Assembly: GCF_000716595.1 (NCBI RefSeq)
Contig: NZ_JNXC01000007.1
Location: 1 to 64,000 of the forward strand
Direction: 5' to 3'
DNA from: Saccharothrix sp. NRRL B-16314
GTDB lineage: Bacteria; Actinomycetota; Actinomycetes; Mycobacteriales; Pseudonocardiaceae
DNA: 64,000 nt
The position numbers and the translations under genes were made by a program. This document shows, piece by piece, positions 1 through 64,000 of this stretch. The notes beneath the pieces were generated by a model. That model had not been told where the DNA came from. It made no database searches and saw only the letters and a program-made list of their open reading frames with translations. The number at the start of each line of letters is the position of its first letter. The stretch's first letter is position 1.

Positions 1-15
1 CCTCAGCTATCACTA

Positions 16-1056
16 TTATGGTGCGACATAACAGCGGTGCAGGTCTTTCACCTCCACATTGGTTGACAGCGCCTCGTGGCGCACCCCCGGAAAAGCACAC
101 CCCCGATCCCGGGCGTGCAGCGCTCTGCGCTGCGCCACACTCGCCGTCCGCTTCGTCTGCCCGAGATCCACCACCTCGGAATCGCCATTCATCACCACCG
201 GGATCACTTTCGCGTCGCACGCGATCCGCCGCGCCTGCGCCGCACTCAGATACCGGTCACCGTCCAACACCGCGTGCCCCACCCCACGCCGCAAGGTTTC
301 GAAGTCCACCGTCACGCTGATGTGCGGGCGCTCCCCGGCCTCCGACGGCAGATCCCCCGACCGCGACGCCAGCGAGATCACGTCGGCGAAGGCCTCACCG
401 AACCGGTGCGCCCGGTCCTTCGGACCCTCCGGACGTCGCGTCGCCAACGGCTCCAGCATCGCGGTGAACCGCGCCCCCGTCTCCGCCGACACCTCACCCC
501 AGAACTCCACCCGCCCGCCCGGCAGATCCCGCACGTACAACACATCCGCCGGTTCGGCCGCAGGTTCGTCCAGCTCGTCCACCGAGTCCTGCTCGACACG
601 GTCCCGGATGCGGTCGGCGAGCTGGCGGACCACCTTCGGCTCCACCGACCCGGCCGCCTCGACCAGGACCCCCTCAGACCAGTCCGGCAACTTCAACGTC
701 GTGAACGCCCGCGCCAACTCCCGCAGATGCCCCTCCGACAACACGCCTTCCGTCAACGCGGCACCGGCAGCCCGGTACAGCGGCGGCAGCGACTGCCCGG
801 TGGGGCTGGTGGACGGCAGGAACAACTCCACCTGCGCCACCCACTGCTTGAATTCCGCCGGATTCGCCCGCGTCAACCGCCGATGCGCATCCAGGTCAAA
901 ACCACACCGCAACACCTGCGCCAGCAATTCCAGACGCCGCCGGTGCGATGCCCGAATCGACGCTTCGACCTCCGCGATGGCGGCGAACACGTCGTCCTCG
1001 GTCAACAGCACCGGCGAAACATCCATACCTCGAACAATAGTCGAACAGGCATTCAC
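16..1056 (-). CDS. DUF222 (13E12-repeat family) protein with truncated HNH domain
   Basis: This 346-residue protein has the helical DUF222 body of the actinobacterial 13E12 repeat family. Members normally carry a C-terminal HNH endonuclease domain that opens with CAFPGC and continues into DAHH-type residues. Here the lead-in RDRGCAFPG is present near residue 320, but the sequence then changes to an unrelated tail of about 22 residues ending HRCYVAP, so the HNH catalytic core is absent. The start is uncertain. An ATG 33 bases further in (1023, MDVSPVLL) is an equally good candidate and neither has a strong ribosome-binding site. The family is repeated and recombination-prone, and its function is not established. 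This copy is probably inactive as a nuclease. Confidence 0.75.
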   Translation of the reverse strand: MNACSTIVRGMDVSPVLLTEDDVFAAIAEVEASIRASHRRRLELLAQVLRCGFDLDAHRRLTRANPAEFKQWVAQVELFLPSTSPTGQSLPPLYRAAGAALTEGVLSEGHLRELARAFTTLKLPDWSEGVLVEAAGSVEPKVVRQLADRIRDRVEQDSVDELDEPAAEPADVLYVRDLPGGRVEFWGEVSAETGARFTAMLEPLATRRPEGPKDRAHRFGEAFADVISLASRSGDLPSEAGERPHISVTVDFETLRRGVGHAVLDGDRYLSAAQARRIACDAKVIPVVMNGDSEVVDLGQTKRTASVAQRRALHARDRGCAFPGVRHEALSTNVEVKDLHRCYVAP

Positions 1057-1230
1057 ACGCCGTCACCCGGCCAGGTGGGTAAATCATCCGGAAACTACAC
1101 GGTCCGTCACCGGCTCGCGCTGGACGCATGAACTCGCCAACAAGGCGAGGGAATCGTGTCGGTTATCCACCATTTCCATCGGACAACCCGGTCGGGTAGG
1201 CGGAACCCGGCGGGATGCGGCTCTCCGTCC

Positions 1231-1824
1231 TCATGGAGTCGTCGGCCCGCTGTGGGTGTCGGAAATCCGGGAAATGAGGAAATCGAGCCGTTCTTCCTGG
1301 CCGGCCGGGGGTATGCGCCCGCTGTCGGACAGGACGGCCATGCCGTGCAGCGCGCTCCAGACGACTTCGGCGAACAGTTCGCGGCGGTCGTTGTCGGGGC
1401 GGAAGCAGCTGACGAACTCGTCGAAAGCCGTCCGCAGCGGCGGCGGCGTCTCGGTGCTCGCGAATTTCAGGTCGGTGGGCAGGACGAACATGGCCTGGTA
1501 CAGGGCGGGTCGTCCGGTCGCGAACTCCAGGTAGGCGTTGCACACGGCGCGCAGGGCTTCTCCCCGCCCGGGTGCGGCCTCCCGCGCGCGGCGCAGGTGG
1601 GCGCCTAGTTCGCTGAAACCGTCGAGGGCGACGGCGCTCACGATGGCGTCCTTGCCATTGAAGTGGCTGTACAGCACCGGTTGGCTGTACTCGACGCGGT
1701 CGGCCAGCCGGCGCGTCGTCACCGCGTCCCAGCCCTCGGCTTCCGCGAGTTCGCGCGCGGCCGTGACGATCAGTTGGTGGCGGTGGGCGCGTTCGCGTTC
1801 ACGGCGCTCGTGGATGGCGGACAT
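1231..1824 (-). CDS. TetR/AcrR-family transcriptional regulator
   Basis: This 197-residue regulator has an N-terminal TetR helix-turn-helix at about residues 15-60 (LIVTAARELAEAEG, TTRRLADRVEYSQPVLYSHF). The C-terminal ligand-binding domain contains RPALYQAMF and resembles the WHG-type TetR C-terminal domain. The ATG at 1824 is preceded by GAGG at good spacing. The gene is divergent from a small membrane-protein gene at 1937. The 112-base gap contains two inverted repeats that are likely operators, so it probably represses itself and that neighbour. The ligand cannot be inferred. Confidence 0.9.
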   Translation of the reverse strand: MSAIHERRERERAHRHQLIVTAARELAEAEGWDAVTTRRLADRVEYSQPVLYSHFNGKDAIVSAVALDGFSELGAHLRRAREAAPGRGEALRAVCNAYLEFATGRPALYQAMFVLPTDLKFASTETPPPLRTAFDEFVSCFRPDNDRRELFAEVVWSALHGMAVLSDSGRIPPAGQEERLDFLISRISDTHSGPTTP

Positions 1825-1833
1825 GACCTCATC

Positions 1834-1846
1834 CTAGCAACGCTAG
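1834..1846. promoter_or_regulatory. Inverted repeat, likely TetR operator
   Basis: CTAGC-AAC-GCTAG is a perfect 5-base inverted repeat 10-22 bases upstream of the TetR start codon. TetR-family operators of this half-site type are common in actinobacteria. Its place over the TetR leader suggests autorepression. Binding is inferred. Confidence 0.55.
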
Positions 1847-1876
1847 ACATCCTGTCGTCGAGTGATCTATCGTCGC

Positions 1877-1899
1877 TACTGTCGCTAGCGCCGACAGTA
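1877..1899. promoter_or_regulatory. Second inverted repeat in the TetR/membrane-protein divergent promoter
   Basis: TACTGTCG (1877-1884) is exactly inverted as CGACAGTA (1892-1899) around a 7-base spacer that itself contains GCTAGC. The site is 38-60 bases upstream of the ATG at 1937. A possible -10 element (TATACG) begins at 1898 and overlaps its right edge. Repression of the 1937 gene by the neighbouring TetR protein is the simplest reading. Confidence 0.55.
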
Positions 1900-1936
1900 T
1901 ACGTAGCCGGCGCTGCCATCGAGAGAGGTGCAAGCC

Positions 1937-2314
1937 ATGCTCACCACCGTTGCCGCCGTGGTCGCCGGACTGATCGGCGCAGGCATCATCGTCATCGGAG
2001 CCCGTGCCTTCTGGGCGCCGCAGGCCGCAGCCGGTTTCGGCATCCCGGGCACGCAGACCGGAGACCCGACCTTCCAGGCGTGGCTGTCCGTCAAGGCCGT
2101 GCGCGACATCGCGTCAGGCCTCTTCATCTTCATCCTGCTGATCGGGGCGACACCCCAGTTGCTGGGCTGGTTCATGCTGGCCGCCACCGGCATTCCGGCC
2201 GGCGACGCGCTGATCGTCCGGCGCAACAACGGGCCCAAGGCCGCCGCTTACGGCGTCCACGGGGCCACCGCCGCGGTGATGCTCGTGGTGAGCGTCCTTC
2301 TGCTGGTCGCGTGA
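1937..2314 (+). CDS. DUF4267-like small membrane protein
   Basis: This 125-residue protein has about four hydrophobic helices: an N-terminal helix at about residues 3-22, then FWAPQAAAGFGIP, a loop with QAWLSVKAVRDIASGLF, and two further helices. This pattern is typical of DUF4267 membrane proteins. The ATG at 1937 has GAGAGAGG 8 bases upstream; an in-frame GTG at 1928 lies inside that ribosome-binding site and was rejected. It is divergent from the TetR gene and shares its operator region, so it is the probable regulated target. The biochemical role is unknown. Confidence 0.8.
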   Translation: MLTTVAAVVAGLIGAGIIVIGARAFWAPQAAAGFGIPGTQTGDPTFQAWLSVKAVRDIASGLFIFILLIGATPQLLGWFMLAATGIPAGDALIVRRNNGPKAAAYGVHGATAAVMLVVSVLLLVA

Positions 2315-2345
2315 CCGCGAGTCGCGCGGCTTCGGTCGGAGGGCT

Positions 2346-3515
2346 CTACCAGATGACCGGCAGGGAGCGGAGGCCGTAGATGGGGGCGTCGAACTTGAAC
2401 GCGACGTCCTCGAACGGCACCGCCACGCGCAGGGTGGGCAGGTCCGTCACCAGCAGCCGCAGCGCGATGCGCATCTCCCACCGCGCCAGCAGGTGTCCGA
2501 CGCACTGGTGAACCCCCGTGCCGAACGCGAGGTGCGACCGGGCGTTCCGGCGCAGGTCGAGGCGGTCGGGCTCGGGGAACGCGGCCGGGTCGCGGTTCGC
2601 GGCGAAGAGAGACGCGATCACGCCCTCGCCCTCGCCGAGGACCGTCCCGCCGACCGTCGCCTCACCGGCCACCGCCCGCACCACGCCCTGGTGCACGGGG
2701 CTGAGGTAGCGGAGCAGCTCCTCCACCGCGTTGTCCACCAGACCGGGCCTGGCGACCAGGGCCTCCCACTGCGCCCGGTCGCGCTGGAGCACCAGCACGG
2801 ACAGCGCGATGGAGTTCGCCGTCGTCTCGTGCCCGCCGACCAGCAGCAGCACGGTCATCCCGAGGGCCTCCTCGTCGGTCAACCCCGGCTCCCGGACCAG
2901 GCGGCTGATCAGGTCGTCCCGAGGTGACGCGCGGCGGGCGCGGATCAGGTCTTCGAGGTACGCGTGCAGCTCGTCCAACGCCGTCTGCACCTGCTCCGCC
3001 GACAGCGTCCGGTCGAGGTGGGCGCGGCTGCGGGTGGAGAAGAACTCCTGGTCCGACACCGGCACGCCGAGCAGCAGGCAGATCACGTCCGACGGCACGG
3101 GCAGCGCGAACCCGGTCACCAGGTCCGCCGGACGCGGCCCGGAGCGCAACGCCGACAGCCGTTCCCGCGTGATCCGCTCCACCTCGGGCCGCAACGCGTT
3201 CATCCGCCGCACGGTGAACTCGCCGGTGAGCAACCGCCGGTACCGGGTGTGCTCGGGCGGGTCGATGACCAGGAAGCTCCCCGGCGAGGCCTTCCGGTCG
3301 ACCACCGGTCGCAACTGCGGGAAACCCGGCCGGCTCGGATCGGACGAGAACCGCCCGTGGTCCCGCAGCACCGCCCGCACGTCGTCGTACCGCGTCACCA
3401 GGTGCGCCTGTTGCCCGTGCCGCAACGACACCGGGCACACGGGCGACTCCTCGCGCAACGCCGCGAACTCCGCCGGCGGGTCGAAGCCGGGACGACGCGC
3501 CATCGGGTAGTCCAT
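2346..3515 (-). CDS. Cytochrome P450
   Basis: This 389-residue soluble bacterial P450 has the full signature set: I-helix GGHETT at residues 227-232 (acid-alcohol pair for oxygen activation), the ExxR motif in EELLRY at 265-270, and the haem-binding loop FGTGVHQCVG at 331-340 with Cys338 as thiolate ligand. It resembles CYP105/CYP107-type actinobacterial enzymes. No ferredoxin or reductase gene is adjacent, so electron partners must come from elsewhere. It is divergent from a CoA-transferase gene across only 43 bases. No biosynthetic genes surround it, so its substrate cannot be deduced. Confidence 0.95.
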   Translation of the reverse strand: MDYPMARRPGFDPPAEFAALREESPVCPVSLRHGQQAHLVTRYDDVRAVLRDHGRFSSDPSRPGFPQLRPVVDRKASPGSFLVIDPPEHTRYRRLLTGEFTVRRMNALRPEVERITRERLSALRSGPRPADLVTGFALPVPSDVICLLLGVPVSDQEFFSTRSRAHLDRTLSAEQVQTALDELHAYLEDLIRARRASPRDDLISRLVREPGLTDEEALGMTVLLLVGGHETTANSIALSVLVLQRDRAQWEALVARPGLVDNAVEELLRYLSPVHQGVVRAVAGEATVGGTVLGEGEGVIASLFAANRDPAAFPEPDRLDLRRNARSHLAFGTGVHQCVGHLLARWEMRIALRLLVTDLPTLRVAVPFEDVAFKFDAPIYGLRSLPVIW

Positions 3516-3558
3516 GCGGAGAACATAGCGCTGTGATCGACTCGGCGGTCGGGCTCAC

Positions 3559-4884
3559 GTGACCGCCGAGCCCGGAAGCAGCACACTGCTCGACGTGGAC
3601 TTGGTGACAGCGCAGGCCTGGGCCGCACTCGGCGGCCGACCCGACGTGACCGTGGCTCACCGGACGGCGGGCAACGTCCTGGACGCCCGGCTGCCCGTGC
3701 GGGACATGGCACGGGCCACCGTCGGCGTGTGCGCGCTCGCGGCGGCGGAACTGGCCGCACGGCGCAACAAGACGGCGATACCACCGGTGACCGTGGACGA
3801 AGCCGCCGTCGCCACCGCCTTCGTCAGCGAACGCCACCTGCGGATCGAAGGGCGGACCGGCGCCACCTTCGCACCCCTGTCCGGGTTCTGGCGCACCGCC
3901 GACGGCTGGGTCCGCACCCACGCCAACTACCCGCACCACCGGACCCGCCTCCTCGACGCCCTGGGCGTCACCGCCGACGCGTTCGAAGGCGAACTGGCCA
4001 CCAGACGTGCCCTGGAAGTCCAGGAAACCGTCTACGAAGCGGGTGGACTGGCCGTCGCGGTCCGGCCGGAACCCGACCCGACCAGGCGCACCCTGGTCGA
4101 AGCGACGCGCACCGACACCGCGAGCCGCACCCTGCCACCGGCCTCCCGCCCCGCCGGAGGCGTCCGCGTCCTCGACCTCACCAGGGTCATCGCCGGGCCG
4201 GTCGCCACCCGCACGCTCGCGTTCCTCGGCGCCGACGTCCTGCGCGTCGACCCGCCGCACCTCCCCGAAGACCCCGACATCCACGCGGACACCGGCCTCG
4301 GCAAGCGCTCCACCCTCCTGGACCTCACCGACCGCCACGACCGGCAGGCGTTCGACGACCTCCTCGACCGGGCCGACGTCGTCGTCACCGGCTACCGGCC
4401 CGGCGCACTCGACCGCCACGGCCTCGCACCGGCAGCCCTGCACGCGCGGCGACCCGACCTGGTCATCGCCCAGCTCTCCGCTTGGGGTCACACCGGGGAC
4501 TGGGCCGACCGGCGGGGGTTCGACAGCCTCGTCCAGGCCGCCACCGGCATCGCCGCCGTCGAAGGTGCGGACGGCGTCCCCGGAGTCCTGCCCGCCCAGG
4601 CCCTCGACCACGGCACCGGCTACCTGCTCGCCGCGGCCGTCCTGCGCGCCCTCACCGAAGGGCGGGGCCACCACGTCAGGCTGTCGCTCGCAGGCACCGC
4701 GTCCTGGCTCCTGCACGACATCGACCCGTCACCCGCCGAGGGCGACTACGACCCCGCACCGTGGCTGGTCGAGACGCCCTCGCCGCACGGAACGCTCCGC
4801 CACGCACGCCCGCCGTTCAGCGACCGGGAAACGTGGACCGACCCGCCATCCCGGTGGGGCGCCGACGAACCCCGCTGGCGCTGA
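3559..4884 (+). CDS. Class III (CaiB/BaiF-type) CoA-transferase
   Basis: This 441-residue protein belongs to the family that moves CoA between carboxylic acids through an aspartyl-CoA thioester. The classical N-terminal CaiB signature (VLDLTRVIAGPVATRTLAFLG) begins only near residue 202. It is preceded by about 190 residues that resemble the partner half of the fold (FWRTADGWVRTHANYPHH). The domain order therefore looks permuted or duplicated relative to ordinary CaiB proteins of about 400 residues. The start is the GTG at 3559, sharing a 43-base divergent promoter with the P450. The CoA donor and acceptor are unknown. Confidence 0.85.
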   Translation: MTAEPGSSTLLDVDLVTAQAWAALGGRPDVTVAHRTAGNVLDARLPVRDMARATVGVCALAAAELAARRNKTAIPPVTVDEAAVATAFVSERHLRIEGRTGATFAPLSGFWRTADGWVRTHANYPHHRTRLLDALGVTADAFEGELATRRALEVQETVYEAGGLAVAVRPEPDPTRRTLVEATRTDTASRTLPPASRPAGGVRVLDLTRVIAGPVATRTLAFLGADVLRVDPPHLPEDPDIHADTGLGKRSTLLDLTDRHDRQAFDDLLDRADVVVTGYRPGALDRHGLAPAALHARRPDLVIAQLSAWGHTGDWADRRGFDSLVQAATGIAAVEGADGVPGVLPAQALDHGTGYLLAAAVLRALTEGRGHHVRLSLAGTASWLLHDIDPSPAEGDYDPAPWLVETPSPHGTLRHARPPFSDRETWTDPPSRWGADEPRWR

Positions 4885-5062
4885 CAGCACCCCTGAAGTC
4901 CTTTGAGGACGGTCGTGTGCCGTGCCGGTCACACGTCCGGACCGACCCCGCGTGGTGAGCGGACAAAGCGTCCCTGAAGTGTTACCACTGAAACGCACGT
5001 TCGAAGGGTCACTCGATCGGGTACCCCCGTCGCTGAACGTGCGCGCGACGTTGGGAGCACGG

Positions 5063-6550
5063 GTGGAGGACCGCACTATCGCAGGCCGGTACCGGCTGAC
5101 CGAGAAGATCGGCGCTGGGGGGATGGGGGTGGTGTGGCGGGCCGAAGACCTGAGGCTCCGTCGCATCGTGGCGGTCAAGGAACTGCTGTTCCGCGGCGGC
5201 TTCGACCAGGAGTCGGTCGACCGCGCGGTCCGGGAGGGGCGCATCGCGGCGAAGTTGCAGCACGCCAACGTGATCGCCCTGTACGACGTGGTCGAGCAGG
5301 ACGGCCACCCGTGGCTGGTGATGGAGTACCTGCCGTCCCGCAGCCTGTCCACGCTGATCAGCGAGCGCGGCACCCTCCCGCCCGACGAGGTGGCCCGGCT
5401 GGGGGTGCAGCTGGCGTCCGGGCTGGCCGCCGCGCACCGGGCGGGGGTCGTGCACCGGGACGTCAAGCCCGGCAACGTGCTGGTCACCGAGTTCGGCACG
5501 GTCAAGGTCACCGACTTCGGCACCTCTCGCGCCGCGGACGAGGCGACCGTCACCGCGTCCGGCATGCTCGTCGGCACACCCGCCTACCTGGCGCCGGAGG
5601 TGGCGCGCGGCGGGACGGGCGGTTTCCCGGCGGACGTGTTCGCGCTGGGCTCCACGCTCTACGCGGCGGTGGAGGGCACGCCGCCGTTCGGCGCGGACGG
5701 CAACACCATCGCGCTGCTGCACCGGGTCGCCGACGGCCGGTTCCCGCCGCCGCGCAACGGCGGGCCGTTGACGCCGGTGTTGCTGCGCCTGCTCGACCCG
5801 GAACAGGAAACCCGGCCGACCATGCCCGAGGCGGCGGACATGCTGCGGGACGTGCGGTTCGACGAGGTCCCGGCCGTGACGCCGCGCCCGACCGCGGTGA
5901 TGGCCGCGCCCCTCGGCGCCACGGCCGTCGACGCGCTGCCCGTCGAGCAGCCGCCCGCCGGCCCGCTGCCCGTCGATCCTCGGCCTGCTCCTCCGGAACA
6001 GCCCCGACGTGACCGGAAGGCGCTCGTGGCACTGGCGGTCGTGGCCGTGATCGCCGCCGCGGTGATCGGCTACCTGGTCAGCCGGGGCGAAGGCGGTTCA
6101 CCGTCGGCGGGGGAGGGCGACACCACCACCGCCGAACCCGCGCAGACGACGACCGCCGCCGCGACCCAACCCGGCGACACGACCTCGGAAGAGCCGCCGA
6201 CCGCCACGGAGGCGGAACCCGAGACCACGACCACGACCGAGCCGCCCGCCGAGGTCGGCCCGGACCAGGCGCTGTCCGACTACTACGGCCTCCTCCCGAA
6301 CAACCTCGAAGTCGCGTACGGCCGGCTCACCGACCGCTTCAAAGCCGAGCGGGCGTCGAGCTTCGACGAGTACCGGGGGTGGTGGGAGCAGATGAGCGCG
6401 GTGACCGTGAGCAACGTGCAGGCGGTCGGCCCCGACCAGGTGTCGGCGTCGGTGTCGTACTCGTTCAAGTCGGGCCGCAACGAGGTGGAGCAGCACGTCT
6501 ACACGCTGGTCAAGGTCGACGGGAAGTGGGCGATCGACAGCCAGCGATAG
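5063..6550 (+). CDS. Membrane-anchored Ser/Thr protein kinase (PknB type)
   Basis: This 495-residue kinase has a cytoplasmic domain with the glycine loop GAGGMG (17-22), ATP-binding Lys39, catalytic loop HRDVKPGN (131-138), DFG (151-153) and activation-segment GTPAYLAPE. A proline-rich linker leads to one transmembrane helix at about 319-339. Outside the membrane there is a Thr/Pro/Glu-rich stalk and a C-terminal domain of about 100 residues resembling an NTF2-like fold. The GTG at 5063 is preferred because GGGAG lies 5 bases upstream and the Ile-Ala-Gly-Arg-Tyr lead-in follows directly. Upstream in-frame starts from 4922 would add 47 residues unlike the family. No PASTA repeats are present, so the sensed ligand is unknown. 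Confidence 0.92.
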   Translation: MEDRTIAGRYRLTEKIGAGGMGVVWRAEDLRLRRIVAVKELLFRGGFDQESVDRAVREGRIAAKLQHANVIALYDVVEQDGHPWLVMEYLPSRSLSTLISERGTLPPDEVARLGVQLASGLAAAHRAGVVHRDVKPGNVLVTEFGTVKVTDFGTSRAADEATVTASGMLVGTPAYLAPEVARGGTGGFPADVFALGSTLYAAVEGTPPFGADGNTIALLHRVADGRFPPPRNGGPLTPVLLRLLDPEQETRPTMPEAADMLRDVRFDEVPAVTPRPTAVMAAPLGATAVDALPVEQPPAGPLPVDPRPAPPEQPRRDRKALVALAVVAVIAAAVIGYLVSRGEGGSPSAGEGDTTTAEPAQTTTAAATQPGDTTSEEPPTATEAEPETTTTTEPPAEVGPDQALSDYYGLLPNNLEVAYGRLTDRFKAERASSFDEYRGWWEQMSAVTVSNVQAVGPDQVSASVSYSFKSGRNEVEQHVYTLVKVDGKWAIDSQR

Positions 6551-6607
6551 CCGTGCGCCCGCCTTCCGGCGCTGTCGAACGCGTTTTCGCCCGGTTAGGG
6601 TCTCGGG

Positions 6608-8812
6608 ATGATCGTCCGGCGGATGTGGGTGTCGGCCCTGCTCGTGCTGATCGCCGGTGTGGGTGCGCTGGCGGTCCTGGCGTTCCGACCGCCCGCGCCC
6701 GTGGCGGACGCGGTGGCGGGTGGGTTCGCCGCCGGACGCGCCGAGCAGCACCTGGCCGCGATCGCCCAACGACCCCACCCGATCGGGTCGGCCGACAACG
6801 CGCGGGTCCGTGACTACATCGCCGACACGGCCCGAGGTTTCGGCGCCGAGGTGACGGTGGAGTCCGACGACGTCGTGCAGCCGTGGCGCGATGTGGTCCG
6901 CGTGGCCACCGCGCACAACGTCGTCGCACGCGTGCCCGGCACGGACCCGTCCGTGAGCGGCGGCAAGGCGTTGATGCTGGTCGCGCACTACGACTCCGTG
7001 CCAACCGGTCCGGGCGCGGCGGACGACGGGGCGGCGGTCGCGGCGATGCTGGAGACGCTGCGCGGGCTGCGTGCCGGCGACGTGCGCAACGACGTCGTGT
7101 TCCTGTTCACCGACGGGGAGGAGCTGGGGACGCTCGGCGCGGAGGCCTACGTGCGGCGGCACGGCGTCGACGGGCTCGGCGCCGTGCTGAACTGGGAGGC
7201 GCGGGGCAGCGGCGGGCCGGTGTGGATGTTCCAGACCGGTGCCGACAACGGGCCGCTGGTGTCCGCGTTCGGCGCTTCGAGCAGTCGGCCCATCGCGAAC
7301 TCGATGGCCTCCGAGGTCTACCGGCGGATGCCGAACTACAGCGACTTCACCGTGTTCCTCGAGGCCGGCGCTCGCGGGCTGAACAGCGCGTTCATCGACG
7401 ACGTGCGCGACTACCACTCGCCTTACGACGACCTGGAGCGGCTCGACCGGGGCAGCCTCCAGCACCACGGCGAGACGATGGTCGGGCTGGTGCGGGCGTT
7501 GGGGGACCGAGACCTGCGAGCAGGTGACGGTGACGCCGTCTACTTCGACCTGTTCTCCCGGGTGCTGGTGCACTACCCGACGTGGCCGGCGGTGGTGCTC
7601 GCCGCGGTGACGGTGGTGGGGCTCGCCGTCGGGGTCCGCATCGGACGGTTGCGGTTGCGGGCCGTGTTCGCGGTCGCCGGGGTGGCGGTCGGGGCGGTGG
7701 TCGTGGCCGGTGCGCTGTCGTTCGGGCTGTGGGCGCTGGTGACGGCGGTGCGGCCGGAGTTGGCCTTCCTGGCGTTGTCGGAGCCGTACGAGCGGGGCTG
7801 GTTCGTCGCCGGGTTCCTGGCGGTGGGGCTGGCGGTGCTGTTCGCGGCGGTCCGGGTGGTGCGGCGGTGGTCCGCGGCCGAGGTGATCGCCGGGGTGTTG
7901 GCGCTGACGGCCGTGCTGCTGGTGGCCACGACGGTGGCGGCACCCGGTGGCGGGTTCCTGTTCCAGTGGACGTTGCTGCTCGGGTTGCCCGCGCTGTGGG
8001 CGCCCCGGCTGGCGTTCGCCCCGCCGCTCGCCGCCGCCGCGATCTTCCCGCCGCTGGTGGGCACGATGATGGTGGCGTTGGGGATGCCGTTGAGCGCGGT
8101 GGGAGTGGTGTTCGCGCTGCTCGCCGGGGTGCTGCTGATGCCGTTGCTGTCCTTGCTGCCGCGTCCCGGGACCGTTGCGGCCGGGGTGGCCGTGGTCGCG
8201 GTGACGTTGATCGCGGTGGGCACCGCGCGGTTCGGGTTCGACCCCGCCGAGCCGCGCCCCAACTCGCTGATCTACCTGCTGGACACCGGAACGGGCCGGG
8301 CCGACTGGCTCTCCGCCGACCCCGCACCTGATCCGTGGACCTCGCGCGTGCTGGGGGAGAACCCGGAACGGGTGACGTTGACCGGCCTCTACCCGATGCT
8401 GGACGACCCGCTGATGCGTGCCACCGCGCCCACTCTCGCCCTGCCCGCCCCCGCCGCGACCGTGGTCGGCGTGCACGACGGCGACGTCCGCACGGTCCGG
8501 TTCAGCGTCACGCCCACCGCTTCCGCGTGGCGCACGCAGGTCACGCTGTCGGACCCGGGACGGCGGGCCTGCCGGTTCGGTGATGCGGAACTCCCCGGCG
8601 CCACGCTGGAGCTGTACGGCCCGACGAGCCGTGAGATCACCTGCGACCTGGACCCCGGCACACCGCTGGAGGTGGCCGTGGCCGACCACTGGATCGGCCT
8701 GCCCGCCGAGGCGTCGTCCCTGGTCGGGCCACGTCCGGCGGACACCATGCCGGTCCAGTCCGGCAACCGCCCGTACGACGCCGCCTTGGTGCGTGCCGCG
8801 TTCCGGTTCTAG
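6608..8812 (+). CDS. M28-family zinc peptidase with polytopic membrane domain
   Basis: This 734-residue protein has an N-terminal signal-anchor (7-26), a peptidase M28 domain and about eight hydrophobic helices from residue 315 to 560, then a C-terminal beta-rich domain. M28 zinc-binding residues are visible: His127 and Asp129 (HYDS), Asp139/140 (AADDG), Glu171/172 (DGEELG), Glu197 (NWEARG) and His270 (YHSPYDD). The layout matches the Fxna/ER-metallopeptidase-like branch of aminopeptidases. It probably acts outside the membrane on peptides. It starts 57 bases after the kinase but need not share function with it. Confidence 0.88.
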   Translation: MIVRRMWVSALLVLIAGVGALAVLAFRPPAPVADAVAGGFAAGRAEQHLAAIAQRPHPIGSADNARVRDYIADTARGFGAEVTVESDDVVQPWRDVVRVATAHNVVARVPGTDPSVSGGKALMLVAHYDSVPTGPGAADDGAAVAAMLETLRGLRAGDVRNDVVFLFTDGEELGTLGAEAYVRRHGVDGLGAVLNWEARGSGGPVWMFQTGADNGPLVSAFGASSSRPIANSMASEVYRRMPNYSDFTVFLEAGARGLNSAFIDDVRDYHSPYDDLERLDRGSLQHHGETMVGLVRALGDRDLRAGDGDAVYFDLFSRVLVHYPTWPAVVLAAVTVVGLAVGVRIGRLRLRAVFAVAGVAVGAVVVAGALSFGLWALVTAVRPELAFLALSEPYERGWFVAGFLAVGLAVLFAAVRVVRRWSAAEVIAGVLALTAVLLVATTVAAPGGGFLFQWTLLLGLPALWAPRLAFAPPLAAAAIFPPLVGTMMVALGMPLSAVGVVFALLAGVLLMPLLSLLPRPGTVAAGVAVVAVTLIAVGTARFGFDPAEPRPNSLIYLLDTGTGRADWLSADPAPDPWTSRVLGENPERVTLTGLYPMLDDPLMRATAPTLALPAPAATVVGVHDGDVRTVRFSVTPTASAWRTQVTLSDPGRRACRFGDAELPGATLELYGPTSREITCDLDPGTPLEVAVADHWIGLPAEASSLVGPRPADTMPVQSGNRPYDAALVRAAFRF

Positions 8813-8840
8813 CTGTTCCGGTTCTGGCTAAGGTGGGCCG

Positions 8841-9275
8841 ATGGCGTCGGTCAAGCAGGTCCAGATCACCTTCGACTGCGCGGAACCCGAGCGCGTCGCC
8901 CGCTTCTGGTGCGAGGTGCTGGGGTACGTCGTGCCGCCCCCACCGGAGGGGTTCGCCACCTGGGACGACTTCGACCGCTCGCTGCCGCCCGAGCGTCAGG
9001 GTGCCGCGTTCGTCGCCATGGACCCCACGGGTGTGGGCCCGCGGCTGTACTTCCAGCGCGTTCCGGAGGGCAAGGTCGTCAAGAACCGGGTGCACCTCGA
9101 CGTGCGGGCCGGCACCGGGCTCGTGGGTGGGGAACGCCTCGCCGCGCTGGAGGCCGAGTGCGCACGACTGGTCGCGCTCGGCGCGGTGCGCGTGCGGCTG
9201 CTGCTCGCCGACGGCAACGAGGAGTCGTGCATCTGCATGCAGGACGTCGAGGGCAACGAGTTCTGCCTCGACTGA
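8841..9275 (+). CDS. VOC-superfamily (glyoxalase-like) protein
   Basis: This 144-residue single-domain protein has a beta-alpha-beta-beta-beta pattern. The motif VQITFDCAEPERVARFWCEVLGY at the N-terminus and MQDVEGNEFCLD at the C-terminus are typical of glyoxalase-like VOC proteins of actinobacteria. Candidate metal ligands are the central HLDV histidine and a glutamate near the end. The specific reaction (isomerase, dioxygenase or binding protein for a drug) cannot be assigned from sequence. It converges with the next gene across 12 bases. Confidence 0.85.
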   Translation: MASVKQVQITFDCAEPERVARFWCEVLGYVVPPPPEGFATWDDFDRSLPPERQGAAFVAMDPTGVGPRLYFQRVPEGKVVKNRVHLDVRAGTGLVGGERLAALEAECARLVALGAVRVRLLLADGNEESCICMQDVEGNEFCLD

Positions 9276-9287
9276 CGCGGCGGCGCG

Positions 9288-9869
9288 TCACCCCCGGCTC
9301 AGGAGCCGACCGCCGACGCGGTAGCGCAGCAGCACGACGCCCGTGCCGAACGTCCGGGTCTCGATCAGGTCCAGGTCCGTCCGGCGGTCCTCCGGCCCGA
9401 ACGCCGGCCGCCCGCGGCCGATCAGCACCGGGTGCACGTACACCCGGTACTCGTCGATCAGACCGTGGCGGCGGAAGGTCGAGGCCAGGTCCGGCCCTCC
9501 CACCACCAGGTTCCCGCCCGGCGATGCCTTCAGCGCCAGCACCTCGTCCACCACCACCTCGCGCGCGATGGTCGTGTTCCAGTCCGTCGATTCCCACGTC
9601 CGCGAGTACACGACCTTCGGCATGTCCCGCCAGATCCCCGCGAACTCCACCACCGGCCCCGTGCTCGCCGGATCGCGATCCGCGGTCGGCCAGAACCCCG
9701 CCATGAGCGAATGGGTGCGCCGCCCGGTCAGGAACCCGCCCGCCCCCGCCAACCACGAGTTGAAGTGCTGGTGCAACTCGTCGTCGACGACGTGCCAGTC
9801 GATCTCGCCGTCCGGGCCCTCGAAGAAGCCGTCGAGCGACACCGACAACGAAAAGATGATCTTCCGCAT
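9288..9869 (-). CDS. Dihydrofolate-reductase-fold protein (RibD C-terminal family)
   Basis: This 193-residue protein starts MRKIIFSLSVSLDGFFEGPDG, the usual N-terminal strand of the RibD_C/DHFR-like family. It continues with FLTGRRTH and the NADPH-binding GGNLVVGGPDLASTF. These stand-alone reductases are abundant in actinobacteria, and most have no known substrate. The C-terminal GVVLLRYRV closes the fold. It lies just downstream of the mannonate dehydratase remnant on the same strand (6-base gap) but is itself intact. Confidence 0.85.
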   Translation of the reverse strand: MRKIIFSLSVSLDGFFEGPDGEIDWHVVDDELHQHFNSWLAGAGGFLTGRRTHSLMAGFWPTADRDPASTGPVVEFAGIWRDMPKVVYSRTWESTDWNTTIAREVVVDEVLALKASPGGNLVVGGPDLASTFRRHGLIDEYRVYVHPVLIGRGRPAFGPEDRRTDLDLIETRTFGTGVVLLRYRVGGRLLSRG

Positions 9870-9875
9870 GGGTGC

Positions 9876-10207
9876 TCACCAGTCGTGGAGAGTGCCGTCC
9901 GCCAGCCGGTTCACCGGCAGGTACGCGGCACGGTAGGGGAACCGGCCGGCCGCGTCCAGGTCCAGCTCCACCCCCAACCCGGGCGTGTCGGACGGGTGCA
10001 GCAGCCCGTCCGCGAACGTGTGCGAGGTCCGGAACACTTCCAAGGTCGCCGCCGTGTGCGGCAGTACTCCTGGATGCCGAAGTTGTGCACCGCCAGGTCC
10101 GGGTGCAGCGCGGCGGCCATGCCCACCGGCGAGAGGTCCGTCGGCCCGTGGGCTCCCCGACTTGACCCGTACACCGCGGCGAAGTCGAGCACCTTCTTCA
10201 ACGCCGT
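9876..10207 (-). pseudogene. Remnant of ManD-type mannonate/altronate dehydratase (C-terminal third)
   Basis: Minus-strand frames spell out the C-terminal part of an enolase-superfamily ManD enzyme: [14 protein letters not shown], then [29 protein letters not shown], and in another frame [14 protein letters not shown] through [16 protein letters not shown] and a stop. The frames switch near 10063/10064, where one A appears lost (TAC-TGCCG instead of TAC-ATGCCG). Compensating single-base indels also occur before HGPTDLSP. The N-terminal two thirds, with the metal-binding residues, are missing at the junction near 10207. It is non-functional and evidently part of a decayed sugar-acid catabolic locus. 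Confidence 0.8.
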
Positions 10208-10734
10208 CCCGCCCACTGGTGTGCGTCACCGCCGAACGCAGGTTGGACAGCGGCATCCGGGTGCACGCGCGCTTCCGGCGACGCGTGTTCGAGGAGTCGT
10301 TGGCGGCGTACGACCTCACACCCAGTCACACGATCGTGTCCGACTTCACCGCCGCCGGCGCGGTCGACGCCGTCGGGAAGCCGCCGGCCGACCGCCGACG
10401 CCCCACCGGCGCATCGCCCACGTGTCCGGCAGTGCTGTTCGCCAACGACTCGACGGCCGTGGCGGGGATGAGCGCGGCCCGGCGGCTCGGCGTCGACGTG
10501 CCCGGCGACCTGTCCGTGATCGGGCACGACGACCTGCCCCTCGGCGAACTCGTATCCCCGCAGCTCACGGCCGTGCACCAGGACCTCGTCGGCCTCGGTC
10601 GGGCGGCGGCCCGCGCCCTGCTCGCGTCCCTCGGGGAGGTCGAGGACGCCGCGATCGACATCCGCCCGCCCGAGCTGGTCGTCCGCGAGTCCACCGGTCC
10701 GCTGAACGGCCGGGCACCGGTCCACCCCACGTAA
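10204..10734 (+). pseudogene. Remnant of LacI-family regulator (C-terminal effector domain)
   Basis: The frame ending at the TAA at 10732-10734 reads as the C-terminal half of a LacI/GalR sensor domain: [78 protein letters not shown] and PPELVVRESTG. The N-terminal helix-turn-helix and first half are absent; upstream is directly the antisense ManD remnant. There is no plausible start codon in a regulator context. It was probably once divergent from ManD and controlled it. It is now a scar, and its end overlaps the ribosome-binding site of the sirtuin gene. Confidence 0.8.
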
Positions 10735-10744
10735 GGTGGAGCGC

Positions 10745-11620
10745 ATGCGCACACGGCCGACGTTGAGCTGGACGGCGACCGGCGCCCCGCTGCCGCGCAC
10801 GACCAGCCTGGACGACGTCGTGCGGGTGGTCGCGGACGGGCGGGTGCTGGTGCTCAGCGGCGCCGGGCTGTCCACCGAGTCCGGCATCCCGGACTACCGG
10901 GGCGCGGCGGGCAGCCTGCGCAAGCACACGCCGATGACGTACGACGAGTTCACCGGCAGCGTCGAGGGCAGGCGCCGGTACTGGGCGCGCAGCCACCTCG
11001 GCTGGCGGACGATCGCCCGCGCCGCACCGAACACCGGCCACCACGCGGTCGCCGAACTGCACGCCCGCGGCCACGTGTCCGGCGTGATCACGCAGAACGT
11101 CGACGGCCTGCACCAGGCTGCGGGCACACCCGACGTGGTCGAGCTCCACGGCAGCCTGGACCGCGTGGTCTGCCTGGGCTGCCGAGCCGTGAGCCCCCGT
11201 GAAGACCTGGACCGCCGCCTCCGCGCCGCCAACCCCGCGTTCGAGGCCACCGCCACCCGGATCAACCCGGACGGCGACGTCGACCTGCCCGAGCACGAGG
11301 TCCGCTCGTTCCGGCTGGTGGCCTGCGCCGACTGCGGCACGGGCGTCCTCAAACCGGACGTGGTCTTCTTCGGCGAGAACGTCCCGCGTCAACGCGTGGA
11401 CCAGTGCTACCGCTTGGTCGACTCCGCCGACGCCCTGCTGGTGCTCGGCTCCTCGCTCACCGTCATGTCCGGCCTGCGCTTCGTCCGCCACGCCGCCACC
11501 GCCGGCAAACCCGTCCTCATCGTCAACCAGGGCGAGACCAGGGGCGACGCCCACGCCACCGTCCGCGTGGACCTACCCCTGGGTCACGCCCTGACGACCC
11601 TCCTGGCCCACTTGTCCTAG
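10745..11620 (+). CDS. Sir2-family NAD-dependent protein deacylase
   Basis: This 291-residue sirtuin carries the NAD-binding signature GAGLSTESGIPDYRG (residues 39-53), the catalytic stretch TQNVDGLHQAAG, the general-base histidine in ELHGS, and two CxxC pairs (CLGC, CADC) forming the zinc ribbon. It removes acyl groups from lysines while consuming NAD, giving nicotinamide and O-acyl-ADP-ribose. The ATG at 10745 follows AAGGTGGAG; an in-frame GTG at 10736 lies inside that site. It converges with the methyltransferase gene across 6 bases. Targets (for example acyl-CoA synthetases) cannot be read from the context. Confidence 0.93.
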   Translation: MRTRPTLSWTATGAPLPRTTSLDDVVRVVADGRVLVLSGAGLSTESGIPDYRGAAGSLRKHTPMTYDEFTGSVEGRRRYWARSHLGWRTIARAAPNTGHHAVAELHARGHVSGVITQNVDGLHQAAGTPDVVELHGSLDRVVCLGCRAVSPREDLDRRLRAANPAFEATATRINPDGDVDLPEHEVRSFRLVACADCGTGVLKPDVVFFGENVPRQRVDQCYRLVDSADALLVLGSSLTVMSGLRFVRHAATAGKPVLIVNQGETRGDAHATVRVDLPLGHALTTLLAHLS

Positions 11621-11626
11621 CTGCAC

Positions 11627-12262
11627 CTAGCGCAACCTGAGGCGCAGGACGTGGTCCGAGCGGGTGCCCTGCTCGCCGTTGGGGCCGACCATGTCGCGCT
11701 CGACGGTGTCGTCCACCTCGACGGTCCACCGCGGGCCGAGGTCGAGCGACTCCAGCAGTTCGGCGTTGGTGTCGAAGTGGTGGTCGGCGTGCGGGTGGTC
11801 GTGCTGCCACGTGGCCCAGCCGCCGTGCCCGACGATCAGCAGCACACCGCCCGGCGCCACCGCCTCGGCCGCCCGCGACAGGATGCCGTGCCGCTCACCG
11901 TCCGCCGCCACCGCCGAGTGCAGGAACATCGCCGAGACCAGGTCGAACGTGCCGGTCGGGAACGACCGCGCCAGGTCGTGCTGCTTCCAGTCGATGCGGG
12001 CGGCCAGGCCCGCGTCGGTGGCCCGCGCCGCGCCCCGTGCCAGCGCGGTGCTCGACACGTCGACCGCCGTCACCGTCCAGCCCTGCGCGGCCAGCCACAG
12101 CGCGTCGCCGCCCTCGCCGCAACCCAAGTCGAGCGCGGTGCCGGGGGTGAGGTGCCCGACCTCTCTCGCGAGCAGTTCGTTGACCGAGCCGGTCCAGATC
12201 TGGCCCTTCTCGCGGTAGAACGACTCCCAGTGGTCCTCGGTCATGTTCACGTCCGTGTTCAT
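11627..12262 (-). CDS. Class I SAM-dependent methyltransferase
   Basis: This 211-residue protein has the SAM motif I LDLGCGEGGDALWLAAQG, motif II acidic VTAVDVS and the motif LFD-like TFDLVSAMFLH, followed by PGGVLLIVGHG. It resembles TehB/thiopurine-type small-molecule methyltransferases. The start is ATG 12262 (MNTDVNMTEDHWESFY); the internal ATG at 12244 is also possible. A longer frame reaching 12436 would add 58 residues that overlap promoter-like DNA and has no family support. A palindrome 42-58 bases upstream may regulate it. The substrate is unknown. Confidence 0.85.
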   Translation of the reverse strand: MNTDVNMTEDHWESFYREKGQIWTGSVNELLAREVGHLTPGTALDLGCGEGGDALWLAAQGWTVTAVDVSSTALARGAARATDAGLAARIDWKQHDLARSFPTGTFDLVSAMFLHSAVAADGERHGILSRAAEAVAPGGVLLIVGHGGWATWQHDHPHADHHFDTNAELLESLDLGPRWTVEVDDTVERDMVGPNGEQGTRSDHVLRLRLR

Positions 12263-12303
12263 GTCACCGATCCTCCGGACGCGCGTCGGGACTGGCAAAC
12301 TTT

Positions 12304-12320
12304 GTTGCCGATCCGGCAAC
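12304..12320. promoter_or_regulatory. 17-base palindrome upstream of methyltransferase
   Basis: GTTGCCG-ATC-CGGCAAC is a perfect 7-base inverted repeat. It lies 42-58 bases before the methyltransferase start and within the 218-base gap to the divergent permease at 12481. It looks like a dimeric-regulator operator. No regulator gene is adjacent. Confidence 0.4.
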
Positions 12321-12480
12321 TCGCCCGCGAACTCCCGTTGCGTAACCAGGGGGATACCTCGAACGGGTAGTGGCCTATCGCTCGATCGAGGCGCGAAGAT
12401 CCGGGTTCTAGTCTCGCCCTCCGATATCGGGATCACACCGACCGCTTCCGCGCGCCGGCTGTCTCCAGGGGAAGAGTCGC

Positions 12481-13314
12481 GTGACTGGTTACCTCGAACT
12501 CGCCGCGTCCGCGGTGCTGTACGCGCTGGGCATCGTCGCCCAGTCGGTCGCCTCCCGCCGCGCCGACGAAGGCGGCGGCGGCCTCGGGCTGCTCTCCAGG
12601 CTCGTCCGCGACCGGCTGTACCTGCTGGGCTTCGCCGGCCAGGTCGGCGGGTTCGCGCTGGCCTTCCTCGCCCGCGCCGAACTCCCGCTCTACCTCGTCC
12701 AGGCCGGCTCGTCGTGCGCGGTCGGGTTGGCCACGCTCTTCGGCATCGCCGTCCTCGGCTGGCGCATCCGCACGGTCGAGGTGGTCGTGCTCGTCGTGAT
12801 GGCGACGGGCCTGGTGCTGCTCGTCGCGGCGGCGACCCCTTCCACCGCGCACGACGTGCCGCAAGGACTCGGCGTCGTCCTCTTCGGACTCCCGCTCGTC
12901 GCGCTCGTCCTGGTCCAACGGCGGATCAACGGCGTGGTGCCCCTGGCCACCGCGGCGGGGCTCACGTTCGCCGTGGTCGCCATGACCAGCCGCACCCTGG
13001 CCGACGAGCCGCTGCCCACTCTCCCGCTGTACCCGTTGGCGTGGTTGATGATCGTCGCCGCCCTCGTCGGCCAGTCCTACCTCGCGCTCTCCCTGCGCCG
13101 GGGCTCGGCCACCTCCACCGTCGCCACGATGGACGCCACGACGGTCGTCATCACCTCGGTGATCGGCATCGCCGCCCTCGGCGACCGGATCACCCCCGGC
13201 CGCGAGTGGTGGGTGGTGCTCGGCGTGGGCCTGGTCGTGTCCGGCGTGCTGCTGCTCGGCTCGGCCGACCGGTTCGCGAAGACCACCGACGACGCGGCGC
13301 AGGTGTCCGGATGA
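12481..13314 (+). CDS. DMT/EamA-type permease, first gene of exopolysaccharide operon
   Basis: This 277-residue integral membrane protein has about ten helices (eight to ten predicted by eye), with the small-residue-rich pattern of drug/metabolite transporter (EamA-like) proteins. Conserved Arg/Glu positions fall near helix ends (RAELPLYLVQAGSS, GDRITPGREWWVVLGV). The start is the GTG at 12481. The stop overlaps the deacetylase start (ATGA at 13311), so it is co-translated with the polysaccharide genes. It may move a lipid-linked or nucleotide-sugar intermediate, but this is a positional guess. Confidence 0.8.
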   Translation: MTGYLELAASAVLYALGIVAQSVASRRADEGGGGLGLLSRLVRDRLYLLGFAGQVGGFALAFLARAELPLYLVQAGSSCAVGLATLFGIAVLGWRIRTVEVVVLVVMATGLVLLVAAATPSTAHDVPQGLGVVLFGLPLVALVLVQRRINGVVPLATAAGLTFAVVAMTSRTLADEPLPTLPLYPLAWLMIVAALVGQSYLALSLRRGSATSTVATMDATTVVITSVIGIAALGDRITPGREWWVVLGVGLVVSGVLLLGSADRFAKTTDDAAQVSG

Positions 13315-14258
13315 GCACCGCCAGCGTCTCGCTCGACCTCGACAACCTGTGGGCCTACCTGAAGACCCACGGCGACGTCGAGTGGGAACGCCGCCCCAGC
13401 TTCCTGCCCACCGCCGTGCCCCGCCTGCTGGAAGCCTTCGGCGCGAACGGCCTCACCACCACCGTCTTCGTCGTCGGAGCGGACGTCGAACGTGACGACG
13501 GCGCGCAGGCCGTCGCCGACATCACCGCCGCCGGCCACGAGATCGCCAACCACTCCTACGGCCACGAACCCTGGCTGCACCGCTACTCCCGGACCAGGCT
13601 CGAAGCCGAGCTGGCCCGCACCGAGCACGCCATCGTCACGGCCGGCGCGCCGTGCCCGACCGGGTTCCGCGGACCCGGCTTCAGCGTCACCCACAGCCTG
13701 CTCGAACTGCTCGCGGAACGCGGCTACCGCTACGACGCCAGCACCCTGCCGACCTGGATCGGCCCCCTCGCCCGCGCCTACCACAACCGCACCGCGCCGA
13801 CCGGCGGCGACCGCGACCTGTTCGGCGGCTTCTCCCGCGTCCGCGCACCGAACGCCGCCTACCGCTGGCGCGTCGGCACGGGCCTCGTCGAACTGCCGGT
13901 CACCACCATGCCGCTGCTGCGCGTCCCGATCCACGGGTCCTACCTGCTCCAACTGCACCAGGTGTCACCCCGCCTCGCCCGCGGCTACTTCACCACCGCG
14001 CTGCGTCTGTGCCGGGCGCGCGGCGTGCAGCCGTCGTTGCTGCTGCACCCGACGGACGTGCTCGGCGCGGCCGAAGCGCCGGGGATGGAGTTCTTCCCCG
14101 GCATGGCGGTGCCCGGCGCGCGGAAGGTCGAGTTCCTGGGCTGGGTCCTCGGCGCACTGCGCGCCCACTTCGAGGTGGTCGGCACCGGGGAGCACGTCCG
14201 CCGGCTCGCGGCGGGCCTGCCCGAGCACGACACCGGACTGCTGGCGCGGTGCGGCTGA
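13311..14258 (+). CDS. Polysaccharide deacetylase (NodB/CE4 superfamily)
   Basis: This 315-residue protein opens with a short strand and the metal-site motif SLDLDNLW. It then shows NodB motif 2 as HEIANHSYGHEPW (His-x3-His) and motif 3 as GFRGPGFSV. The later region includes LLLHPTDVLG, matching the C-terminal His motif of CE4 enzymes. These zinc enzymes remove N- or O-acetyl groups from glycans. No signal peptide is visible, so it probably acts on a lipid-linked intermediate inside the cell. The start overlaps the upstream stop, and its own stop overlaps the next start (TGATG). Confidence 0.88.
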   Translation: MSTASVSLDLDNLWAYLKTHGDVEWERRPSFLPTAVPRLLEAFGANGLTTTVFVVGADVERDDGAQAVADITAAGHEIANHSYGHEPWLHRYSRTRLEAELARTEHAIVTAGAPCPTGFRGPGFSVTHSLLELLAERGYRYDASTLPTWIGPLARAYHNRTAPTGGDRDLFGGFSRVRAPNAAYRWRVGTGLVELPVTTMPLLRVPIHGSYLLQLHQVSPRLARGYFTTALRLCRARGVQPSLLLHPTDVLGAAEAPGMEFFPGMAVPGARKVEFLGWVLGALRAHFEVVGTGEHVRRLAAGLPEHDTGLLARCG

Positions 14259-15442
14259 TGACCTCGCGGATCAAGTGGCGGACGACGTGGCTGCTGCGGG
14301 CCTTCGCGTGCGTCACGGTGTTCGCCGCACCGCTGGAGGGCTACCTCCTCCAAGTGCACGGTCAACTCGCCAAGCTGCCACCCGCACTGCTCGTCGTCAC
14401 CTGGGTCGCGGTCCGGGTGCGTCAACGCCGCGCGCCGGAACCCCACCCCGTGCACGCGATCCTCGCGCTGTTCGCCGTCGTGCTGCTGGCGTCCTCGGCG
14501 TTGCACGCGGGCGGACCGCACACGATGGGGTATGCGCTCCGCTGGCTGCCGTTCCTGCTGGTCACGGTGGTGCTGATCGACGTCGCGGCCCGCGAGGTGC
14601 CGATCCGGGCGATCCTCGCGTCCACCGTCGCCGGCGCCGTGGTGGCCGCGCTCGGCGCGCTGCACAGCCTCCTCGCGGGAGGCGAGACGCGGGCGACCGG
14701 CCCGCTGGAGGACCCGAACGACCTGGCGTACTTCCTGGTCGCCGCGCTGCCGCTGCTGGTCGCGCTCCGCCGTGGCGCGATCGTCGCCGCGACCGTGCTC
14801 GTGGCGGGCGCGGCGGCCACGTTCTCCCGGGGCGGCGCCCTCGCCCTCACGGCCACCGTCGCGTGGCTGCTCGCCCGCAGCGCGTTGCCGCTCAAGGCTT
14901 TGACGGCCGCCGCGGCGACGCTGACGGCGCTCGGCGTGGCCGCCGTCCTGTTCGCCGGACCCGAGCTGGACCGGGCGATCAACGAGAAGTCCTACATCGC
15001 CGGGACCAATGTGGACACCCGCGAACTGCGCTGGCAGGCCGCCGCGCGCATGGTCGCCGACCACCCCGGCCTCGGCGTCGGACCGGGCGGGTTCCGCACC
15101 TCCTACCCGGCCGCCTCGCACAACGCCGAGATCGACGAGCAGAGCCCGGTCGCGCACAGCATGTACCTGGAGGTGGCGGCCGAACTCGGTGTGCCGGGGT
15201 TCGCGCTGTTCTGCGCCCTGCTGGCGCTCACCGCGGTCACCAGCGAACGCGTGCGGCGCACCACCACCGACCCGTTGCCGATGATCGCGGTGCAGGCGTC
15301 CCTGATCGCGGTGGTGGTCGCCTCCGCCTTCCTGTCCGAGCAGTACTACCTGCCGTTGTGGTCGCTGGTCGCGGTCGTGGCCGCGGCCGACCTGCGTCTG
15401 AGGAGGACGAGCGACGTTGCGTGTGCTCCACGTGATCAGTGA
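14258..15442 (+). CDS. O-antigen ligase/polymerase-like (Wzy_C) membrane protein
   Basis: This 394-residue polytopic protein has about ten helices. A Wzy_C-type periplasmic loop follows the central helices (RATGPLEDPNDLAYFLVAALPLL, FSRGGALAL, then the loop with RWQAAARMVADHPGLGVGPGGFRTSYPAASHN). The loop Arg and the HxxxE-like AHSMYLEVAAELG are typical of O-antigen ligases and polymerases. It probably polymerises or transfers the repeat unit made by this locus. The 3' end overlaps the next gene by 26 bases. Confidence 0.88.
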   Translation: MTSRIKWRTTWLLRAFACVTVFAAPLEGYLLQVHGQLAKLPPALLVVTWVAVRVRQRRAPEPHPVHAILALFAVVLLASSALHAGGPHTMGYALRWLPFLLVTVVLIDVAAREVPIRAILASTVAGAVVAALGALHSLLAGGETRATGPLEDPNDLAYFLVAALPLLVALRRGAIVAATVLVAGAAATFSRGGALALTATVAWLLARSALPLKALTAAAATLTALGVAAVLFAGPELDRAINEKSYIAGTNVDTRELRWQAAARMVADHPGLGVGPGGFRTSYPAASHNAEIDEQSPVAHSMYLEVAAELGVPGFALFCALLALTAVTSERVRRTTTDPLPMIAVQASLIAVVVASAFLSEQYYLPLWSLVAVVAAADLRLRRTSDVACAPRDQ

Positions 15443-16487
15443 GATGGGCACCGGTGGCGCCGAAGCGCTGGTAGCCGGGATGGCCAGGTCGGGCGACCAG
15501 TTCGGCTGGCAGTCGGCCGTCGCCAGCGGCGGCGGGCACCGGGCCGAGGCGTTGCGCGCGCTCGGCGTGCCGACGTTCACCGTGCCGGTGGCCGAGCGCA
15601 AGGCGTCCGGCGTGCTGCGCGCGGCCACCGCGACCAAGGCCGCGATCCGCGCCTTCCGGCCGGAGGTCGTGCTGGCGCACAACGTGTCGGCCAGCCTGGT
15701 CGCACGGCTCGCCGTGCTGCCGCGCCGGCTGCCGCTGCTGACGGTGTTCCACGGCGTGGCGGAAGCCGACTACTCGGGTGCCGCCCGCATCCTCAAACGC
15801 ACCTCGCGCACGGTCGTCGCGGTGGCCGACGCCACGGCCGACCGGCTGCGCGCGGCGGGAGTCGCCGACCCCGTGGTGATCCCGAACGCCGTGTTCCCCC
15901 AAGCGGAACGGGTGGACCGGGCGGCGGTCCGGGCGGTGCACGGTGTCGCGCCCGACGTGCCGGTCGCGCTGTGCCCGGCCCGGCTGGAACCGCAGAAGCG
16001 GCACGACGTGCTGCTGGAGGCGTGGGCGAAGCTCGGCGGCGACGCGGTGCTGTGGCTCGCGGGTGACGGCAGCCTCCGGGACGAGCTGCGCCTCCGTGCC
16101 GCCGAGTTGGGCGTCCGGGACCGGGTCCGGTTCCTCGGCAACCGCTGCGACGTGCCCGACCTGCTGGCCGCCGCCGACGTCACGGTCCTCGCCAGCGACT
16201 GGGAGGGCATGCCGATCGCGGTGCTGGAATCGCTGGCCGCCGCACGCCCGGTCGTGGCGACCGATGTGGACGGTGTGCGCCAGGCGTTGGCCGGTGGCGG
16301 CGGCGTCCTGGTGCCGCGCCGCGACCCGGGCGCGACGGCGGAAGCGTTGCACTCCTTGCTGTTCGACGCCCACGCACGAGCCGAACTGGGGGAGGCGGGG
16401 CGAGCGTCCGTTCGGCGCCTGCACGACCCGCGACTCCTGATGCGGTCCTACGACGAACTGCTGCGCACCGCGATCGGAGCATCATGA
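15417..16487 (+). CDS. Glycosyltransferase family 4
   Basis: This 356-residue GT-B glycosyltransferase begins at a TTG (15417) with GAGGAGG 10 bases upstream. The N-terminal domain opens RVLHVISEMGTGGAEALVAGMA and the donor-binding domain contains LCPARLEPQKRHDVLLEAW, then EGMPIAVLESLAAARPVVATDVDGV, the GT4 E-x7-E motif. It transfers a sugar from a nucleotide donor during repeat-unit assembly, at the cytoplasmic face. Donor and linkage are not predictable. The stop overlaps the next start (ATGA). Confidence 0.92.
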   Translation: MRVLHVISEMGTGGAEALVAGMARSGDQFGWQSAVASGGGHRAEALRALGVPTFTVPVAERKASGVLRAATATKAAIRAFRPEVVLAHNVSASLVARLAVLPRRLPLLTVFHGVAEADYSGAARILKRTSRTVVAVADATADRLRAAGVADPVVIPNAVFPQAERVDRAAVRAVHGVAPDVPVALCPARLEPQKRHDVLLEAWAKLGGDAVLWLAGDGSLRDELRLRAAELGVRDRVRFLGNRCDVPDLLAAADVTVLASDWEGMPIAVLESLAAARPVVATDVDGVRQALAGGGGVLVPRRDPGATAEALHSLLFDAHARAELGEAGRASVRRLHDPRLLMRSYDELLRTAIGAS

Positions 16488-17362
16488 GACTGCCGGGCCT
16501 CCAGCTGAGGATCAGCCTCGGTGTCGCGCTGCTGGTCGCCGTGGTGGTGCTGATCGTGGTCGAGGTGCGCGGCGAGGAGTACCAGAGCCGGGTCGGCCTC
16601 CTGGCGGTGGCGACCGAGAACTCCGCCGAGGCGGTCCACGCCCGGTACGGCGAGGTCGTCGCCCTCTCCCTGCCCGCGCTGGTCGAGGTGTCGCGCAGCC
16701 CGTCCGTGCTGCGCGCACCGGCACAGGAGCTGGGCACCACGATCGACGACCTGGCCCGACGCGTGTCGGTGGAGCTGGTGCCCGCCTCGGGCCTGGCCCG
16801 GCTCTCGGTCCGCGCTTCGACCGCGGACGAGGCCGCCCAGGCCGCGACCCGGATCGCGCAGGCCGTGGTGGACGTCGACCTGCTCGCACCCGCCGCCCGG
16901 CTGCGCCAACTCGACCGACCCGAGACCACGCGGACCGCACCGGACCGCCCGCTGGCGTTCGGACTGGCGCTGGTCGCCGGTGTGATCGCGGGCCTCGCCG
17001 CGTACGCCTTCGGCCACCTGCGCCGGACCCGCCCCGGCGACCAGGTGCGCGCGGCGTTGACGGCCGGTGGCGTGCGGCACCCGGTCGCGGTCCTGCCCGA
17101 CGACGACCCCGGTCTGGCGCAACGGCTGGCGGTGCTGTGCGAGGCGTCGGCACGGCCCGCGCGCGTCGTGGCCGTGGTGCCGGAACTCACCGGACGCGCC
17201 GACGCGCTGGCCGCGGAACTGCCGGACAAGACGGGTGAGCCCGGTGACGGCGAAGCGGTGATCGCGGTCGTCCCGGCCGACAGCAGGCGACAGGACGAGT
17301 TGGCGACCGTGGTCGGCGCGCTGCCGGCCGTGGCGACGGTAGTGGCGGTGGTGCTGTGTTGA
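16484..17362 (+). CDS. Wzz-like chain-length determinant/polysaccharide co-polymerase
   Basis: This 292-residue protein has an N-terminal helix (about 8-26), an extracytoplasmic region of about 130 residues, and a second helix near 157-178. That is the two-helix topology of Wzz proteins. The extracytoplasmic part includes the usual TTIDDLARRVSVELVP and ASTADEAAQAATRIAQ. The cytoplasmic tail of about 110 residues recalls the Rossmann-like CpsD tyrosine-kinase domain (ARVVAVVPELTG) but has no Walker A or tyrosine cluster. It probably governs chain length together with the polymerase. Overlaps on both sides indicate co-translation. Confidence 0.78.
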   Translation: MRLPGLQLRISLGVALLVAVVVLIVVEVRGEEYQSRVGLLAVATENSAEAVHARYGEVVALSLPALVEVSRSPSVLRAPAQELGTTIDDLARRVSVELVPASGLARLSVRASTADEAAQAATRIAQAVVDVDLLAPAARLRQLDRPETTRTAPDRPLAFGLALVAGVIAGLAAYAFGHLRRTRPGDQVRAALTAGGVRHPVAVLPDDDPGLAQRLAVLCEASARPARVVAVVPELTGRADALAAELPDKTGEPGDGEAVIAVVPADSRRQDELATVVGALPAVATVVAVVLC

Positions 17363-18630
17363 CGTCGTTGAAGTCCGGCTTGGGGAAGCGGTCCGGCCTC
17401 GTCGCCGTGGCGGCACTCGTGGGAGCCGTGGGCGTGGTGGGCGCGTGGCGGGCGCTGCGGCCGTCGTGGGAGGTGCCGCTGCCGACCAGGGCGAACCTGC
17501 CCGAGGAACGGCTGCAGGACTTCCGGGACGCGCTGTACTTCCCGATCCGCGAGTTCCTGGCGGGCGGCAACCCGTACCACCCGGCCACGATGTTCGAGCA
17601 CTGGCCGGTGCGGCAGAGCTTCAACCTCTACCAGCCGTACCACCTGCTGCTGCACGCGCCGTTCGCGCTGCCCGGCTACCGGGTCGGCGCGGTGGCGTTC
17701 GCGCTGGCGTCGCTGGTGTTGCTGATCGCGCTCGCGGTGCTGGCGGCGGGACGGCTGCGCCCGCACGTGCCGGTGGCGCTCGGCACGGCGGTGATCGCGA
17801 CGCTGCTGGTGCTCAGCCAGGTCGGCAAGGCGCAGCTGTACGTGGGACAGGTGAACCCGCTGATCGCGCTCGGCGCGGCGGGCGCGCTGCTGGCCAGGCG
17901 TGACTCGCCGAAGTGGGCGGCGGTCGCGTTGGCGTTCGCGTGGCTGAAACCCCAGTTCGGCCTGCCGCTGGCGGTGCTGCTGTGCGTACGGGGGTCGCGG
18001 CGGGTGGCGTTGGTCGGCACGGCGATCGCGGCGGTCGCGAGCCTGGTCGTCGTGGTGCCCATGATCGTGCGCGGTGGTGGGGTGGGTCCGTTCCTGGACG
18101 TGGTGGCGGCGAACCTCGTGCACGCCGGCCAGACGACGTACGGCGCGGTGGACTCGCTGACCGCGCAGCGGGTCGACCTCTCGGCGGTGTTCTTCCGGGT
18201 CACCGGCTGGTTGGCGACCGGTGCGGAGCTGTTCACGCTGATCGGTGTGCTCGCGGTGAGCGCGGCGCTCGTGCAGCGGCTGGACCGGATGGGCCACCCG
18301 GCCGCGTCGGACCTGCTGACGTGCCTCGCGGTGGTCGTCGCGATCGTGCACCAGCCGGGTGACGTGCTGATCGCCGTGCCGTCGATGGCGGCGGTGGGCG
18401 TGGTGTGGTGGCGGCGACGTGGTGAACGGGACTGGCGGCTCCTGTTGTCGGTGGTCCTGCTCCTGGTTCCCTTCGCCCACCTGCACTTCGTCAACCTGGC
18501 GATCAGGGACCTGTTCGGCGTGCGGGTCGACGTGACGGTCGACGGTGTCGCGGTCGTGGTGGCGTGGGTGCTGGCGGTGGCGTTCGCGGCCACCCGTCGC
18601 TGTTCCGGCGTCGGCGCGGTGCGGGCGTGA
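17356..18630 (+). CDS. GT87-like polyprenyl-phosphate-dependent mannosyltransferase (DUF2029)
   Basis: This 424-residue polytopic protein has a first helix, then an extracellular loop (FPIREFLAGGNPYHPATMF, NLYQPYHLLLHAPF) and about nine more helices. This is the pattern of DUF2029/GT87 GT-C enzymes such as the PimE group. They use lipid-phosphate sugars and act outside the membrane. The start is GTG 17356, overlapping the preceding stop; TTG at 17359 is the alternative. It could add a branch sugar during export. The acidic catalytic residue (Asp of DALYF) fits the first-loop position expected of GT-C enzymes. Confidence 0.78.
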   Translation: MLTSLKSGLGKRSGLVAVAALVGAVGVVGAWRALRPSWEVPLPTRANLPEERLQDFRDALYFPIREFLAGGNPYHPATMFEHWPVRQSFNLYQPYHLLLHAPFALPGYRVGAVAFALASLVLLIALAVLAAGRLRPHVPVALGTAVIATLLVLSQVGKAQLYVGQVNPLIALGAAGALLARRDSPKWAAVALAFAWLKPQFGLPLAVLLCVRGSRRVALVGTAIAAVASLVVVVPMIVRGGGVGPFLDVVAANLVHAGQTTYGAVDSLTAQRVDLSAVFFRVTGWLATGAELFTLIGVLAVSAALVQRLDRMGHPAASDLLTCLAVVVAIVHQPGDVLIAVPSMAAVGVVWWRRRGERDWRLLLSVVLLLVPFAHLHFVNLAIRDLFGVRVDVTVDGVAVVVAWVLAVAFAATRRCSGVGAVRA

Positions 18631-20048
18631 CGGCGATCGGTCAGCGGGCCGTACGGGGCTCGTTGTGGTTGTTCCTGGTCAACCTGGTCAGCAAGGGCAC
18701 CCAGATGGGGGTCACGCTCGTGCTGGCCGCGTTCCTCACGTCCGAAGGCCTGGGGCTGGTGGCGCTCGCGGTGGCGCTGGTGAACATCGGCCAGGTCGTC
18801 CAGTCGATGGGCGTCTACGACGTGGTCAGCCGGACGGACCGCGACCCGCGTCGGGTCGCGGGCACGTTGCTCACGCTCAGCGCCGGCGCCGGGGTGGTGC
18901 TGGCGCTGGGTCTGGTGCTCGCGGCGGACTGGATCGCGCGGGCGTTGGACGCACCGGCCGTCGCGCCGATGGTCCGGCTGGCTGCGCTGAGCCTGCCGTT
19001 CGCGGCGGTGGCCGGGGTGCAGATGGGGTTGCTGCACCGGGACCTGGACTTCCGCCGTCGCCTGCTGCCGGACGCGGGCGGCGCGGTGCTCGGCGCGATC
19101 GTGACGATCGTCCTCGCGGTGGTGGGCGCCGGGCCGTACGCGCTGGTAATCGGGCTGTTGTGCACGGCGGTCGCGCAGCCCGTGCTCGGTGTGGTGGTCG
19201 GGGTGCGGGTGCGGCCGGTGTGGGACGCGGGCGCGGCGGCCGAGGCGTTGCGGTGGATCGCGGTGGTCGGGCCGGGCGCGCTGGTGGCCGTGCTGCTGAT
19301 CAACGTGGACTACCTGGCGATCGCCCGGGTGCACGGGCCGGAGGCGGTCGGCGTGTACTCGTTGGCGTTCCGGATCGCCTGGGTGCCGTACATCCTGGTG
19401 GCGGTGGTGCTCGGCGGTGTGGTGCTCCCCCTGTGCGCCAGGTTGATCCGCGACGGGCAGGAACTGTCCGAAGTGGTCGGTCGGTTCACGGTGGCCGTCC
19501 TGGCGGTGACCGGCGGCCTGTACGCGGTGACGGCGGCGTTGGCGGACCGGGTCGTGGTGTTCGGCGCGCGGTGGTCGGAGGCGGCGGCGCCGTTGGCCCT
19601 GCTGTGCCTGTACGGCTTGGGGATCAGCCTGCTGCACGTCTGGTACCAGGTGCTCAAGGCGGCCGGCCACGCTCGGCGCTACCTGGCGTTGGAGGCAACC
19701 CACCTGGTGCTGCTCGTCGTCGGGTTGCCGGTGTTCACCCGGCACGGTGTGGTGGCGGTCGCGCTGGTCCAGCTCACGGCCGTGTGGCTGGTGGTGCCGT
19801 GCACGTGGCGCGCGTTGGCCCGGCGTGGGCTCGGCCCGCCATTCAGGGCGCTGGCGAAGGGCGTTGCCGGGGTAGTGCTGGCGGCGGGGTGTTGCGCGGC
19901 GGTGGCGTCGTTGCTCGGTGATGCGTTGGGGCCGCCGGGTTCGGTGGTGGGTGTGCTGGCCGAAGGGGCTGTGCTGACGGTGGTGTGCGGTGTGGTCGTG
20001 CTGGCGGCGAACCGGGAGGTGGTGCTCCGGTGGAGGTCGTGCACGTGA
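18627..20048 (+). CDS. Oligosaccharide flippase (Wzx/MOP superfamily)
   Basis: This 473-residue protein has about 12-14 hydrophobic helices. The typical N-terminal GQRAVRGSLWLFLVNLVSKGTQMGVTLVLAAFL, later IAWVPYILVAVVL, and a C-terminal helix pair fit the polysaccharide transport family. It flips lipid-linked repeat units across the membrane. The start is the GTG at 18627 overlapping the previous TGA. The C-terminus overlaps the next glycosyltransferase by 19 bases. With the polymerase and Wzz-like proteins it forms a Wzx/Wzy-dependent assembly set. Confidence 0.9.
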   Translation: MTAIGQRAVRGSLWLFLVNLVSKGTQMGVTLVLAAFLTSEGLGLVALAVALVNIGQVVQSMGVYDVVSRTDRDPRRVAGTLLTLSAGAGVVLALGLVLAADWIARALDAPAVAPMVRLAALSLPFAAVAGVQMGLLHRDLDFRRRLLPDAGGAVLGAIVTIVLAVVGAGPYALVIGLLCTAVAQPVLGVVVGVRVRPVWDAGAAAEALRWIAVVGPGALVAVLLINVDYLAIARVHGPEAVGVYSLAFRIAWVPYILVAVVLGGVVLPLCARLIRDGQELSEVVGRFTVAVLAVTGGLYAVTAALADRVVVFGARWSEAAAPLALLCLYGLGISLLHVWYQVLKAAGHARRYLALEATHLVLLVVGLPVFTRHGVVAVALVQLTAVWLVVPCTWRALARRGLGPPFRALAKGVAGVVLAAGCCAAVASLLGDALGPPGSVVGVLAEGAVLTVVCGVVVLAANREVVLRWRSCT

Positions 20049-21118
20049 GCCAGCCCGTCGCGGCGGGAGTGGCGTCGGTGGTGCTGGAGTTGGCCGAGGC
20101 GCAACGGGCGCTGGGGTGGTCGGTGGCCGTCGTGTGCCCGCCCGGTCCGCTGGCCGAGCGGGCACGTGGGCTGGGGATCGAGGTGCGTGACTGGCCGGCG
20201 CGTCGGCAGCCCGGCATCGGGACGATCGCCGAAGTGGTCCGGCTGCGGCGCATCCTGCGGGACCTCGCGCCGGACGTCGTGCACCTGCACAGCTCCAAGG
20301 CCGGTGTGGCCGGGCGGCTGGCCGTGCGGGGGCGGCGGCCGACGTTGTTCCAGCCGCACATGTGGTCGTTCCAGACCGCCACAGGGGTGGTGGGACGTGC
20401 CTCCCGGGCATGGGAGCGGCTGGCGTCGAGGTGGACGCACCAACTCGTGTGCGTGAGCGACGACGAACTGGCGGTCGGGCGGGCCGCCGGTGTGGAAGCG
20501 CCGGCGGAAGTCGTGTGCAACGGCGTGGACGTCGACCGGCTGCGGCCCTCGGACCGGGTGGCCGCGCGGTGGCGGTTGGGGCTGCCGGACGCGCCCACGG
20601 CGGTGTGCGTGGGCCGGCTCGCGCCGCTCAAGGGCCAGGACCAGTTGCTCGCGGCGTGGCCCGAGGTGCGGGCGAAGGTGCCGGACGCGCGGTTGGTGCT
20701 GGTCGGTGACGGTGCGATGGGAGAGCGGTGGCGGGCGGCCTGCGCGGACGAGTCCGTGCGGTGGTGGGGGCACGACGACGCGGTCGCCGACTTCTACGCC
20801 GCCGCCGACGTGGTCGTGATGCCGTCGCGGGCCGAGGGGATGGCGCTGGTGCCGCTGGAGGCGATGGCGTGCGGGCGCTCCGTGGTGGCGTTCGACGTGA
20901 GCGGGGTGCGGCAGAGCGTCGGTGAGGCCGGTGCGGTGGTGCCCGGCGGTGACGTCTCGGCGTTGGCCGAAGCGGTCGCGGTGCGGCTCGCCGATCCCGC
21001 GTTGGCCGACCGGGAGGGCGTGCAGGGCAGGCGGCGGGTGGAGCTGCTGTTCGACCGGCGGCAGGTGGCCGACCAGGTCGCGACCCTGGTGGACAAGCTC
21101 GTGGTGGGTGCCCGGTGA
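20030..21118 (+). CDS. Glycosyltransferase family 4
   Basis: This 362-residue GT-B enzyme starts at GTG 20030 with GGGAGGTGG upstream (VEVVHVSQPVAAGVASVVLELA). It shows the acceptor-side motif LHSSKAGVAGRLAVRG, then the donor domain AVCVGRLAPLKGQDQLL, LVLVGDGAMGERW and SRAEGMALVPLEAMACGRSVVAFDVSGVR. LHSSKAG is typical of GT4 enzymes that act on UndPP-linked sugars in capsule and exopolysaccharide loci. Both ends overlap the neighbours. Confidence 0.9.
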   Translation: MEVVHVSQPVAAGVASVVLELAEAQRALGWSVAVVCPPGPLAERARGLGIEVRDWPARRQPGIGTIAEVVRLRRILRDLAPDVVHLHSSKAGVAGRLAVRGRRPTLFQPHMWSFQTATGVVGRASRAWERLASRWTHQLVCVSDDELAVGRAAGVEAPAEVVCNGVDVDRLRPSDRVAARWRLGLPDAPTAVCVGRLAPLKGQDQLLAAWPEVRAKVPDARLVLVGDGAMGERWRAACADESVRWWGHDDAVADFYAAADVVVMPSRAEGMALVPLEAMACGRSVVAFDVSGVRQSVGEAGAVVPGGDVSALAEAVAVRLADPALADREGVQGRRRVELLFDRRQVADQVATLVDKLVVGAR

Positions 21119-22212
21119 CGCGCCTGCGGGTCGCGTACCTGCTGACCCAGGACAGCGGGGGACCGGTGGACGTCACCGTGCGCCTGGCGCGGGCGTTGCT
21201 GGAGACGGGCGAGGTGGACGTGCGGGTGTTCGGGCCGGTGCCGCGCCGGGGTGCGAAGGCGCTGGACGGGCACCACGAGCACGTGGAGGTCGGTGACAAG
21301 GCGGACGTGCGTGCCGGGCGGCGGGCGCGGGCGGTTGTGCGGGCGTGGGAGCCGGACGTGGTGCACGCCCAGGACCGGCGGTCCGGGCTGGTCGGAGCAG
21401 GGCTCCGGCGGCGGCACAAGGTGATCCAGACCTACCACGGTGTGCCGGACGACGTGGGGGAGCAGTGGTTCCGGGGTGTTCGGGGTGCCGTGAGGCCCTC
21501 GGCGTACACGCGGACCGTGTTGGCCGCTGATGCGATGGTGGCGCGTGCTGTTCACCGGATTGTGGTGCCCGCGCGGGAGATGGGCCGGTTCCTGGCGACC
21601 CGGCTGCGGGTGCCGGAAGGGCGGGTGACGCACATCGACAACTGCGTGGAGCCCGCGCACGTCCACCTGCCGGTCGGGCCGGTGCGGCGGTTGGTGTTCG
21701 TCGGGTTGCTGGTGGAGCGCAAGGGGTTGGCCACGCTGCTGGCGGCGTTGGCGTTGCCGGGGGTGATGCCGGCGGACGCCACGTTGACCGTGGTGGGTGA
21801 TGGTCCGGAGAGGGCTGCGGCCGAGGAGCTGGCGGTGGCGTTGGGGGGACGGGTGACGTTCCTGGGGTTCCGGACCGATGTGCCGGACGTGCTGCGGCAC
21901 CACGACGCGCTCGTCCTGCCGTCCACGATGGAGCAACAGCCGTTGGTGGTGGCGGAGGCGATGGCGGCGGGCAAGCCCGTCGTGGCGACGGACACCGGTG
22001 GGGTGGCCGACATGCTGGGCGACCCGGGAGACGGTGTCGCGCTGGCCGCGCCGGGTGACGTCGACCAGCTGGCCGCGCGGCTGCGCGAGCTGTTCGCCGA
22101 CCCCGACCCGGCGCACACCGGCAAGCGGCTCGCCGAACGGGCACAGGACCGATTCGCCCCGCACGTGTGCGCCCGCCGCCACCTCGCCCTCTACCGCGAA
22201 CTCATGGGGTGA
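21115..22212 (+). CDS. Glycosyltransferase family 4
   Basis: This 365-residue GT-B enzyme has an N-terminal RVAYLLTQDSGGPVDVTVRLARALL and the donor-binding stretch FVGLLVERKGLATLLAALALPG, VVGDGPERAAAEELA, PSTMEQQPLVVAEAMAAGKPVVATDTGGVADML. The E-x7-E motif has Gln-Gln in the middle but keeps its glutamates. The start GTG overlaps the preceding stop. It is the last gene of the plus-strand operon; a repeat-bearing gap follows. The sugar specificity is unknown. Confidence 0.9.
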   Translation: MTRLRVAYLLTQDSGGPVDVTVRLARALLETGEVDVRVFGPVPRRGAKALDGHHEHVEVGDKADVRAGRRARAVVRAWEPDVVHAQDRRSGLVGAGLRRRHKVIQTYHGVPDDVGEQWFRGVRGAVRPSAYTRTVLAADAMVARAVHRIVVPAREMGRFLATRLRVPEGRVTHIDNCVEPAHVHLPVGPVRRLVFVGLLVERKGLATLLAALALPGVMPADATLTVVGDGPERAAAEELAVALGGRVTFLGFRTDVPDVLRHHDALVLPSTMEQQPLVVAEAMAAGKPVVATDTGGVADMLGDPGDGVALAAPGDVDQLAARLRELFADPDPAHTGKRLAERAQDRFAPHVCARRHLALYRELMG

Positions 22213-22538
22213 GGGTCGGCGCGGCGGTGTGGTGGTGCGGCGGTCGTCGCTCTCTCGGGCGGGGCAGCGATGCGGAGGTCGTTGCACTCATGGGGCGGGG
22301 CCGGCGGCGGTGCTTGGGGCCGCTGGGTGAGGGCCGGTGGTGTGGTTGTCGGACCATGAGCCAGGGCCGGCGGCGGAGCGGTTGTCGGCTCGTGAGGCGA
22401 AGGCTGGTGGTGAAAGCAGCGTTGACTCACGGAGCCGGAGCCGGCGTTGGACTTGCGGACCTGAGCGCCGGCGCTGTGATGCCCGTCGAACTCACGGGGC
22501 CGGTGCGGGAGTGGGCGGCGGTGTGGTGCCCGTCGAAC
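22213..22538. repeat. Degenerate repeat-bearing spacer between convergent operons
   Basis: This 326-base gap has no gene. It is G-rich on the plus strand and made of imperfect units. A 17-base motif (GCCCGTCGAACTCACGG) occurs at 22481-22497 and again at 22528-22544, 47 bases apart. On the minus strand the units read GTGAGTTCGACG, GTGAGTCAACGCT and ATGAGTGCAACGACC. These resemble diverged members of the GTGAGTCCTACGTTC family seen at 55018-55222. A proline-rich reading frame (22191-22430, minus) crosses it but looks like a by-product. Confidence 0.5.
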
Positions 22539-23957
22539 TCACGGCGTTGGAGCGGGAGCCGGCGGCGGTGTGGTCGTTGTGGTCGGCGCCGGTGGTGGGG
22601 TGGTGGTCGGAGCGGGAGTGGTGGGGGTTGGAGTGGTGGTCGAGGGCTTGGGCTTGGGCTTGACCAGGATCACGGCGTCGCCTGCTGCCACCTTGACCGT
22701 GGCCGGCGCCGCGCCGCCTCCGTCGAAGTTCACCAACCCCGCCGGTGGCACCACCGAGGCCGATTGCCCGGTCGGGTTCACCGCCACGTAGCCACCGGTG
22801 AACCGCCGGTCCCACACGCCGGACGGCAACCGGTTCGCGGTCTCGGTCGCCTTGCCCAGCGCCGACTCCTGGTACCGCGACCAGTCGGGGTTGCGGTAGT
22901 CCCTGGTCGTCGCACCGGACCAGCACGTGAACGGGCTCGCCAGCAGCGCCGCGGTGGCGTACCCGACGCGTTGCTCCCGCTCGCCCTTCGTGTGCGTGAT
23001 CAGCAGCAGCCACGACTCGCCGAGCGCGGCCTGTGACCGCAGTTCCTTCCACTCGTTGCCCTTGAAGGTGAGAAGTTCACCCGTACCGGTGTCGCGGAGG
23101 CCGAAGTTCTCCTCCATCGCGCCGTCGTACCGCGAGTGCGCCGCCCACCGACCGGCGGTGAGGTGCGATTCGGACACGTTCGGGATGAGCATCTTCCCGG
23201 CCTGGTGCAGGGAGTCACCCGCGGTGGTGAGGAACCCGTCCATGCCGTCACGGATGATCCGGTCCGACTCGGCCGCGTCCGCCGTGCCCTTGAGCACCGC
23301 CGAGGAGTAGTGCTTCAACGTGCTGAAGTCGTTGTCCGCCAGCACGCCGTCCCACCCCTCGCGCACGACCTCGGCGGTGACCGCGTCGCTCCACGCCTTC
23401 TGGTAGGCCGGGTCCCACACCGTCATCTGCCAGTGCTTCGGGTAGCTCTTCCACTCGATGCGCGAGCCCGACTTGTCCAGCGCGAACCAGTTCGGGTTCT
23501 CCCGCTGCGCCTTGAAGTAGCCGATACCGGTGGGCAGCAGCGGCGCGTCCTTGTCGCCGTTCACCGCGCCCGGGTAGTTGCGCGCGCTGGCGAAGTCCTT
23601 GTAGACCAGCACCTTGACCTTCGGGTTGAGCTGCTTGAGCTGCCGCAGCGCGGCCGTCTCGGTCGCGTTGAGCACCACCAGGCTGTAGTGCTTCGCGGCG
23701 AACGCGATGTCCTTCTCGGTCGGTGGCTCGCCGATGCCGTACCACCAGCCGCACGGAGCCAGCGGCTTCGGCAGCGGGCCGAGCGGGTCGACGGGCGGCA
23801 CGAACCTGACCGCGGACGCGTCCACGGCGGTGCACGCCGCGTTCGGCAGCAGCAGCACAGCGGCGCACAGCAGACCCAGCGCCCGGCCGAAACCACGGCC
23901 ACGGCCACCAAGTCCACGACCACTGCCCGGTCGTCGGTTCAACGATTCCTTCGGCAC
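22539..23957 (-). CDS. Secreted putative glycoside hydrolase (GHL15-like) with Thr/Pro-rich tail
   Basis: This 472-residue protein starts at a GTG inside the sugar-transferase gene and carries a basic N-terminus, a hydrophobic segment and a weak lipobox (LPNAAC, Cys about 42). It is probably an exported lipoprotein. The body has TIM-barrel features of the hypothetical glycosyl hydrolase 15 group: CGWWYGIGEPP, KVKVLVYKDFAS, NWFALDKSGSRIEW, MTVWDPAYQKAWSDAV, WDGVLADNDFS and a late barrel strand with AMEENFGL. A stalk of Thr-Pro repeats ends the chain. The stop TGA lies within a GTGAGTTCGACG repeat. It probably trims the exopolysaccharide outside the cell; the activity is unproven. Confidence 0.8.
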   Translation of the reverse strand: MPKESLNRRPGSGRGLGGRGRGFGRALGLLCAAVLLLPNAACTAVDASAVRFVPPVDPLGPLPKPLAPCGWWYGIGEPPTEKDIAFAAKHYSLVVLNATETAALRQLKQLNPKVKVLVYKDFASARNYPGAVNGDKDAPLLPTGIGYFKAQRENPNWFALDKSGSRIEWKSYPKHWQMTVWDPAYQKAWSDAVTAEVVREGWDGVLADNDFSTLKHYSSAVLKGTADAAESDRIIRDGMDGFLTTAGDSLHQAGKMLIPNVSESHLTAGRWAAHSRYDGAMEENFGLRDTGTGELLTFKGNEWKELRSQAALGESWLLLITHTKGEREQRVGYATAALLASPFTCWSGATTRDYRNPDWSRYQESALGKATETANRLPSGVWDRRFTGGYVAVNPTGQSASVVPPAGLVNFDGGGAAPATVKVAAGDAVILVKPKPKPSTTTPTPTTPAPTTTPPPAPTTTTTPPPAPAPTP

Positions 23958-25354
23958 AACAGCTCACCCACCGTCTGCAACAGGATCTTGACGTCCAGCC
24001 ACAACGACCAGTTGGCTATGTAGTAGTTGTCGTATCGGGACCTGTCGACAATCGAGGTGTCGCCCCGCAGCCCGTGCACCTGCGCGAGTCCGGTCAATCC
24101 CGTCGGAACCCGGTGCCGGGCCCAGTATAGCTCGTGGATCGCGGAGAACTCGCGCACGAAACCCGGTCGTTCGGGGCGCGGTCCGACGATCGACATGTCG
24201 CCCCGGAGGATGTTCCACAACTGGGGGAGTTCGTCCAACGAAGTGCTACGCAAAAATCGTCCGACCGGCCCGACCCGGCGATCTCCGACCACCGACCAGG
24301 TGACTTGGGAATCGTCTTCTCCGCGCATTCTCACGCTGCGCAGTTTGTAGAGCACGAACGGCTGATCATCCATCCCGACCCGGACCTGGCGGAAGATCAC
24401 CGGCCGGCCGCTCTCCAGCAGCACGGCCAGGGCGCACAGCGCGATCACCGGTGCCAGCACGACCAGCGCGACGGCGGCCAGCAGCACGTCCGTGCCGCGC
24501 TTGACCCACCAGCTCGGCCTGCTGGTCGGCGCGGTGCCGAGGCGCATCAGCGGGTAGCTGCGCAGCCGTTCGATGTCCGGTCCGTCCTGGTAGAGCTCGA
24601 ACATCCGGGGCACGACGAGGGTGGTGCAGCCGAGCCGGTGCGCGGTGATGGCCGAGTCGACCACGGACGACTCGCGGGCGTGGGAGAACGCCAGCACCAC
24701 CGTGCCGACACCCAATCGGGTGATCGCGTCGGCCAGCTCCTCCGACAGCAGGTCGACCGGCAGGACGGAGCGGTCGAGGGCGGGCTCGGGGTCGACGAAC
24801 CCGACCGGGCGCAGGCCGAACTCCGGGTGCGCGATCATCGCGCCGACGAGGTCGACCCCGACCTTCCCGGCGCCGACCACGATCGTGCGGTCGCAGCGGT
24901 GGAACTTGCGCCGGCACCAGCGGCCGAAGGCGAACACGCCGAGCCGGGCCGGTTCGCTCAGCGCGGCGAAGACCAGCACCGACCACTGCGCCCGCGCGGT
25001 CGCGCCCGGTGGCGCCTGTCCGATCAGGCCCACCATCGTGACCAGGGCGAACGCCACCGCCGTCGCGCAGACCGAGCGCGGCACGTCGTGCAACCACGAC
25101 AGCCACAGCCGTCGTCGGTAGAGGCGGCTCGCGGCTCGCACCCCGAGCAGCGACGCCACGACCACGGCGGTCCACCCCGCGTCCGGCGCGAACCGCGTGG
25201 CCGCCGCGGCCACGGCCGCCACGTCGACCGCGACCAGCAGCACCGCCACCGCGTTCACCCGTCGGAGGAGGTCCGGCCGCGACACCGTCCGCAGCACCGA
25301 GTGCCGCCACCGCGACTCGAGCGGCGAGGTCGTCGCCGATCCCACCCCGTTCAC
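23939..25354 (-). CDS. Undecaprenyl-phosphate sugar phosphotransferase (WcaJ/polyisoprenyl type)
   Basis: This 471-residue initiating transferase has four N-terminal helices, a soluble CoA-binding-like domain (VVGAGKVGVDLVGAMIAHP), and the C-terminal catalytic domain. That domain shows KRGTDVLLAAVALVVLAP, IFRQVRVGMDDQPFVLYKLRSVRM, RSTSLDELPQLWNILRGDMSIVGPRPE and the basic tail. It transfers a sugar-1-phosphate to undecaprenyl phosphate, the first committed step of repeat-unit synthesis. GTG 25354 follows AAGGGCGG and is the chosen start; an upstream GTG at 25399 would add 15 residues. It overlaps the downstream hydrolase gene by 19 bases. Confidence 0.9.
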   Translation of the reverse strand: MNGVGSATTSPLESRWRHSVLRTVSRPDLLRRVNAVAVLLVAVDVAAVAAAATRFAPDAGWTAVVVASLLGVRAASRLYRRRLWLSWLHDVPRSVCATAVAFALVTMVGLIGQAPPGATARAQWSVLVFAALSEPARLGVFAFGRWCRRKFHRCDRTIVVGAGKVGVDLVGAMIAHPEFGLRPVGFVDPEPALDRSVLPVDLLSEELADAITRLGVGTVVLAFSHARESSVVDSAITAHRLGCTTLVVPRMFELYQDGPDIERLRSYPLMRLGTAPTSRPSWWVKRGTDVLLAAVALVVLAPVIALCALAVLLESGRPVIFRQVRVGMDDQPFVLYKLRSVRMRGEDDSQVTWSVVGDRRVGPVGRFLRSTSLDELPQLWNILRGDMSIVGPRPERPGFVREFSAIHELYWARHRVPTGLTGLAQVHGLRGDTSIVDRSRYDNYYIANWSLWLDVKILLQTVGELLCRRNR

Positions 25355-25683
25355 CTCGGACCGCCCTTGGCCGAGCTCGTACCGTGCACGCCACACCACA
25401 TTCGGACGACGTCCTTCCCAACCGCGAACTCGATATTGGTCACCCGTTCGAGACCATTCGAACGGTAATCTCCGCGCACTCCGTGTGCACCTAGCGTGAT
25501 TCTTTGATGTCGGGTCACTCTTTCGGTGAACCCTGTTCCTCTTTTCGGTGATCTTCGGGCCCGTTCTTCGCGTGAATTCATCCTGCCGTGCGACCAGATA
25601 CCGGCGGGGGTGGTCGAATCTAGTCGCGGTGCGCAGGCGAATAATTCTGGCCCGTCATCCACCATCCAGTGAAATGGGGTCCT
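25355..25683. promoter_or_regulatory. Divergent promoter region of the exopolysaccharide locus
   Basis: This 329-base spacer separates the initiating transferase (minus) from the GT2 gene (plus). It is visibly less GC-rich than its surroundings, especially 25420-25640, as expected for promoters and long leaders. No clear palindromic operator or riboswitch-like motif was seen. It should drive both halves of the locus. Confidence 0.45.
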
Positions 25684-26511
25684 TTGACAGTCGATGAAGG
25701 CGCTCTGCGCACCGCGTCGGAACAGGGTGGACCGGCCCTTTCCGGCGGCAAGCGCACACACGCCCGAGCCCACGTCGTCCTGCCCGCCTACAACGAGGCC
25801 GCCTCGCTCCCCCCGCTGCTGCACCGGCTCGCGGAGGTCGCGCTCACCGAACAGCTCACCGCCTGGGTCGTGGACGACGGCTCGTCCGACGGCACCGCCG
25901 AGGTCGCCATCGCCGGGGTGCCGGGCCTCGACGTCCGGCTGGTCAGCCACCCGGTCAACCTCGGCCTCGGCCAGGCCGTCCAATCAGGACTGCGCGCCGT
26001 GCTGGCCGAGGCGGGTGAGGACGACGTGGTCGTCGTGATGGACGCCGACGACACCCACGACCCGGACCTGATCAGGCAGCTGGAGAGCGAGATCGCGGCC
26101 GGCGCGGACGTGGTGATCTGCTCCCGGTTCGTGGCCGGCGGGGACGACGCGACCGCGCCCGCGCTGCGCCGGCTGCTGTCCCGTGGCGCCGCGGTGCTGT
26201 TCCGGCAGGTGCTCCGGGTGGACGGCGTCCGCGACTTCACCAGCGGGTTCCGCGCCTACCGCGTCAGCCTGCTGACCCGTGCCGCGGAGCACTGGGGCGA
26301 GCGGCTGATCGAGGAGCGCGGCTTCGCCTGCATGGTGGAGCTGCTGCTCAAGCTCCGGCACTGCCGCCCGGTGGTCGCCGAGGTGCCGCTGACCCTGCGC
26401 TACGACCGCAAGCAGGGCCCGAGCAAGATCAGGATCGCGCGCACGGTCGGGCAGTACGTGAAGCTGCTGGTCCGCGACCGGCTCTCGCCCGCGCCGTACC
26501 GGGCGCTGTGA
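25684..26511 (+). CDS. Glycosyltransferase family 2 (polyprenyl-phosphate sugar synthase-like)
   Basis: This 275-residue GT-A enzyme has AHVVLPAYNEAASLPPLL, VVDDGSSDGTAEVA, the metal-binding DADDTHDPDLI and TSGFRAYRVSLL. It resembles dolichol/polyprenyl-phosphate mannosyltransferase-like GT2 proteins without C-terminal helices. It could make the lipid-phosphate sugar used by the GT87-like enzyme of this locus. The TTG at 25684 has GGGG upstream; a GTG at 25669 in the same frame is the alternative. The 3' end meets the FAD gene with a start overlapping the stop region. Confidence 0.85.
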   Translation: MTVDEGALRTASEQGGPALSGGKRTHARAHVVLPAYNEAASLPPLLHRLAEVALTEQLTAWVVDDGSSDGTAEVAIAGVPGLDVRLVSHPVNLGLGQAVQSGLRAVLAEAGEDDVVVVMDADDTHDPDLIRQLESEIAAGADVVICSRFVAGGDDATAPALRRLLSRGAAVLFRQVLRVDGVRDFTSGFRAYRVSLLTRAAEHWGERLIEERGFACMVELLLKLRHCRPVVAEVPLTLRYDRKQGPSKIRIARTVGQYVKLLVRDRLSPAPYRAL

Positions 26512-27833
26512 TGGGACCGGTGGGCCACGGGCACGTGGTGGTGGTCGGCGGCGGCATCTGCGGCCTGGCCACCGCCCACCGGCTGGTGCGCGCCGGCACC
26601 GCGGTGACGCTGCTGGAGGGCAGCGACCAGCTCGGCGGGCTCGGCACGTTCTTCCCCTGGCGCGACCGCTGGATCGAGCGCTTCTACCACTGCGTGATGC
26701 CGACGGACGACCACCTGCTCGAGCTGCTCGACGAACTGGGCCTGCGTGACTCGATCGGGTGGCGCCGCACTCGGATGGGCATGGTCGTGGACGGTCGGAG
26801 CTTCCCGTTCAACACCGCGCTGGACCTGCTCAGGTTCACCCCGTTGGGCGTGCTCGACCGGCTGCGGTTCGGCGTGGTCTCGTTGCTGCTGCGCCGGTTG
26901 GGGCGGGGCAAGGACCTGGACGGCACGCGCACCGAGGACTGGCTGCGCGGCCTCTACGGCGACCGGGTGTGGGAGCTGCTGCTCGCGCCGCTGTTCGGGG
27001 CGAAGTTCGGCGCGCGCTTCGGCGACGTGCCCGCGCTGTACCTGTGGCAGCGCCTGGGGCGCGAAGGCGCCGTGGCCGTTCGCGGCTACCCGGAGGGCGG
27101 CTACCGGGCCGTCATCGACGCGTTGCGGGCGTCGATCGAGGCCGGTGGCGGCGTGGTGCGGCTCGGTGCCCCGGTGCGGCGGGTCGGGGTGGCCGACGGC
27201 GTGCGGATCGAGCTGGACGCCGGCGAGGTCGTCTCGGCGGACCGCGTGGTGTCGACGCTGCCGCTGCCGCTGTTGCGGGAACTCGCGGACGACGACCTGG
27301 CCGCCCGGCTGCCCGAGGTGCGGCTGCCGTACCAGGGCGTGGTGAACGCGCTGTTCTTCCTGCGCCGGCCGCTGTCCGGGCACTACTGGACGCCCGTGGT
27401 GCGGTCCGGCACGGAGTTCGACGGCCTGATCCAGATGACCCCGCTGGCGGGCGTGCGGCCCTACAACGGGTGGCACCTGGTCTACGCGATGCGCTACACC
27501 GACCGGGAGTCACCGCTGTTCGGCGAGGACGACGCATCGATCGCGGCCCGCTGGACGGCGCAGCTGCTGGAGCTGCACCCGTCGCTGGACGCTGCGGACG
27601 TCGACGACGTGCGGGTGTTCAAGGCGCCCTTCGTCGAGCCGGTGTACCCGCTCGGGTACCTGGCCCGACGCCCGCCGGTGGTGGTCGACGGCACGCCGCT
27701 GCTGCTGGCCACCACCGCGCACGTCTACCCGGAGGTCACGAGCTGGAATTCGAGTGCGGGGCTTGCGCGGCGGGTCGTCGCGATGCTGGAGGAGGCACCA
27801 CAACGGCTTCCCGGCCAGGGGATTCCGACCTGA
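26508..27833 (+). CDS. FAD-dependent oxidoreductase (protoporphyrinogen-oxidase/UDP-galactopyranose-mutase-like)
   Basis: This 441-residue flavoprotein has the dinucleotide motif VVVVGGGICGLATAHRLVRAG and the GG-doublet LGGLGTFFPWRDRWIERFYHCV. Its C-terminal NAD(P)/FAD region ends with the AHVYPEVTSWNSSAGLARRVVAML signature of the amine-oxidase-like family often found in glycan loci. It lies next to the GT2 gene on the same strand (GTG 26508 overlaps the GT2 stop; ATG 26511 is also in frame). It may oxidise or isomerise a sugar or lipid carrier. Its last 98 bases overlap the convergent epimerase gene. Confidence 0.85.
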   Translation: MMGPVGHGHVVVVGGGICGLATAHRLVRAGTAVTLLEGSDQLGGLGTFFPWRDRWIERFYHCVMPTDDHLLELLDELGLRDSIGWRRTRMGMVVDGRSFPFNTALDLLRFTPLGVLDRLRFGVVSLLLRRLGRGKDLDGTRTEDWLRGLYGDRVWELLLAPLFGAKFGARFGDVPALYLWQRLGREGAVAVRGYPEGGYRAVIDALRASIEAGGGVVRLGAPVRRVGVADGVRIELDAGEVVSADRVVSTLPLPLLRELADDDLAARLPEVRLPYQGVVNALFFLRRPLSGHYWTPVVRSGTEFDGLIQMTPLAGVRPYNGWHLVYAMRYTDRESPLFGEDDASIAARWTAQLLELHPSLDAADVDDVRVFKAPFVEPVYPLGYLARRPPVVVDGTPLLLATTAHVYPEVTSWNSSAGLARRVVAMLEEAPQRLPGQGIPT

Positions 27834-28953
27834 GGGCGTCCGCGCCGAGGCGGACCTCGGACCGACCGCGGACCGGTTCGCCGCCGACCAGGTGCCGCAG
27901 CGCGGCGGCGATCCGGACCGACGGCGAGCCGGTGCCGTACGGGGACGGGATCTGCTCGAGGCGTTCCCGGTGGCCGGGCACGTCGTCCAGCCACCGCGAC
28001 ACCTCCGCGCCCATCCGCGGGCCGGGCGGGACGAGGGTGCCGAACGTGCCCTCGATCTCCGGCCGCTCGGTGCTGCGGCGCACCACGACCACGGGCCGCT
28101 TGAGCACGCTGACCTCTTCCTGGATGCCGCCGGAGTCGGACACGACCACGGCGGCGCCCCGGGCCAGCGCCAGGAACGCCGGGTACGCCTGCGGTTCCAC
28201 CACCCTGAGCCGGATGAGCAGGGACGTCAGCCCGAAGCCCGACACCCGCTTCGCCGTGCGCGGGTGCAGCGGGAGCACCACCGGCAGCGGCAGCCGGTTC
28301 AGCTCGCGCAGGATCGTCTCCAGGGTGACCGGGTCGTCCACGTTCTCCGGCCGGTGGATGGTGGCCAGCACGTAGCCGTCGCGCTCGAGCCGGTGCGAGG
28401 CCAGCACGCCGGCCTCCGCGTCCCGCCCCGGCATCGCGTTGACGAGCGCCTCGACCACGGTGTTGCCGGTGATCGCGATCCGCTCCTCGGGGACGCTCTC
28501 GGCGAGCAGGTTGGTGCGGTTGAGCGGGGTCGGCGCGCAGCACAGGTCCGCGAGGTGGTCGATGGCCACCCGGTTGTGCTCCTCGGGCATCGCCCGGTCG
28601 AAGCTGCGCAGGCCCGCTTCGACGTGCACGAGCGGCACGTCGTTCGCGTTGGCCGCCAGCGCTCCCGCGAGCGCGGACGTCGTGTCGCCCTGCACGATCA
28701 CCGCCCGCGTCGGGTGCTGCGCCAGCACCTCGTCCACCGCGGCCACCGCCGCGCCCAGCTGCGCGCCGCGCCGCCCGCCGCCCACGTTCAGCTCGTGGAA
28801 CCGGCCGGGACGGCCGATGTCCTGGCGGATCCGGTGGTACATCGCGGTGTCGTAGTGCTGTCCGGTGTAGACGACGGTCGCACTCGCGCCGATCAGCCGG
28901 ATCAGCGGAGCCAGCTTGATCAGCTCCGGCCTGGTGCCGCACACCATCGTCAC
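27736..28953 (-). CDS. wecB: Non-hydrolysing UDP-N-acetylglucosamine 2-epimerase
   Basis: This 405-residue enzyme interconverts UDP-GlcNAc and UDP-ManNAc. It starts VTMVCGTRPELIKLAPLI and shows TGQHYDTAMYHRI, VQGDTTSALAGALAA, HVEAGLRSFDRAMPEEHNRVAIDHLADL, ITGNTVVEAL, TIHRPENVDD and SDSGGIQEEVSVLKRPVVVVRRSTERPE, the complete family set. GTG 28953 with AGGGAG upstream gives a family-like N-terminus; GTG 28986 would add 11 residues. The C-terminal tail of about 30 residues is unusual and overlaps the FAD gene on the other strand. No ManNAc dehydrogenase is present, so UDP-ManNAc itself is the likely building block. Confidence 0.92.
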   Translation of the reverse strand: MTMVCGTRPELIKLAPLIRLIGASATVVYTGQHYDTAMYHRIRQDIGRPGRFHELNVGGGRRGAQLGAAVAAVDEVLAQHPTRAVIVQGDTTSALAGALAANANDVPLVHVEAGLRSFDRAMPEEHNRVAIDHLADLCCAPTPLNRTNLLAESVPEERIAITGNTVVEALVNAMPGRDAEAGVLASHRLERDGYVLATIHRPENVDDPVTLETILRELNRLPLPVVLPLHPRTAKRVSGFGLTSLLIRLRVVEPQAYPAFLALARGAAVVVSDSGGIQEEVSVLKRPVVVVRRSTERPEIEGTFGTLVPPGPRMGAEVSRWLDDVPGHRERLEQIPSPYGTGSPSVRIAAALRHLVGGEPVRGRSEVRLGADALRSESPGREAVVVPPPASRRPAAQAPHSNSSS

Positions 28954-29221
28954 GGCGCCGAGAACTCCCTGGTCGATCGGACCCACCTCCCGTAGCGGAT
29001 GACGCGCGCCCGGGGCGCGATCGCGGTGAAGGCTAGGGCCAGTGCGGCGGATTTCCCTTGTCCCTCAATCGATCGAGTGAACTTGGCGGGTGATGTGCCG
29101 ACGTTTTCGGGGTCCTTGAGTAGGTTTGTCTGTGGATCAGTCCGGCATTCGCCCGCCGTCGCCCGACGACCGCACGGGGAACTGCACGGACTCGTACGAC
29201 AAATCGGACGGACTGAGGACA

Positions 29222-30175
29222 ATGGTGCGGAGATGCGTGGCCCTGGTCGGCACAGCGGTGCTCGTAGCGGTGTCGATGGGGCCGTCGCACGCGGTCGCGG
29301 AGGAGACGGGGTTGCTGCCCGACCTCCGGCAGGCCCCGGTGGGGTGCGCGGGCGGTCGGACCGCCAACCCGGCGCGGTGCGTCGACTGGGACGTGTGCAT
29401 GGTCGCCGACCCGTCGGCGCCGAACGGCGAGTGCCTGGAGAAGGGGCCCGCCGGCGCGGTCCGGCTGCGGTTCACCACGTCCGCGGAGAACATCGGCGAC
29501 GGCCCGCTGCTGATCTACGGCGCCCGCGGTGACACCGGTCAGCCGCTGATGGCGTCGCGGCAGGCCTTCCAGTCCGCTGTGGACGGTTCGATCCCGGCGT
29601 CGTACGAGCAGGCGCAGCACCAGCTGCCGGCGACGATGTACTTCGAGCCGGCGCCCGCGCACCAGCACTGGCACATGCTCGACTTCGAGCACTTCCAGCT
29701 CCGCACCACCTCGGGCGACACGGTGGTCACCGACCGGAAGAACGGCTTCTGCCTCGGCGACCGCTACCGGACGGCGGACCGGCTGGCGAACCGACCGGTG
29801 GACGACGGCAGCCCGGCCGCGGAGCTGGCGAAGCAGCTGCGGCTGAACCGGTGCGGCCACCACTCGCCCGAGGCGTTGAGCGTGGTGCAGGGCATCTCGG
29901 TCGGGTTCGGGGACGACTACCTGCACACGGTCGACTTCCAGTGGCTGGACATCACCGGCGTGCGGTCGGGCGTGTACGACGTGGTGAACGTCGTGAACGG
30001 CGACCGGACGCTGGTGGAGAAGTCGTACGCGAACAACTCCTCGACGATGGCGATCTCCGTGCGGTGGCCGGGTGACGCCGAGGGGCCGCCCGCGCAGATC
30101 GTCGAGCCGCCGGTGGTGCGGGTGCTGCGGAGCTGCCCCGGCCAGGAGCGGTGCGCCGGCCGCATCATCGGTTGA
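29222..30175 (+). CDS. Secreted lysyl-oxidase-like protein
   Basis: This 317-residue protein has a signal peptide (VRRCVALVGTAVLVAVSMGPSHA, cleavage near AVAEE) and a body matching the bacterial lysyl oxidase family: LLPDLRQAPVGCAGG, RLRFTTSAENIGDGPLLIYGARG, MYFEPAPAHQHWHMLDFEHFQL with histidines resembling the copper site, FCLGDRYR, and HTVDFQWLDITGVRSGVYDVVNVVN. Family members bind copper and may oxidise amines, but many bacterial forms are untested. ATG 29222 sits behind GAGGAC; a frame from 29126 adds a tail unlike a signal peptide. It is divergent from wecB and has no dedicated partner nearby. Confidence 0.82.
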   Translation: MVRRCVALVGTAVLVAVSMGPSHAVAEETGLLPDLRQAPVGCAGGRTANPARCVDWDVCMVADPSAPNGECLEKGPAGAVRLRFTTSAENIGDGPLLIYGARGDTGQPLMASRQAFQSAVDGSIPASYEQAQHQLPATMYFEPAPAHQHWHMLDFEHFQLRTTSGDTVVTDRKNGFCLGDRYRTADRLANRPVDDGSPAAELAKQLRLNRCGHHSPEALSVVQGISVGFGDDYLHTVDFQWLDITGVRSGVYDVVNVVNGDRTLVEKSYANNSSTMAISVRWPGDAEGPPAQIVEPPVVRVLRSCPGQERCAGRIIG

Positions 30176-30282
30176 CCGCCGTTCCGCCCGCTCCGCGCCG
30201 AGCCGCGCAGACCGGTGGGTTTGTCGACGTCCGACCGGGGGAATTCGGAGGCGTCCCAACCGGCGACACGAAGGGCGTGGCC

Positions 30283-31152
30283 ATGTCGTTGACCACTGAG
30301 AACCGGGTGCTCGCCGGCCGCTACCGGTTGGACGGCAAGCTCGGCGCGGGCGGTACGGCCGAAGTCCACCGGGGCTGGGACGTGCTGCTCCGCCGGTTCG
30401 TCGCGGTCAAGCTGTTCGACTTCCGGGGCGACCCGGTGGGCGGGCGGCGGTTCGACAACGAGATCCGCACGATGGCCGCGCTGTCGCACCCGGGGCTGCT
30501 GTCCGTGTACGACGCGGGCACGGCCGACGGCCAGTCCTACGTCGTGTTGCAGCTGGTCGAAGGCGTCACGCTCCGGGATCGGCTGACGCGGGGCACGCTG
30601 CCCGCCGCGCACGTCCGCGCCCTCGGCCACCGGCTGGCCGACGCCCTCGTCCACGTGCACGAACAGGGCGTCGTGCACCGTGACGTGAAGCCGTCGAACA
30701 TCCTCCTCGACCGGACCGGCGCCGCCTACCTGGCCGACTTCGGCCTGGCCCGCTCACTGTCCGCGACCAGGCTCACCAACGCCAGTCAGGTCGTCGGCAC
30801 CGCCGCCTACCTGGCCCCGGAGCAGGTCCGCGGTGACGAGGTCGGCCCGGCCGCGGACGTCTACGCGCTGGGCCTCGTCCTGCTGGAGTGCCTGACCGGC
30901 TACCGCGAGTACCAGGGCAACCCGCTCGACGCCGCGGTGGCCCGCCTGCACCGCCCGCCCGAGATCCCGCGCCACCTGCCCGCCGACCTGATCAGGCTCC
31001 TGTCGCTGATGACGTCGCTGCCCGCCCGCCGCCGCCCCACGGCCGCGCGGTGCGCCGAGCTGCTGCGGTCCGCCGGTCGGCCGGCGCCCGTGCGCCTGGA
31101 ACGCCTGGGTCACCTCAGAGCGCGTCCAGGAACCGTTCCACCGCGTCGTTGA
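30283..31152 (+). CDS. Soluble Ser/Thr protein kinase
   Basis: This 289-residue protein is a kinase domain only: GAGGTAEV glycine loop, VAVKLFDF (ATP lysine), HRDVKPSNILLD catalytic loop, DFGLARS, GTAAYLAPEQVRGDEVGPAADVYALGLVLLE. A short basic tail follows, with no transmembrane helix or sensor. The ATG at 30283 is preferred over an upstream frame at 30151 because the domain begins 11 residues later (LAGRYRLDGKLG) and AAGGGCG precedes it. It would work in the cytoplasm with an unknown stimulus. Its last 38 bases overlap the convergent hydrolase gene. Confidence 0.9.
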   Translation: MSLTTENRVLAGRYRLDGKLGAGGTAEVHRGWDVLLRRFVAVKLFDFRGDPVGGRRFDNEIRTMAALSHPGLLSVYDAGTADGQSYVVLQLVEGVTLRDRLTRGTLPAAHVRALGHRLADALVHVHEQGVVHRDVKPSNILLDRTGAAYLADFGLARSLSATRLTNASQVVGTAAYLAPEQVRGDEVGPAADVYALGLVLLECLTGYREYQGNPLDAAVARLHRPPEIPRHLPADLIRLLSLMTSLPARRRPTAARCAELLRSAGRPAPVRLERLGHLRARPGTVPPRR

Positions 31153-31891
31153 ACTCGTCCGGCCGTTCGAGGTTCGGCATGTGGGCCGCGCCCGGGATCA
31201 CCGCGAGGGCCGACCCCGGGATGGTCCGGTGCATCAGCTCGGCCACCGCGACCGGCGTGAACTCGTCCTCCTCGCCGACCACGACGAGCGCGGGCACGGT
31301 GACGCGGGACAGGGAGTCGAGGTAGTCGGGCCGTTCCGCGCGGCCCCGCACCGCCGCCGCAGCGCCTTCCGGTGACGTTCCGAGCATCATCCGCATCACG
31401 TGGGCCGCGACGTCGGGCATGGCCCCGACGTTGTGCGGGGAGATCATCTTGGCCAGCACCTCGTCGGCGTAGGGCCTCATGCCGTCACGGCGGAAATCGT
31501 CCGCCACCGCGTACCGGACCTCACGCCCGGCCGGCGTCTCGGCGTCGGGGGAGGTGTCCACCAGGATCAGGGCGCGGACGCGCTCCGGGCGCGCACGGTG
31601 CGCTTCCATGACGATCTGGCCGCCCATGGACAGCCCGCACAGCACCACGCGGTCCACGCCGAGGCGGTCGAGGAGGCCGAACAGGTCGTCGGCGAACGTG
31701 CTCAGCGGCGTCGTGCCGGGCACCACCGTCGTCTCGCCGTAGCCGCGCAGGTCGGGCGCGATGACCCGGTAGCGGGCGCTGAGGCGTTCGACCTGCGGCT
31801 GCCACATCGAGCGGTTGAACGGGTGGCCGTGCACGAACACGACCGGTACGCCGCTGCCCTTGTCGTCGTAGGCGATGTCGATCTCGTTCAC
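31115..31891 (-). CDS. Alpha/beta hydrolase
   Basis: This 258-residue serine-hydrolase-fold protein has the oxyanion motif VVFVHGHPFNRSMW, nucleophile elbow GLSMGGQI (Ser), acid VVVGEEDEFTP (Asp/Glu region) and catalytic histidine in PGAAHMPNLERP. It resembles 3-oxoadipate enol-lactonase and non-haem haloperoxidase-like hydrolases. The start is GTG 31891, with AGGGGGA about 9 bases upstream; GTG 31897 is an alternative. No aromatic-degradation genes are nearby, so the substrate stays open. Confidence 0.88.
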   Translation of the reverse strand: MNEIDIAYDDKGSGVPVVFVHGHPFNRSMWQPQVERLSARYRVIAPDLRGYGETTVVPGTTPLSTFADDLFGLLDRLGVDRVVLCGLSMGGQIVMEAHRARPERVRALILVDTSPDAETPAGREVRYAVADDFRRDGMRPYADEVLAKMISPHNVGAMPDVAAHVMRMMLGTSPEGAAAAVRGRAERPDYLDSLSRVTVPALVVVGEEDEFTPVAVAELMHRTIPGSALAVIPGAAHMPNLERPDEFNDAVERFLDAL

Positions 31892-31976
31892 GCGCACGCG
31901 TCCCCCTTTGTCCCGTTGACCCCGAAATCTTATGTTCCGGGAGCCCGTGTCCCGGAAACGTCCCGGCTCCGGGCGG

Positions 31977-32210
31977 TCAGCGCTCCTCCTCCACGTGCAT
32001 CGCGTCGTACTCCGGTCCCCGCGGGTAGCTGGAGCCGGCTTCGTCGGCGATGGCCGTCGACTCCTCGTCCGTGAGGTCACCGCGACCGTTGTGCGCGGTG
32101 TACTGGGGGCCCGCGGACTCGGCGGCGCGTTGCAGGCGGTGGTCCTGGCCGGTGTCCCGTCGCAGGTCCAGCCCTTCCTGCTGTTCGGACATCCATCGTT
32201 CGTCAGCCAT
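31977..32210 (-). CDS. Small acidic hypothetical protein
   Basis: This 77-residue protein (MADERWMSEQQEGLDLRRD to YDAMHVEEER) is rich in Asp, Glu, Gln and Arg with no hydrophobic segment. GGAGCC lies 4 bases before ATG 32210; an upstream ATG at 32249 has no such site. Similar short acidic proteins are common in actinobacteria, and I cannot assign a family with certainty. It is probably a single-gene transcript located between two hydrolase genes. Confidence 0.6.
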   Translation of the reverse strand: MADERWMSEQQEGLDLRRDTGQDHRLQRAAESAGPQYTAHNGRGDLTDEESTAIADEAGSSYPRGPEYDAMHVEEER

Positions 32211-32317
32211 GGGTGGCTCCTTCCGCTCGGACACGGATGGGTTACCCACCGCGCGACCGGAATCCGCGTTCGAGCCGCGGTCGTTTGCCGCCGTGCGCGC
32301 CGGTCAACCCGGAAGGC

Positions 32318-32965
32318 ATGACGACGAGCGGCACGATGGCGGTGTCGGTCGACGCGTGGGGCGTGGACCTGGCCGCCGACCTCGGCGTGCCGGACGACCC
32401 CTTGGGCGTGGTGGTGTTCGCGCACGGTTCGGGCAGTTCCCGGCACAGCAGCCGCAACCGGGCCGTGGCCGAGTCGCTGCGGCGCGACGGGTTCGCGACC
32501 CTGCTGCTGGACCTGCTGAACCCGCGGGAGGAGCGGGAGGACCGCGTCACGGGGCGCCTGCGGTTCGACATCGGGCTGCTGGCCGAGCGGGTGGCGGGGG
32601 CGGTCGAGTGGACGTCGCGCCGGGAGGTGGCGCGGGGACTGCCGATCGGGCTGTTCGGCGCGAGCACCGGCGCGGCGGCGGCCTTGGTGGCGGCGGCCGG
32701 GACGTACCTGGTCAAGGCGGTGGTGTCGCGTGGCGGGAGGCCGGATCTCGCCGGTCGCGCGCTGGGCCGGGTGCGTGCGCCGACGTTGCTGGTGGTGGGC
32801 GGTCGGGACGAGCAGGTGCTGGAGCTGAACCTGGCGGCGGCGGAGCAGCTGGCGGTGACCCACCGGGTCGAGGTCGTCGAGGGCGCCACGCACCTGTTCG
32901 AGGAGCCGGGTGCACTGGAGGAAGTCGCCCGCCTGGCAGGTTGGTGGTTCCGCGAACACCTCTGA
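32318..32965 (+). CDS. Dienelactone-hydrolase-like alpha/beta hydrolase
   Basis: This 215-residue protein has VVVFAHGSGSSRHSSRNRAVAESL (oxyanion region), the nucleophile elbow LFGASTGAAAAL (Ser in GAST), VVGGRDEQVLELN (acid) and GATHLFEEPGALEEV (histidine). The short length and the motif HGSGSS fit the alpha/beta family often annotated as dienelactone hydrolase-like or phosphoribosyltransferase-fused hydrolases. Here there is no fusion partner. ATG 32318 has GGAAGG just upstream. The substrate is unknown. Confidence 0.82.
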   Translation: MTTSGTMAVSVDAWGVDLAADLGVPDDPLGVVVFAHGSGSSRHSSRNRAVAESLRRDGFATLLLDLLNPREEREDRVTGRLRFDIGLLAERVAGAVEWTSRREVARGLPIGLFGASTGAAAALVAAAGTYLVKAVVSRGGRPDLAGRALGRVRAPTLLVVGGRDEQVLELNLAAAEQLAVTHRVEVVEGATHLFEEPGALEEVARLAGWWFREHL

Positions 32966-33193
32966 CGTAGCCGGACACCGGAAGCCGGACTTCCGCCGCC
33001 CGACGCGTCCCTCGGAAATTCGCTGGATTGGCGCTGCTGCGCGCCATTACCGTGCTGCCGGACCGAGTCGTCTGGGCAAAGGCGTGCCGTTGTACACCGT
33101 GTGAGACCTCCCGAGAGCTGATCTGTCGCGCGTCGCGCTTGTGCGCCGCGCTTCTTCTTGCTGCGGACTTCTCACTGGAACCGGTGTATCCCT

Positions 33194-33742
33194 GTGCTCG
33201 AAAACTGGGTGGTCGTACCCACCTGCCTGCCCCTTGTCCGTCGCCGTTGTCACGTGTGCGCGTCCGATCGCTTCCGGGCGAGCGGCAAGTTCCGCGTCAA
33301 CGCGAACCACAAGCTCCTCGACGTCTGGCTCCTGGTGCTCTGCACCGGGTGCGGCGACACCGCGAAGCTCACGGTCCTGGAGCGGATGAACGTGCGCTCC
33401 GTACGACCCGAACTGCTGGACCGGCTGCACGACAACGACTCGGGCCTGACGGCCGAGTTGCTCCAGGACGCGGTCGTGCAGCACCGCAATCGCATCACCC
33501 TCGACTGGGACGGCGCCTGGCGCCTCGACACGGGCGGATCGGATCGCCTGGACGTCGAGGTGATCGACGTGTCGGTCCGCTTCGCGGCGCGCATCCCGGT
33601 CCGGCCGGTGCGACTGATCGCTGAAGGGTTCGGCCTCGGGCGGGCCGAGGTCGAGCGGCTGGTCACGGAGGGGAAGCTCGTCTCGGCGGTCCGGCTGAGC
33701 GGCAAGCTCTCCGGCGACTTCACCTTCACGCTCAAGCGCTGA
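33194..33742 (+). CDS. DUF1062 domain protein
   Basis: This 182-residue protein starts at GTG 33194 (MLENWVVVPTCLPLVRRRC). That matches the usual DUF1062 opening. It continues CHVCASDRF, ASGKFRVNANHKLLDVWLLVLCTGCG, which provides two CxxC pairs of a likely zinc ribbon, and VLERMNVRSVRPELLDRLHDND. The C-terminal half contains an S4-like stretch (LGRAEVERLVTEGKLVSAVRLSGKL). The role is unknown. A preceding 228-base gap has no recognised site. Confidence 0.82.
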   Translation: MLENWVVVPTCLPLVRRRCHVCASDRFRASGKFRVNANHKLLDVWLLVLCTGCGDTAKLTVLERMNVRSVRPELLDRLHDNDSGLTAELLQDAVVQHRNRITLDWDGAWRLDTGGSDRLDVEVIDVSVRFAARIPVRPVRLIAEGFGLGRAEVERLVTEGKLVSAVRLSGKLSGDFTFTLKR

Positions 33743-33754
33743 GCCCCATGAACG

Positions 33755-33795
33755 CCTCGGGCCCGTCCGGCGTGATCCGCCGGACAGGCCCGAGG
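33755..33795. terminator. Bidirectional hairpin terminator
   Basis: An 18-base arm at 33755-33772 pairs with 33778-33795 around a 5-base loop, with one C-A mismatch, between the DUF1062 stop (33742) and the convergent glucanase stop (33816). No T-tract follows, as is usual in actinobacteria. The size and placement support termination on both strands. Confidence 0.75.
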
Positions 33796-33815
33796 TGTTC
33801 GACTCGATCAGGAGG

Positions 33816-35405
33816 CTAGCCGCGACGCCACTTCTGGTTCGCGGTGCCGGTGCAGTCCCACAGTTGCAGCACCGCGTCGTTGTCCGGGTTCCAGTCCGCG
33901 ATGTCCACGCACTTGTTCGACTGCGGGTTGACGAGGTCGCCCGCCGCGGTCAGGACGAACTGCTGGGCGGCGTTGCCGCTGCAGCGCGCCACCTGGATCG
34001 CCGCGCCGTTCGCGGTCGAGCCCCACGCGACGTCCATGCACATGTTGTTCTGCGTGCGGAACGTCCCGCCGGTCGACTCCCACTTCTGGTTCGTGCCGCC
34101 CGTGCAGTTCCACACGATCAGCCGCTGACCGTCGACGAAGTTCCAGTTCGGCACGTCGATGCACTTGCCGTGCCACGCGCTGACAATGCTGCCTCCCGGC
34201 GGGGGCGGGGTGGTGCCGCCGGCGCCGAACGGGGTCAGGACGATGCCCGCCGCACGCGGGTCGCCGTCGTGCACCAACGACTCCTGCGCCTGCACGTCGT
34301 CGAACGCGAAGCCGTAAGCCTTGCCGTCCACCATGTTCTGGTGGACCAATCGCGAGTAGTGGTTGGTGATGGAGCCCTTGTAGAAGTCGGCCGGACCGCC
34401 GCCCGGCTGGGTGTCGATCGTGCCGAGCGTGGAGCGGTGCAGCGCGGCGCACAGGGTGCGGGCGATCGGGCCGACCACCTGGTCGTTGGGCGCGTGCAGG
34501 GCGCCGTCGCAGCCCCACACGTTCGCCGTGGTCGGCTTGGCGAACGACGCCACGTGCTGACCGGCGGAGTTGGTGAAGTTCATGGTGGTGCCCGAGGTGC
34601 GGCCGAAGTAGCGCACGTCCGGGCGGTCGGTGAACGGCACCACGGTCAGCGTCTTGGAGGTGTAGGCGTTCCACGCCTGCGTGATGTACGGGTCCAGGTA
34701 GGCCCGGTCGAACAGGCCCGCGTCGGCCGCCTTGCCCGGCGCGAGCACGCGCAGCACCGTGCCGTCGGACCGGGTGCGGACCGTGTTCGCCCAGCCGGCC
34801 TGGTTGCGCACACCGTTGATCACGTTGTCACGGCCGTTGTTGACCAGCTCGCCGGTCTTTTTTGTCACGCCGCTCGCACCGGTCACGGTGACGGCGTGAG
34901 GCACGGCGAACATGTCCACCTGGGAGCTGTTCAACCACAGGCCCGAGTCGTTGTAGGTGAACTCGCTCCAGTCGAACAGGATGTTGTGGTTCGGGTCGCC
35001 CGAGGCCCACGGCGCTGGCTGCACCAGGCCGTCGGGCGTCAGGAAGAACTTCAGCTTGTCGCCGAACGACATGTAGACCCGGCCGGAGATGAACCGGGGG
35101 ACGCGGAGGGTGACGTTGCCGCCGTTGCCCGGTCCGGCGATCGACACGTCCGGTGCCGGCACGGGCGGGTTGGAGCCGGGCGACCACGGGGTGAAGGCGC
35201 CGGCCTGGTTGACGTACCCGAGGCGGCCGTTGCGGATGTCGGTGCCCAGGACGTAGAGGTGGACGGCCTCCGAACGCCCGCTGTTGTTGGTGACGGTCAG
35301 CGGCAGCAGGTCCGGGCCGATGGCCGCGGCCGGTGTGGCGGCGGTGAGTGACACTGACGTGGCCAGCGCGACGAGCGCGCTCAGCCACTTCATTCGGGTG
35401 CGCAT
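33816..35405 (-). CDS. Secreted GH64 beta-1,3-glucanase with ricin-type (CBM13) lectin domain
   Basis: This 529-residue enzyme has a signal peptide (MRTRMKWLSALVALATSVSLTAATPAAA) followed by a GH64 catalytic domain: LLPLTVTNNSGRSEAVHLYVLGTD, AGAFTPWSPGSNPPVPAPDVSIAGPG, FFLTPDG, FDWSEFTYNDSGLW, DRAYLDPYITQAWNAY. A Thr/Pro/Gly linker near residue 400 leads to a beta-trefoil lectin with three QxW-type repeats (GKCIDVPNW, MCMDVAWGS, KCVDIADW; NQKWES, AQQFVL, NQKWRRG). It should degrade fungal or algal beta-1,3-glucan, the trefoil aiding attachment. The start is ATG 35405. Several operator-like sites lie upstream. Confidence 0.93.
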   Translation of the reverse strand: MRTRMKWLSALVALATSVSLTAATPAAAIGPDLLPLTVTNNSGRSEAVHLYVLGTDIRNGRLGYVNQAGAFTPWSPGSNPPVPAPDVSIAGPGNGGNVTLRVPRFISGRVYMSFGDKLKFFLTPDGLVQPAPWASGDPNHNILFDWSEFTYNDSGLWLNSSQVDMFAVPHAVTVTGASGVTKKTGELVNNGRDNVINGVRNQAGWANTVRTRSDGTVLRVLAPGKAADAGLFDRAYLDPYITQAWNAYTSKTLTVVPFTDRPDVRYFGRTSGTTMNFTNSAGQHVASFAKPTTANVWGCDGALHAPNDQVVGPIARTLCAALHRSTLGTIDTQPGGGPADFYKGSITNHYSRLVHQNMVDGKAYGFAFDDVQAQESLVHDGDPRAAGIVLTPFGAGGTTPPPPGGSIVSAWHGKCIDVPNWNFVDGQRLIVWNCTGGTNQKWESTGGTFRTQNNMCMDVAWGSTANGAAIQVARCSGNAAQQFVLTAAGDLVNPQSNKCVDIADWNPDNDAVLQLWDCTGTANQKWRRG

Positions 35406-35507
35406 GGTTGCGACTCCTCGGTGCAGGGCAGGCTGATGCGACCTCGCGACCGGGTTCAGGGCGGCCGTGAGGCGAGCGCGACGGGCGGCAAGTGCCTGAC
35501 GCCGTCC

Positions 35508-35523
35508 GTGAGAGCGCTTCCAC
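35508..35523. promoter_or_regulatory. LacI/CebR-like operator upstream of the glucanase gene
   Basis: GTGAGAGCGCTTCCAC has an AGCGCT core, flanking GTG and CAC, and 12 of 16 positions symmetric. It resembles the AAGCGCTT boxes of LacI-family sugar repressors such as CebR. It lies about 103-118 bases upstream of the glucanase start. The regulator is not in this window next to it. Confidence 0.5.
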
Positions 35524-35537
35524 ATAGGGTTGTGCGG

Positions 35538-35548
35538 TGGTCCGACCA
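35538..35548. promoter_or_regulatory. TGGTC-GACCA box adjoining a TTGACA element
   Basis: TGGTCCGACCA is an imperfect GntR/HutC-type box with a 1-base centre. On the minus strand a perfect TTGACA (35555-35550) ends directly beside it, so it could serve as a repressor site at the -35 region of the glucanase promoter. The matching -10 element is not clear. Confidence 0.4.
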
Positions 35549-35564
35549 ATGTCAAGGGGGGAAC

Positions 35565-35578
35565 GTGGTCCGGACCAC
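35565..35578. promoter_or_regulatory. DasR-like (GntR/HutC) palindrome
   Basis: GTGGTCCGGACCAC is a perfect 14-base palindrome whose TGGTC..GACCA halves match the dre consensus of DasR, the N-acetylglucosamine regulator, closely. It lies about 160 bases upstream of the glucanase start. It is also 20 bases before the end of the neighbouring gene at 35598, so assignment to the glucanase is inference from direction. Confidence 0.5.
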
Positions 35579-35597
35579 TTCGGTCAACCCGTGACGG

Positions 35598-36200
35598 TCA
35601 ACGCCGACGCGGGCCGAACTTCAGCCGGAGGTTCCGGACGCCGACGCTGATCAGCGGCCGGTGGGGGCGCAACCACGACAGCGCGCCGGCCGGGTCGACG
35701 TCCCAGGTCGCCCGGAGCGGTGCGACGAAACCGGTGGCGCGCAACGGTGTCCGCGCCACGCCGCGACCGAACGCCTGCCACGTCGACGTCATCACCGGCA
35801 GCCACAGCCCGTGACGCCGCGGCGTCGCGCGCACCGAGGCGATCGTGCCGCCGGCATCCCGGGCGGACGCCGTGAGCCCGTGATCCCAGTCGAACTCCGC
35901 CAACTCCTTGGGGATGCCCCACAGCTCACGCCCGCCGGCCCGCGAGGCCGGGCTGTCCACCCAGATCCGCGCGATCGACACCCCGAGCCGCACCCCTTGC
36001 CGCACCAGCACCGCCGCCACCAACTCCCGGTACGCCAGGCCGGGCGGCCGGTAGTCCACGAACGCCGTGCCGACCACGGCCCGCCCGAACAACGCCACCG
36101 GGCGCACCGGCAGCGGCGGGAGGGCGGTCACCGGGACCGACCACACGGACAGGCACGCGTGGCCGTGGAGGACCCACGGTTCCGGCGGATAGCTCACCAT
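35598..36200 (-). CDS. Acetoacetate decarboxylase-family protein
   Basis: This 200-residue protein shows the family pattern ALFGRAVVGTAFVDYRPPGLAYRELVAAVLVRQG, RIWVDSPASRAGGRELWGIPKELAEFDW and a closing VRNLRLKFGPRR. In true acetoacetate decarboxylase a Lys-Lys pair forms the Schiff base; here the candidate lysine is in GIPKELA, and the second lysine is not evident. It may therefore be a non-canonical member. ATG 36200 has GGGTGA upstream; ATG 36230 is less supported. It lies 43 bases downstream of the helicase gene on the same strand. Confidence 0.75.
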   Translation of the reverse strand: MVSYPPEPWVLHGHACLSVWSVPVTALPPLPVRPVALFGRAVVGTAFVDYRPPGLAYRELVAAVLVRQGVRLGVSIARIWVDSPASRAGGRELWGIPKELAEFDWDHGLTASARDAGGTIASVRATPRRHGLWLPVMTSTWQAFGRGVARTPLRATGFVAPLRATWDVDPAGALSWLRPHRPLISVGVRNLRLKFGPRRR

Positions 36201-36243
36201 GGTCACCCATTGTCGACGGGTGGGCCGCATCCGGCCGGGCGGG

Positions 36244-39200
36244 TCAGTGCCGCGCGCCCAACCCCCGACGTGGACGTGTGGGCGGTGGGGGCGGGGCTTC
36301 GGTGGTGGTGTCCAGGGTCGTGTAGGTGTCGAGCCAGCCCGTGGCGCGGTAGTCGCCCCGTCGGGTGAACACGGCGACGCCGGTCTCGGTCAAGTCGTCG
36401 TCCTCCGTCGCGGGGTACGCGATGGTCGCCGACGACGAGGGCGCCGTCCAGGTCCGACCTCGCCAGGCGATCGCGGTGGCCCCGGAGCCGCCGGTGACGG
36501 TGGCCTTGTCGGCGTGGGCGGTCAAGGTGTGGTTGGTGGTTCGTTCGCGCAGCAGCGCGGTGTAGCCGGCGTGGTCGAGGACGCAGCCCGCCGGCGATCG
36601 GCCCGGCTGCCAGTCCGGTGCGCGGACGCCGCGTGCCACGGCCGAGCGCCACAAGGCCGGGACCACGTCCTTCAGGTGGGCGCGGGTGGCCATCTCCTCG
36701 CACATCCACAGCAGCCTGCCCGCGCCGCGGGTCGGTGCCAGCGCCCGCCAGCGGACGCGGTGGTCCAGGTCGGCGGCCACCACGGCGATCCACGGGTGCA
36801 CCGTGCCCAGCACGCCCTGCGCGGCCAGCCACGCCAGGAACCGCGGCGCCTGTTCGTACACCGGGTGCAGGGTGGCCATCGGGATGCCGCCGGCCACCCG
36901 CCGTCCCCTGCCCGGTTTGCCCGTTTCGAACAGGTGCGGTGAGCGGGCCGCCAGCAGCAGCGCCGCCCAGGCCAGGTCACCGGGCGCGGTCGTCGTCTGG
37001 GAACCCAGGCCCTTGACCGACGTCGTGTTGGTGATCTGCGACGTCTTGCCGCCCGCCTTGATCACCGTGGCCACCGCCGGTCGCACCGGCTCCGGCACCG
37101 GGATGCCCGCCAGGTCGCGCACCGCCACCGACAGCACGAGGCTCAGGGCGTTCTCCGCCTCGTCCGGGTCGTGCGGCACGGGCAGCAGGGCGAGGGTGCG
37201 GCGCAACCGGTGCCCGGTGTGGGTGGACACCATCATCCGCGCGGTCAGCCGACCCAGCTCGGTGATCGCCAACCGGCCGTCGGTCAGGGTCAGGTGACCC
37301 TCGTCGACCAGGAACTCCGCAGCTTCCTGCACCGGTTCCAGGTCGTCGTCGCCCTGCGCGTGCGCCAGCGTCTCGACCCACCACGCCTGCGCGTCGTCCA
37401 TCGTCCCGATCCGGCCTTGCAGCACCTCGGCCAGCACGTGGTCGGGCAGCGAGTCGCGGATGCGCGAGTACACCGAGTAGCCGGCCACCAGCCTGGTCTG
37501 CCAGTCGGCGCGCTGCGTCTCGTCCACGAGCAGGTACGACCAGCCCTCGGTCTCACCGGCCCCGATGCGTCCCGCCCGGCCGAACATCTGGAGCACGGTC
37601 GAGGTGTCGATCGGTTCGCCGCCGATCGAGACGTCCCTGACGATCACGGCGCGCGCGGGCAGGTTCACGCCGGCCGCGACGGTGGACGTGGCCACCAGGA
37701 CGTCAGCCTCACGCGCGCGGAACGCCCGTTCGGCGGCGTGCTTGTGCTCGTAGTCGGCGTAGTGGAGGCGGACGCCGACGTCCGCGCAGACCTTCGTCAG
37801 GCCGTCGACGTCGTCGGCGGCGACGGTGTGCACGGGCGCGCCCCGGTCGGCCGCGATCGCCATCGCCGTGGAGCGGACGTTGCGCTTGGAGCCGCAGAAC
37901 ACGAGCACGCTGCCGCCCTCGGCGGTGTGCCGGTGGGTCAGGTCGAGCACGGCCTGTTCGCGTCGGCGGTTGTTCGCGGCGAACCCGGACGCCGCCGGGA
38001 TCGTCGGCAGCTGCCACGTGACGCGGGACGGTCGCCAGGTCGTGGCCACCAGGTCCGCTTCCAGCCACTCGGCGACCTCGGCGGCGTTCGAGACCGTCGC
38101 GGAGAGGCCGACGATCCGGACCGGCGAGTCGGTGCCCCGGACCCTGGCCAGCAACGCTTCCAGCAGCGCGCCGCGGCCGGGGCTGCCGAGCAGGTGGATC
38201 TCGTCCACGACCAGGCAGCCGACCTCGCCGAGGGCCGCCTGGAGCGAGCCGGCGCGGCAGATCGCCTCGAATTTTTCGGTCGTGGCGACCCACAGGTCGG
38301 CGGCTTTGACCGCTTCGACGTCGACGGTGTACTCGCCGGACAGCCGTTCGACCCGCAGGCCCTGTGCGCGCCACGTTTCGAGTTCGCGGTCGAGTTCGTC
38401 GGTGAGGGAGCGCTGCGGGACGAGCCAGGCGGCCTTGCGGCCCTCGTCCAGGATCGACTTCAGCACGGCGAGCATCCCCATCGCCGTCTTGCCCGCACCG
38501 GTCGGCGCGGTGATCAGCAGGTGGGAGTCACCGTCCATCAGGTGCGGGGCGGCCTGCGCCTGGGCGGGGTTGAGCACGGGGAACGGCAGGAACCGTGCCC
38601 AGTCGGCCGGGACGAAGCGGGTGACGGGCACCGGGTCGGGGATGTCGCCGGGGTCGACCGGTTCGTGCAGGTCCCACAGCACCTCGAAGGCCAGCCGCGC
38701 GGCCCGTGCGCCGTCCCCGACCACCGCCTCGCACCGCTCCGGCACCACGCCGCCGACGTCGGACAACCAGGCCGACGCGGCGCTCGTGGTCACTTCCTCC
38801 TGTTCGAGCCAGTGCCGGACAGAGCGGAAGGGCACCCCGGCCCGATCGAGCCGCGCCCGCAACCCGTCGAACTCGGCCCGCTCCGGCAGCACCACCCGCG
38901 CGTCGACCCCCGGTGGCAGATGGGGTACCTCCAGTGCCGGGTCCACCGTCTTGCACCACCACACGGGCCGCGACTCCAGCGCGGCCAACGCCGGCGGCAA
39001 CACCGGAGCACCGGCGTCACGAGTCGCCGGCGCAACCTCCGAACCGGCGAGGATCGACCTGATCCGAGCCGCCATCGCCACGGTCGAAACCCGCCGCACC
39101 GGCCGCACCGACCCAGCCTCTGCCGCCGCCCCCGCCATGCCCGGAGCCCGCGCCTCGGCCTCGACACCCGCGACCCCGAGCTCCGTCTCGACTCCCGCCC

Positions 39201-39804
39201 TCTCCGGCGGCAACGCTGGTCGGGGGTCGGGGGAGCCCGGTTCGGCGCCCGGCGCTGTGTCAGAACGGGGCCGACGCGTATCGGTCGGGCGATCTTGGCG
39301 CGGCTGCCGGGGCGGCTCCTGACCAGGGCTCTGGTCCGCGCTCCGGGGTCGGTCCAGGGTCCGGTGTTCGGCCTGGGGCCGGCTCTGCCCAGGTGATCGG
39401 TCCGGGCGCTGGGGCGGTTTCGCGGCCGGCGGGCGGACGGGGCGGGTGTTGCGGGCCAGGGCTTCCAGCTGCGCGTCTTCGGCCAGGCGGCGGGTCACCG
39501 CGTCGGGGCGCAGTTCGCCCAGCACGGACCGCTGCGAGAGCTTCAACTCCCGCAGCGTGAACGAGGCGGGGCACGCGGGGCACACGACGGCGGCCTGCAA
39601 CTGCTGCCGACCACGGTCCGGGTGCGCCCGGTACAGGCCGTGGAGCTCGCCCTCGCAGGTCGGGCACCGCCGGTCGACGGGAACGGGGGACACCTGCCAG
39701 CCCGGCTCGGCGTACCGCGCGATCGCCGGCTCCGGGCGGACGCCCCACCTGGCTTCCGCGACCCCGGCGACCGACGTGTCCACGACGGGCGAGCCGTGCT
39801 CCAC
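36244..39804 (-). CDS. Ski2-like DExH helicase with N-terminal zinc ribbon
   Basis: This 1186-residue protein begins with two CxxC pairs (Cys47/50, Cys75/78) likely binding zinc. A disordered Pro/Arg/Ser-rich linker of about 120 residues (120-240) follows, then a conserved region, and the helicase core. Core motifs are Walker A APTGAGKT (433-440), TTEKFEA, DEIH (534-537), SAT (568-570), VFCGSKRNV, VATSTVAAGVNLPARAVIV and QMFGRAGR. Winged-helix and ratchet-like regions and a beta-rich C-terminal part follow. It resembles Ski2/Hel308-type unwinding enzymes. The substrate, DNA or RNA, is not clear; no nuclease or methylase partner is next to it. Confidence 0.88.
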   Translation of the reverse strand: MEHGSPVVDTSVAGVAEARWGVRPEPAIARYAEPGWQVSPVPVDRRCPTCEGELHGLYRAHPDRGRQQLQAAVVCPACPASFTLRELKLSQRSVLGELRPDAVTRRLAEDAQLEALARNTRPVRPPAAKPPQRPDRSPGQSRPQAEHRTLDRPRSADQSPGQEPPRQPRQDRPTDTRRPRSDTAPGAEPGSPDPRPALPPERAGVETELGVAGVEAEARAPGMAGAAAEAGSVRPVRRVSTVAMAARIRSILAGSEVAPATRDAGAPVLPPALAALESRPVWWCKTVDPALEVPHLPPGVDARVVLPERAEFDGLRARLDRAGVPFRSVRHWLEQEEVTTSAASAWLSDVGGVVPERCEAVVGDGARAARLAFEVLWDLHEPVDPGDIPDPVPVTRFVPADWARFLPFPVLNPAQAQAAPHLMDGDSHLLITAPTGAGKTAMGMLAVLKSILDEGRKAAWLVPQRSLTDELDRELETWRAQGLRVERLSGEYTVDVEAVKAADLWVATTEKFEAICRAGSLQAALGEVGCLVVDEIHLLGSPGRGALLEALLARVRGTDSPVRIVGLSATVSNAAEVAEWLEADLVATTWRPSRVTWQLPTIPAASGFAANNRRREQAVLDLTHRHTAEGGSVLVFCGSKRNVRSTAMAIAADRGAPVHTVAADDVDGLTKVCADVGVRLHYADYEHKHAAERAFRAREADVLVATSTVAAGVNLPARAVIVRDVSIGGEPIDTSTVLQMFGRAGRIGAGETEGWSYLLVDETQRADWQTRLVAGYSVYSRIRDSLPDHVLAEVLQGRIGTMDDAQAWWVETLAHAQGDDDLEPVQEAAEFLVDEGHLTLTDGRLAITELGRLTARMMVSTHTGHRLRRTLALLPVPHDPDEAENALSLVLSVAVRDLAGIPVPEPVRPAVATVIKAGGKTSQITNTTSVKGLGSQTTTAPGDLAWAALLLAARSPHLFETGKPGRGRRVAGGIPMATLHPVYEQAPRFLAWLAAQGVLGTVHPWIAVVAADLDHRVRWRALAPTRGAGRLLWMCEEMATRAHLKDVVPALWRSAVARGVRAPDWQPGRSPAGCVLDHAGYTALLRERTTNHTLTAHADKATVTGGSGATAIAWRGRTWTAPSSSATIAYPATEDDDLTETGVAVFTRRGDYRATGWLDTYTTLDTTTEAPPPPPTRPRRGLGARH

Positions 39805-39910
39805 TCATCGCCTCCATCCCGGTCACCGGCCGTCGACCCGCACGGGCGGGCCGACACGTGATGCTATGCCGAACGCCCGTTCGGGTGGTCTTGGCGGGGG
39901 GACGGGTGGA

Positions 39911-41038
39911 TCAGGTGGCCACCAGCGCCGGGATGTGCTGCTCCTCCTCCGTCAGCGACCCGTGGTGACCCACGAAAGTGGTGGCACTCGGCTCGACCGT
40001 CGAACGCACCAACGCCAGCGAACCCCTCGCCGCCACCACCAGGTCACCGATCCGCGGCAGCACGTGGTCCGCCACCCGGGGTCCGAACCAGCCGGCCGCC
40101 ACCGCCTCCGAACGGGACACCACCCACGCCCGATCGCCCAGGCGCTCGGTCCACCGCCCGCGCACACCGGCCACGTCCGACGTGTAGACGTGCCGGATCC
40201 GCGGCTCGCCGCCGAGCACCCGCACACCCTCCCGCAACCCGGCGTCCGCGTCGAAGTCCACCCGGTCGTCCGCCGCCACCATCCCGTGATCGGCCGTCAC
40301 GACCAACGCGCCCCCGCGCGGCAGGCCGTCCGCCAGCGCCGCCGCCAACCGGTCGACGAACCGCAACTGCCACAGCCACGGGTCACTCCCGGGCCCGTAC
40401 ACGTGCCCGAGCGCGTCGAGGTCACCGTGGTACGCGTAGCAGAGCACCCGGTCGTCCGACCGCATCGCCTCCGCCACCCGCGCCACCAGGTCGCCGAACC
40501 CCAGCACCGCCTGGAACCGCCCACCCCGCAGCGCCGCCCGGGACAGCCCGCTGCCCTTCTGGTCGCGCGGCAAGACGAGCCGCACCGCCACCCCCGCGTC
40601 GGACGCCGCCTCGAACGCCGTCCGCCGGGGCTGCACCTCCTCCGGCACCAGCACGGACCGCAGGTCGACGTGCTCGGGCACCCCGTACCGCGACCACCGC
40701 AACGCGTTCAGCACCTCGGCGCCGTCCTCGAACGAGTACCCGACCAGCCCGTGCTCGCCGGTCGGCAACCCGGTGCCCAACGCCGCCAAACTGCTCGCCG
40801 TGGTCGACGGGAACCCCGCGGTGATCGGCGAACCGGCCAACGAGGCCAGGAACGGCGCGTCGGAGGCGTGCTCCCGCAACAACCGCCACCCGAGGCCGTC
40901 CACCAGCAGCACGCACACCCGCGACGGGCCGGAGATGCCCAGCACGTCCACCATCCCCGGCACGCCCAGACCGGCGAGCAACGAGGGCACCACGTCAGCG
41001 AGCGAACCGCCCCCGTACCGGGGCACCAGCGGATCCAT
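39911..41038 (-). CDS. Alkaline phosphatase-superfamily protein (nucleotide pyrophosphatase/phosphodiesterase-like)
   Basis: This 375-residue metallo-phosphoesterase has [14 protein letters not shown] (first metal Asp), [17 protein letters not shown] with a Thr nucleophile, [19 protein letters not shown] (Asp/His ligands) and [13 protein letters not shown] (Asp-His). It ends with THIS-type His in [17 protein letters not shown]. This matches the type I phosphodiesterase/nucleotide pyrophosphatase branch. No signal peptide is present, so it is cytoplasmic. The substrate is unknown. It is divergent from phosphoketolase with an 83-base gap that includes a duplicated 12-base element. Confidence 0.88.
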
Positions 41039-41121
41039 GGCACCCGACCCTAGTCCGCCGGCTTCGAGAGTTCGCCGGCTTCGAGTTTCGGGCGGTGGTG
41101 ATCAGAGCTAGCGTCGGGTGC

Positions 41122-43449
41122 ATGGTGTCGACCGCGACGGACGACCTCGACCTGCTGGACGCCTACTGGCGTGCGGCCAACTACCTGTCCGTCGGGCAGA
41201 TCTACCTGCTCGACAACCCGCTGCTGCGCGAGCCGCTGCGCCCCGAGCACGTCAAACCACGCCTGCTCGGCCACTGGGGCACCACCCCGGGCCTCAACCT
41301 GGTCTACGCGCACATGAACCGCGTGATCCGGCAGCGCGACCTGAACGCCCTGTACGTCGCCGGTCCCGGTCACGGCGGTCCGGGCCTGGTCGCGAACGCC
41401 TACCTGGAGGGCACCTACAGCGAGGTGTACTCCGGCGTGGGCGAGGACGCCGACGGCCTGCGCGCCCTGTTCCGGCAGTTCTCCTTCCCCGGCGGCATCC
41501 CCAGCCACGTCGCGCCCGAGACGCCCGGCTCGATCCACGAAGGCGGCGAACTCGGCTACTCCCTCCTGCACGCCTACGGCGCGGTGTTCGACAACCCGGA
41601 CCTGCTGGCGGTGTGCGTGATCGGGGACGGTGAGGCGGAGACCGGGCCGTTGGCCGCGAGCTGGCACTCGAACAAGTTCCTCGACCCGGCCCGTGACGGC
41701 GCCGTGCTGCCCGTTCTGCACCTGAACGGGTACAAGATCGCGAACCCGACGGTCCTGGCGCGCATCCCGGAGGACGAGCTGGCGTCGTTGCTGCGCGGTT
41801 ACGGCCACACGCCGCACTTCGTCGTCGGTGACGAGCCCAAGGCCGTGCACGAACAGCTCGCGTCCACTTTGGACCGCGTGCTGGACGACATCGCCGAGAT
41901 GAGGTCCGCGAAACAACGCCCGCCGTGGCCGGTGATCGTGCTGCGCACCCCGAAGGGCTGGACCGGACCCAAGGAGGTGGACGGCCAACCGGTCGAGGGC
42001 ACGTTCCACTCGCACCAGGTGCCGCTCGCCGGCACCCGCACCGACGCCGGGCACCGCGCCAGGCTGGAGGAGTGGTTGCGCAGCTACCGCCCCGAGGAGC
42101 TGTTCGACGACAACGGCCGGCTGGTGCCCGAACTGCGCGCCCTCGCGCCGACGGGCGATCGGCGGATGAGCGCGAACCCGCACACCAACGGCGGCCGGCT
42201 GCTGCGCGACCTCCGGATGCCCGACTTCCGCGACCACGCGGTGACCGTCGACCGGCCCGCCGCCGCGAGCAGCGAGGCCACGAAGGTGCTCGGCGCGTTC
42301 CTGCGGGACGTGGTGCGCCTCAACCCGGACAACTTCCTGGTCATGGGTCCGGACGAGGTGGCGTCGAACCGGCTGTCCGAGGTGTTCGACGTGACCGGCC
42401 GCAAGTGGCGGGCGGCGACCGTGCCCGGTGACGACCACCTCGCGCCGGACGGCCGGGTGCTCGAAGTGCTGTCCGAGCACCTGTGCCAGGGCTGGCTGGA
42501 GGGCTACCTGCTGACCGGCAGGCACGGGCTGTTCACCAGCTACGAGGCGTTCATCCACATCGTCGACTCGATGCTCAACCAGCACGCGAAGTGGCTGAAG
42601 ACGACCCGTGCGATCCCGTGGCGCGCGCCGCTCGCGTCGCTGAACTACCTGCTGTCGTCGCACGTGTGGCGGCAGGACCACAACGGGTTCAGCCACCAGG
42701 ACCCGGGCTTCCTCGACCACGTGGTCAACAAGAAGGCCGAGATCGTCCGCGTGTACCTGCCGCCGGACACCAACACGCTGCTGTCGGTGGCGGACCACTG
42801 CCTCCGCAGCAGGCACTACGTCAACGTGATCGTGGCGGGCAAGCAACCCGCGCTCACCTACCTGGACATGCCGGACGCGGTCGCGCACTGCACGCGCGGC
42901 GTGGGCATCTGGGACTGGGCGGGCACCACCGAGGGCGAGCCGGACGTGGTGCTGGCGTGCGCGGGGGACATCCCGACGCTGGAGACCCTAGCCGCCGCGA
43001 AATTGCTGCGTGAACACCTGCCGCAGCTGAAGGTGCGGGTGGTCAACGTCGTGGACCTCATGCGGCTGCAACCGGACACCGAACACCCGCACGGCCTGCC
43101 CGACCGTGATTTCGACGCCCTGTTCACCACCGACAAGCCGGTGGTCTTCGCCTTCCACGGCTACCCGTGGCTCATCCACCGCCTCACGTACCGCCGCGCG
43201 AACCACGTCAACCTGCACGTGCGCGGCTACAAGGAGGAAGGCACCACGACCACACCGTTCGACATGGTGATGCTCAACGACCTGGACCGGTTCCACCTGG
43301 TCATGGACGTGATCGACCGGGTGCCGTCGCTGGGCGGTGCGGCGGCGTCGCTGCGCCAACGCATGTCGGACGCCCGCCTCGCCGCACGCAGGTACACCCG
43401 CGAGCACGGCGAGGACGACCCGGCGATCGCCGACTGGACGTGGAGCTGA
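41122..43449 (+). CDS. xfp: Phosphoketolase (xylulose-5-phosphate/fructose-6-phosphate)
   Basis: This 775-residue thiamine-diphosphate enzyme splits xylulose-5-P (and usually fructose-6-P) with phosphate to acetyl-phosphate and an aldose phosphate. Family landmarks are [60 protein letters not shown] (phosphoketolase signatures), [20 protein letters not shown] (ThDP/Mg site), [11 protein letters not shown] and [25 protein letters not shown] C-terminal motifs. The start ATG 41122 is chosen over upstream in-frame GTG/ATG codons because family members begin a few residues before the aromatic-rich [10 protein letters not shown]. The next gene starts 1 base after its stop. Confidence 0.96.
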
Positions 43450-43450
43450 C

Positions 43451-44524
43451 GTGCGGGTCCTGGTCGTCAACGCGGGCTCGTCCAGCCTGAAGCTGCGGCT
43501 GCTCGCGGCCGACGACGAGGTGGAGCGCACCGCCGACGTCGAACCCGATCCCGCCCGCCTCGGCGACGTCCTGGAGGACTGGCCCACGCCGGATGCGATC
43601 GGCCACCGGGTGGTGCACGGCGGCACCCGGTTCACCGACCCGGTCGTGGTCGACGACCTGGTCCGCCGGGCGCTGGTGGACCTGACCGCGCTCGCGCCGC
43701 TGCACCAGCCGAAGTCGCTGGCCGGGCTGGACGCGGTGCACCGGCTGCTCCCGGACGTCCCGGCGGTAGCGTGCTTCGACACCGCCTTCCACACCACCAT
43801 CCCGCCCGCGGCTGCCACCTACGCGGTGCCCCAGGAGTGGCGGGAGCGGTACGCCATCCGCCGTTACGGCTTCCACGGACTGTCCCACGCCTACTGCGCA
43901 CGGCGGGTGGCCGAACTGCTGGGCCCGAAGCGCCTCGTCACCTGCCACCTGGGCGCGGGCGCCTCCCTCACGGCGATCGCCGACGGTCGCAGCGTCGACA
44001 CCACCATGGGGTTCACGCCGCTGGAGGGCCTGGTCATGGCGACCAGGTCGGGCACCGTCGACCCCGGTCTGGTGCTGTGGCTGGAGGAGCACGAGAAGCT
44101 GTCGCCGCACGAGGTCGCGACCGCGTTGGAGGAACGGTCGGGCCTCACCGCGCTGGCCGGCACCGGTGACATGCGGGAGATCGACGCCAGGGCGGCGGAC
44201 GGCGACCCCGATGCCGTGCTGGCGCTGGACGTCTACACGCATCGGCTGGTCGCGGGCATCGCAGGGATGGCCGCAGCCCTGGGCGGACTGGACGTGCTCG
44301 CGTTCACCGGCGGCGTCGGCGAGAGGTCCGCCACCGTCCGCCGCCGTGCCGCCGAACGCCTGGCTTTCCTCGGCGTCACCGTCGATGACGGCCTCAACGA
44401 GCGGGTCGACGGCGACAGCGACATCAGCGGCCCGGACGCCACCGCACGGACCCTCGTCATCACCGCCAGGGAAGACCTGGAGATCGCGCACGGCACCCGC
44501 GCCGCCCTGCGCGACGGAGACTGA
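43451..44524 (+). CDS. ackA: Acetate kinase
   Basis: This 357-residue ASKHA-fold kinase converts acetyl-phosphate and ADP to acetate and ATP. It shows VLVVNAGSSSLKLRLL, GHRVVHGGTRF, PAVACFDTAFHTTIP, RYGFHGLSHAYCARR, HLGAGASLTAIADGRSVDTTMGFTPLEGL and FTGGVGERS. It is about 40 residues shorter than common homologues, with trimmed surface loops, but all catalytic motifs are present. GTG 43451 lies 1 base after the xfp stop, so the pair is translationally coupled. Together they give ATP without glycolysis or the TCA cycle. Confidence 0.96.
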   Translation: MRVLVVNAGSSSLKLRLLAADDEVERTADVEPDPARLGDVLEDWPTPDAIGHRVVHGGTRFTDPVVVDDLVRRALVDLTALAPLHQPKSLAGLDAVHRLLPDVPAVACFDTAFHTTIPPAAATYAVPQEWRERYAIRRYGFHGLSHAYCARRVAELLGPKRLVTCHLGAGASLTAIADGRSVDTTMGFTPLEGLVMATRSGTVDPGLVLWLEEHEKLSPHEVATALEERSGLTALAGTGDMREIDARAADGDPDAVLALDVYTHRLVAGIAGMAAALGGLDVLAFTGGVGERSATVRRRAAERLAFLGVTVDDGLNERVDGDSDISGPDATARTLVITAREDLEIAHGTRAALRDGD

Positions 44525-44631
44525 CCTTCCGCAATAGTGCGGTTTTCCCTTTATTTGTGGCTGTTGGCGGATTGACACACCCGGTTGAACCGACGTTACT
44601 TGGCTCGTCGCGTAATGCGGAGGGGTGGGGA

Positions 44632-46170
44632 ATGGCGGAGCCCGGGGGACACTGGAGTCCCCGCTTTCGCGGTGTCCTGATCGCGCTCATGCTGCTGGTC
44701 GGCATCGCTGTGACCATGGTGTCCACCCTCTCGTTCGCGGAGCTGGAGCAGTCGTGGACGCCCGGTTCCGTGGCGCGGGCCGTGCTCGGTGCGGTGTTGG
44801 CGTTGATCTCCGGCGTCTACGTCAACATCATGCTGGCGGTGATCGTCAGGCTGTGGCGCCGGCCGGAGTCGACGGACCTCCCGTTGGGCGATGCGGTCGG
44901 CAAGATCGGGAGCACGCTGCGGCGACCGTTGAGACGGCTCGGGATCGTGCTGACCGTCGCCGCGATCGTGGTGGCGGGTCTGGTCCTGCGCCCGCCGGAC
45001 GTCGGTCCGGAGCCGGGCGGGCTGGTCATCATGACGGCGTTCAACGAGAGCGCGAACGACCCGCGGACCATCCTCTTCGAGCAGTGGAACCGGGCGAACC
45101 CGGAGAACAAGCTCGAAGTCGTCCCCGTGTCCGGCGAGCCCGACCAGCAGAACGCGCGGATGGTCAACGACGCGAAGCCGGGTGGGGCCAACCGCGCCGA
45201 CGTCTACCTGCTCGACGTCGTGTGGACGGCGCAATTCGCGGAGTTCCAGTACATCCGGGAACTCGACCGGTCGGCCGCGTCGGGCGATTTCGTGCCCCGG
45301 GTCCTGGACACCTGCACCCATGGCGAGAAGTTGTGGGCCCTGCCGTTCAACACCGACGTCGGAATGCTGTTCTACCGCACCGATTTGGCCAAGGCGCCGG
45401 AGACTTGGGACGACTACCTCGGCAGTGCCGCGGCGATCGCGGCCGGGGCAGCGGGGGTTGAGGCGGCGAACGCGGCAGCGCTCGACGACGAGGAGATCCT
45501 CACCGTCGTCGCGTTGGAGGCCATGTGGGCGGCGGGAGGCGAGGCGTTCAGCCGGAACGGCCAAGTCGCCCGGAACGCGGACGAGAGCGCCGTCGAACTC
45601 GGGCCGGCCGACCTGGAGGGCATCGAGCGCCTGGCCAAGGCGTCCCGCGACCCCGCCATCGTGCTGAACGGGGCCCGGGCGACAACGGATGACGCGGCGG
45701 TCGGCGCGTTCGCCGCCGGGCGGTCGTTGTACATGCGCAACTGGCCGGTCGCGTACGACAAACTGGTCGACCGAGTCGAGTTCGCGGTCGCCGCACCGCC
45801 GACCGCGAGCGTGCTCGGCGGGCAGAACCTGGCGATCAGCGCGTCCACGGACAAACCGCGGGCCGCGCAGGCGTTGATCGAGTTCCTGACCAGCCCGTCC
45901 AGCCAGTTGATCCTGTCCGAGCTCGGCGGGTTCGCGCCGACCAGGCAGTCCGCGTACGACAACGGCAAGCGTCCCGACCTCCAGGAGATCCGCACCGCTC
46001 TGAACGACGCGCGCCGTCGCCCGGTCACGCCGCACTACGTGGAGTTCAGCCGGATGTTCCGCGAGGGCATCGCCTATGCGCTCACCGACCAGGACAGCCG
46101 GTTGCCGCCGGACCTGTGGAAGCGGTTGGCGGAGATCCTCAACCGGCCGGTTGTGGTGCCCACCGGGTGA
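44632..46170 (+). CDS. Membrane-tethered ABC-type substrate-binding protein (family 1)
   Basis: This 512-residue protein has three hydrophobic helices at the N-terminus (about residues 13-36, 52-77 and 105-123, by eye). A family 1 solute-binding domain follows: GGLVIMTAFNESANDPRT, LFEQWNRANPENKLEVVPV, VYLLDVVWTAQFAEF, LWALPFNTDVGMLFYRTDLAKAPETWDDYLG, ALIEFLTSPSSQLILSELGG. No lipobox and no cleavable signal are evident, and no permease or ATPase gene is near. ATG 44632 follows AGGGGTGGGGA. It may sense or present a ligand to another membrane protein. This is unusual for the family. Confidence 0.78.
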   Translation: MAEPGGHWSPRFRGVLIALMLLVGIAVTMVSTLSFAELEQSWTPGSVARAVLGAVLALISGVYVNIMLAVIVRLWRRPESTDLPLGDAVGKIGSTLRRPLRRLGIVLTVAAIVVAGLVLRPPDVGPEPGGLVIMTAFNESANDPRTILFEQWNRANPENKLEVVPVSGEPDQQNARMVNDAKPGGANRADVYLLDVVWTAQFAEFQYIRELDRSAASGDFVPRVLDTCTHGEKLWALPFNTDVGMLFYRTDLAKAPETWDDYLGSAAAIAAGAAGVEAANAAALDDEEILTVVALEAMWAAGGEAFSRNGQVARNADESAVELGPADLEGIERLAKASRDPAIVLNGARATTDDAAVGAFAAGRSLYMRNWPVAYDKLVDRVEFAVAAPPTASVLGGQNLAISASTDKPRAAQALIEFLTSPSSQLILSELGGFAPTRQSAYDNGKRPDLQEIRTALNDARRRPVTPHYVEFSRMFREGIAYALTDQDSRLPPDLWKRLAEILNRPVVVPTG

Positions 46171-46235
46171 AGGCACGGGTGCCGACCGCCGGATTCGGAT
46201 AGGGTCTGTCCCCAGACCTTGGACGGGGGGCGCCC

Positions 46236-47003
46236 ATGGCCGACAACACCTTCACACCGCCGGGTCCGGCGGACTTCTTCCCGCCGGCGATCTTCGGCGG
46301 GGTGACCAAACCGATGGTCCTCGTCGTGCTGTCGGTGGTGATCATCGCGGCGTTCTTCCTGATCACGAGCCGCAACCTCAAGCTGGTGCCGGGTCGGTGG
46401 CAGTTCGCCGCCGAGTCGGTCTACGACTTCGGGCGCAACTCGATCGCCCGCGAGCAGATCGGCGCGAAGGACTTCAAGCCGTACGTGCCGCTCATCCTGT
46501 CCCTGTTCACGTTCGTGCTGGTGAACAACATCTTCGGCATCGTGCCGCTGGTGCAGTTCCCGACGATGGCGCACATCGGCTTCCCCGCCGCGGTCGCGCT
46601 GCTGGTCGTGTTCCCGGTCTACCACTTCGTCGGGATCAGGCGGCACGGCCTCGTCGGGTACCTGCGCAACCAGTTCATCATCCCGGACGTGCCGAAACCG
46701 GTGCTGTGGCTGCTGCTCATCCCCACCGAGGTCATCCTCAAGTTCTTCTTCGACCCGGTGAACCTGGCGATCCGGGTGTTCGCCGCGATGTTCGCGGGCC
46801 ACCTGCTGGTGATGGTGTTCGTGCTCGGCGGCGAGTTCCTGCTCCTCGAAGCCGCCCCACTGCTGAAACCGCTGGCCGCCGTCAGCTTCGCGCTCGCGAT
46901 CGGCATCACCGCGCTGGAAGCGCTGATCCAGGTGCTCCAGGCGTACATCTTCGCGACGCTGAGCGCCCACTTCATCGGCCGAGCACTGGCCGCCCACCAC
47001 TGA
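46236..47003 (+). CDS. atpB: Orphan F0F1 ATP synthase subunit a
   Basis: This 255-residue membrane protein is clearly subunit a of F0: FAAESVYDFGRNSI, VPLILSLFTFVLVNNIFGIVPL, NLAIRVFAAMFAGHLLVMVF with the essential Arg, and ALEALIQVLQAYIFATLSAHFI. The Arg is kept, but the usual RLFGN is RVFAA, so the conserved Asn is Ala. The His/Glu pair is found as His in AGHLL and Glu in ALEAL, the arrangement swapped from E. coli. No atpE, atpF or other ATP synthase gene is adjacent. It is therefore a duplicate outside the main operon, possibly alternative or specialised. It starts after a good GGGGGG-type ribosome-binding region at 46236. Confidence 0.88.
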   Translation: MADNTFTPPGPADFFPPAIFGGVTKPMVLVVLSVVIIAAFFLITSRNLKLVPGRWQFAAESVYDFGRNSIAREQIGAKDFKPYVPLILSLFTFVLVNNIFGIVPLVQFPTMAHIGFPAAVALLVVFPVYHFVGIRRHGLVGYLRNQFIIPDVPKPVLWLLLIPTEVILKFFFDPVNLAIRVFAAMFAGHLLVMVFVLGGEFLLLEAAPLLKPLAAVSFALAIGITALEALIQVLQAYIFATLSAHFIGRALAAHH

Positions 47004-47044
47004 ACCGGTGCCATGATGGTGGTTTCGGAGCACGGGAGGCCGCC

Positions 47045-47221
47045 ATGTCCGCCCACCACGACGACATCGAGCTGAACCTGCCGGACGTGACCACCATCCC
47101 GCTGGACGCCTTGGCAGCGCTGTCGACGGAGCAGTTGGCGGAGGCCCAGCGGCGGGTGGTCAGCCGGGTGCTGTCGGGTGCGGAGTCCGAAGTCCAGGAC
47201 CAGGTGAACTACAGCATGTGA
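47045..47221 (+). CDS. 58-residue peptide resembling FxSxx-COOH precursors
   Basis: This short protein starts at ATG 47045 with GGGAGG just upstream and ends VNYSM at a TGA. Its acidic leader followed by LPDVTTIPLDALAALSTEQLAEAQRRVVSRVL matches the usual leader of FxSxx-COOH cyclophane peptide precursors (Leu/Asp/Val, then LxxLxxL, then a basic helix). The tail differs: Ser is second from the end instead of third, and Tyr replaces the Phe position. No radical-SAM maturase is adjacent. It lies 42 bases after the orphan atpB, on the same strand. The family assignment is by pattern only. Confidence 0.5.
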   Translation: MSAHHDDIELNLPDVTTIPLDALAALSTEQLAEAQRRVVSRVLSGAESEVQDQVNYSM

Positions 47222-47236
47222 CCTATCGGAGACAGC

Positions 47237-47716
47237 TCACACCTCCGCGACCCAGTCGGTGATGCGTGGCCCGATCACACCCGGCAGCACGCCGAGGATC
47301 CGAGACGCCTCGAAGTCCCACAGCTGTCGGTGGATCACAACCATGGTGAACAGTGCGCTGAAGAGGGTCTTCGGCACGTCGGCCGCCGCGAACAGGTCCA
47401 ACGCCCATCGGTGGCAGCGCATCGCCCACTCGAACCTGTCGGTCCGGCGGAACAGCTCGCCCAGCCGGTTGAGCGCCACGCCGAAGCCAGGCGGACCGAC
47501 GACCGGTCGAGCGAGGGGAAGTTGCTCGTCGGGCTCGGCTACTCGCTCGGCTACCTCGGGCGCAACCGAAACCGCGATGACGTGCTTCCGCGACGCCCTG
47601 CCGCTGTTCCGACGGCTCGGCGATCGGGTGAGGCCGCGGTGGTCCAAGCAGGTGGTGAGGCCGAGCGTCGACTCGACGACCCGCCCGACCACGACGTTGC
47701 GCACCGAGTCGGTCAC
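47237..47716 (-). pseudogene. TPR-like protein fragment
   Basis: The C-terminal 80 residues (47488-47237) look like two tetratricopeptide helices (ALNRLGELFRRTDRFEWAMRCHRWALDLF, ADVPKTLFSALFTMVVIHRQLWDFEASRIL). The N-terminal half of the frame is low-quality Arg/Ser-rich sequence that resembles no domain. It is most likely the 3' end of a former TPR or NB-ARC/TPR regulator. A second TPR-like piece sits on the opposite strand at 47513-47640, immediately upstream of this piece. Functionality is doubtful. Confidence 0.4.
47513..47640 (+). pseudogene. Frameshifted TPR remnant
   Basis: Two plus-strand frames together read like one TPR unit: EGKLLVGLGYSLGYLGR in one frame, then after a shift near 47565 AMTCFRDALPLFRRLGDR in another. 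This is the pattern of AfsR/SARP-type or NB-ARC-TPR proteins. There is no start codon or continuous frame. It is therefore a broken fragment, perhaps of the system that once accompanied the FxSxx-like peptide. Confidence 0.4.
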
Positions 47717-47738
47717 AGCACCAGGTTTACCAGCACCC

Positions 47739-48359
47739 CTACCGCGGCGTGACGCCGTTCAGCACGGCCGCCACCACCTTCTCCACGTAACCCGGCGGCA
47801 CCTCGGCGGACGTCGTGGCACCGCGGTAGAGGCGGGGGAGGAGGAGTTCGTGGCACGCGCCGATGACCAGCGTGGCCACCGCGTCGGGATCGGTGCACGC
47901 CGCGACCCGACCTCGTTCCCGCTCGGCACGCAGGTAGTCGGCGAGCGCCGCGTGCAGCCCGCGCCCGTCGGCCGTCGGGTTCGGCAGCGCGTCGAACCGG
48001 GCGAGCACTTCCGGCTGACCCACCAGACCGGCGAACGCGGGCAGGAACGCGGCGTGCACGGCCAAGGCGTGCGTGACGAACGCGTGCAGGTTCTCCGCGA
48101 GCGTGCCGTCCACCGCCGGCCGCCCCACCCGCTCGTCCACCGCGCGGACGTGGGCGTGCAGGGCGAGCGCCAGCAGCTCTTCCTTGTCCTCGAAGTGGTT
48201 GTAGAGCACGCCGACCGCCACGTCCGCCGCACGGGCGATGTCGCGGACGGTGAGCCCCGCGGTGCCGCGGTCGGCGATGAGGCGGGTGGCCGTGGCGATC
48301 AAGTGGTCGCGCAGGCTCACGTCGCCGTCACGCAGTGCTGCTGCTCGTCGCGGTGCCAT
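47739..48359 (-). CDS. TetR-family regulator
   Basis: This 206-residue protein has an N-terminal helix-turn-helix (LIATATRLIADRGTAGLTVRDIARAADVAVGVLYNHFEDKEELLALAL, about residues 20-68) and a C-terminal ligand domain ending YVEKVVAAVLNGV. ATG 48359 or GTG 48362 is the start. It lies 50 bases downstream of a methyltransferase gene on the same strand. The pair is divergent from a YnfA-family gene, and the operator at 49236-49267 lies between them. It probably represses both, in response to an unknown toxic compound. Confidence 0.9.
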   Translation of the reverse strand: MAPRRAAALRDGDVSLRDHLIATATRLIADRGTAGLTVRDIARAADVAVGVLYNHFEDKEELLALALHAHVRAVDERVGRPAVDGTLAENLHAFVTHALAVHAAFLPAFAGLVGQPEVLARFDALPNPTADGRGLHAALADYLRAERERGRVAACTDPDAVATLVIGACHELLLPRLYRGATTSAEVPPGYVEKVVAAVLNGVTPR

Positions 48360-48409
48360 CACGTCGCATCGTAGGCCGTGCGTCGTGCCGGCGGGCTCGA
48401 CGGTCCGCG

Positions 48410-49222
48410 TCAGGCTGTCGCAGTGACCAGCCGGGCGGTGCCCCGAAGCCGTACCGCGTCCGGACCGGCGTGCGGCGCGAGCGCCCGCGCGACGGACTCC
48501 CGGACCCGGTCCTCAGTGGACGGTGAGGCGCTCCGCAGGGCGAACCGGACCGGGCCCCAGCCCATGATGAACTCCGTCGCGTCGGCCACGTCCCTGCCCC
48601 ACACGCCCTCCGCTTCCACCGCCTCGGCCTTGACGTCGGTGAACCCGGCGGCGGTGAGCACGCGGTCGATTACGGCCGGGTCGGACAGCGACAACGGGCC
48701 GGAATCGGTCGACGCCGGCCCACCGCCGACGGCGGAGAACACGTCGCCCAGGTCGCCGAGGTCGCGCATCGACAGGAACGCGAGCCGCCCGCCGGGCCGG
48801 AGCGCGCCGCGGATGTTGCCGAACGCCGCCACCGGGTCGGCGAAGAACATGATCCCGAACCGGCTCAGCGCGACGTCGAACGCGTGCGGCGGGAACGGGA
48901 AGACCTGCGCGTCACCCTGCTCGAACGCGACGTTGCCGACGCCTTCGTCCACGGCGGACGCCCGTGCGCGGGCCAGCATCGGGCCGGACAGGTCGAGGCC
49001 GGTCGCGTGCCCGGCACGCCGGGCCGCCAGCCGGGTGACCTGCCCGTTGCCGCAGCCGACGTCGAGCACCCGGTCCTGCGGCCCGATACCGGCGGCGGTC
49101 AGCAGCATCTCGTTGTAACCGCTGTTCACGGCGTCGTAGCGGGTCTGGTTGTCGGCCCAGTGGCCGCCTTCGTACCCGTTCCAGGCCTCGGCCTGATGGG
49201 TGTTGACGATGTCCGGCACCAC
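48410..49222 (-). CDS. Class I SAM-dependent methyltransferase
   Basis: This 270-residue methyltransferase has motif I VLDVGCGNGQVTRLAARRAGHA, acidic motif GLDLS, EQGDAQVFPFPPHAFDVALSRFGIMFFADP and ALRPGGRLAFLSMRDLG. It resembles UbiE/type-11 and small-molecule methyltransferases. The N-terminal AWNGYEGGHWADNQTRYDAVNSGYNEML is typical of the group with unknown substrate. The start is likely GTG 49222, which has GAGAGGGG a few bases upstream; GTG 49219 is the alternative and an ATG-based start at 49258 lies in the operator. It is the first gene of the operon with the TetR gene. Confidence 0.9.
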   Translation of the reverse strand: MVPDIVNTHQAEAWNGYEGGHWADNQTRYDAVNSGYNEMLLTAAGIGPQDRVLDVGCGNGQVTRLAARRAGHATGLDLSGPMLARARASAVDEGVGNVAFEQGDAQVFPFPPHAFDVALSRFGIMFFADPVAAFGNIRGALRPGGRLAFLSMRDLGDLGDVFSAVGGGPASTDSGPLSLSDPAVIDRVLTAAGFTDVKAEAVEAEGVWGRDVADATEFIMGWGPVRFALRSASPSTEDRVRESVARALAPHAGPDAVRLRGTARLVTATA

Positions 49223-49235
49223 GTGCCCCTCTCGG

Positions 49236-49267
49236 TGTGAACGCCTGTTCATGAACAACTGTTCACA
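49236..49267. promoter_or_regulatory. Symmetric three-part TetR-type operator
   Basis: TGTGAAC (49236-49242), a 4-base gap, GTTCATGAAC (49247-49256), a 4-base gap and GTTCACA (49261-49267) form a fully symmetric 32-base site. It can also be seen as two TGAAC-N4-GTTCA boxes joined by one shared base pair. It covers the methyltransferase leader and sits 48 bases before the divergent YnfA start, so it can repress both genes. The TetR protein at 47739 is the natural candidate. Confidence 0.75.
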
Positions 49268-49314
49268 ACGAGGCCGCGTCTTGTCAAGCCATCCGGGGGT
49301 TTATCGTCGCGATC

Positions 49315-49647
49315 ATGACCGTGGTCCGCTCGCTGGTGTTGTTCGCGCTGGCCGCGCTCGCCGAGATCGGCGGCGCGTGGCTCGTCTGGCAGGGGGTGCG
49401 GGAGCACCGCGGCCTGCTGTGGATCGGCGCGGGCGTGGTGTCGCTCGGCCTGTACGGGTTCGTGGCCACCTTGCAGCCCGACGCGCACTTCGGCCGGATC
49501 CTGGCCGCGTACGGCGGGATCTTCGTGGCCGGATCGCTCGCCTGGGGCGTGGTCGTGGACAAGTTCCGGCCCGACCGGTGGGACTACGTCGGCGCGGCGA
49601 TCTGCCTGGTCGGCGTGGCCGTGATCATGTATGCCCCGCGTCCGTAA
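49315..49647 (+). CDS. YnfA/UPF0060-family small membrane protein
   Basis: This 110-residue protein has four helices and the family signature [72 protein letters not shown] (key segments AEIGG and AAYGG). UPF0060 proteins are related to small multidrug resistance transporters, but their function is not settled. It is divergent from the methyltransferase-TetR operon and shares the symmetric operator, so it may export or sense the same compound. Confidence 0.88.
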
Positions 49648-49652
49648 GGGTC

Positions 49653-50615
49653 CTAGGGCCTGGTGCGCGGCCGGAGGCGGGCGGTCGGCATGGGCGGTGC
49701 GGGCAGGCGGTCACCGGCGTAGCCCTCGACCCGGCCGAACCGCTCGGACTCCTCCTGCCACTGCTCGCGGTACCGGACGATGTCGTCGTGGTCGCGGCCG
49801 ATGAAGTTCCACCACATCACCAGGTCCTCGCCGAGCGGTTCACCGCCCAGCAGGACCACCCGTGCGGGTTCGTCGGTGACGTTGGTCAGGTGCAACCTGG
49901 TCGCGCCGACGCCGACGTAACCGAGCGCGCCACGGGCGAGCGGCGTGCCCGCCAGCTCCACCGCGCCCACGTCGACCAGCACACCGTGCTCGAACGAGGT
50001 GTCGACGTCGAGCGCCAGCCGTGCGCCGGGTTCGAGCACGATCTCGGCGCCCAGCAGCGGGGTGAACGTGCGAACCGGTGACGTCTCGCCCGCGACGGTG
50101 CCGAGGAACACCCGTGCCGTCGCGCCGTCCAACCGCACCTCTCCGGGCACGTGGTGCTCGAACGCGGGCGGCGTGTCGCGGTGGGCGTCGGGCAGTGCGA
50201 TCCACAGCTGGACGCCGTGCAGCACGGTCGTCGTCGGGGTCGACACCTCCGAGTGGCAGATGCCGCGACCGGCGGTCATCAGGTTCAACTCGCCCGGCCG
50301 CACCACCGCGTGCGTGCCGAGGCTGTCGCGGTGCTCGATCTCGCCGCTGAACAGCCAGCTCGCGGTCTGGAGGCCGGTGTGCGGGTGCGGCGCGACGTCC
50401 ATGCCGCCGCTGACCGAGACGTCGTCCGGCCCGTAGTGGTCGGCGAAGCACCAGGCGCCGATCATGGACCGCGAGCGCCTCGGCAGCGTGCGCCGCACGG
50501 TCATCGCCCGCGGCCCGCCCAGCGGGACGTCACGCGGTTCGAGCACCTCGACCGCCGCGACGCCGGACGTGTTCTCGCAGATCAGCTCGGAGGGGTTCGT
50601 CTCCACGTTGCTCAT
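49653..50615 (-). CDS. Pirin-family bicupin protein
   Basis: This 320-residue double cupin has the metal-binding set of the N-terminal domain: MDVAPHPHTGLQTASWLFSGEIEHRDSLGT, then HSEVS, with His/His/His and Glu. The C-terminal half forms the second cupin with FTPLLGAEIVLEPGARLALDV. Bacterial pirins bind iron and can act as quercetinase-like dioxygenases or modulators of other enzymes. The C-terminal extension (FGRVEGYAGDRLPAPPMP) is typical of actinobacterial members. It converges with YnfA across 5 bases. Confidence 0.9.
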   Translation of the reverse strand: MSNVETNPSELICENTSGVAAVEVLEPRDVPLGGPRAMTVRRTLPRRSRSMIGAWCFADHYGPDDVSVSGGMDVAPHPHTGLQTASWLFSGEIEHRDSLGTHAVVRPGELNLMTAGRGICHSEVSTPTTTVLHGVQLWIALPDAHRDTPPAFEHHVPGEVRLDGATARVFLGTVAGETSPVRTFTPLLGAEIVLEPGARLALDVDTSFEHGVLVDVGAVELAGTPLARGALGYVGVGATRLHLTNVTDEPARVVLLGGEPLGEDLVMWWNFIGRDHDDIVRYREQWQEESERFGRVEGYAGDRLPAPPMPTARLRPRTRP

Positions 50616-50673
50616 CGCGACCCCGATCGCACGGCCATCGGGCCATCGTAGAACCCGGTGGTCGTGCTCCGCG

Positions 50674-51525
50674 CTAGCGCGAACGCAGGTATTCCTCCCA
50701 GGTCCGCTTCGGCGTGACCAGCGGGCCGTCGTCGGGGGCGCGGTTGGCCAGCCCGTTGAAGCCGAGGTAGTAGTCGCCCGCTTGGTGCTGTGCGCCGGAG
50801 GACTGGTCCGGGTCGCCGAGCGCGATGGCGTGGATGTGGTAACCCCAGTCGCCCTGCGCGGGCGTGCGGACCCAGGCCGCGAAACCGACCTGCCTCAGCA
50901 CCCTCGCCACCGTGGTCCGGGTGGTCGCCGTCATGCCGGACACGGAGATGTCCAGCGCGCCGCCGCCGTCGTGCGTCCCGGCCGACCCGGGCACACCGCC
51001 GGGGTTGTAGGAGCCCTGGGTGATGCCCAGCGACCGGCCGAGCAGGCGTTCCGCCTCGACCAGCATCGCCTTGGTGCGGGTGTTCATCAGCGCGTTGTGG
51101 TACGTGACCCGGCTGCCCGCGGACACCGACCGGACGACGGTGTAGGTCGTCTCGCCGAGCAGCCGCAACGAGGTGGGTCCGGGCAGGCCCGACGCGTCGA
51201 TCCCGGTGTAGCCGAGGGAACGCTGGTACGCCGCGTAGGCGTCGATGGTCCTGGTGCCGAAGTGGCCGTCCACGTACGTGGGCGACAGGTACCCCTTGGC
51301 GTCCAGTGCCCGTTCGACCCGCAGCACGCTGTCCCCGCTGCCCGGCGTGATGGCCGAGTCGGCGCGGCGCGGGTCGATCTGCGCGGCCTTGAGCACGGCT
51401 TCCATGTCGACGGTCGGCAGCGCGACGACCTGCGGTGGAGCCTGTGGCGCGGCGGTCGCGGGGGCGGCGAGGCCGACCGACCCGATCAGCACAGCGGCCA
51501 GTGCGGCGATCCTGACGTTGACCAC
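50674..51525 (-). CDS. Secreted peptidoglycan-binding M15-like (D,D-carboxypeptidase-like) protein
   Basis: This 283-residue exported protein has a signal peptide (VVNVRIAALAAVLIGSVGLAAPATA), a central peptidoglycan-binding region (VERALDAKGYLSPTYVDGHFGTRTIDAYAAYQRSLGY) and a C-terminal zinc peptidase-like domain with THDGGGALDISV and WGYHIHAIALGD. Those His/Asp/His residues match M15-type metal sites. It probably works on peptidoglycan stems. GTG 51525 has GGAGG 5 bases upstream; the frame's first GTG (51531) lies inside that site. A 445-base structured spacer precedes it. Confidence 0.88.
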   Translation of the reverse strand: MVNVRIAALAAVLIGSVGLAAPATAAPQAPPQVVALPTVDMEAVLKAAQIDPRRADSAITPGSGDSVLRVERALDAKGYLSPTYVDGHFGTRTIDAYAAYQRSLGYTGIDASGLPGPTSLRLLGETTYTVVRSVSAGSRVTYHNALMNTRTKAMLVEAERLLGRSLGITQGSYNPGGVPGSAGTHDGGGALDISVSGMTATTRTTVARVLRQVGFAAWVRTPAQGDWGYHIHAIALGDPDQSSGAQHQAGDYYLGFNGLANRAPDDGPLVTPKRTWEEYLRSR

Positions 51526-51970
51526 GTCCACCTCCGGTCGACACCGACGAACGGAGGTAAGTCAAGCGCGAACCGGCCGTTCCTGGCAACGTTTCACTGC
51601 GGAAGCTCGTAGTTGGTTAGGTATTGACATGACGTCGGCGGGTCGGTGAGGGGACCGGTTTCCGGTCCTCCGGCGACCCCCTCGTACAGCCGTGACGGAA
51701 CCGCGCTTCGTTGTGAGGGTGACCGGGGAGTAGAGTCCCCCTGGTTGGGGCACGAGCTGTCGGCACTCGGTCGGCGCGGTCCCCGGCACAGTCCGGCCCG
51801 CGGTTCGCGGCCGGGGACGGGAGCACCGGCTTGTCGCCGGACCATCCGTTCACATCAGCTACCCCCACTGCCCGCGGGCACGCCGGACCGAACTATCACG
51901 CCTCCGACGCGCGGGACGATGTCCGCTGTCGGCGTGGTGCGGCCCTGCAGGCGGGGGAGACGGGGTCTTC
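51526..51970. ncRNA. Candidate structured leader RNA or riboswitch region
   Basis: This 445-base spacer has no convincing gene. On the plus strand it holds TTGACA (51624-51629), hairpins at 51652-51668 (GGACCGG/CCGGTCC), 51725-51740 (GGGGA/TCCCC), 51779-51818 (nine-base stem GTCCCCGGC/GCCGGGGAC) and 51826-51840, and a TGCCCGCGGGCA palindrome (51869-51880). GGAACC (51697-51702) and CATCAGCTACC (51853-51863) recall segments of actinobacterial c-di-AMP (ydaO) riboswitches, but the central GGGGTGAA element is not found. It lies between a divergent cell-wall enzyme and a small unknown gene. The RNA assignment is tentative. Confidence 0.3.
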
Positions 51971-52279
51971 ATGACGCAGACCAGACCTGGCCGATCACAA
52001 GGCGCCGCAGTGGGCTTCGCCGACGCGCGGGCCGCGGCCGACAGGGCGGAGACCGTCCAGCGCAACCAGGCCGCCCGCACCGTCGCGGACAACTCGGTCG
52101 ACGCGAACGACTGCCGAGAGCTGCTGCTCATGCTCGGCCTGCCGGACCCGCCCACCGACGGCGCGCCCGTGCGCACGCAGAACGAGCGGGCTCAGGACCA
52201 GCGCGCGGCCGAGCAGCACGTGCCGGACTACGCGTACCAGGACCACACGTCGGACCCGTCCCGCCGGCCGGGGGTCTGA
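51971..52279 (+). CDS. Small hydrophilic hypothetical protein
   Basis: This 102-residue protein starts at ATG 51971 with GGGGGAGA 10 bases upstream. It is rich in Ala, Asp, Gln and Arg and has one recognisable helix (ADARAAADRAETVQRNQAARTVADNSVDANDCRELLLMLGLP). No domain is recognised and no membrane segment is present. It stands downstream of the structured spacer, so the spacer may be its leader. The function is unknown. Confidence 0.6.
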   Translation: MTQTRPGRSQGAAVGFADARAAADRAETVQRNQAARTVADNSVDANDCRELLLMLGLPDPPTDGAPVRTQNERAQDQRAAEQHVPDYAYQDHTSDPSRRPGV

Positions 52280-52456
52280 TTCCGCCGTCGGTCTGGTGCG
52301 TACGTCGTGTTCGGACTGTCGTGCGGCGTTGCTCCTGCTCTTCGGGCTAACTCGACCGGGTGAGTTGCGGGTCCGGGTGCTTCGGACGCACCGATCCCCG
52401 GGTAGTCCTCGCAGAGAGTGTCCATGAGGGACACCCTTGGAGGAGGTCGAGCGCAG

Positions 52457-52717
52457 ATGGGCATTGGCGACAAGTTCGACGACATGAAGAACAAGGCCAA
52501 GGACGCCCTCGGGCAGCACGGCGACAAGGTCGACGAGGGTGTCGACCGCGCCGGGCAGTTCGCCGACGAACGGACCGGTGGTCAGCACTCCGAGCGCATC
52601 CAGCAGGGCACGGAGAAGGCCAAGGAAGGTCTGGGCCGGTTCCGCGACCAGGACCAGTCCGCCGACCAGGACGAGACCCCCGGGCAGGGCCAGTACGGCG
52701 ACCCGGACCAGCGGTAA
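52457..52717 (+). CDS. MT0933-like antitoxin-family small protein
   Basis: This 86-residue protein begins MGIGDKFDDMKNKAKDALGQHGDKVDEGVDRAGQFADERTGGQHSERIQQGTEKAKEGLG, matching the MT0933-like antitoxin family (also similar to CsbD-like stress proteins). AGGAGG lies 10 bases before ATG 52457. No toxin gene is beside it, so the antitoxin label is by family only. A very strong terminator follows. Confidence 0.8.
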   Translation: MGIGDKFDDMKNKAKDALGQHGDKVDEGVDRAGQFADERTGGQHSERIQQGTEKAKEGLGRFRDQDQSADQDETPGQGQYGDPDQR

Positions 52718-52744
52718 GCAGCGCGAGAGTACGAGAGCGCGAAA

Positions 52745-52790
52745 GCACGATCAAGGGCCGTCCTCGACCGAGGGCGGCCCTTGATCGTGC
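52745..52790. terminator. Strong hairpin terminator
   Basis: Sixteen-base arms at 52745-52760 and 52775-52790 are perfectly complementary, and the 14-base loop extends the stem by one G-T wobble and five more pairs (CCTCG/CGAGG). The continuous stem of about 22 pairs follows the small antitoxin-like gene and faces the convergent gene at 52872, so it probably acts on both. Confidence 0.85.
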
Positions 52791-52871
52791 CGTGCGTTGG
52801 TCTGCGCGGTCCCGGCGCGTTGTTCTGCGAGATCCCGGCGAACTGCGATGTCCCCGCGAGCTATGACGTCC

Positions 52872-53108
52872 CTACGAGGTCTTGGCGAGTCGCGATGCGA
52901 GCAGCTGCTTGCCCTGCTCGGCGCCCTTGCGGCTCTCACCCTGGGCGCGGCGGAAGAACTCGGCCAGCTCGCGGTCGCCCGCGCGTTCGGCGTCGGCGAC
53001 GTAGGTCTCCAGCCGCAGGGCGTTGCTCAGGCACGCCTCTACGAACCAGATGATGTTGTAGTCCTTGTCCTGGGTGCCGGTCACCTGACCGGTTTCGGTC
53101 GTGGACAC
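52872..53108 (-). CDS. Small conserved actinobacterial hypothetical protein
   Basis: This 78-residue protein (MSTTETGQVTGTQDKDYNIIWFVEACLSNALRLETYVADAERAGDRELAEFFRRAQGESRKGAEQGKQLL in outline) consists of two amphipathic helices. GAGGAGTTCAC stands just before GTG 53108, a strong translation start. Comparable short proteins occur next to stress genes in many actinobacteria; their role is not known. It converges with the antitoxin-like gene at the hairpin terminator. Confidence 0.65.
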   Translation of the reverse strand: MSTTETGQVTGTQDKDYNIIWFVEACLSNALRLETYVADAERAGDRELAEFFRRAQGESRKGAEQGKQLLASRLAKTS

Positions 53109-53218
53109 GTGAACTCCTCACTGGTCGGACAACCAGGGGATACCCGTTTCCGGGGCCTTGAACGCCGCGTACGGGTGATAGTGGCCAGGTGGCCACGTTG
53201 TCAGGTGCTCTCGGGTGA

Positions 53219-53605
53219 TCAGGCGGCGAGCTCGGCCCAGACGACCTTGCCGTCGGACGTCGGCTCGGAGCCCCACGAGCGGCTCAGCGCGGCCACGATG
53301 ATCAGTCCTCGGCCGCGGGCGGAGTCGACCTGCACCGGTCTCTGCTGGGGCGGCGCGGACGAGCGGTCGGCCACCTCGATCCGCACGCCGGACTCCGTGC
53401 GGATCACCGTCAGCCCCACCGGGCCGGCCGCGTGGTCCACCGCGTTGGACACCAGTTCTGTCACCACCAGGGCGGCGTCGTCCGCGACGTCTGCCGACAA
53501 ACCCCAGGCTGACGCCGCGTCACCCACCACCCGCCTGGCACGCGCCGATGAGCCCGCCGAAGCGGGCAGCGTCACGGCCACCGGCGCCGCTGGCTCGTTG
53601 CGCAC
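53219..53605 (-). CDS. HATPase_c-type anti-sigma regulatory factor (RsbW-like)
   Basis: This 128-residue GHKL ATPase-fold protein has the N box in VVTELVSNAVDHAAGPVG, the G1 box in IEVADRSSAPPQQRP and the later GRGLIIVAALSRSWGS. It corresponds to the anti-sigma kinase class that phosphorylates STAS antagonists and holds sigma factors. GTG 53605 follows GGGGAG at good spacing; an upstream frame to 53647 is less supported. It lies across a 214-base gap from the divergent STAS gene. No sigma gene is in view. Confidence 0.88.
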   Translation of the reverse strand: MRNEPAAPVAVTLPASAGSSARARRVVGDAASAWGLSADVADDAALVVTELVSNAVDHAAGPVGLTVIRTESGVRIEVADRSSAPPQQRPVQVDSARGRGLIIVAALSRSWGSEPTSDGKVVWAELAA

Positions 53606-53819
53606 ATCCGCTCCCCGTTGATCGGCCGTTACCGCATCGTCGCACATCCTCCGTTCGCGGTACCGACTGGTCGCGCCGACCGGCGTCGTGGCAGCGACGG
53701 GCGGCGGTGCGGTGACCGGTGCGACTGCGGGTCACATGGGCGGTGTGGTGCGTCCGGTGGCGGCGTGGCGGGCATGGGGTGGCGGCATGAGGTGCACCGG
53801 GTAGCTAGGCTCGGGCACC

Positions 53820-54152
53820 ATGGAGTTGCAGGTGCGCAGTGAGGTGCGGGGCGACTGGACGGTTGTCGCGGTGTCGGGAGAACTCGACGCGGACACCGTC
53901 CCCGTGCTGTCCGACCGCCTCGAAGCGAGCACGGGCGCCCGGATGGTGGTGGACCTGAGCGGCGTGCCGTTCATGGACACCACCGGTCTCTCCCTGATGC
54001 TCGACTGGCACCGGCGCCTGGACGGCGTGGACGGCGAGTTCAGAATGGCGTGCCTGCAACCGGCGGTGCACAAGCTGTTCCGGCTGACCGAGTTGACCGA
54101 GGTCATGCACATCCACGCGACTGTCGAGTCGGCCACCGCGACCGCTTCGTGA
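53820..54152 (+). CDS. STAS-domain anti-sigma factor antagonist
   Basis: This 110-residue single-domain protein has the beta-alpha STAS pattern VVAVSGELDADTVPVLSDRLEAS and the switch segment VDLSGVPFMDTTGLSLML. In typical antagonists the phospho-acceptor is Ser or Thr in DSSGL; here it is Thr in DTTGL. It would be phosphorylated by a GHKL kinase and dephosphorylated by a SpoIIE-type phosphatase, both present in this module. Its stop overlaps the start of the APH-like gene, a sign of translational coupling. Confidence 0.9.
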   Translation: MELQVRSEVRGDWTVVAVSGELDADTVPVLSDRLEASTGARMVVDLSGVPFMDTTGLSLMLDWHRRLDGVDGEFRMACLQPAVHKLFRLTELTEVMHIHATVESATATAS

Positions 54153-55021
54153 TCCCGGAGAGCTTCCGGAACGCGCCGCTACCCCGTGACCGGGCTTGGT
54201 TGGCCGCGCTCCCGGCGGCGATCGAGGAGCGCTTGGCGGTGTGGGACCTGCGCTTGGACGGCCCCGTGACGCACGGTTCGCACGCGTTGGTGATTCCTGT
54301 CACACAAAGCGGCACGCCGTTGGTGCTGCGGATGAACGCGCCCAGCGAGGACGTCGCGGCGCACGTCGAGGCGTTGCGGTTCTGGCGGGGGCGGGGAACG
54401 GTGCTCCTGGTGGACGCCGAGCCGTCGGCCGGCGCGATGCTGCTCGAACGCCTCGACATGCGCCGCAGTGCGCTGGATCTGCCGTCGGACGAGGCGATGG
54501 CGGTGCTGGGCGTGATGGCTCGGCGACTTGCTGTGCCCGCCCCCGCGACCGTGCGGTCGACTGCCGACCTGGCGCGGGTGCGGTCGGCCGGGTTGGAGGC
54601 GGAGTGGGAACGGCAGGGGAGACCGTTCGACGTGGCGTTCCTGCGGGAGGGCGAGAAGGCCGCCGGCGCACTGGTTCGCACGTCGTCACACCTCGCGGTG
54701 AACGGCGATTCGCACTCGGCGCAGGTGCTGGCGGGCGGCCGTGAACCGTGGCTCACCGTCGACCCGATCCTGCTGCGCGGCGACATCGCTTACGACTTCG
54801 CCCGCGTGCTGTGGACCAGGCTCGACGACATGCCCGACCGTGCCGCGATCCTCGACCACCTGACCGTCCTGGCGGACGCGGCGTCCCTGGACCGCGACCA
54901 CGTCCGCGACTCGGTCGTCTTCCGCGCCGTCGACTACTGGCTGTGGGGCCTGGCGGCCGGCCTCACCGAGGACCCGCTGCGCTGCCACCGCCTCACCACC
55001 GCCCTAACCCACCCCGCGTGA
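54149..55021 (+). CDS. Streptomycin 6-kinase/APH(6)-like phosphotransferase with divergent active site
   Basis: This 290-residue protein matches the aminoglycoside 6-phosphotransferase family: start MIPESFRNAPLPRDRAWLAALPAAIEERLAVWDLRLDGP, LVLRMNAPSEDVAAHVEALRFWRGRGTVLLVD, and the C-lobe LTVDPILLRGDIAYDFARVLW. The catalytic loop is NGDSHSAQVL instead of HGDLHPGN. The catalytic Asp is kept, but His becomes Asn and the magnesium-binding Asn is replaced, so activity on drugs is uncertain. It starts at GTG 54149 inside the STAS stop. Its stop TGA (55019-55021) is part of a repeat unit. Confidence 0.82.
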   Translation: MIPESFRNAPLPRDRAWLAALPAAIEERLAVWDLRLDGPVTHGSHALVIPVTQSGTPLVLRMNAPSEDVAAHVEALRFWRGRGTVLLVDAEPSAGAMLLERLDMRRSALDLPSDEAMAVLGVMARRLAVPAPATVRSTADLARVRSAGLEAEWERQGRPFDVAFLREGEKAAGALVRTSSHLAVNGDSHSAQVLAGGREPWLTVDPILLRGDIAYDFARVLWTRLDDMPDRAAILDHLTVLADAASLDRDHVRDSVVFRAVDYWLWGLAAGLTEDPLRCHRLTTALTHPA

Positions 55022-55218
55022 GTCCTACGTTCACGTCCCGTGAGTCCTACGTTCAGAACCCCCGTGTCCTACGTTCGGAACCCCCGAGTTCAACGCTCAG
55101 AACGGGCGAGGTTCTGCTGCGCTCACCGGCAGCCTTGTTCTGAGCGTTGAACTCGGGGTACGCGAACGTAGGACTCACGCGTTCTGAACGTAGGACTCAC
55201 GCGTTCTGAACGTAGGAC

Positions 55219-55222
<4 letters not shown>
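55018..55222. repeat. Inverted array of 22-base GTGAGTCCTACGTTC units between convergent genes
   Basis: Four units run forward at 55018, 55040, 55064 (shortened) and 55086 (variant GAGTTCAACGCTC). Four run in reverse at 55142 (same variant), 55164, 55186 and 55208. Most spacings are exactly 22 bases. The two halves can pair into a large hairpin with a loop of about 40 bases. The first and last units supply the TGA stop codons of the flanking genes. Termination in both directions is the likely role. Confidence 0.85.
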
Positions 55223-58278
<3,056 letters not shown>

Positions 58279-59123
58279 GAAGTTGACGGAGTCGGTGAGG
58301 TCTCGCCAGGTTCCGGCGACGCCGGGTACTTGGGCTTGGCGCGACCGCGGTGGTGACCTGGGCGATGTTGCGGACCTGGGAGGTGAGGTTGCCGGCCATG
58401 AAGTTGACGGAGTCGGTGAGGTCTCGCCAGGTTCCGGCGACGCCGGGTACTTGGGCTTGGCTTGGCCGCCGAGTCGTCCGTCTGTGCCGACCTCGCGCGC
58501 GACGCGGGTGACCTCTCGCGGACCTGCTTGGTCAGGTTGTCGGACATGAAGTTGACCGAGTCGGTCAGGTCCTTCCAGGTGCCCGCCACCCCTGGCACGA
58601 CCGCCACCCCGCCCAGTCGGCCGTCCGTGCCGATCTCCCTCGCCACCCGGGTGACCTCGCCCGCGAACGTCCGCAGCGTCGCCGTCATCGAGTTGAAGCT
58701 CTCCACCAGCGCGGCCACGTCACCGCGCGCGTCGACCACCATCTCCTGCGACAGGTCGCCCTCGGCCACCGCGGCGAGCACGCGGCTCAGCTCGGCGGTC
58801 GGCCGGGTCAGGTCGTCGATCAGGCCGTTCACCGCGTCTGCGGCGGTCGCCCAGCCACCGGTGGCGGTGCTCGGTGTCAGCCGCTCGCCGAGCCTGCCCT
58901 CCTGGCCGACCGACTGGCGCACCTGCACCAATTCGCCGACCAGCCACTGGTTGCGCTCCGCGATCTCGTTGAAGACCTCGGCGATCTCGGCGGTCACCCC
59001 ATCCCGGTGTCCGGCCCTCTTGGGCACGACGAGACGCCGGCGGAAGTTGCCGTCCTTCATCTCGCGCATGGCGGTCAGCAGTCGGGCCAGGGTCACGTCC
59101 GTGTCGTCCTGGGCGGTCGTCAC
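58279..59123 (-). pseudogene. 5' part of the HAMP-array hybrid kinase, out of frame with the rest
   Basis: The N-terminal part starts at GTG 59123 (GGAGG 5 bases before) and reads MTTAQDDTDVTLARLLTAMREMKDGNFRRRLVVP, then a HAMP unit ([38 protein letters not shown]) through [18 protein letters not shown] near 58523. After that all frames break. Other frames of 58175-58520 show pieces of HAMP units ([38 protein letters not shown]). Together with the 3' frame this was one gene of about 1.3-1.5 kb codons in length before loss of repeat material. It may be intact in the real genome. Confidence 0.7.
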
Positions 59124-59218
59124 ACGAGCCTCCGATGTCAGCGGAACTGCGCCAAGCCTGCCACTGTTGGTGTCAACTTGTCCGATAGGTTGGGTCGACC
59201 CGACACACAGGAGCCGTG

Positions 59219-60616
59219 ATGGCCCAGGGCTACCGGCAAGGCGCCGACACGGGCCTCGACCTCGACGCGTGGCGTCGTGTGGTCGATGGCTTCCACGAGG
59301 CCGTCGTCGTGCTGGACCCCGAAGGCGTCGTCAGGCTGGTCAACCCTCTCGCAGCCGTGCTGATCCCCGACGCGCGGCCCGGTTCGACGCTGTCGGAGGC
59401 GATCGACGGCGGCCGTCACCAGGACCTGGGCGGCGGGTGGAGCGCCTGGTACCGGGGCGTGGACGACTACCTGGAGGAGGCCGCGCGGCGGCTGTCGTCG
59501 CTCACGGAACGTGCCGAGGCGTTGCGCACCGTGGTCGAGCTGGCTCCCGCGAAGCACAGCGTCGTGGTGCTGCCGGGGGCCCGCGGACGCCTGGAGTGGT
59601 GGCGCCGAACCCCGGCCGGTGACGTGGCCGTCGCCCGCACCACCCGGCAGGTCGCGGGCACCGTGGGCGGCTTCACCGACGTGCTGGACCGGGTGGTCGA
59701 GCACGCGGAGCTCACCGACCTGGGTGAGGGCCCGTGGGGCACCTCCGGGACCGGCCTGGCCGTGCCGCTGACCGAGGGCGGCGCGCTGGTGTGCTTCGAC
59801 GGGACCTGGAACGTCGACCTGCTGAAACGTTTCGCCGCACGGGCCGCGGCGGCGATGGAGGCGAGCGACCGGCTCATCGAGCAGGAGCGGACGGTGGAGG
59901 CGCTGCGGGCCAACCTGCTGCCCACCACGCTCCCGGACGTGCCGGGTGTCCTCCTGGCCAGGGTGTACGAGCCCGCGCACCGGCGGGTGCTGATCGGCGG
60001 CGACTTCTACGACGTCCACCCGCGCGAGGACGGCAGCGCGGCGTTCGTGCTCGGTGACGTGGCGGGCAACGGGCTGGAGGCCGCCGTGCACAGCGGTCGG
60101 GTGCGGCAGAGCCTGCACACCCTGCTCGTGGTCGAGCAGCGGCCCGCGCACCTGTTGCACCTGCTCAACGCCGCTTTGCGGGCCGCGGGCAGCCGTCTGT
60201 TCACCACGCTGGTCGTGGGCACGATGATGCCGGTGCAGGCCGGCGGGCTGCGCCTGACCCTCGCCGCCGGCGGCCACCCCGCGCCCCTCGTGCTGCGCTC
60301 GGACGGGCGGGTGGACGAGGTGGCGGTGCACGGCGGGATCGTCGGCGTGCTGGCCGAGGTGCGGTTCAACCAGACGACGGTGACGCTCGCGCCGGGGGAG
60401 ACGTTGCTGCTGTACAGCGACGGGTTGACCGAGGCGCGCAAGCACGGCGACCGTGAGCAGCTGTTCGGGGACGTGCGGCTGAAGGCGGCGCTGGCCCAGT
60501 GCGTCGGGGTGCCCGCGGAGGCGGTGGCCCAGCACCTCCGGAAGGTGGCGTTCGACTGGCTCGGCGAGACCGAGCACGACGACTTGACCCTGTTGGTGCT
60601 GCAGGCGGAGCCCTAG
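59219..60616 (+). CDS. SpoIIE-type PP2C phosphatase with PAS/GAF-like sensor
   Basis: This 465-residue protein has a PAS-like N-terminal domain (FHEAVVVLDPEGVVRLVNPLAAVLIP), a GAF-like middle region (VVLPGARGRLEWWRRTPAG and the stretch before RFAARAAAAMEASDRL) and a PP2C_SIGMA catalytic domain from about residue 230: LLARVYEPAHRRVLIGGDFYDV, LGDVAGNGLEAAVHSGRVRQ, TLAAGGHPAPLVL, LLLYSDGLTEAR and EHDDLTLLVL, with the metal-binding Asp residues. It removes phosphate from STAS antagonists in partner-switching systems. It is divergent from the hybrid kinase; AGGAG precedes ATG 59219. Confidence 0.9.
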   Translation: MAQGYRQGADTGLDLDAWRRVVDGFHEAVVVLDPEGVVRLVNPLAAVLIPDARPGSTLSEAIDGGRHQDLGGGWSAWYRGVDDYLEEAARRLSSLTERAEALRTVVELAPAKHSVVVLPGARGRLEWWRRTPAGDVAVARTTRQVAGTVGGFTDVLDRVVEHAELTDLGEGPWGTSGTGLAVPLTEGGALVCFDGTWNVDLLKRFAARAAAAMEASDRLIEQERTVEALRANLLPTTLPDVPGVLLARVYEPAHRRVLIGGDFYDVHPREDGSAAFVLGDVAGNGLEAAVHSGRVRQSLHTLLVVEQRPAHLLHLLNAALRAAGSRLFTTLVVGTMMPVQAGGLRLTLAAGGHPAPLVLRSDGRVDEVAVHGGIVGVLAEVRFNQTTVTLAPGETLLLYSDGLTEARKHGDREQLFGDVRLKAALAQCVGVPAEAVAQHLRKVAFDWLGETEHDDLTLLVLQAEP

Positions 60617-60661
60617 CGCGCTCGGTGATCTTCGGTGTGGCCGGACACTACTGTTCGGGCC

Positions 60662-61237
60662 ATGGCGAGAGGACGGGTCACCCGCGAGGACTGGACGATG
60701 GCGGCGCTGCGCGCGCTGGCCAGGGGCGGGGTTGCGGCGGTGTCCGTCGACGCGCTCGCCGGTGAGCTGGACATCACGCGGGGCAGCTTCTACTGGCACT
60801 TCAAGGACCGCGAGGCGTTGCTCGTGGCCGCGGTCGAGTTCTGGGAACAGCGGGCCACGGCCGATCTGATCGCTCGGCTGGAGTCCATCGACGACCCCCG
60901 CGAGAAGCTTCGCGAGGGGTTCGGGGTGGCGCTCGGCGCGGAGGTCATCCCCGGGCTGGAGCCGGCGCTCGTGGCGCACGCGGACCACCCGGCGGTCGCT
61001 CCCGTGCTGACCAGGGTGATCGAGCGTCGGATCTCGTTCCTCGCCGGTCTTTACGTCGAGACCGGCCTGACCGCGGCGGTGGCGCGCAGGCAGGCGGTCG
61101 TCGCGTACGCGGCGTATCTCGGGTGGGCCGACCTGCGGCGCGCGGCGGCCGGGGTGGTGCCCGAGGTGGCGGCGGAGGGCACGCGCGGACGTGCGGCGTT
61201 GAAGCACCTCATCGACCAGTTGACCGACGTCCGGTAG
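60662..61237 (+). CDS. TetR-family regulator
   Basis: This 191-residue protein has the helix-turn-helix REDWTMAALRALARGGVAAVSVDALAGELDITRGSFYWHFKDREALL (about residues 6-52) and a C-terminal domain ending HLIDQLTDVR. It resembles the TetR proteins that regulate membrane transporters and lipid genes. The ATG at 60662 is the natural start; an ATG at 60635 is in frame but adds residues without family support. Two matching operator boxes lie 20 bases after its stop, before the next gene, so it probably controls that gene. Confidence 0.88.
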   Translation: MARGRVTREDWTMAALRALARGGVAAVSVDALAGELDITRGSFYWHFKDREALLVAAVEFWEQRATADLIARLESIDDPREKLREGFGVALGAEVIPGLEPALVAHADHPAVAPVLTRVIERRISFLAGLYVETGLTAAVARRQAVVAYAAYLGWADLRRAAAGVVPEVAAEGTRGRAALKHLIDQLTDVR

Positions 61238-61256
61238 GCCCGGTCGTGGCACGTGC

Positions 61257-61296
61257 CATACACGACTGTATGGTCCGGAACATACAGTCGTGTATG
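61257..61296. promoter_or_regulatory. Double TetR operator (CATACA-N4-TGTATG, twice)
   Basis: Two boxes, 61257-61272 and 61281-61296, each have CATACA and TGTATG halves around 4 bases, and the two boxes are exact inverted copies of each other with an 8-base centre. The site lies 18 bases before the ATG of the membrane-protein gene, overlapping its leader. The adjacent TetR protein is the likely binder. Confidence 0.75.
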
Positions 61297-61313
61297 GATG
61301 AGGGGGTCTGGCG

Positions 61314-61757
61314 ATGGCTGGTCGGGCGTTGGCGCTGTTCCGGGTCGGTGCGTGGGCTTGGATCGTCACCGGGGCGGGCCACCTGATGATCGCGGTGGGG
61401 ATGGCGTTGCGCCCCGAAGACCCCGCGGCGGCACGTGCGCTGGCGGCGATGCGGGAGTACGGCGTGGAGATCGCCGGTGTCCGGCGGAGCCTGCGCGACA
61501 TCAACCTCGGCATGTCGCTCGCCATGGCGGCCGGGATGATCTTCGCCGGGTTGGTGTGCCTGCTCGTGGCGCGGTCCGCTCCGGGGCTGGTGGCCCGGCC
61601 GTTGGTCGGTCTCGCGCTGGCCGGCTCGCTGGTGATGCTGGGCCTGTCGGTGTGGCTGATGCCGACACCGCCGATCGTCCTCTTCACGGTGGCCGGCGTC
61701 GCGTTCGGTTGGGCGCTCGCCGTGGTCCGCCCGGCGCCCGCCGCCCAGACCGCCTGA
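61314..61757 (+). CDS. Four-helix membrane protein
   Basis: This 147-residue protein has four hydrophobic helices (about 8-30, 66-89, 95-118 and 120-139) and a conserved-looking N-terminal segment RVGAWAWIVTGAGHLMIAVGMALRPEDPAAARALAAMREYGVEIAGVRRSLRDINLGMS (core AWIVTGAGHL). Small proteins of this kind are regulated by TetR proteins in actinobacteria. GAGGGGGTCTGGCG precedes ATG 61314. The function is unknown. The double operator suggests tight control. Confidence 0.75.
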   Translation: MAGRALALFRVGAWAWIVTGAGHLMIAVGMALRPEDPAAARALAAMREYGVEIAGVRRSLRDINLGMSLAMAAGMIFAGLVCLLVARSAPGLVARPLVGLALAGSLVMLGLSVWLMPTPPIVLFTVAGVAFGWALAVVRPAPAAQTA

Positions 61758-61760
61758 GCA

Positions 61761-62636
61761 CTATGCGAATGCCCGTCGGCAGTGGTTCAGCAGCTCACGG
61801 GTCGCGGGGCTGTGCGGACCGCGCCAGACCAGGGCGAGCAACGCGGGTGTCGTGACGTCGGTGATGGTCAGGGCGACGAGCCGGTCGCGGTGGTGCGCGG
61901 CCATCGAGTCGCTGAGGATCGCGACGCCCAGGCCGCGGGCGGCGAGGTCGGCGATGGCGTCCGCGGCTCCGGCCTGGAGCGCGATCGACGGGTGCAGGCC
62001 CTGGGCCGCGCACGCCTGGTCGAACACCGTGCGCACACCGGTACCGGCCGGCATGCACACGATCGGGTGGGAAACCAGGTCCCCCAACGTGATCCGTCGC
62101 GATGCCGCCAACGGGTGGCCGGTCGGGACCGCCGCGACCAGCCGTTCGCTGATGATCGTCAGCGCGTCCAGTCCTTCCGGGATCGCGCCCGCGACCCCGA
62201 CGAGGGCCAGGTCGACGGTTCCGCCGCGCACCGCGTGGACGAGCTGGTCGGAGTTGTCCTCCAGCAGCGAGATCTCCACGCCGGGGTGCGCCCGGTGGAA
62301 CGCGGCGAGGGCGTCGAACAGGGGCGTGACGGTGCAGCCCACGACCATCCCGACGGTGAGCCTGCCGCGGATCAGGTCGGCCACCTCGCCGACCGCCTGG
62401 CCGACCGCTTCGGCGGCGGCCAGCGCGGCACGGGCGTGGTCGAGCGCCGCCTTGCCCGCGACGGTGAGGGTGACGACGCGAGCCGACCGGTCGAACAGGT
62501 CGGCGCCCAGCTCGCGCTCCAGCTGGCGGATCTGGGCGCTGACACCGGATTGGCTGATGTGCACCCGCTCGGCGGCCCGGGTGAAGTTCCGCTCCTCGGC
62601 GACCGCGACGAAGTACTCCAGCTGCCTCAGTTCCAT
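61761..62636 (-). CDS. LysR-family regulator
   Basis: This 291-residue protein has the N-terminal winged helix MELRQLEYFVAVAEERNFTRAAERVHISQSGVSAQIRQLERELGADLFDRSARVVTLT and a periplasmic-binding-like effector domain (RLTVGMVVGCTVTPLFDALAAFHRAHPGVEISLLED, AVPTGHPLA, VCMPAGTGVRTVFDQ). ATG 62636 is preceded by a divergent promoter region with a partial palindrome; a longer frame to 62708 is rejected. It controls the adjacent NTF2-like gene by position, as is usual for LysR proteins. Confidence 0.93.
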   Translation of the reverse strand: MELRQLEYFVAVAEERNFTRAAERVHISQSGVSAQIRQLERELGADLFDRSARVVTLTVAGKAALDHARAALAAAEAVGQAVGEVADLIRGRLTVGMVVGCTVTPLFDALAAFHRAHPGVEISLLEDNSDQLVHAVRGGTVDLALVGVAGAIPEGLDALTIISERLVAAVPTGHPLAASRRITLGDLVSHPIVCMPAGTGVRTVFDQACAAQGLHPSIALQAGAADAIADLAARGLGVAILSDSMAAHHRDRLVALTITDVTTPALLALVWRGPHSPATRELLNHCRRAFA

Positions 62637-62659
62637 GACTGGCGATTCTAGTTCGCATG

Positions 62660-62677
62660 AGTTCAATCTGTTGGACT
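62660..62677. promoter_or_regulatory. Candidate LysR-binding palindrome
   Basis: AGTTCAA (62660-62666) and TTGGACT (62671-62677) form an imperfect inverted repeat (6 of 7 positions) in the 70-base gap between the LysR gene and the NTF2-like gene. LysR proteins usually bind such sites. The assignment is by position. Confidence 0.4.
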
Positions 62678-62706
62678 TCTGATCGGCCCGCCACCAGGCT
62701 GAACCC

Positions 62707-63102
62707 ATGTCGGAATACGAGAAGGCGATGCGGCCCGAAGACCTGACCCGTCTGTTCGTCGAGCGGTCGAACGCGGGGGACGCGGACGGAGTGGCGGCGC
62801 TGTACGAGGAGCATGCGGTGCTGGCCTACCCGCCGGGCAGTCGGACCGAGGGCAGGGAGGCGATCCGGGCGCTGTGGGCGGAGGTGCTCGCCCGCCGCCC
62901 CCACTTCGAGCCGGAACCACCGCTGCCCACGCTGATCAGCGGCGACATCGCCCTGACCGCGACGCCGCCGAAGGACGGGAGCGGCGCACGCGCGCAGGTC
63001 GTCCGGCGCCAGCCCGACGGGAGTTGGCTGCGGCTGCTCGACCAGCCCGAGTTCGCGCCCCCGGGCCGCGCCGGTGAGGGCGACCGGGATCGGGTCCGGT
63101 GA
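62707..63102 (+). CDS. NTF2-like (SnoaL-type) protein
   Basis: This 131-residue protein has the NTF2-fold pattern MRPEDLTRLFVERSNAGDADGVAALYEEHAVLAYPPGSRTEGREAIRALWAEVLARRPHFE, then LPTLISGDIALTA and VVRRQPDGSWLRLLDQPEF. Family members act as polyketide cyclases, ketosteroid isomerases or as inert binding domains, so a function cannot be given. It is divergent from LysR and is likely its target. Confidence 0.85.
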   Translation: MSEYEKAMRPEDLTRLFVERSNAGDADGVAALYEEHAVLAYPPGSRTEGREAIRALWAEVLARRPHFEPEPPLPTLISGDIALTATPPKDGSGARAQVVRRQPDGSWLRLLDQPEFAPPGRAGEGDRDRVR

Positions 63103-63356
63103 AGCCGCCCACCGGTGCAGGCGCACCGGCGTCTGCGTCGAGTGATCACCGATCCGACCGACGCGCGGTCCCGTGCCGGCGCATCTCGCGGACGCGCTGA
63201 CATAAGGCAATTCGTCCCGCGGGCACGTCCGGTTCAGAAGGTAGGGGTTCCCGGGCTTCCGGTGAGTGGAAGTTCCCGTTGACCCGCGTCGAACGCGCTC
63301 AATAGCGTTCGCCGCACCGGATCGCCGGTTCGGGCCGCGCACAACGGGAGGTCGGG

Positions 63357-64000
63357 TTGGCCGCCATCGCACCCCTCGCGGAAGCCGTGGCACACGTCGT
63401 GCGCGACGGCGACACCGTGGCGTTCGAGGGGTTCACGCACCTGATCCCGTTCGCCGCGGGGCACGAGGTGATCCGGCAGGGCAGGCGCGACCTGACCCTG
63501 GTCCGGATGACACCGGACGTGCTGTACGACCAGCTCATCGGTGCCGGCTGCGCGCGGAAGCTGGTGTTCTCGTGGGGTGGCAACCCCGGCGTCGGCTCGC
63601 TGCACCGGTTCCGCGACGCGGTCGAGCACGGCTGGCCACGGCCGCTGGAACTGGAGGAGCACAGCCACGCGGGCATGGCCAACCGGTACGTCGCGGCGGC
63701 GTCCGGACTGCCGTTCGCGGTGCTGCGCGGCTACACCGGCACCGACCTGCCCGCCCAGACGGCCAACATCTCGTCGGTGACGTGCCCGTTCACGGGTGAG
63801 GTGCTGACCGCCGTCGCCGCGCTGCGACTGGACGCCGCGGTCGTGCACGCGCAGCGGGCGGACCGGCACGGCAACGTGCAGCTGTGGGGGATCACCGGCG
63901 TGCAGAAGGAGGCCGTGCTGGCGGCTTCGCGCTCGCTGGTCACCGTCGAGGAGGTCGTGGACGAGTTGGACCCGCGGCCGGGAGCGGTGGTCCTGCCGTC
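63357..64000 (+). CDS. CoA-transferase subunit alpha (family I), 3' truncated by the window
   Basis: At least 214 residues are in the window, beginning at TTG 63357 with GGGAGG 5 bases before (MAAIAPLAEAVAHVVRDGDTVAFEGFTHLIPFAAGHEVIRQG). It contains the family I CoA-transferase alpha pattern LTLVRMTPDVLYDQLIGAG, KLVFSWGGNPGVGSLHRFRDAVEHGWP, LEEHSHAGMANRYVAAASGLPFAVLRGYTGTDLP and DAAVVHAQRADRHGNVQLWG. It resembles glutaconate and 3-oxoadipate CoA-transferase subunits. It continues past the last base, and a beta subunit would be expected next. Substrate unknown. Confidence 0.88.
   Translation, partial: MAAIAPLAEAVAHVVRDGDTVAFEGFTHLIPFAAGHEVIRQGRRDLTLVRMTPDVLYDQLIGAGCARKLVFSWGGNPGVGSLHRFRDAVEHGWPRPLELEEHSHAGMANRYVAAASGLPFAVLRGYTGTDLPAQTANISSVTCPFTGEVLTAVAALRLDAAVVHAQRADRHGNVQLWGITGVQKEAVLAASRSLVTVEEVVDELDPRPGAVVLP

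Follow-up and report, generated by a model that had tools for sequence, protein, structure and literature searches.

Two converging genes of Saccharothrix sp. NRRL B-16314, one encoding an APH-like protein and the other a hybrid histidine kinase, end inside the same array of 22-bp repeats, which raises the question of what such an array is and what it does at the end of a gene. The original prediction, made on the 64,000-nucleotide stretch that we call here the window, described four forward and four reverse units forming a giant hairpin and supplying the stop codons of both genes.

A 22-bp inverted array closes two converging genes

Unit TGAs do close both genes, at 55019-55021 for the APH-like ORF and at 55221-55219 for the kinase ORF, and the inverted arms with 22-bp spacing are real on both sides (Table 1), but the fourth unit of each arm is of a distinct type, B (CGAGTTCAACGCTCAGAAC), and not a copy of the 15-mer GTGAGTCCTACGTTC. 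Genes were called here by a custom script and not by an annotation pipeline. In the window the 15-mer has 6 matches with up to 3 mismatches, versus 1.52 expected, and none of 100 shuffles reached 6. The two arms (55017-55103 and 55137-55223) are 86% complementary and lie 33 nt apart. The RNA of 55010-55230 has a predicted fold of -155.3 kcal/mol (z -15.65), and this strength is that expected for an inverted repeat of such size. Rfam gave 0 matches at gathering score across the 64-kb window, and a known RNA family was discarded on this result.

A diverged copy of the motif had also been proposed to supply a stop near 22539. A minus-strand ORF (22539-23957) does end there in GTGAGTTCGACG, but its relation to the motif is weak: the best unit-matrix score is 1.7 bits, versus working thresholds of 6-9, and the site has no 22-bp array.

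Table 1. Features of the array at 55018-55222 and of the two genes that end in it
Feature	Position	Strand	Remark
APH-like ORF (Pfam APH_6_hur)	54149..55021	+	stop codon is the first unit's TGA, 55019-55021
C-rich, G-poor entry flank of the left arm	54980..55017	+	38 nt with 24 C and 5 G (by-eye count)
A unit 1, exact core	55018..55037	+	
A unit 2, exact core	55040..55059	+	
A unit 3, variant CCGTGTCCTACGTTC, 3 mismatches	55062..55081	+	
B unit, terminal unit of the left arm	55084..55103	+	
Centre, 33 bp, between the inverted arms	55104..55136	.	
B unit, terminal unit of the right arm	55137..55156	-	
A unit, exact core	55159..55178	-	15-mer match starts at 55164
A unit, exact core	55181..55200	-	15-mer match starts at 55186
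A unit, exact core	55203..55222	-	15-mer match starts at 55208; holds the kinase TGA, 55221-55219
Hybrid histidine kinase ORF, HAMP-rich, 1019 aa	58278-55219	-	HAMP, GAF, HisKA, HATPase, response regulator

The repeat is genome-wide and its arms are polar

The NRRL B-16314 draft genome (8.93 Mb, 273 contigs) contains 390 exact copies of the 15-mer, and 464 copies with at most one mismatch versus 0 in the reversed control. The repeat is therefore not confined to this single locus, the outcome that had been named as refuting the prediction. We scanned 1.263 Mb of this genome (positions 1-240000 of contig C1, 1-360000 of contig C2, the entire contig C3 and the window), slices of five other genomes (G261, which is a sister, G215, G021, G172 and G088) and 80 loci of named species. 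Note that loci L141-L220 were picked, among the matches listed (at least 100 stretches), for holding arrays, and counts on them describe arrays and not density. Tests made across species carry no correction for kinship. In NRRL B-16314 the density looks uneven: allowing 3 mismatches at most, we counted 10 matches over 240 kb of C1, 63 over 360 kb of C2 and 42 over 200 kb of C3.

The unit matrix, which was trained on the same data that it scored, detected 887 units in the scanned sequence set versus 7 in the reversed control. The 22-nt pitch is exact in 646 of 652 same-strand neighbours lying up to 70 nt apart, in several species and with diverged units. Arms are polar: A units follow one another, and the distinct B unit, marked by a T at position 7 (GAGTTCAACGCTC), comes last; among 220 distinct arms of at least two units, B closes 204 and opens 1. 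The arms are arranged as 49 'B-in' pairs (A..B centre B'..A'), 23 'A-in' pairs (B'..A' A..B), 68 single arms and 1 same-orientation pair, with 6 further arms at a locus edge.

The centres of the 49 B-in pairs fall into classes of 9-12 (29), 20-21 (9), 30-33 (7), 43-44 (3) and 54 nt (1). When G261 was added (57 centres), the periodicity of the lengths peaked at 10.9 bp; 24 non-redundant centres gave R 0.83 at 11.0 bp (Rayleigh, best-fit period, uncorrected for the period scan), and the 14 longer non-redundant centres alone gave p about 9e-5 at a fixed period of 10.5 bp. Since two long centres (L202, L208) hold a decayed B unit, the long classes are somewhat over-counted. The A-in centre is 2 bp in 19 of the 23 pairs. 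By eye, the 43-44-nt centres (G215c, L185, L186) appear to contain an ordinary GC-rich hairpin, as if the array had formed around an older terminator.

Arrays are placed directly behind stop codons

In the scanned part of NRRL B-16314, 212 of 217 units are intergenic, and 37 of the 38 arrays of at least two units (1.26 Mb) are in gaps that contain a gene 3' end. These arrays occupy 18 convergent, 19 codirectional and 1 divergent gap, although divergent gaps make up 26% of the intergenic bases (binomial p 1.3e-4 for the deficit). The convergent preference that had been proposed is thus present (Fisher p 2.7e-5 versus divergent and 4.7e-4 versus codirectional gaps); codirectional versus divergent gaps alone gave p 0.059. 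Once the array is subtracted, the 18 convergent pairs retain a median of 3.5 nt (range -23 to 643), compared with a gap of 40 nt in 201 array-free pairs (p 0.021).

Arrays abut or overlap the stop codon. In the whole scanned set, a same-strand stop lies at -30 to +15 of the A-end in 116 of the 220 arms, and it is 2-9 nt before the array in 85 of these; it is inside a unit in 21, at a gap of -4 in 19 arms and of -26 in 2. At the B-end, stops inside a unit have gaps of -7 (19 arms), -13 (1) and -14 (4). The claim that the array provides the stop codon is thus correct for the two genes converging here but applies to a minority elsewhere, most stops being 2-9 nt upstream.

The stops themselves have a conserved context. 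For the 95 stops of the whole scanned set located 2-15 nt before an A-end, the preceding base is C in 90 (background 48%), CC follows in 91 (22%), and the codon is TAA in 48 (4.5%), TGA in 44 (74%) and TAG in 3 (21%), so that the usual A-end context is C-TRA-CC. The 25 stops facing a B-end at 0-15 nt have a weaker context (C before in 19, CC after in 12, no TAA). Orientation is biased and not fixed: the A-end only faces a stop in 109 arms, the B-end only in 45, both ends in 7 and neither in 59. Of the 109 arms whose A-end faces a stop, 83 have CTRAC no more than 16 nt from that end, but only 3 of the 59 arms that face no stop and 1 of the 45 that face one with the B-end do so. This led us to reject a MITE or small transposon with a CTRACCC terminal repeat, since A-ends without a facing stop lack the motif.

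Unit TGAs as probable fallback stop codons

Comparison with relatives suggested how a gene can come to end within a unit. In the sister G261 the kinase ends with GAC TAA, followed by CCCGC and then the first unit, while in NRRL B-16314 the matching codon is CAA and the frame continues for two codons up to the unit TGA. Across 25 kinase ends most use the same end codon as G261, and G292, G127 and G296 are among the few that differ slightly. At this locus an array abuts the stop in 6 of the 25 genomes, G224 has a degenerate 22-bp series, and 18 have none. The APH-like ORF ends with ALT-HPA* in NRRL B-16314 and with ALT* in G088 and G159. The APH-like gene was not seen in G261 (L112), where a STAS gene and a short stretch precede the retained left arm.

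At four other sites of C3 (405246, 496068, 513837 and 528530) the NRRL B-16314 gene also ends within a unit and G261 has a CTRA stop before the array; small length differences separate the two genomes at these sites, and no outgroup proved which way the change went at these four. These comparisons suggest that an array becomes the stop when the upstream stop is lost, and we favour the view that the unit TGA is a fallback, used once the gene's own stop has gone. Because 22 is a multiple of three plus one, three successive units carrying GTGAGT give a stop in each frame.

Entry flanks are C-rich, and ordinary hairpins are few

Towards the A-end the sequence becomes rich in C and poor in G, in a gradient of about 100 nt, and this gradient is alike for 116 arms with a stop nearby and for 46 arms where coding sequence is absent nearby. 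At the B-end the tendency is less marked (111 flanks, with a C-G skew of 0.22 over the last 10 nt). At the kinase locus, third-position G in the last 30 nt of the gene is 0.18 in the 6 array-bearing genomes versus 0.47 in the 18 array-free ones (total G difference p 0.0017, uncorrected for kinship), and yet three array-free genomes (G110, G206, G232) also have a low value. Judged from its composition, this entry resembles a Rho loading region. Since the gradient is also found at the 46 A-ends away from coding sequence, the C-richness may stem instead from a strand-biased mutation process. All 25 genomes of the genus encode a Rho RNA-binding domain, with two matches in 23 of them and one each in NRRL B-16314 and G268.

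Hairpin-like stems within 60 nt past the stop were found at 4 of 49 array ends, the array filling most of that interval, and at 39% of 150 sampled convergent and 20% of 150 sampled codirectional ends that are array-free.

A proposed transcription boundary

Unit order, spacing, phasing, placement, stop context, C-rich flanks and positional stability are direct observations. A strict pitch of two helical turns, a fixed terminal unit and phasing of the centres speak for a DNA-bound protein more than for RNA pairing, and the placement behind stops, the few ordinary hairpins and the C-rich flanks speak for a transcription boundary. Our leading reading, held tentatively, is that the arrays may be phased sets of binding sites for a sequence-specific DNA-binding protein and form a boundary to transcription at the 3' end of genes, perhaps with Rho; we infer the protein, the roadblocking and the role of Rho. 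With a pitch of 22 bp, or two helical turns, the protomers bound along an arm would all face the same side of the helix; the B unit would be a distinct terminal site, and inverted arms about 11, 21, 32, 43 or 54 bp apart would share a common helical phase. Behind the stop, the resulting nucleoprotein complex would set a limit to transcription, in the simplest case by blocking the path of RNA polymerase; Rho could load on the C-rich, G-poor RNA just upstream of the array and complete release, and the unit TGAs would serve after the loss of the gene's own stop.

No recurrent candidate for the binding protein was found among 18 proteins scanned, mostly array neighbours. These were diverse (APH, hybrid kinase, STAS, VTT, TetR, Ser/Thr kinase, CBS, AMP-ligase, NUDIX, integrase, Fur and others), and a link to the function of the neighbouring genes was dropped for this reason.

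A bolder form of this proposal, which we consider possible but doubtful, is a lineage-specific termination system in which a dedicated, predicted protein would form directional phased filaments behind stops, replacing hairpin terminators, with Rho as a second step. Such a system would probably reach hundreds of gene ends, given 38 arrays in 1.26 of 8.93 Mb.

Arrays look stable in place and variable in unit number

The arrays could instead be a neutral or selfish repeat, in which slippage multiplies the units, gene conversion homogenizes them and the arrays survive where they do least harm, behind stops. We compared C3 beyond 195 kb with the syntenic 400 kb of the sister G261 (flanks 85-97% identical). 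Of 13 NRRL B-16314 arrays, 11 could be mapped on G261 and all 11 have an array at the matching place; the reverse comparison also gave 11 of 11. Spread between convergent genes, as had been suggested, is therefore not seen at sister distance. The number of units is unequal at 8 of the 11 shared arrays, in agreement with a neutral repeat.

Other observations also fit a neutral repeat: centres of the AAGATCGACT type and of the GGCCGGCC type are common to different loci and species, one locus has unlike centres in two sister genomes, and the outermost units are less conserved than those beside B (0.854 versus 0.901, 126 arms). Against it, the array positions are stable between sisters, and the fixed pitch, terminal B, phased centres and C-TRA-CC context represent more order than tolerance predicts, which makes this explanation rather unlikely.

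Across species, 104 comparisons (reciprocal pairs counted twice, and S26 compared with itself included, as G215 slices versus L153 and L207) gave arrays in both members in 95 and not in 9, 2 of these 9 absences (C3 418271 of NRRL B-16314) being mapping artefacts. The array is clearly absent in the comparison of L185 with G215c, which involves about 160 bp beside a stop, and in that of L167 with G021, where two convergent stops overlap in G021; no target-site duplication was established. At sister distance, arrays look stable in place and variable in unit number.

RNA pairing between arms is not strongly supported

The inverted arms could also act in the transcript, by folding into a hairpin that serves as a bidirectional terminator or as a REP/BIME-like protector of the mRNA 3' end. 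The location behind stops would suit this role, as would the very stable fold predicted at 55010-55230 and the excess of inverted pairs (72, versus 1 same-orientation pair). The giant hairpin of the original prediction is thus predicted at this locus but is not general, since inverted pairs can fold as a hairpin and the 68 single arms cannot. A T-run directly after the hairpin, as in an intrinsic terminator, did not appear to be required.

Moreover, the two arms of a pair do not covary in the NRRL B-16314 B-in set (18 pairs, likeness 0.848 versus 0.852 shuffled, 654 of 1000 shuffles as high) or in the A-in set of all species (23 pairs, 0.756 versus 0.766, 862 of 1000). The B-in pairs pooled over species gave the opposite result (49 pairs, 0.823 versus 0.799, reached by 0 of 1000 shuffles); a species effect could account for the difference. 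Unit numbers of paired arms correlate with r 0.63 for A-in and r 0.20 for B-in pairs (all species). Pairing of the arms is not strongly supported, and there is no reason for an RNA loop to grow in 11-nt steps. A hairpin as the main trait was demoted by the single arms and the own-genome covariation test, the pooled B-in test pointing the other way, and we regard it as unlikely.

The double-unit pattern was found in genomes of one family

The double-unit pattern GTYSWACGYTC-N11-GTYSWACGYTC, which is narrow and would let more diverged arrays escape, occurs in 20 of the 390 Pseudonocardiaceae genomes, and the control gave 0 matches in every genome listed. Of the positives, 14 are Saccharothrix (out of 25 genomes, NRRL B-16314 included), each with 26 to 393 matches, and the remaining six, with 2 to 119 matches, come from five further genera. 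In an order-wide draw of 397 genomes 4 were positive, all within the 79 Pseudonocardiaceae, versus 0 of 318 in other families. In the other genera the spelling of the unit differs and the 22-bp pitch is kept, and several arrays again come after CTAACC at a stop. One such genome (G242; L242, L249, L255, L258, L261) combines different units in its arrays, GCGAGTTGCGCGTTC and GCGAGTTGAACGTTC among them, and one of its arrays sits between a NUDIX gene and an integrase-family gene.

Some BIMEs have been reported as sites for gyrase or nucleoid proteins between converging genes. That the arrays bind such proteins and absorb supercoils there would agree with the convergent preference, the helical phasing and the dispersal through the genome, but it is improbable, as 19 of the 38 NRRL B-16314 arrays lie between codirectional genes, neither the tight stop context nor the C-rich sequence at the array entry is explained, and 370 of the 390 family genomes, all presumably with gyrase, lack the double-unit pattern.

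Several Saccharothrix genomes also carry a second extragenic repeat of MITE-like look, with inverted ends GATTTGACATGGG ... CCCATGTCAAATC. It was seen at L114, L115 and L122 (the kinase locus of G172, G292 and G215), at G261d, and at L154, L157 and L180, and was absent from the 1.26 Mb scanned of NRRL B-16314.

Relation to known systems

Extragenic repeats at gene 3' ends are often explained as palindromes made by a transposase (REPs). Excerpts of one study describe REPs in many copies in gene 3' flanks, often between convergent ORFs and in inverted pairs, close to both ORF ends (less than 20 bp in two genomes), with CGTC REPs said to be without a dedicated transposase (PMC3733652). The original prediction saw in the stop-supplying repeat an unusual class of element; the same excerpts provide a precedent, the termini of GTAG REPs at gene 3' ends being reported to supply stop codons (PMC3733652). 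To the extent of these excerpts, the arrays resemble REPs and BIMEs in their 3'-end and convergent placement, inverted pairs and supply of stop codons. They differ in the unit, which is a palindrome of 20-40 bp in REPs and a direct repeat with 22-bp pitch and a terminal B here; the inverted symmetry lies between arms, 68 of which have no partner.

The RAYT-type (Y1_Tnp) domain PF01797 had no match in the NRRL B-16314 genome. It was matched in 5 of the 25 genomes of the genus, of which G261, G292 and G127 are array-positive. Note that PF01797 also covers IS200-type enzymes. A RAYT-driven REP was demoted, since the domain is absent from NRRL B-16314 and from 11 of the 14 array-positive Saccharothrix genomes.

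Plasmid iterons are direct repeats of about two helical turns that align a binding protein on one face. Iterons are located at one origin, whereas the Saccharothrix arrays are behind many genes, and no replication initiator was found among the 18 proteins scanned, mostly array neighbours. TTF-I at the Sal box and Tus-Ter are tandem or oriented protein sites that halt a polymerase or a fork, the same mode as proposed for the arrays; they differ in that the array protein is only predicted and the array orientation only biased.

Streptomyces BldC binds head to tail on direct repeats whose number varies (PMC5859096, in part). This offers an actinobacterial protein on direct repeats of variable number, although the BldC repeats, as described there, are AT-rich (AATT core), of shorter pitch and at promoters. 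Neisserial DNA uptake sequences are also short genome-wide motifs, often present as close inverted repeats that act as terminators, as excerpts of PMC2397512 describe; unlike the arrays, they have no tandem organization and no phasing. A family on the start-codon side is given by the TAACTGA repeats of Beggiatoaceae (PMC4679880, in part).

Neither the 15-mer GTGAGTCCTACGTTC nor this array family was found in searches of the open-licence part of PubMed Central, which is weak evidence of absence. The arrays are 3'-end extragenic repeats, a known kind of element, with an architecture not found in the open-licence literature searched.

Our results thus describe an abundant 3'-end repeat family without a RAYT-type transposase in the three richest genomes counted (G288, NRRL B-16314 and G215), and a clear case of repeats serving as back-up stop codons. 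The sister genomes provide natural variants in unit number, centre class and lost stops that can be used for tests. Should a protein bound to the arrays prove to halt RNA polymerase, high-GC actinobacteria would have a protein-based means of ending transcription, and the lineage-specific system, if true, would be a bacterial counterpart of TTF-I/Sal-box roadblock termination.
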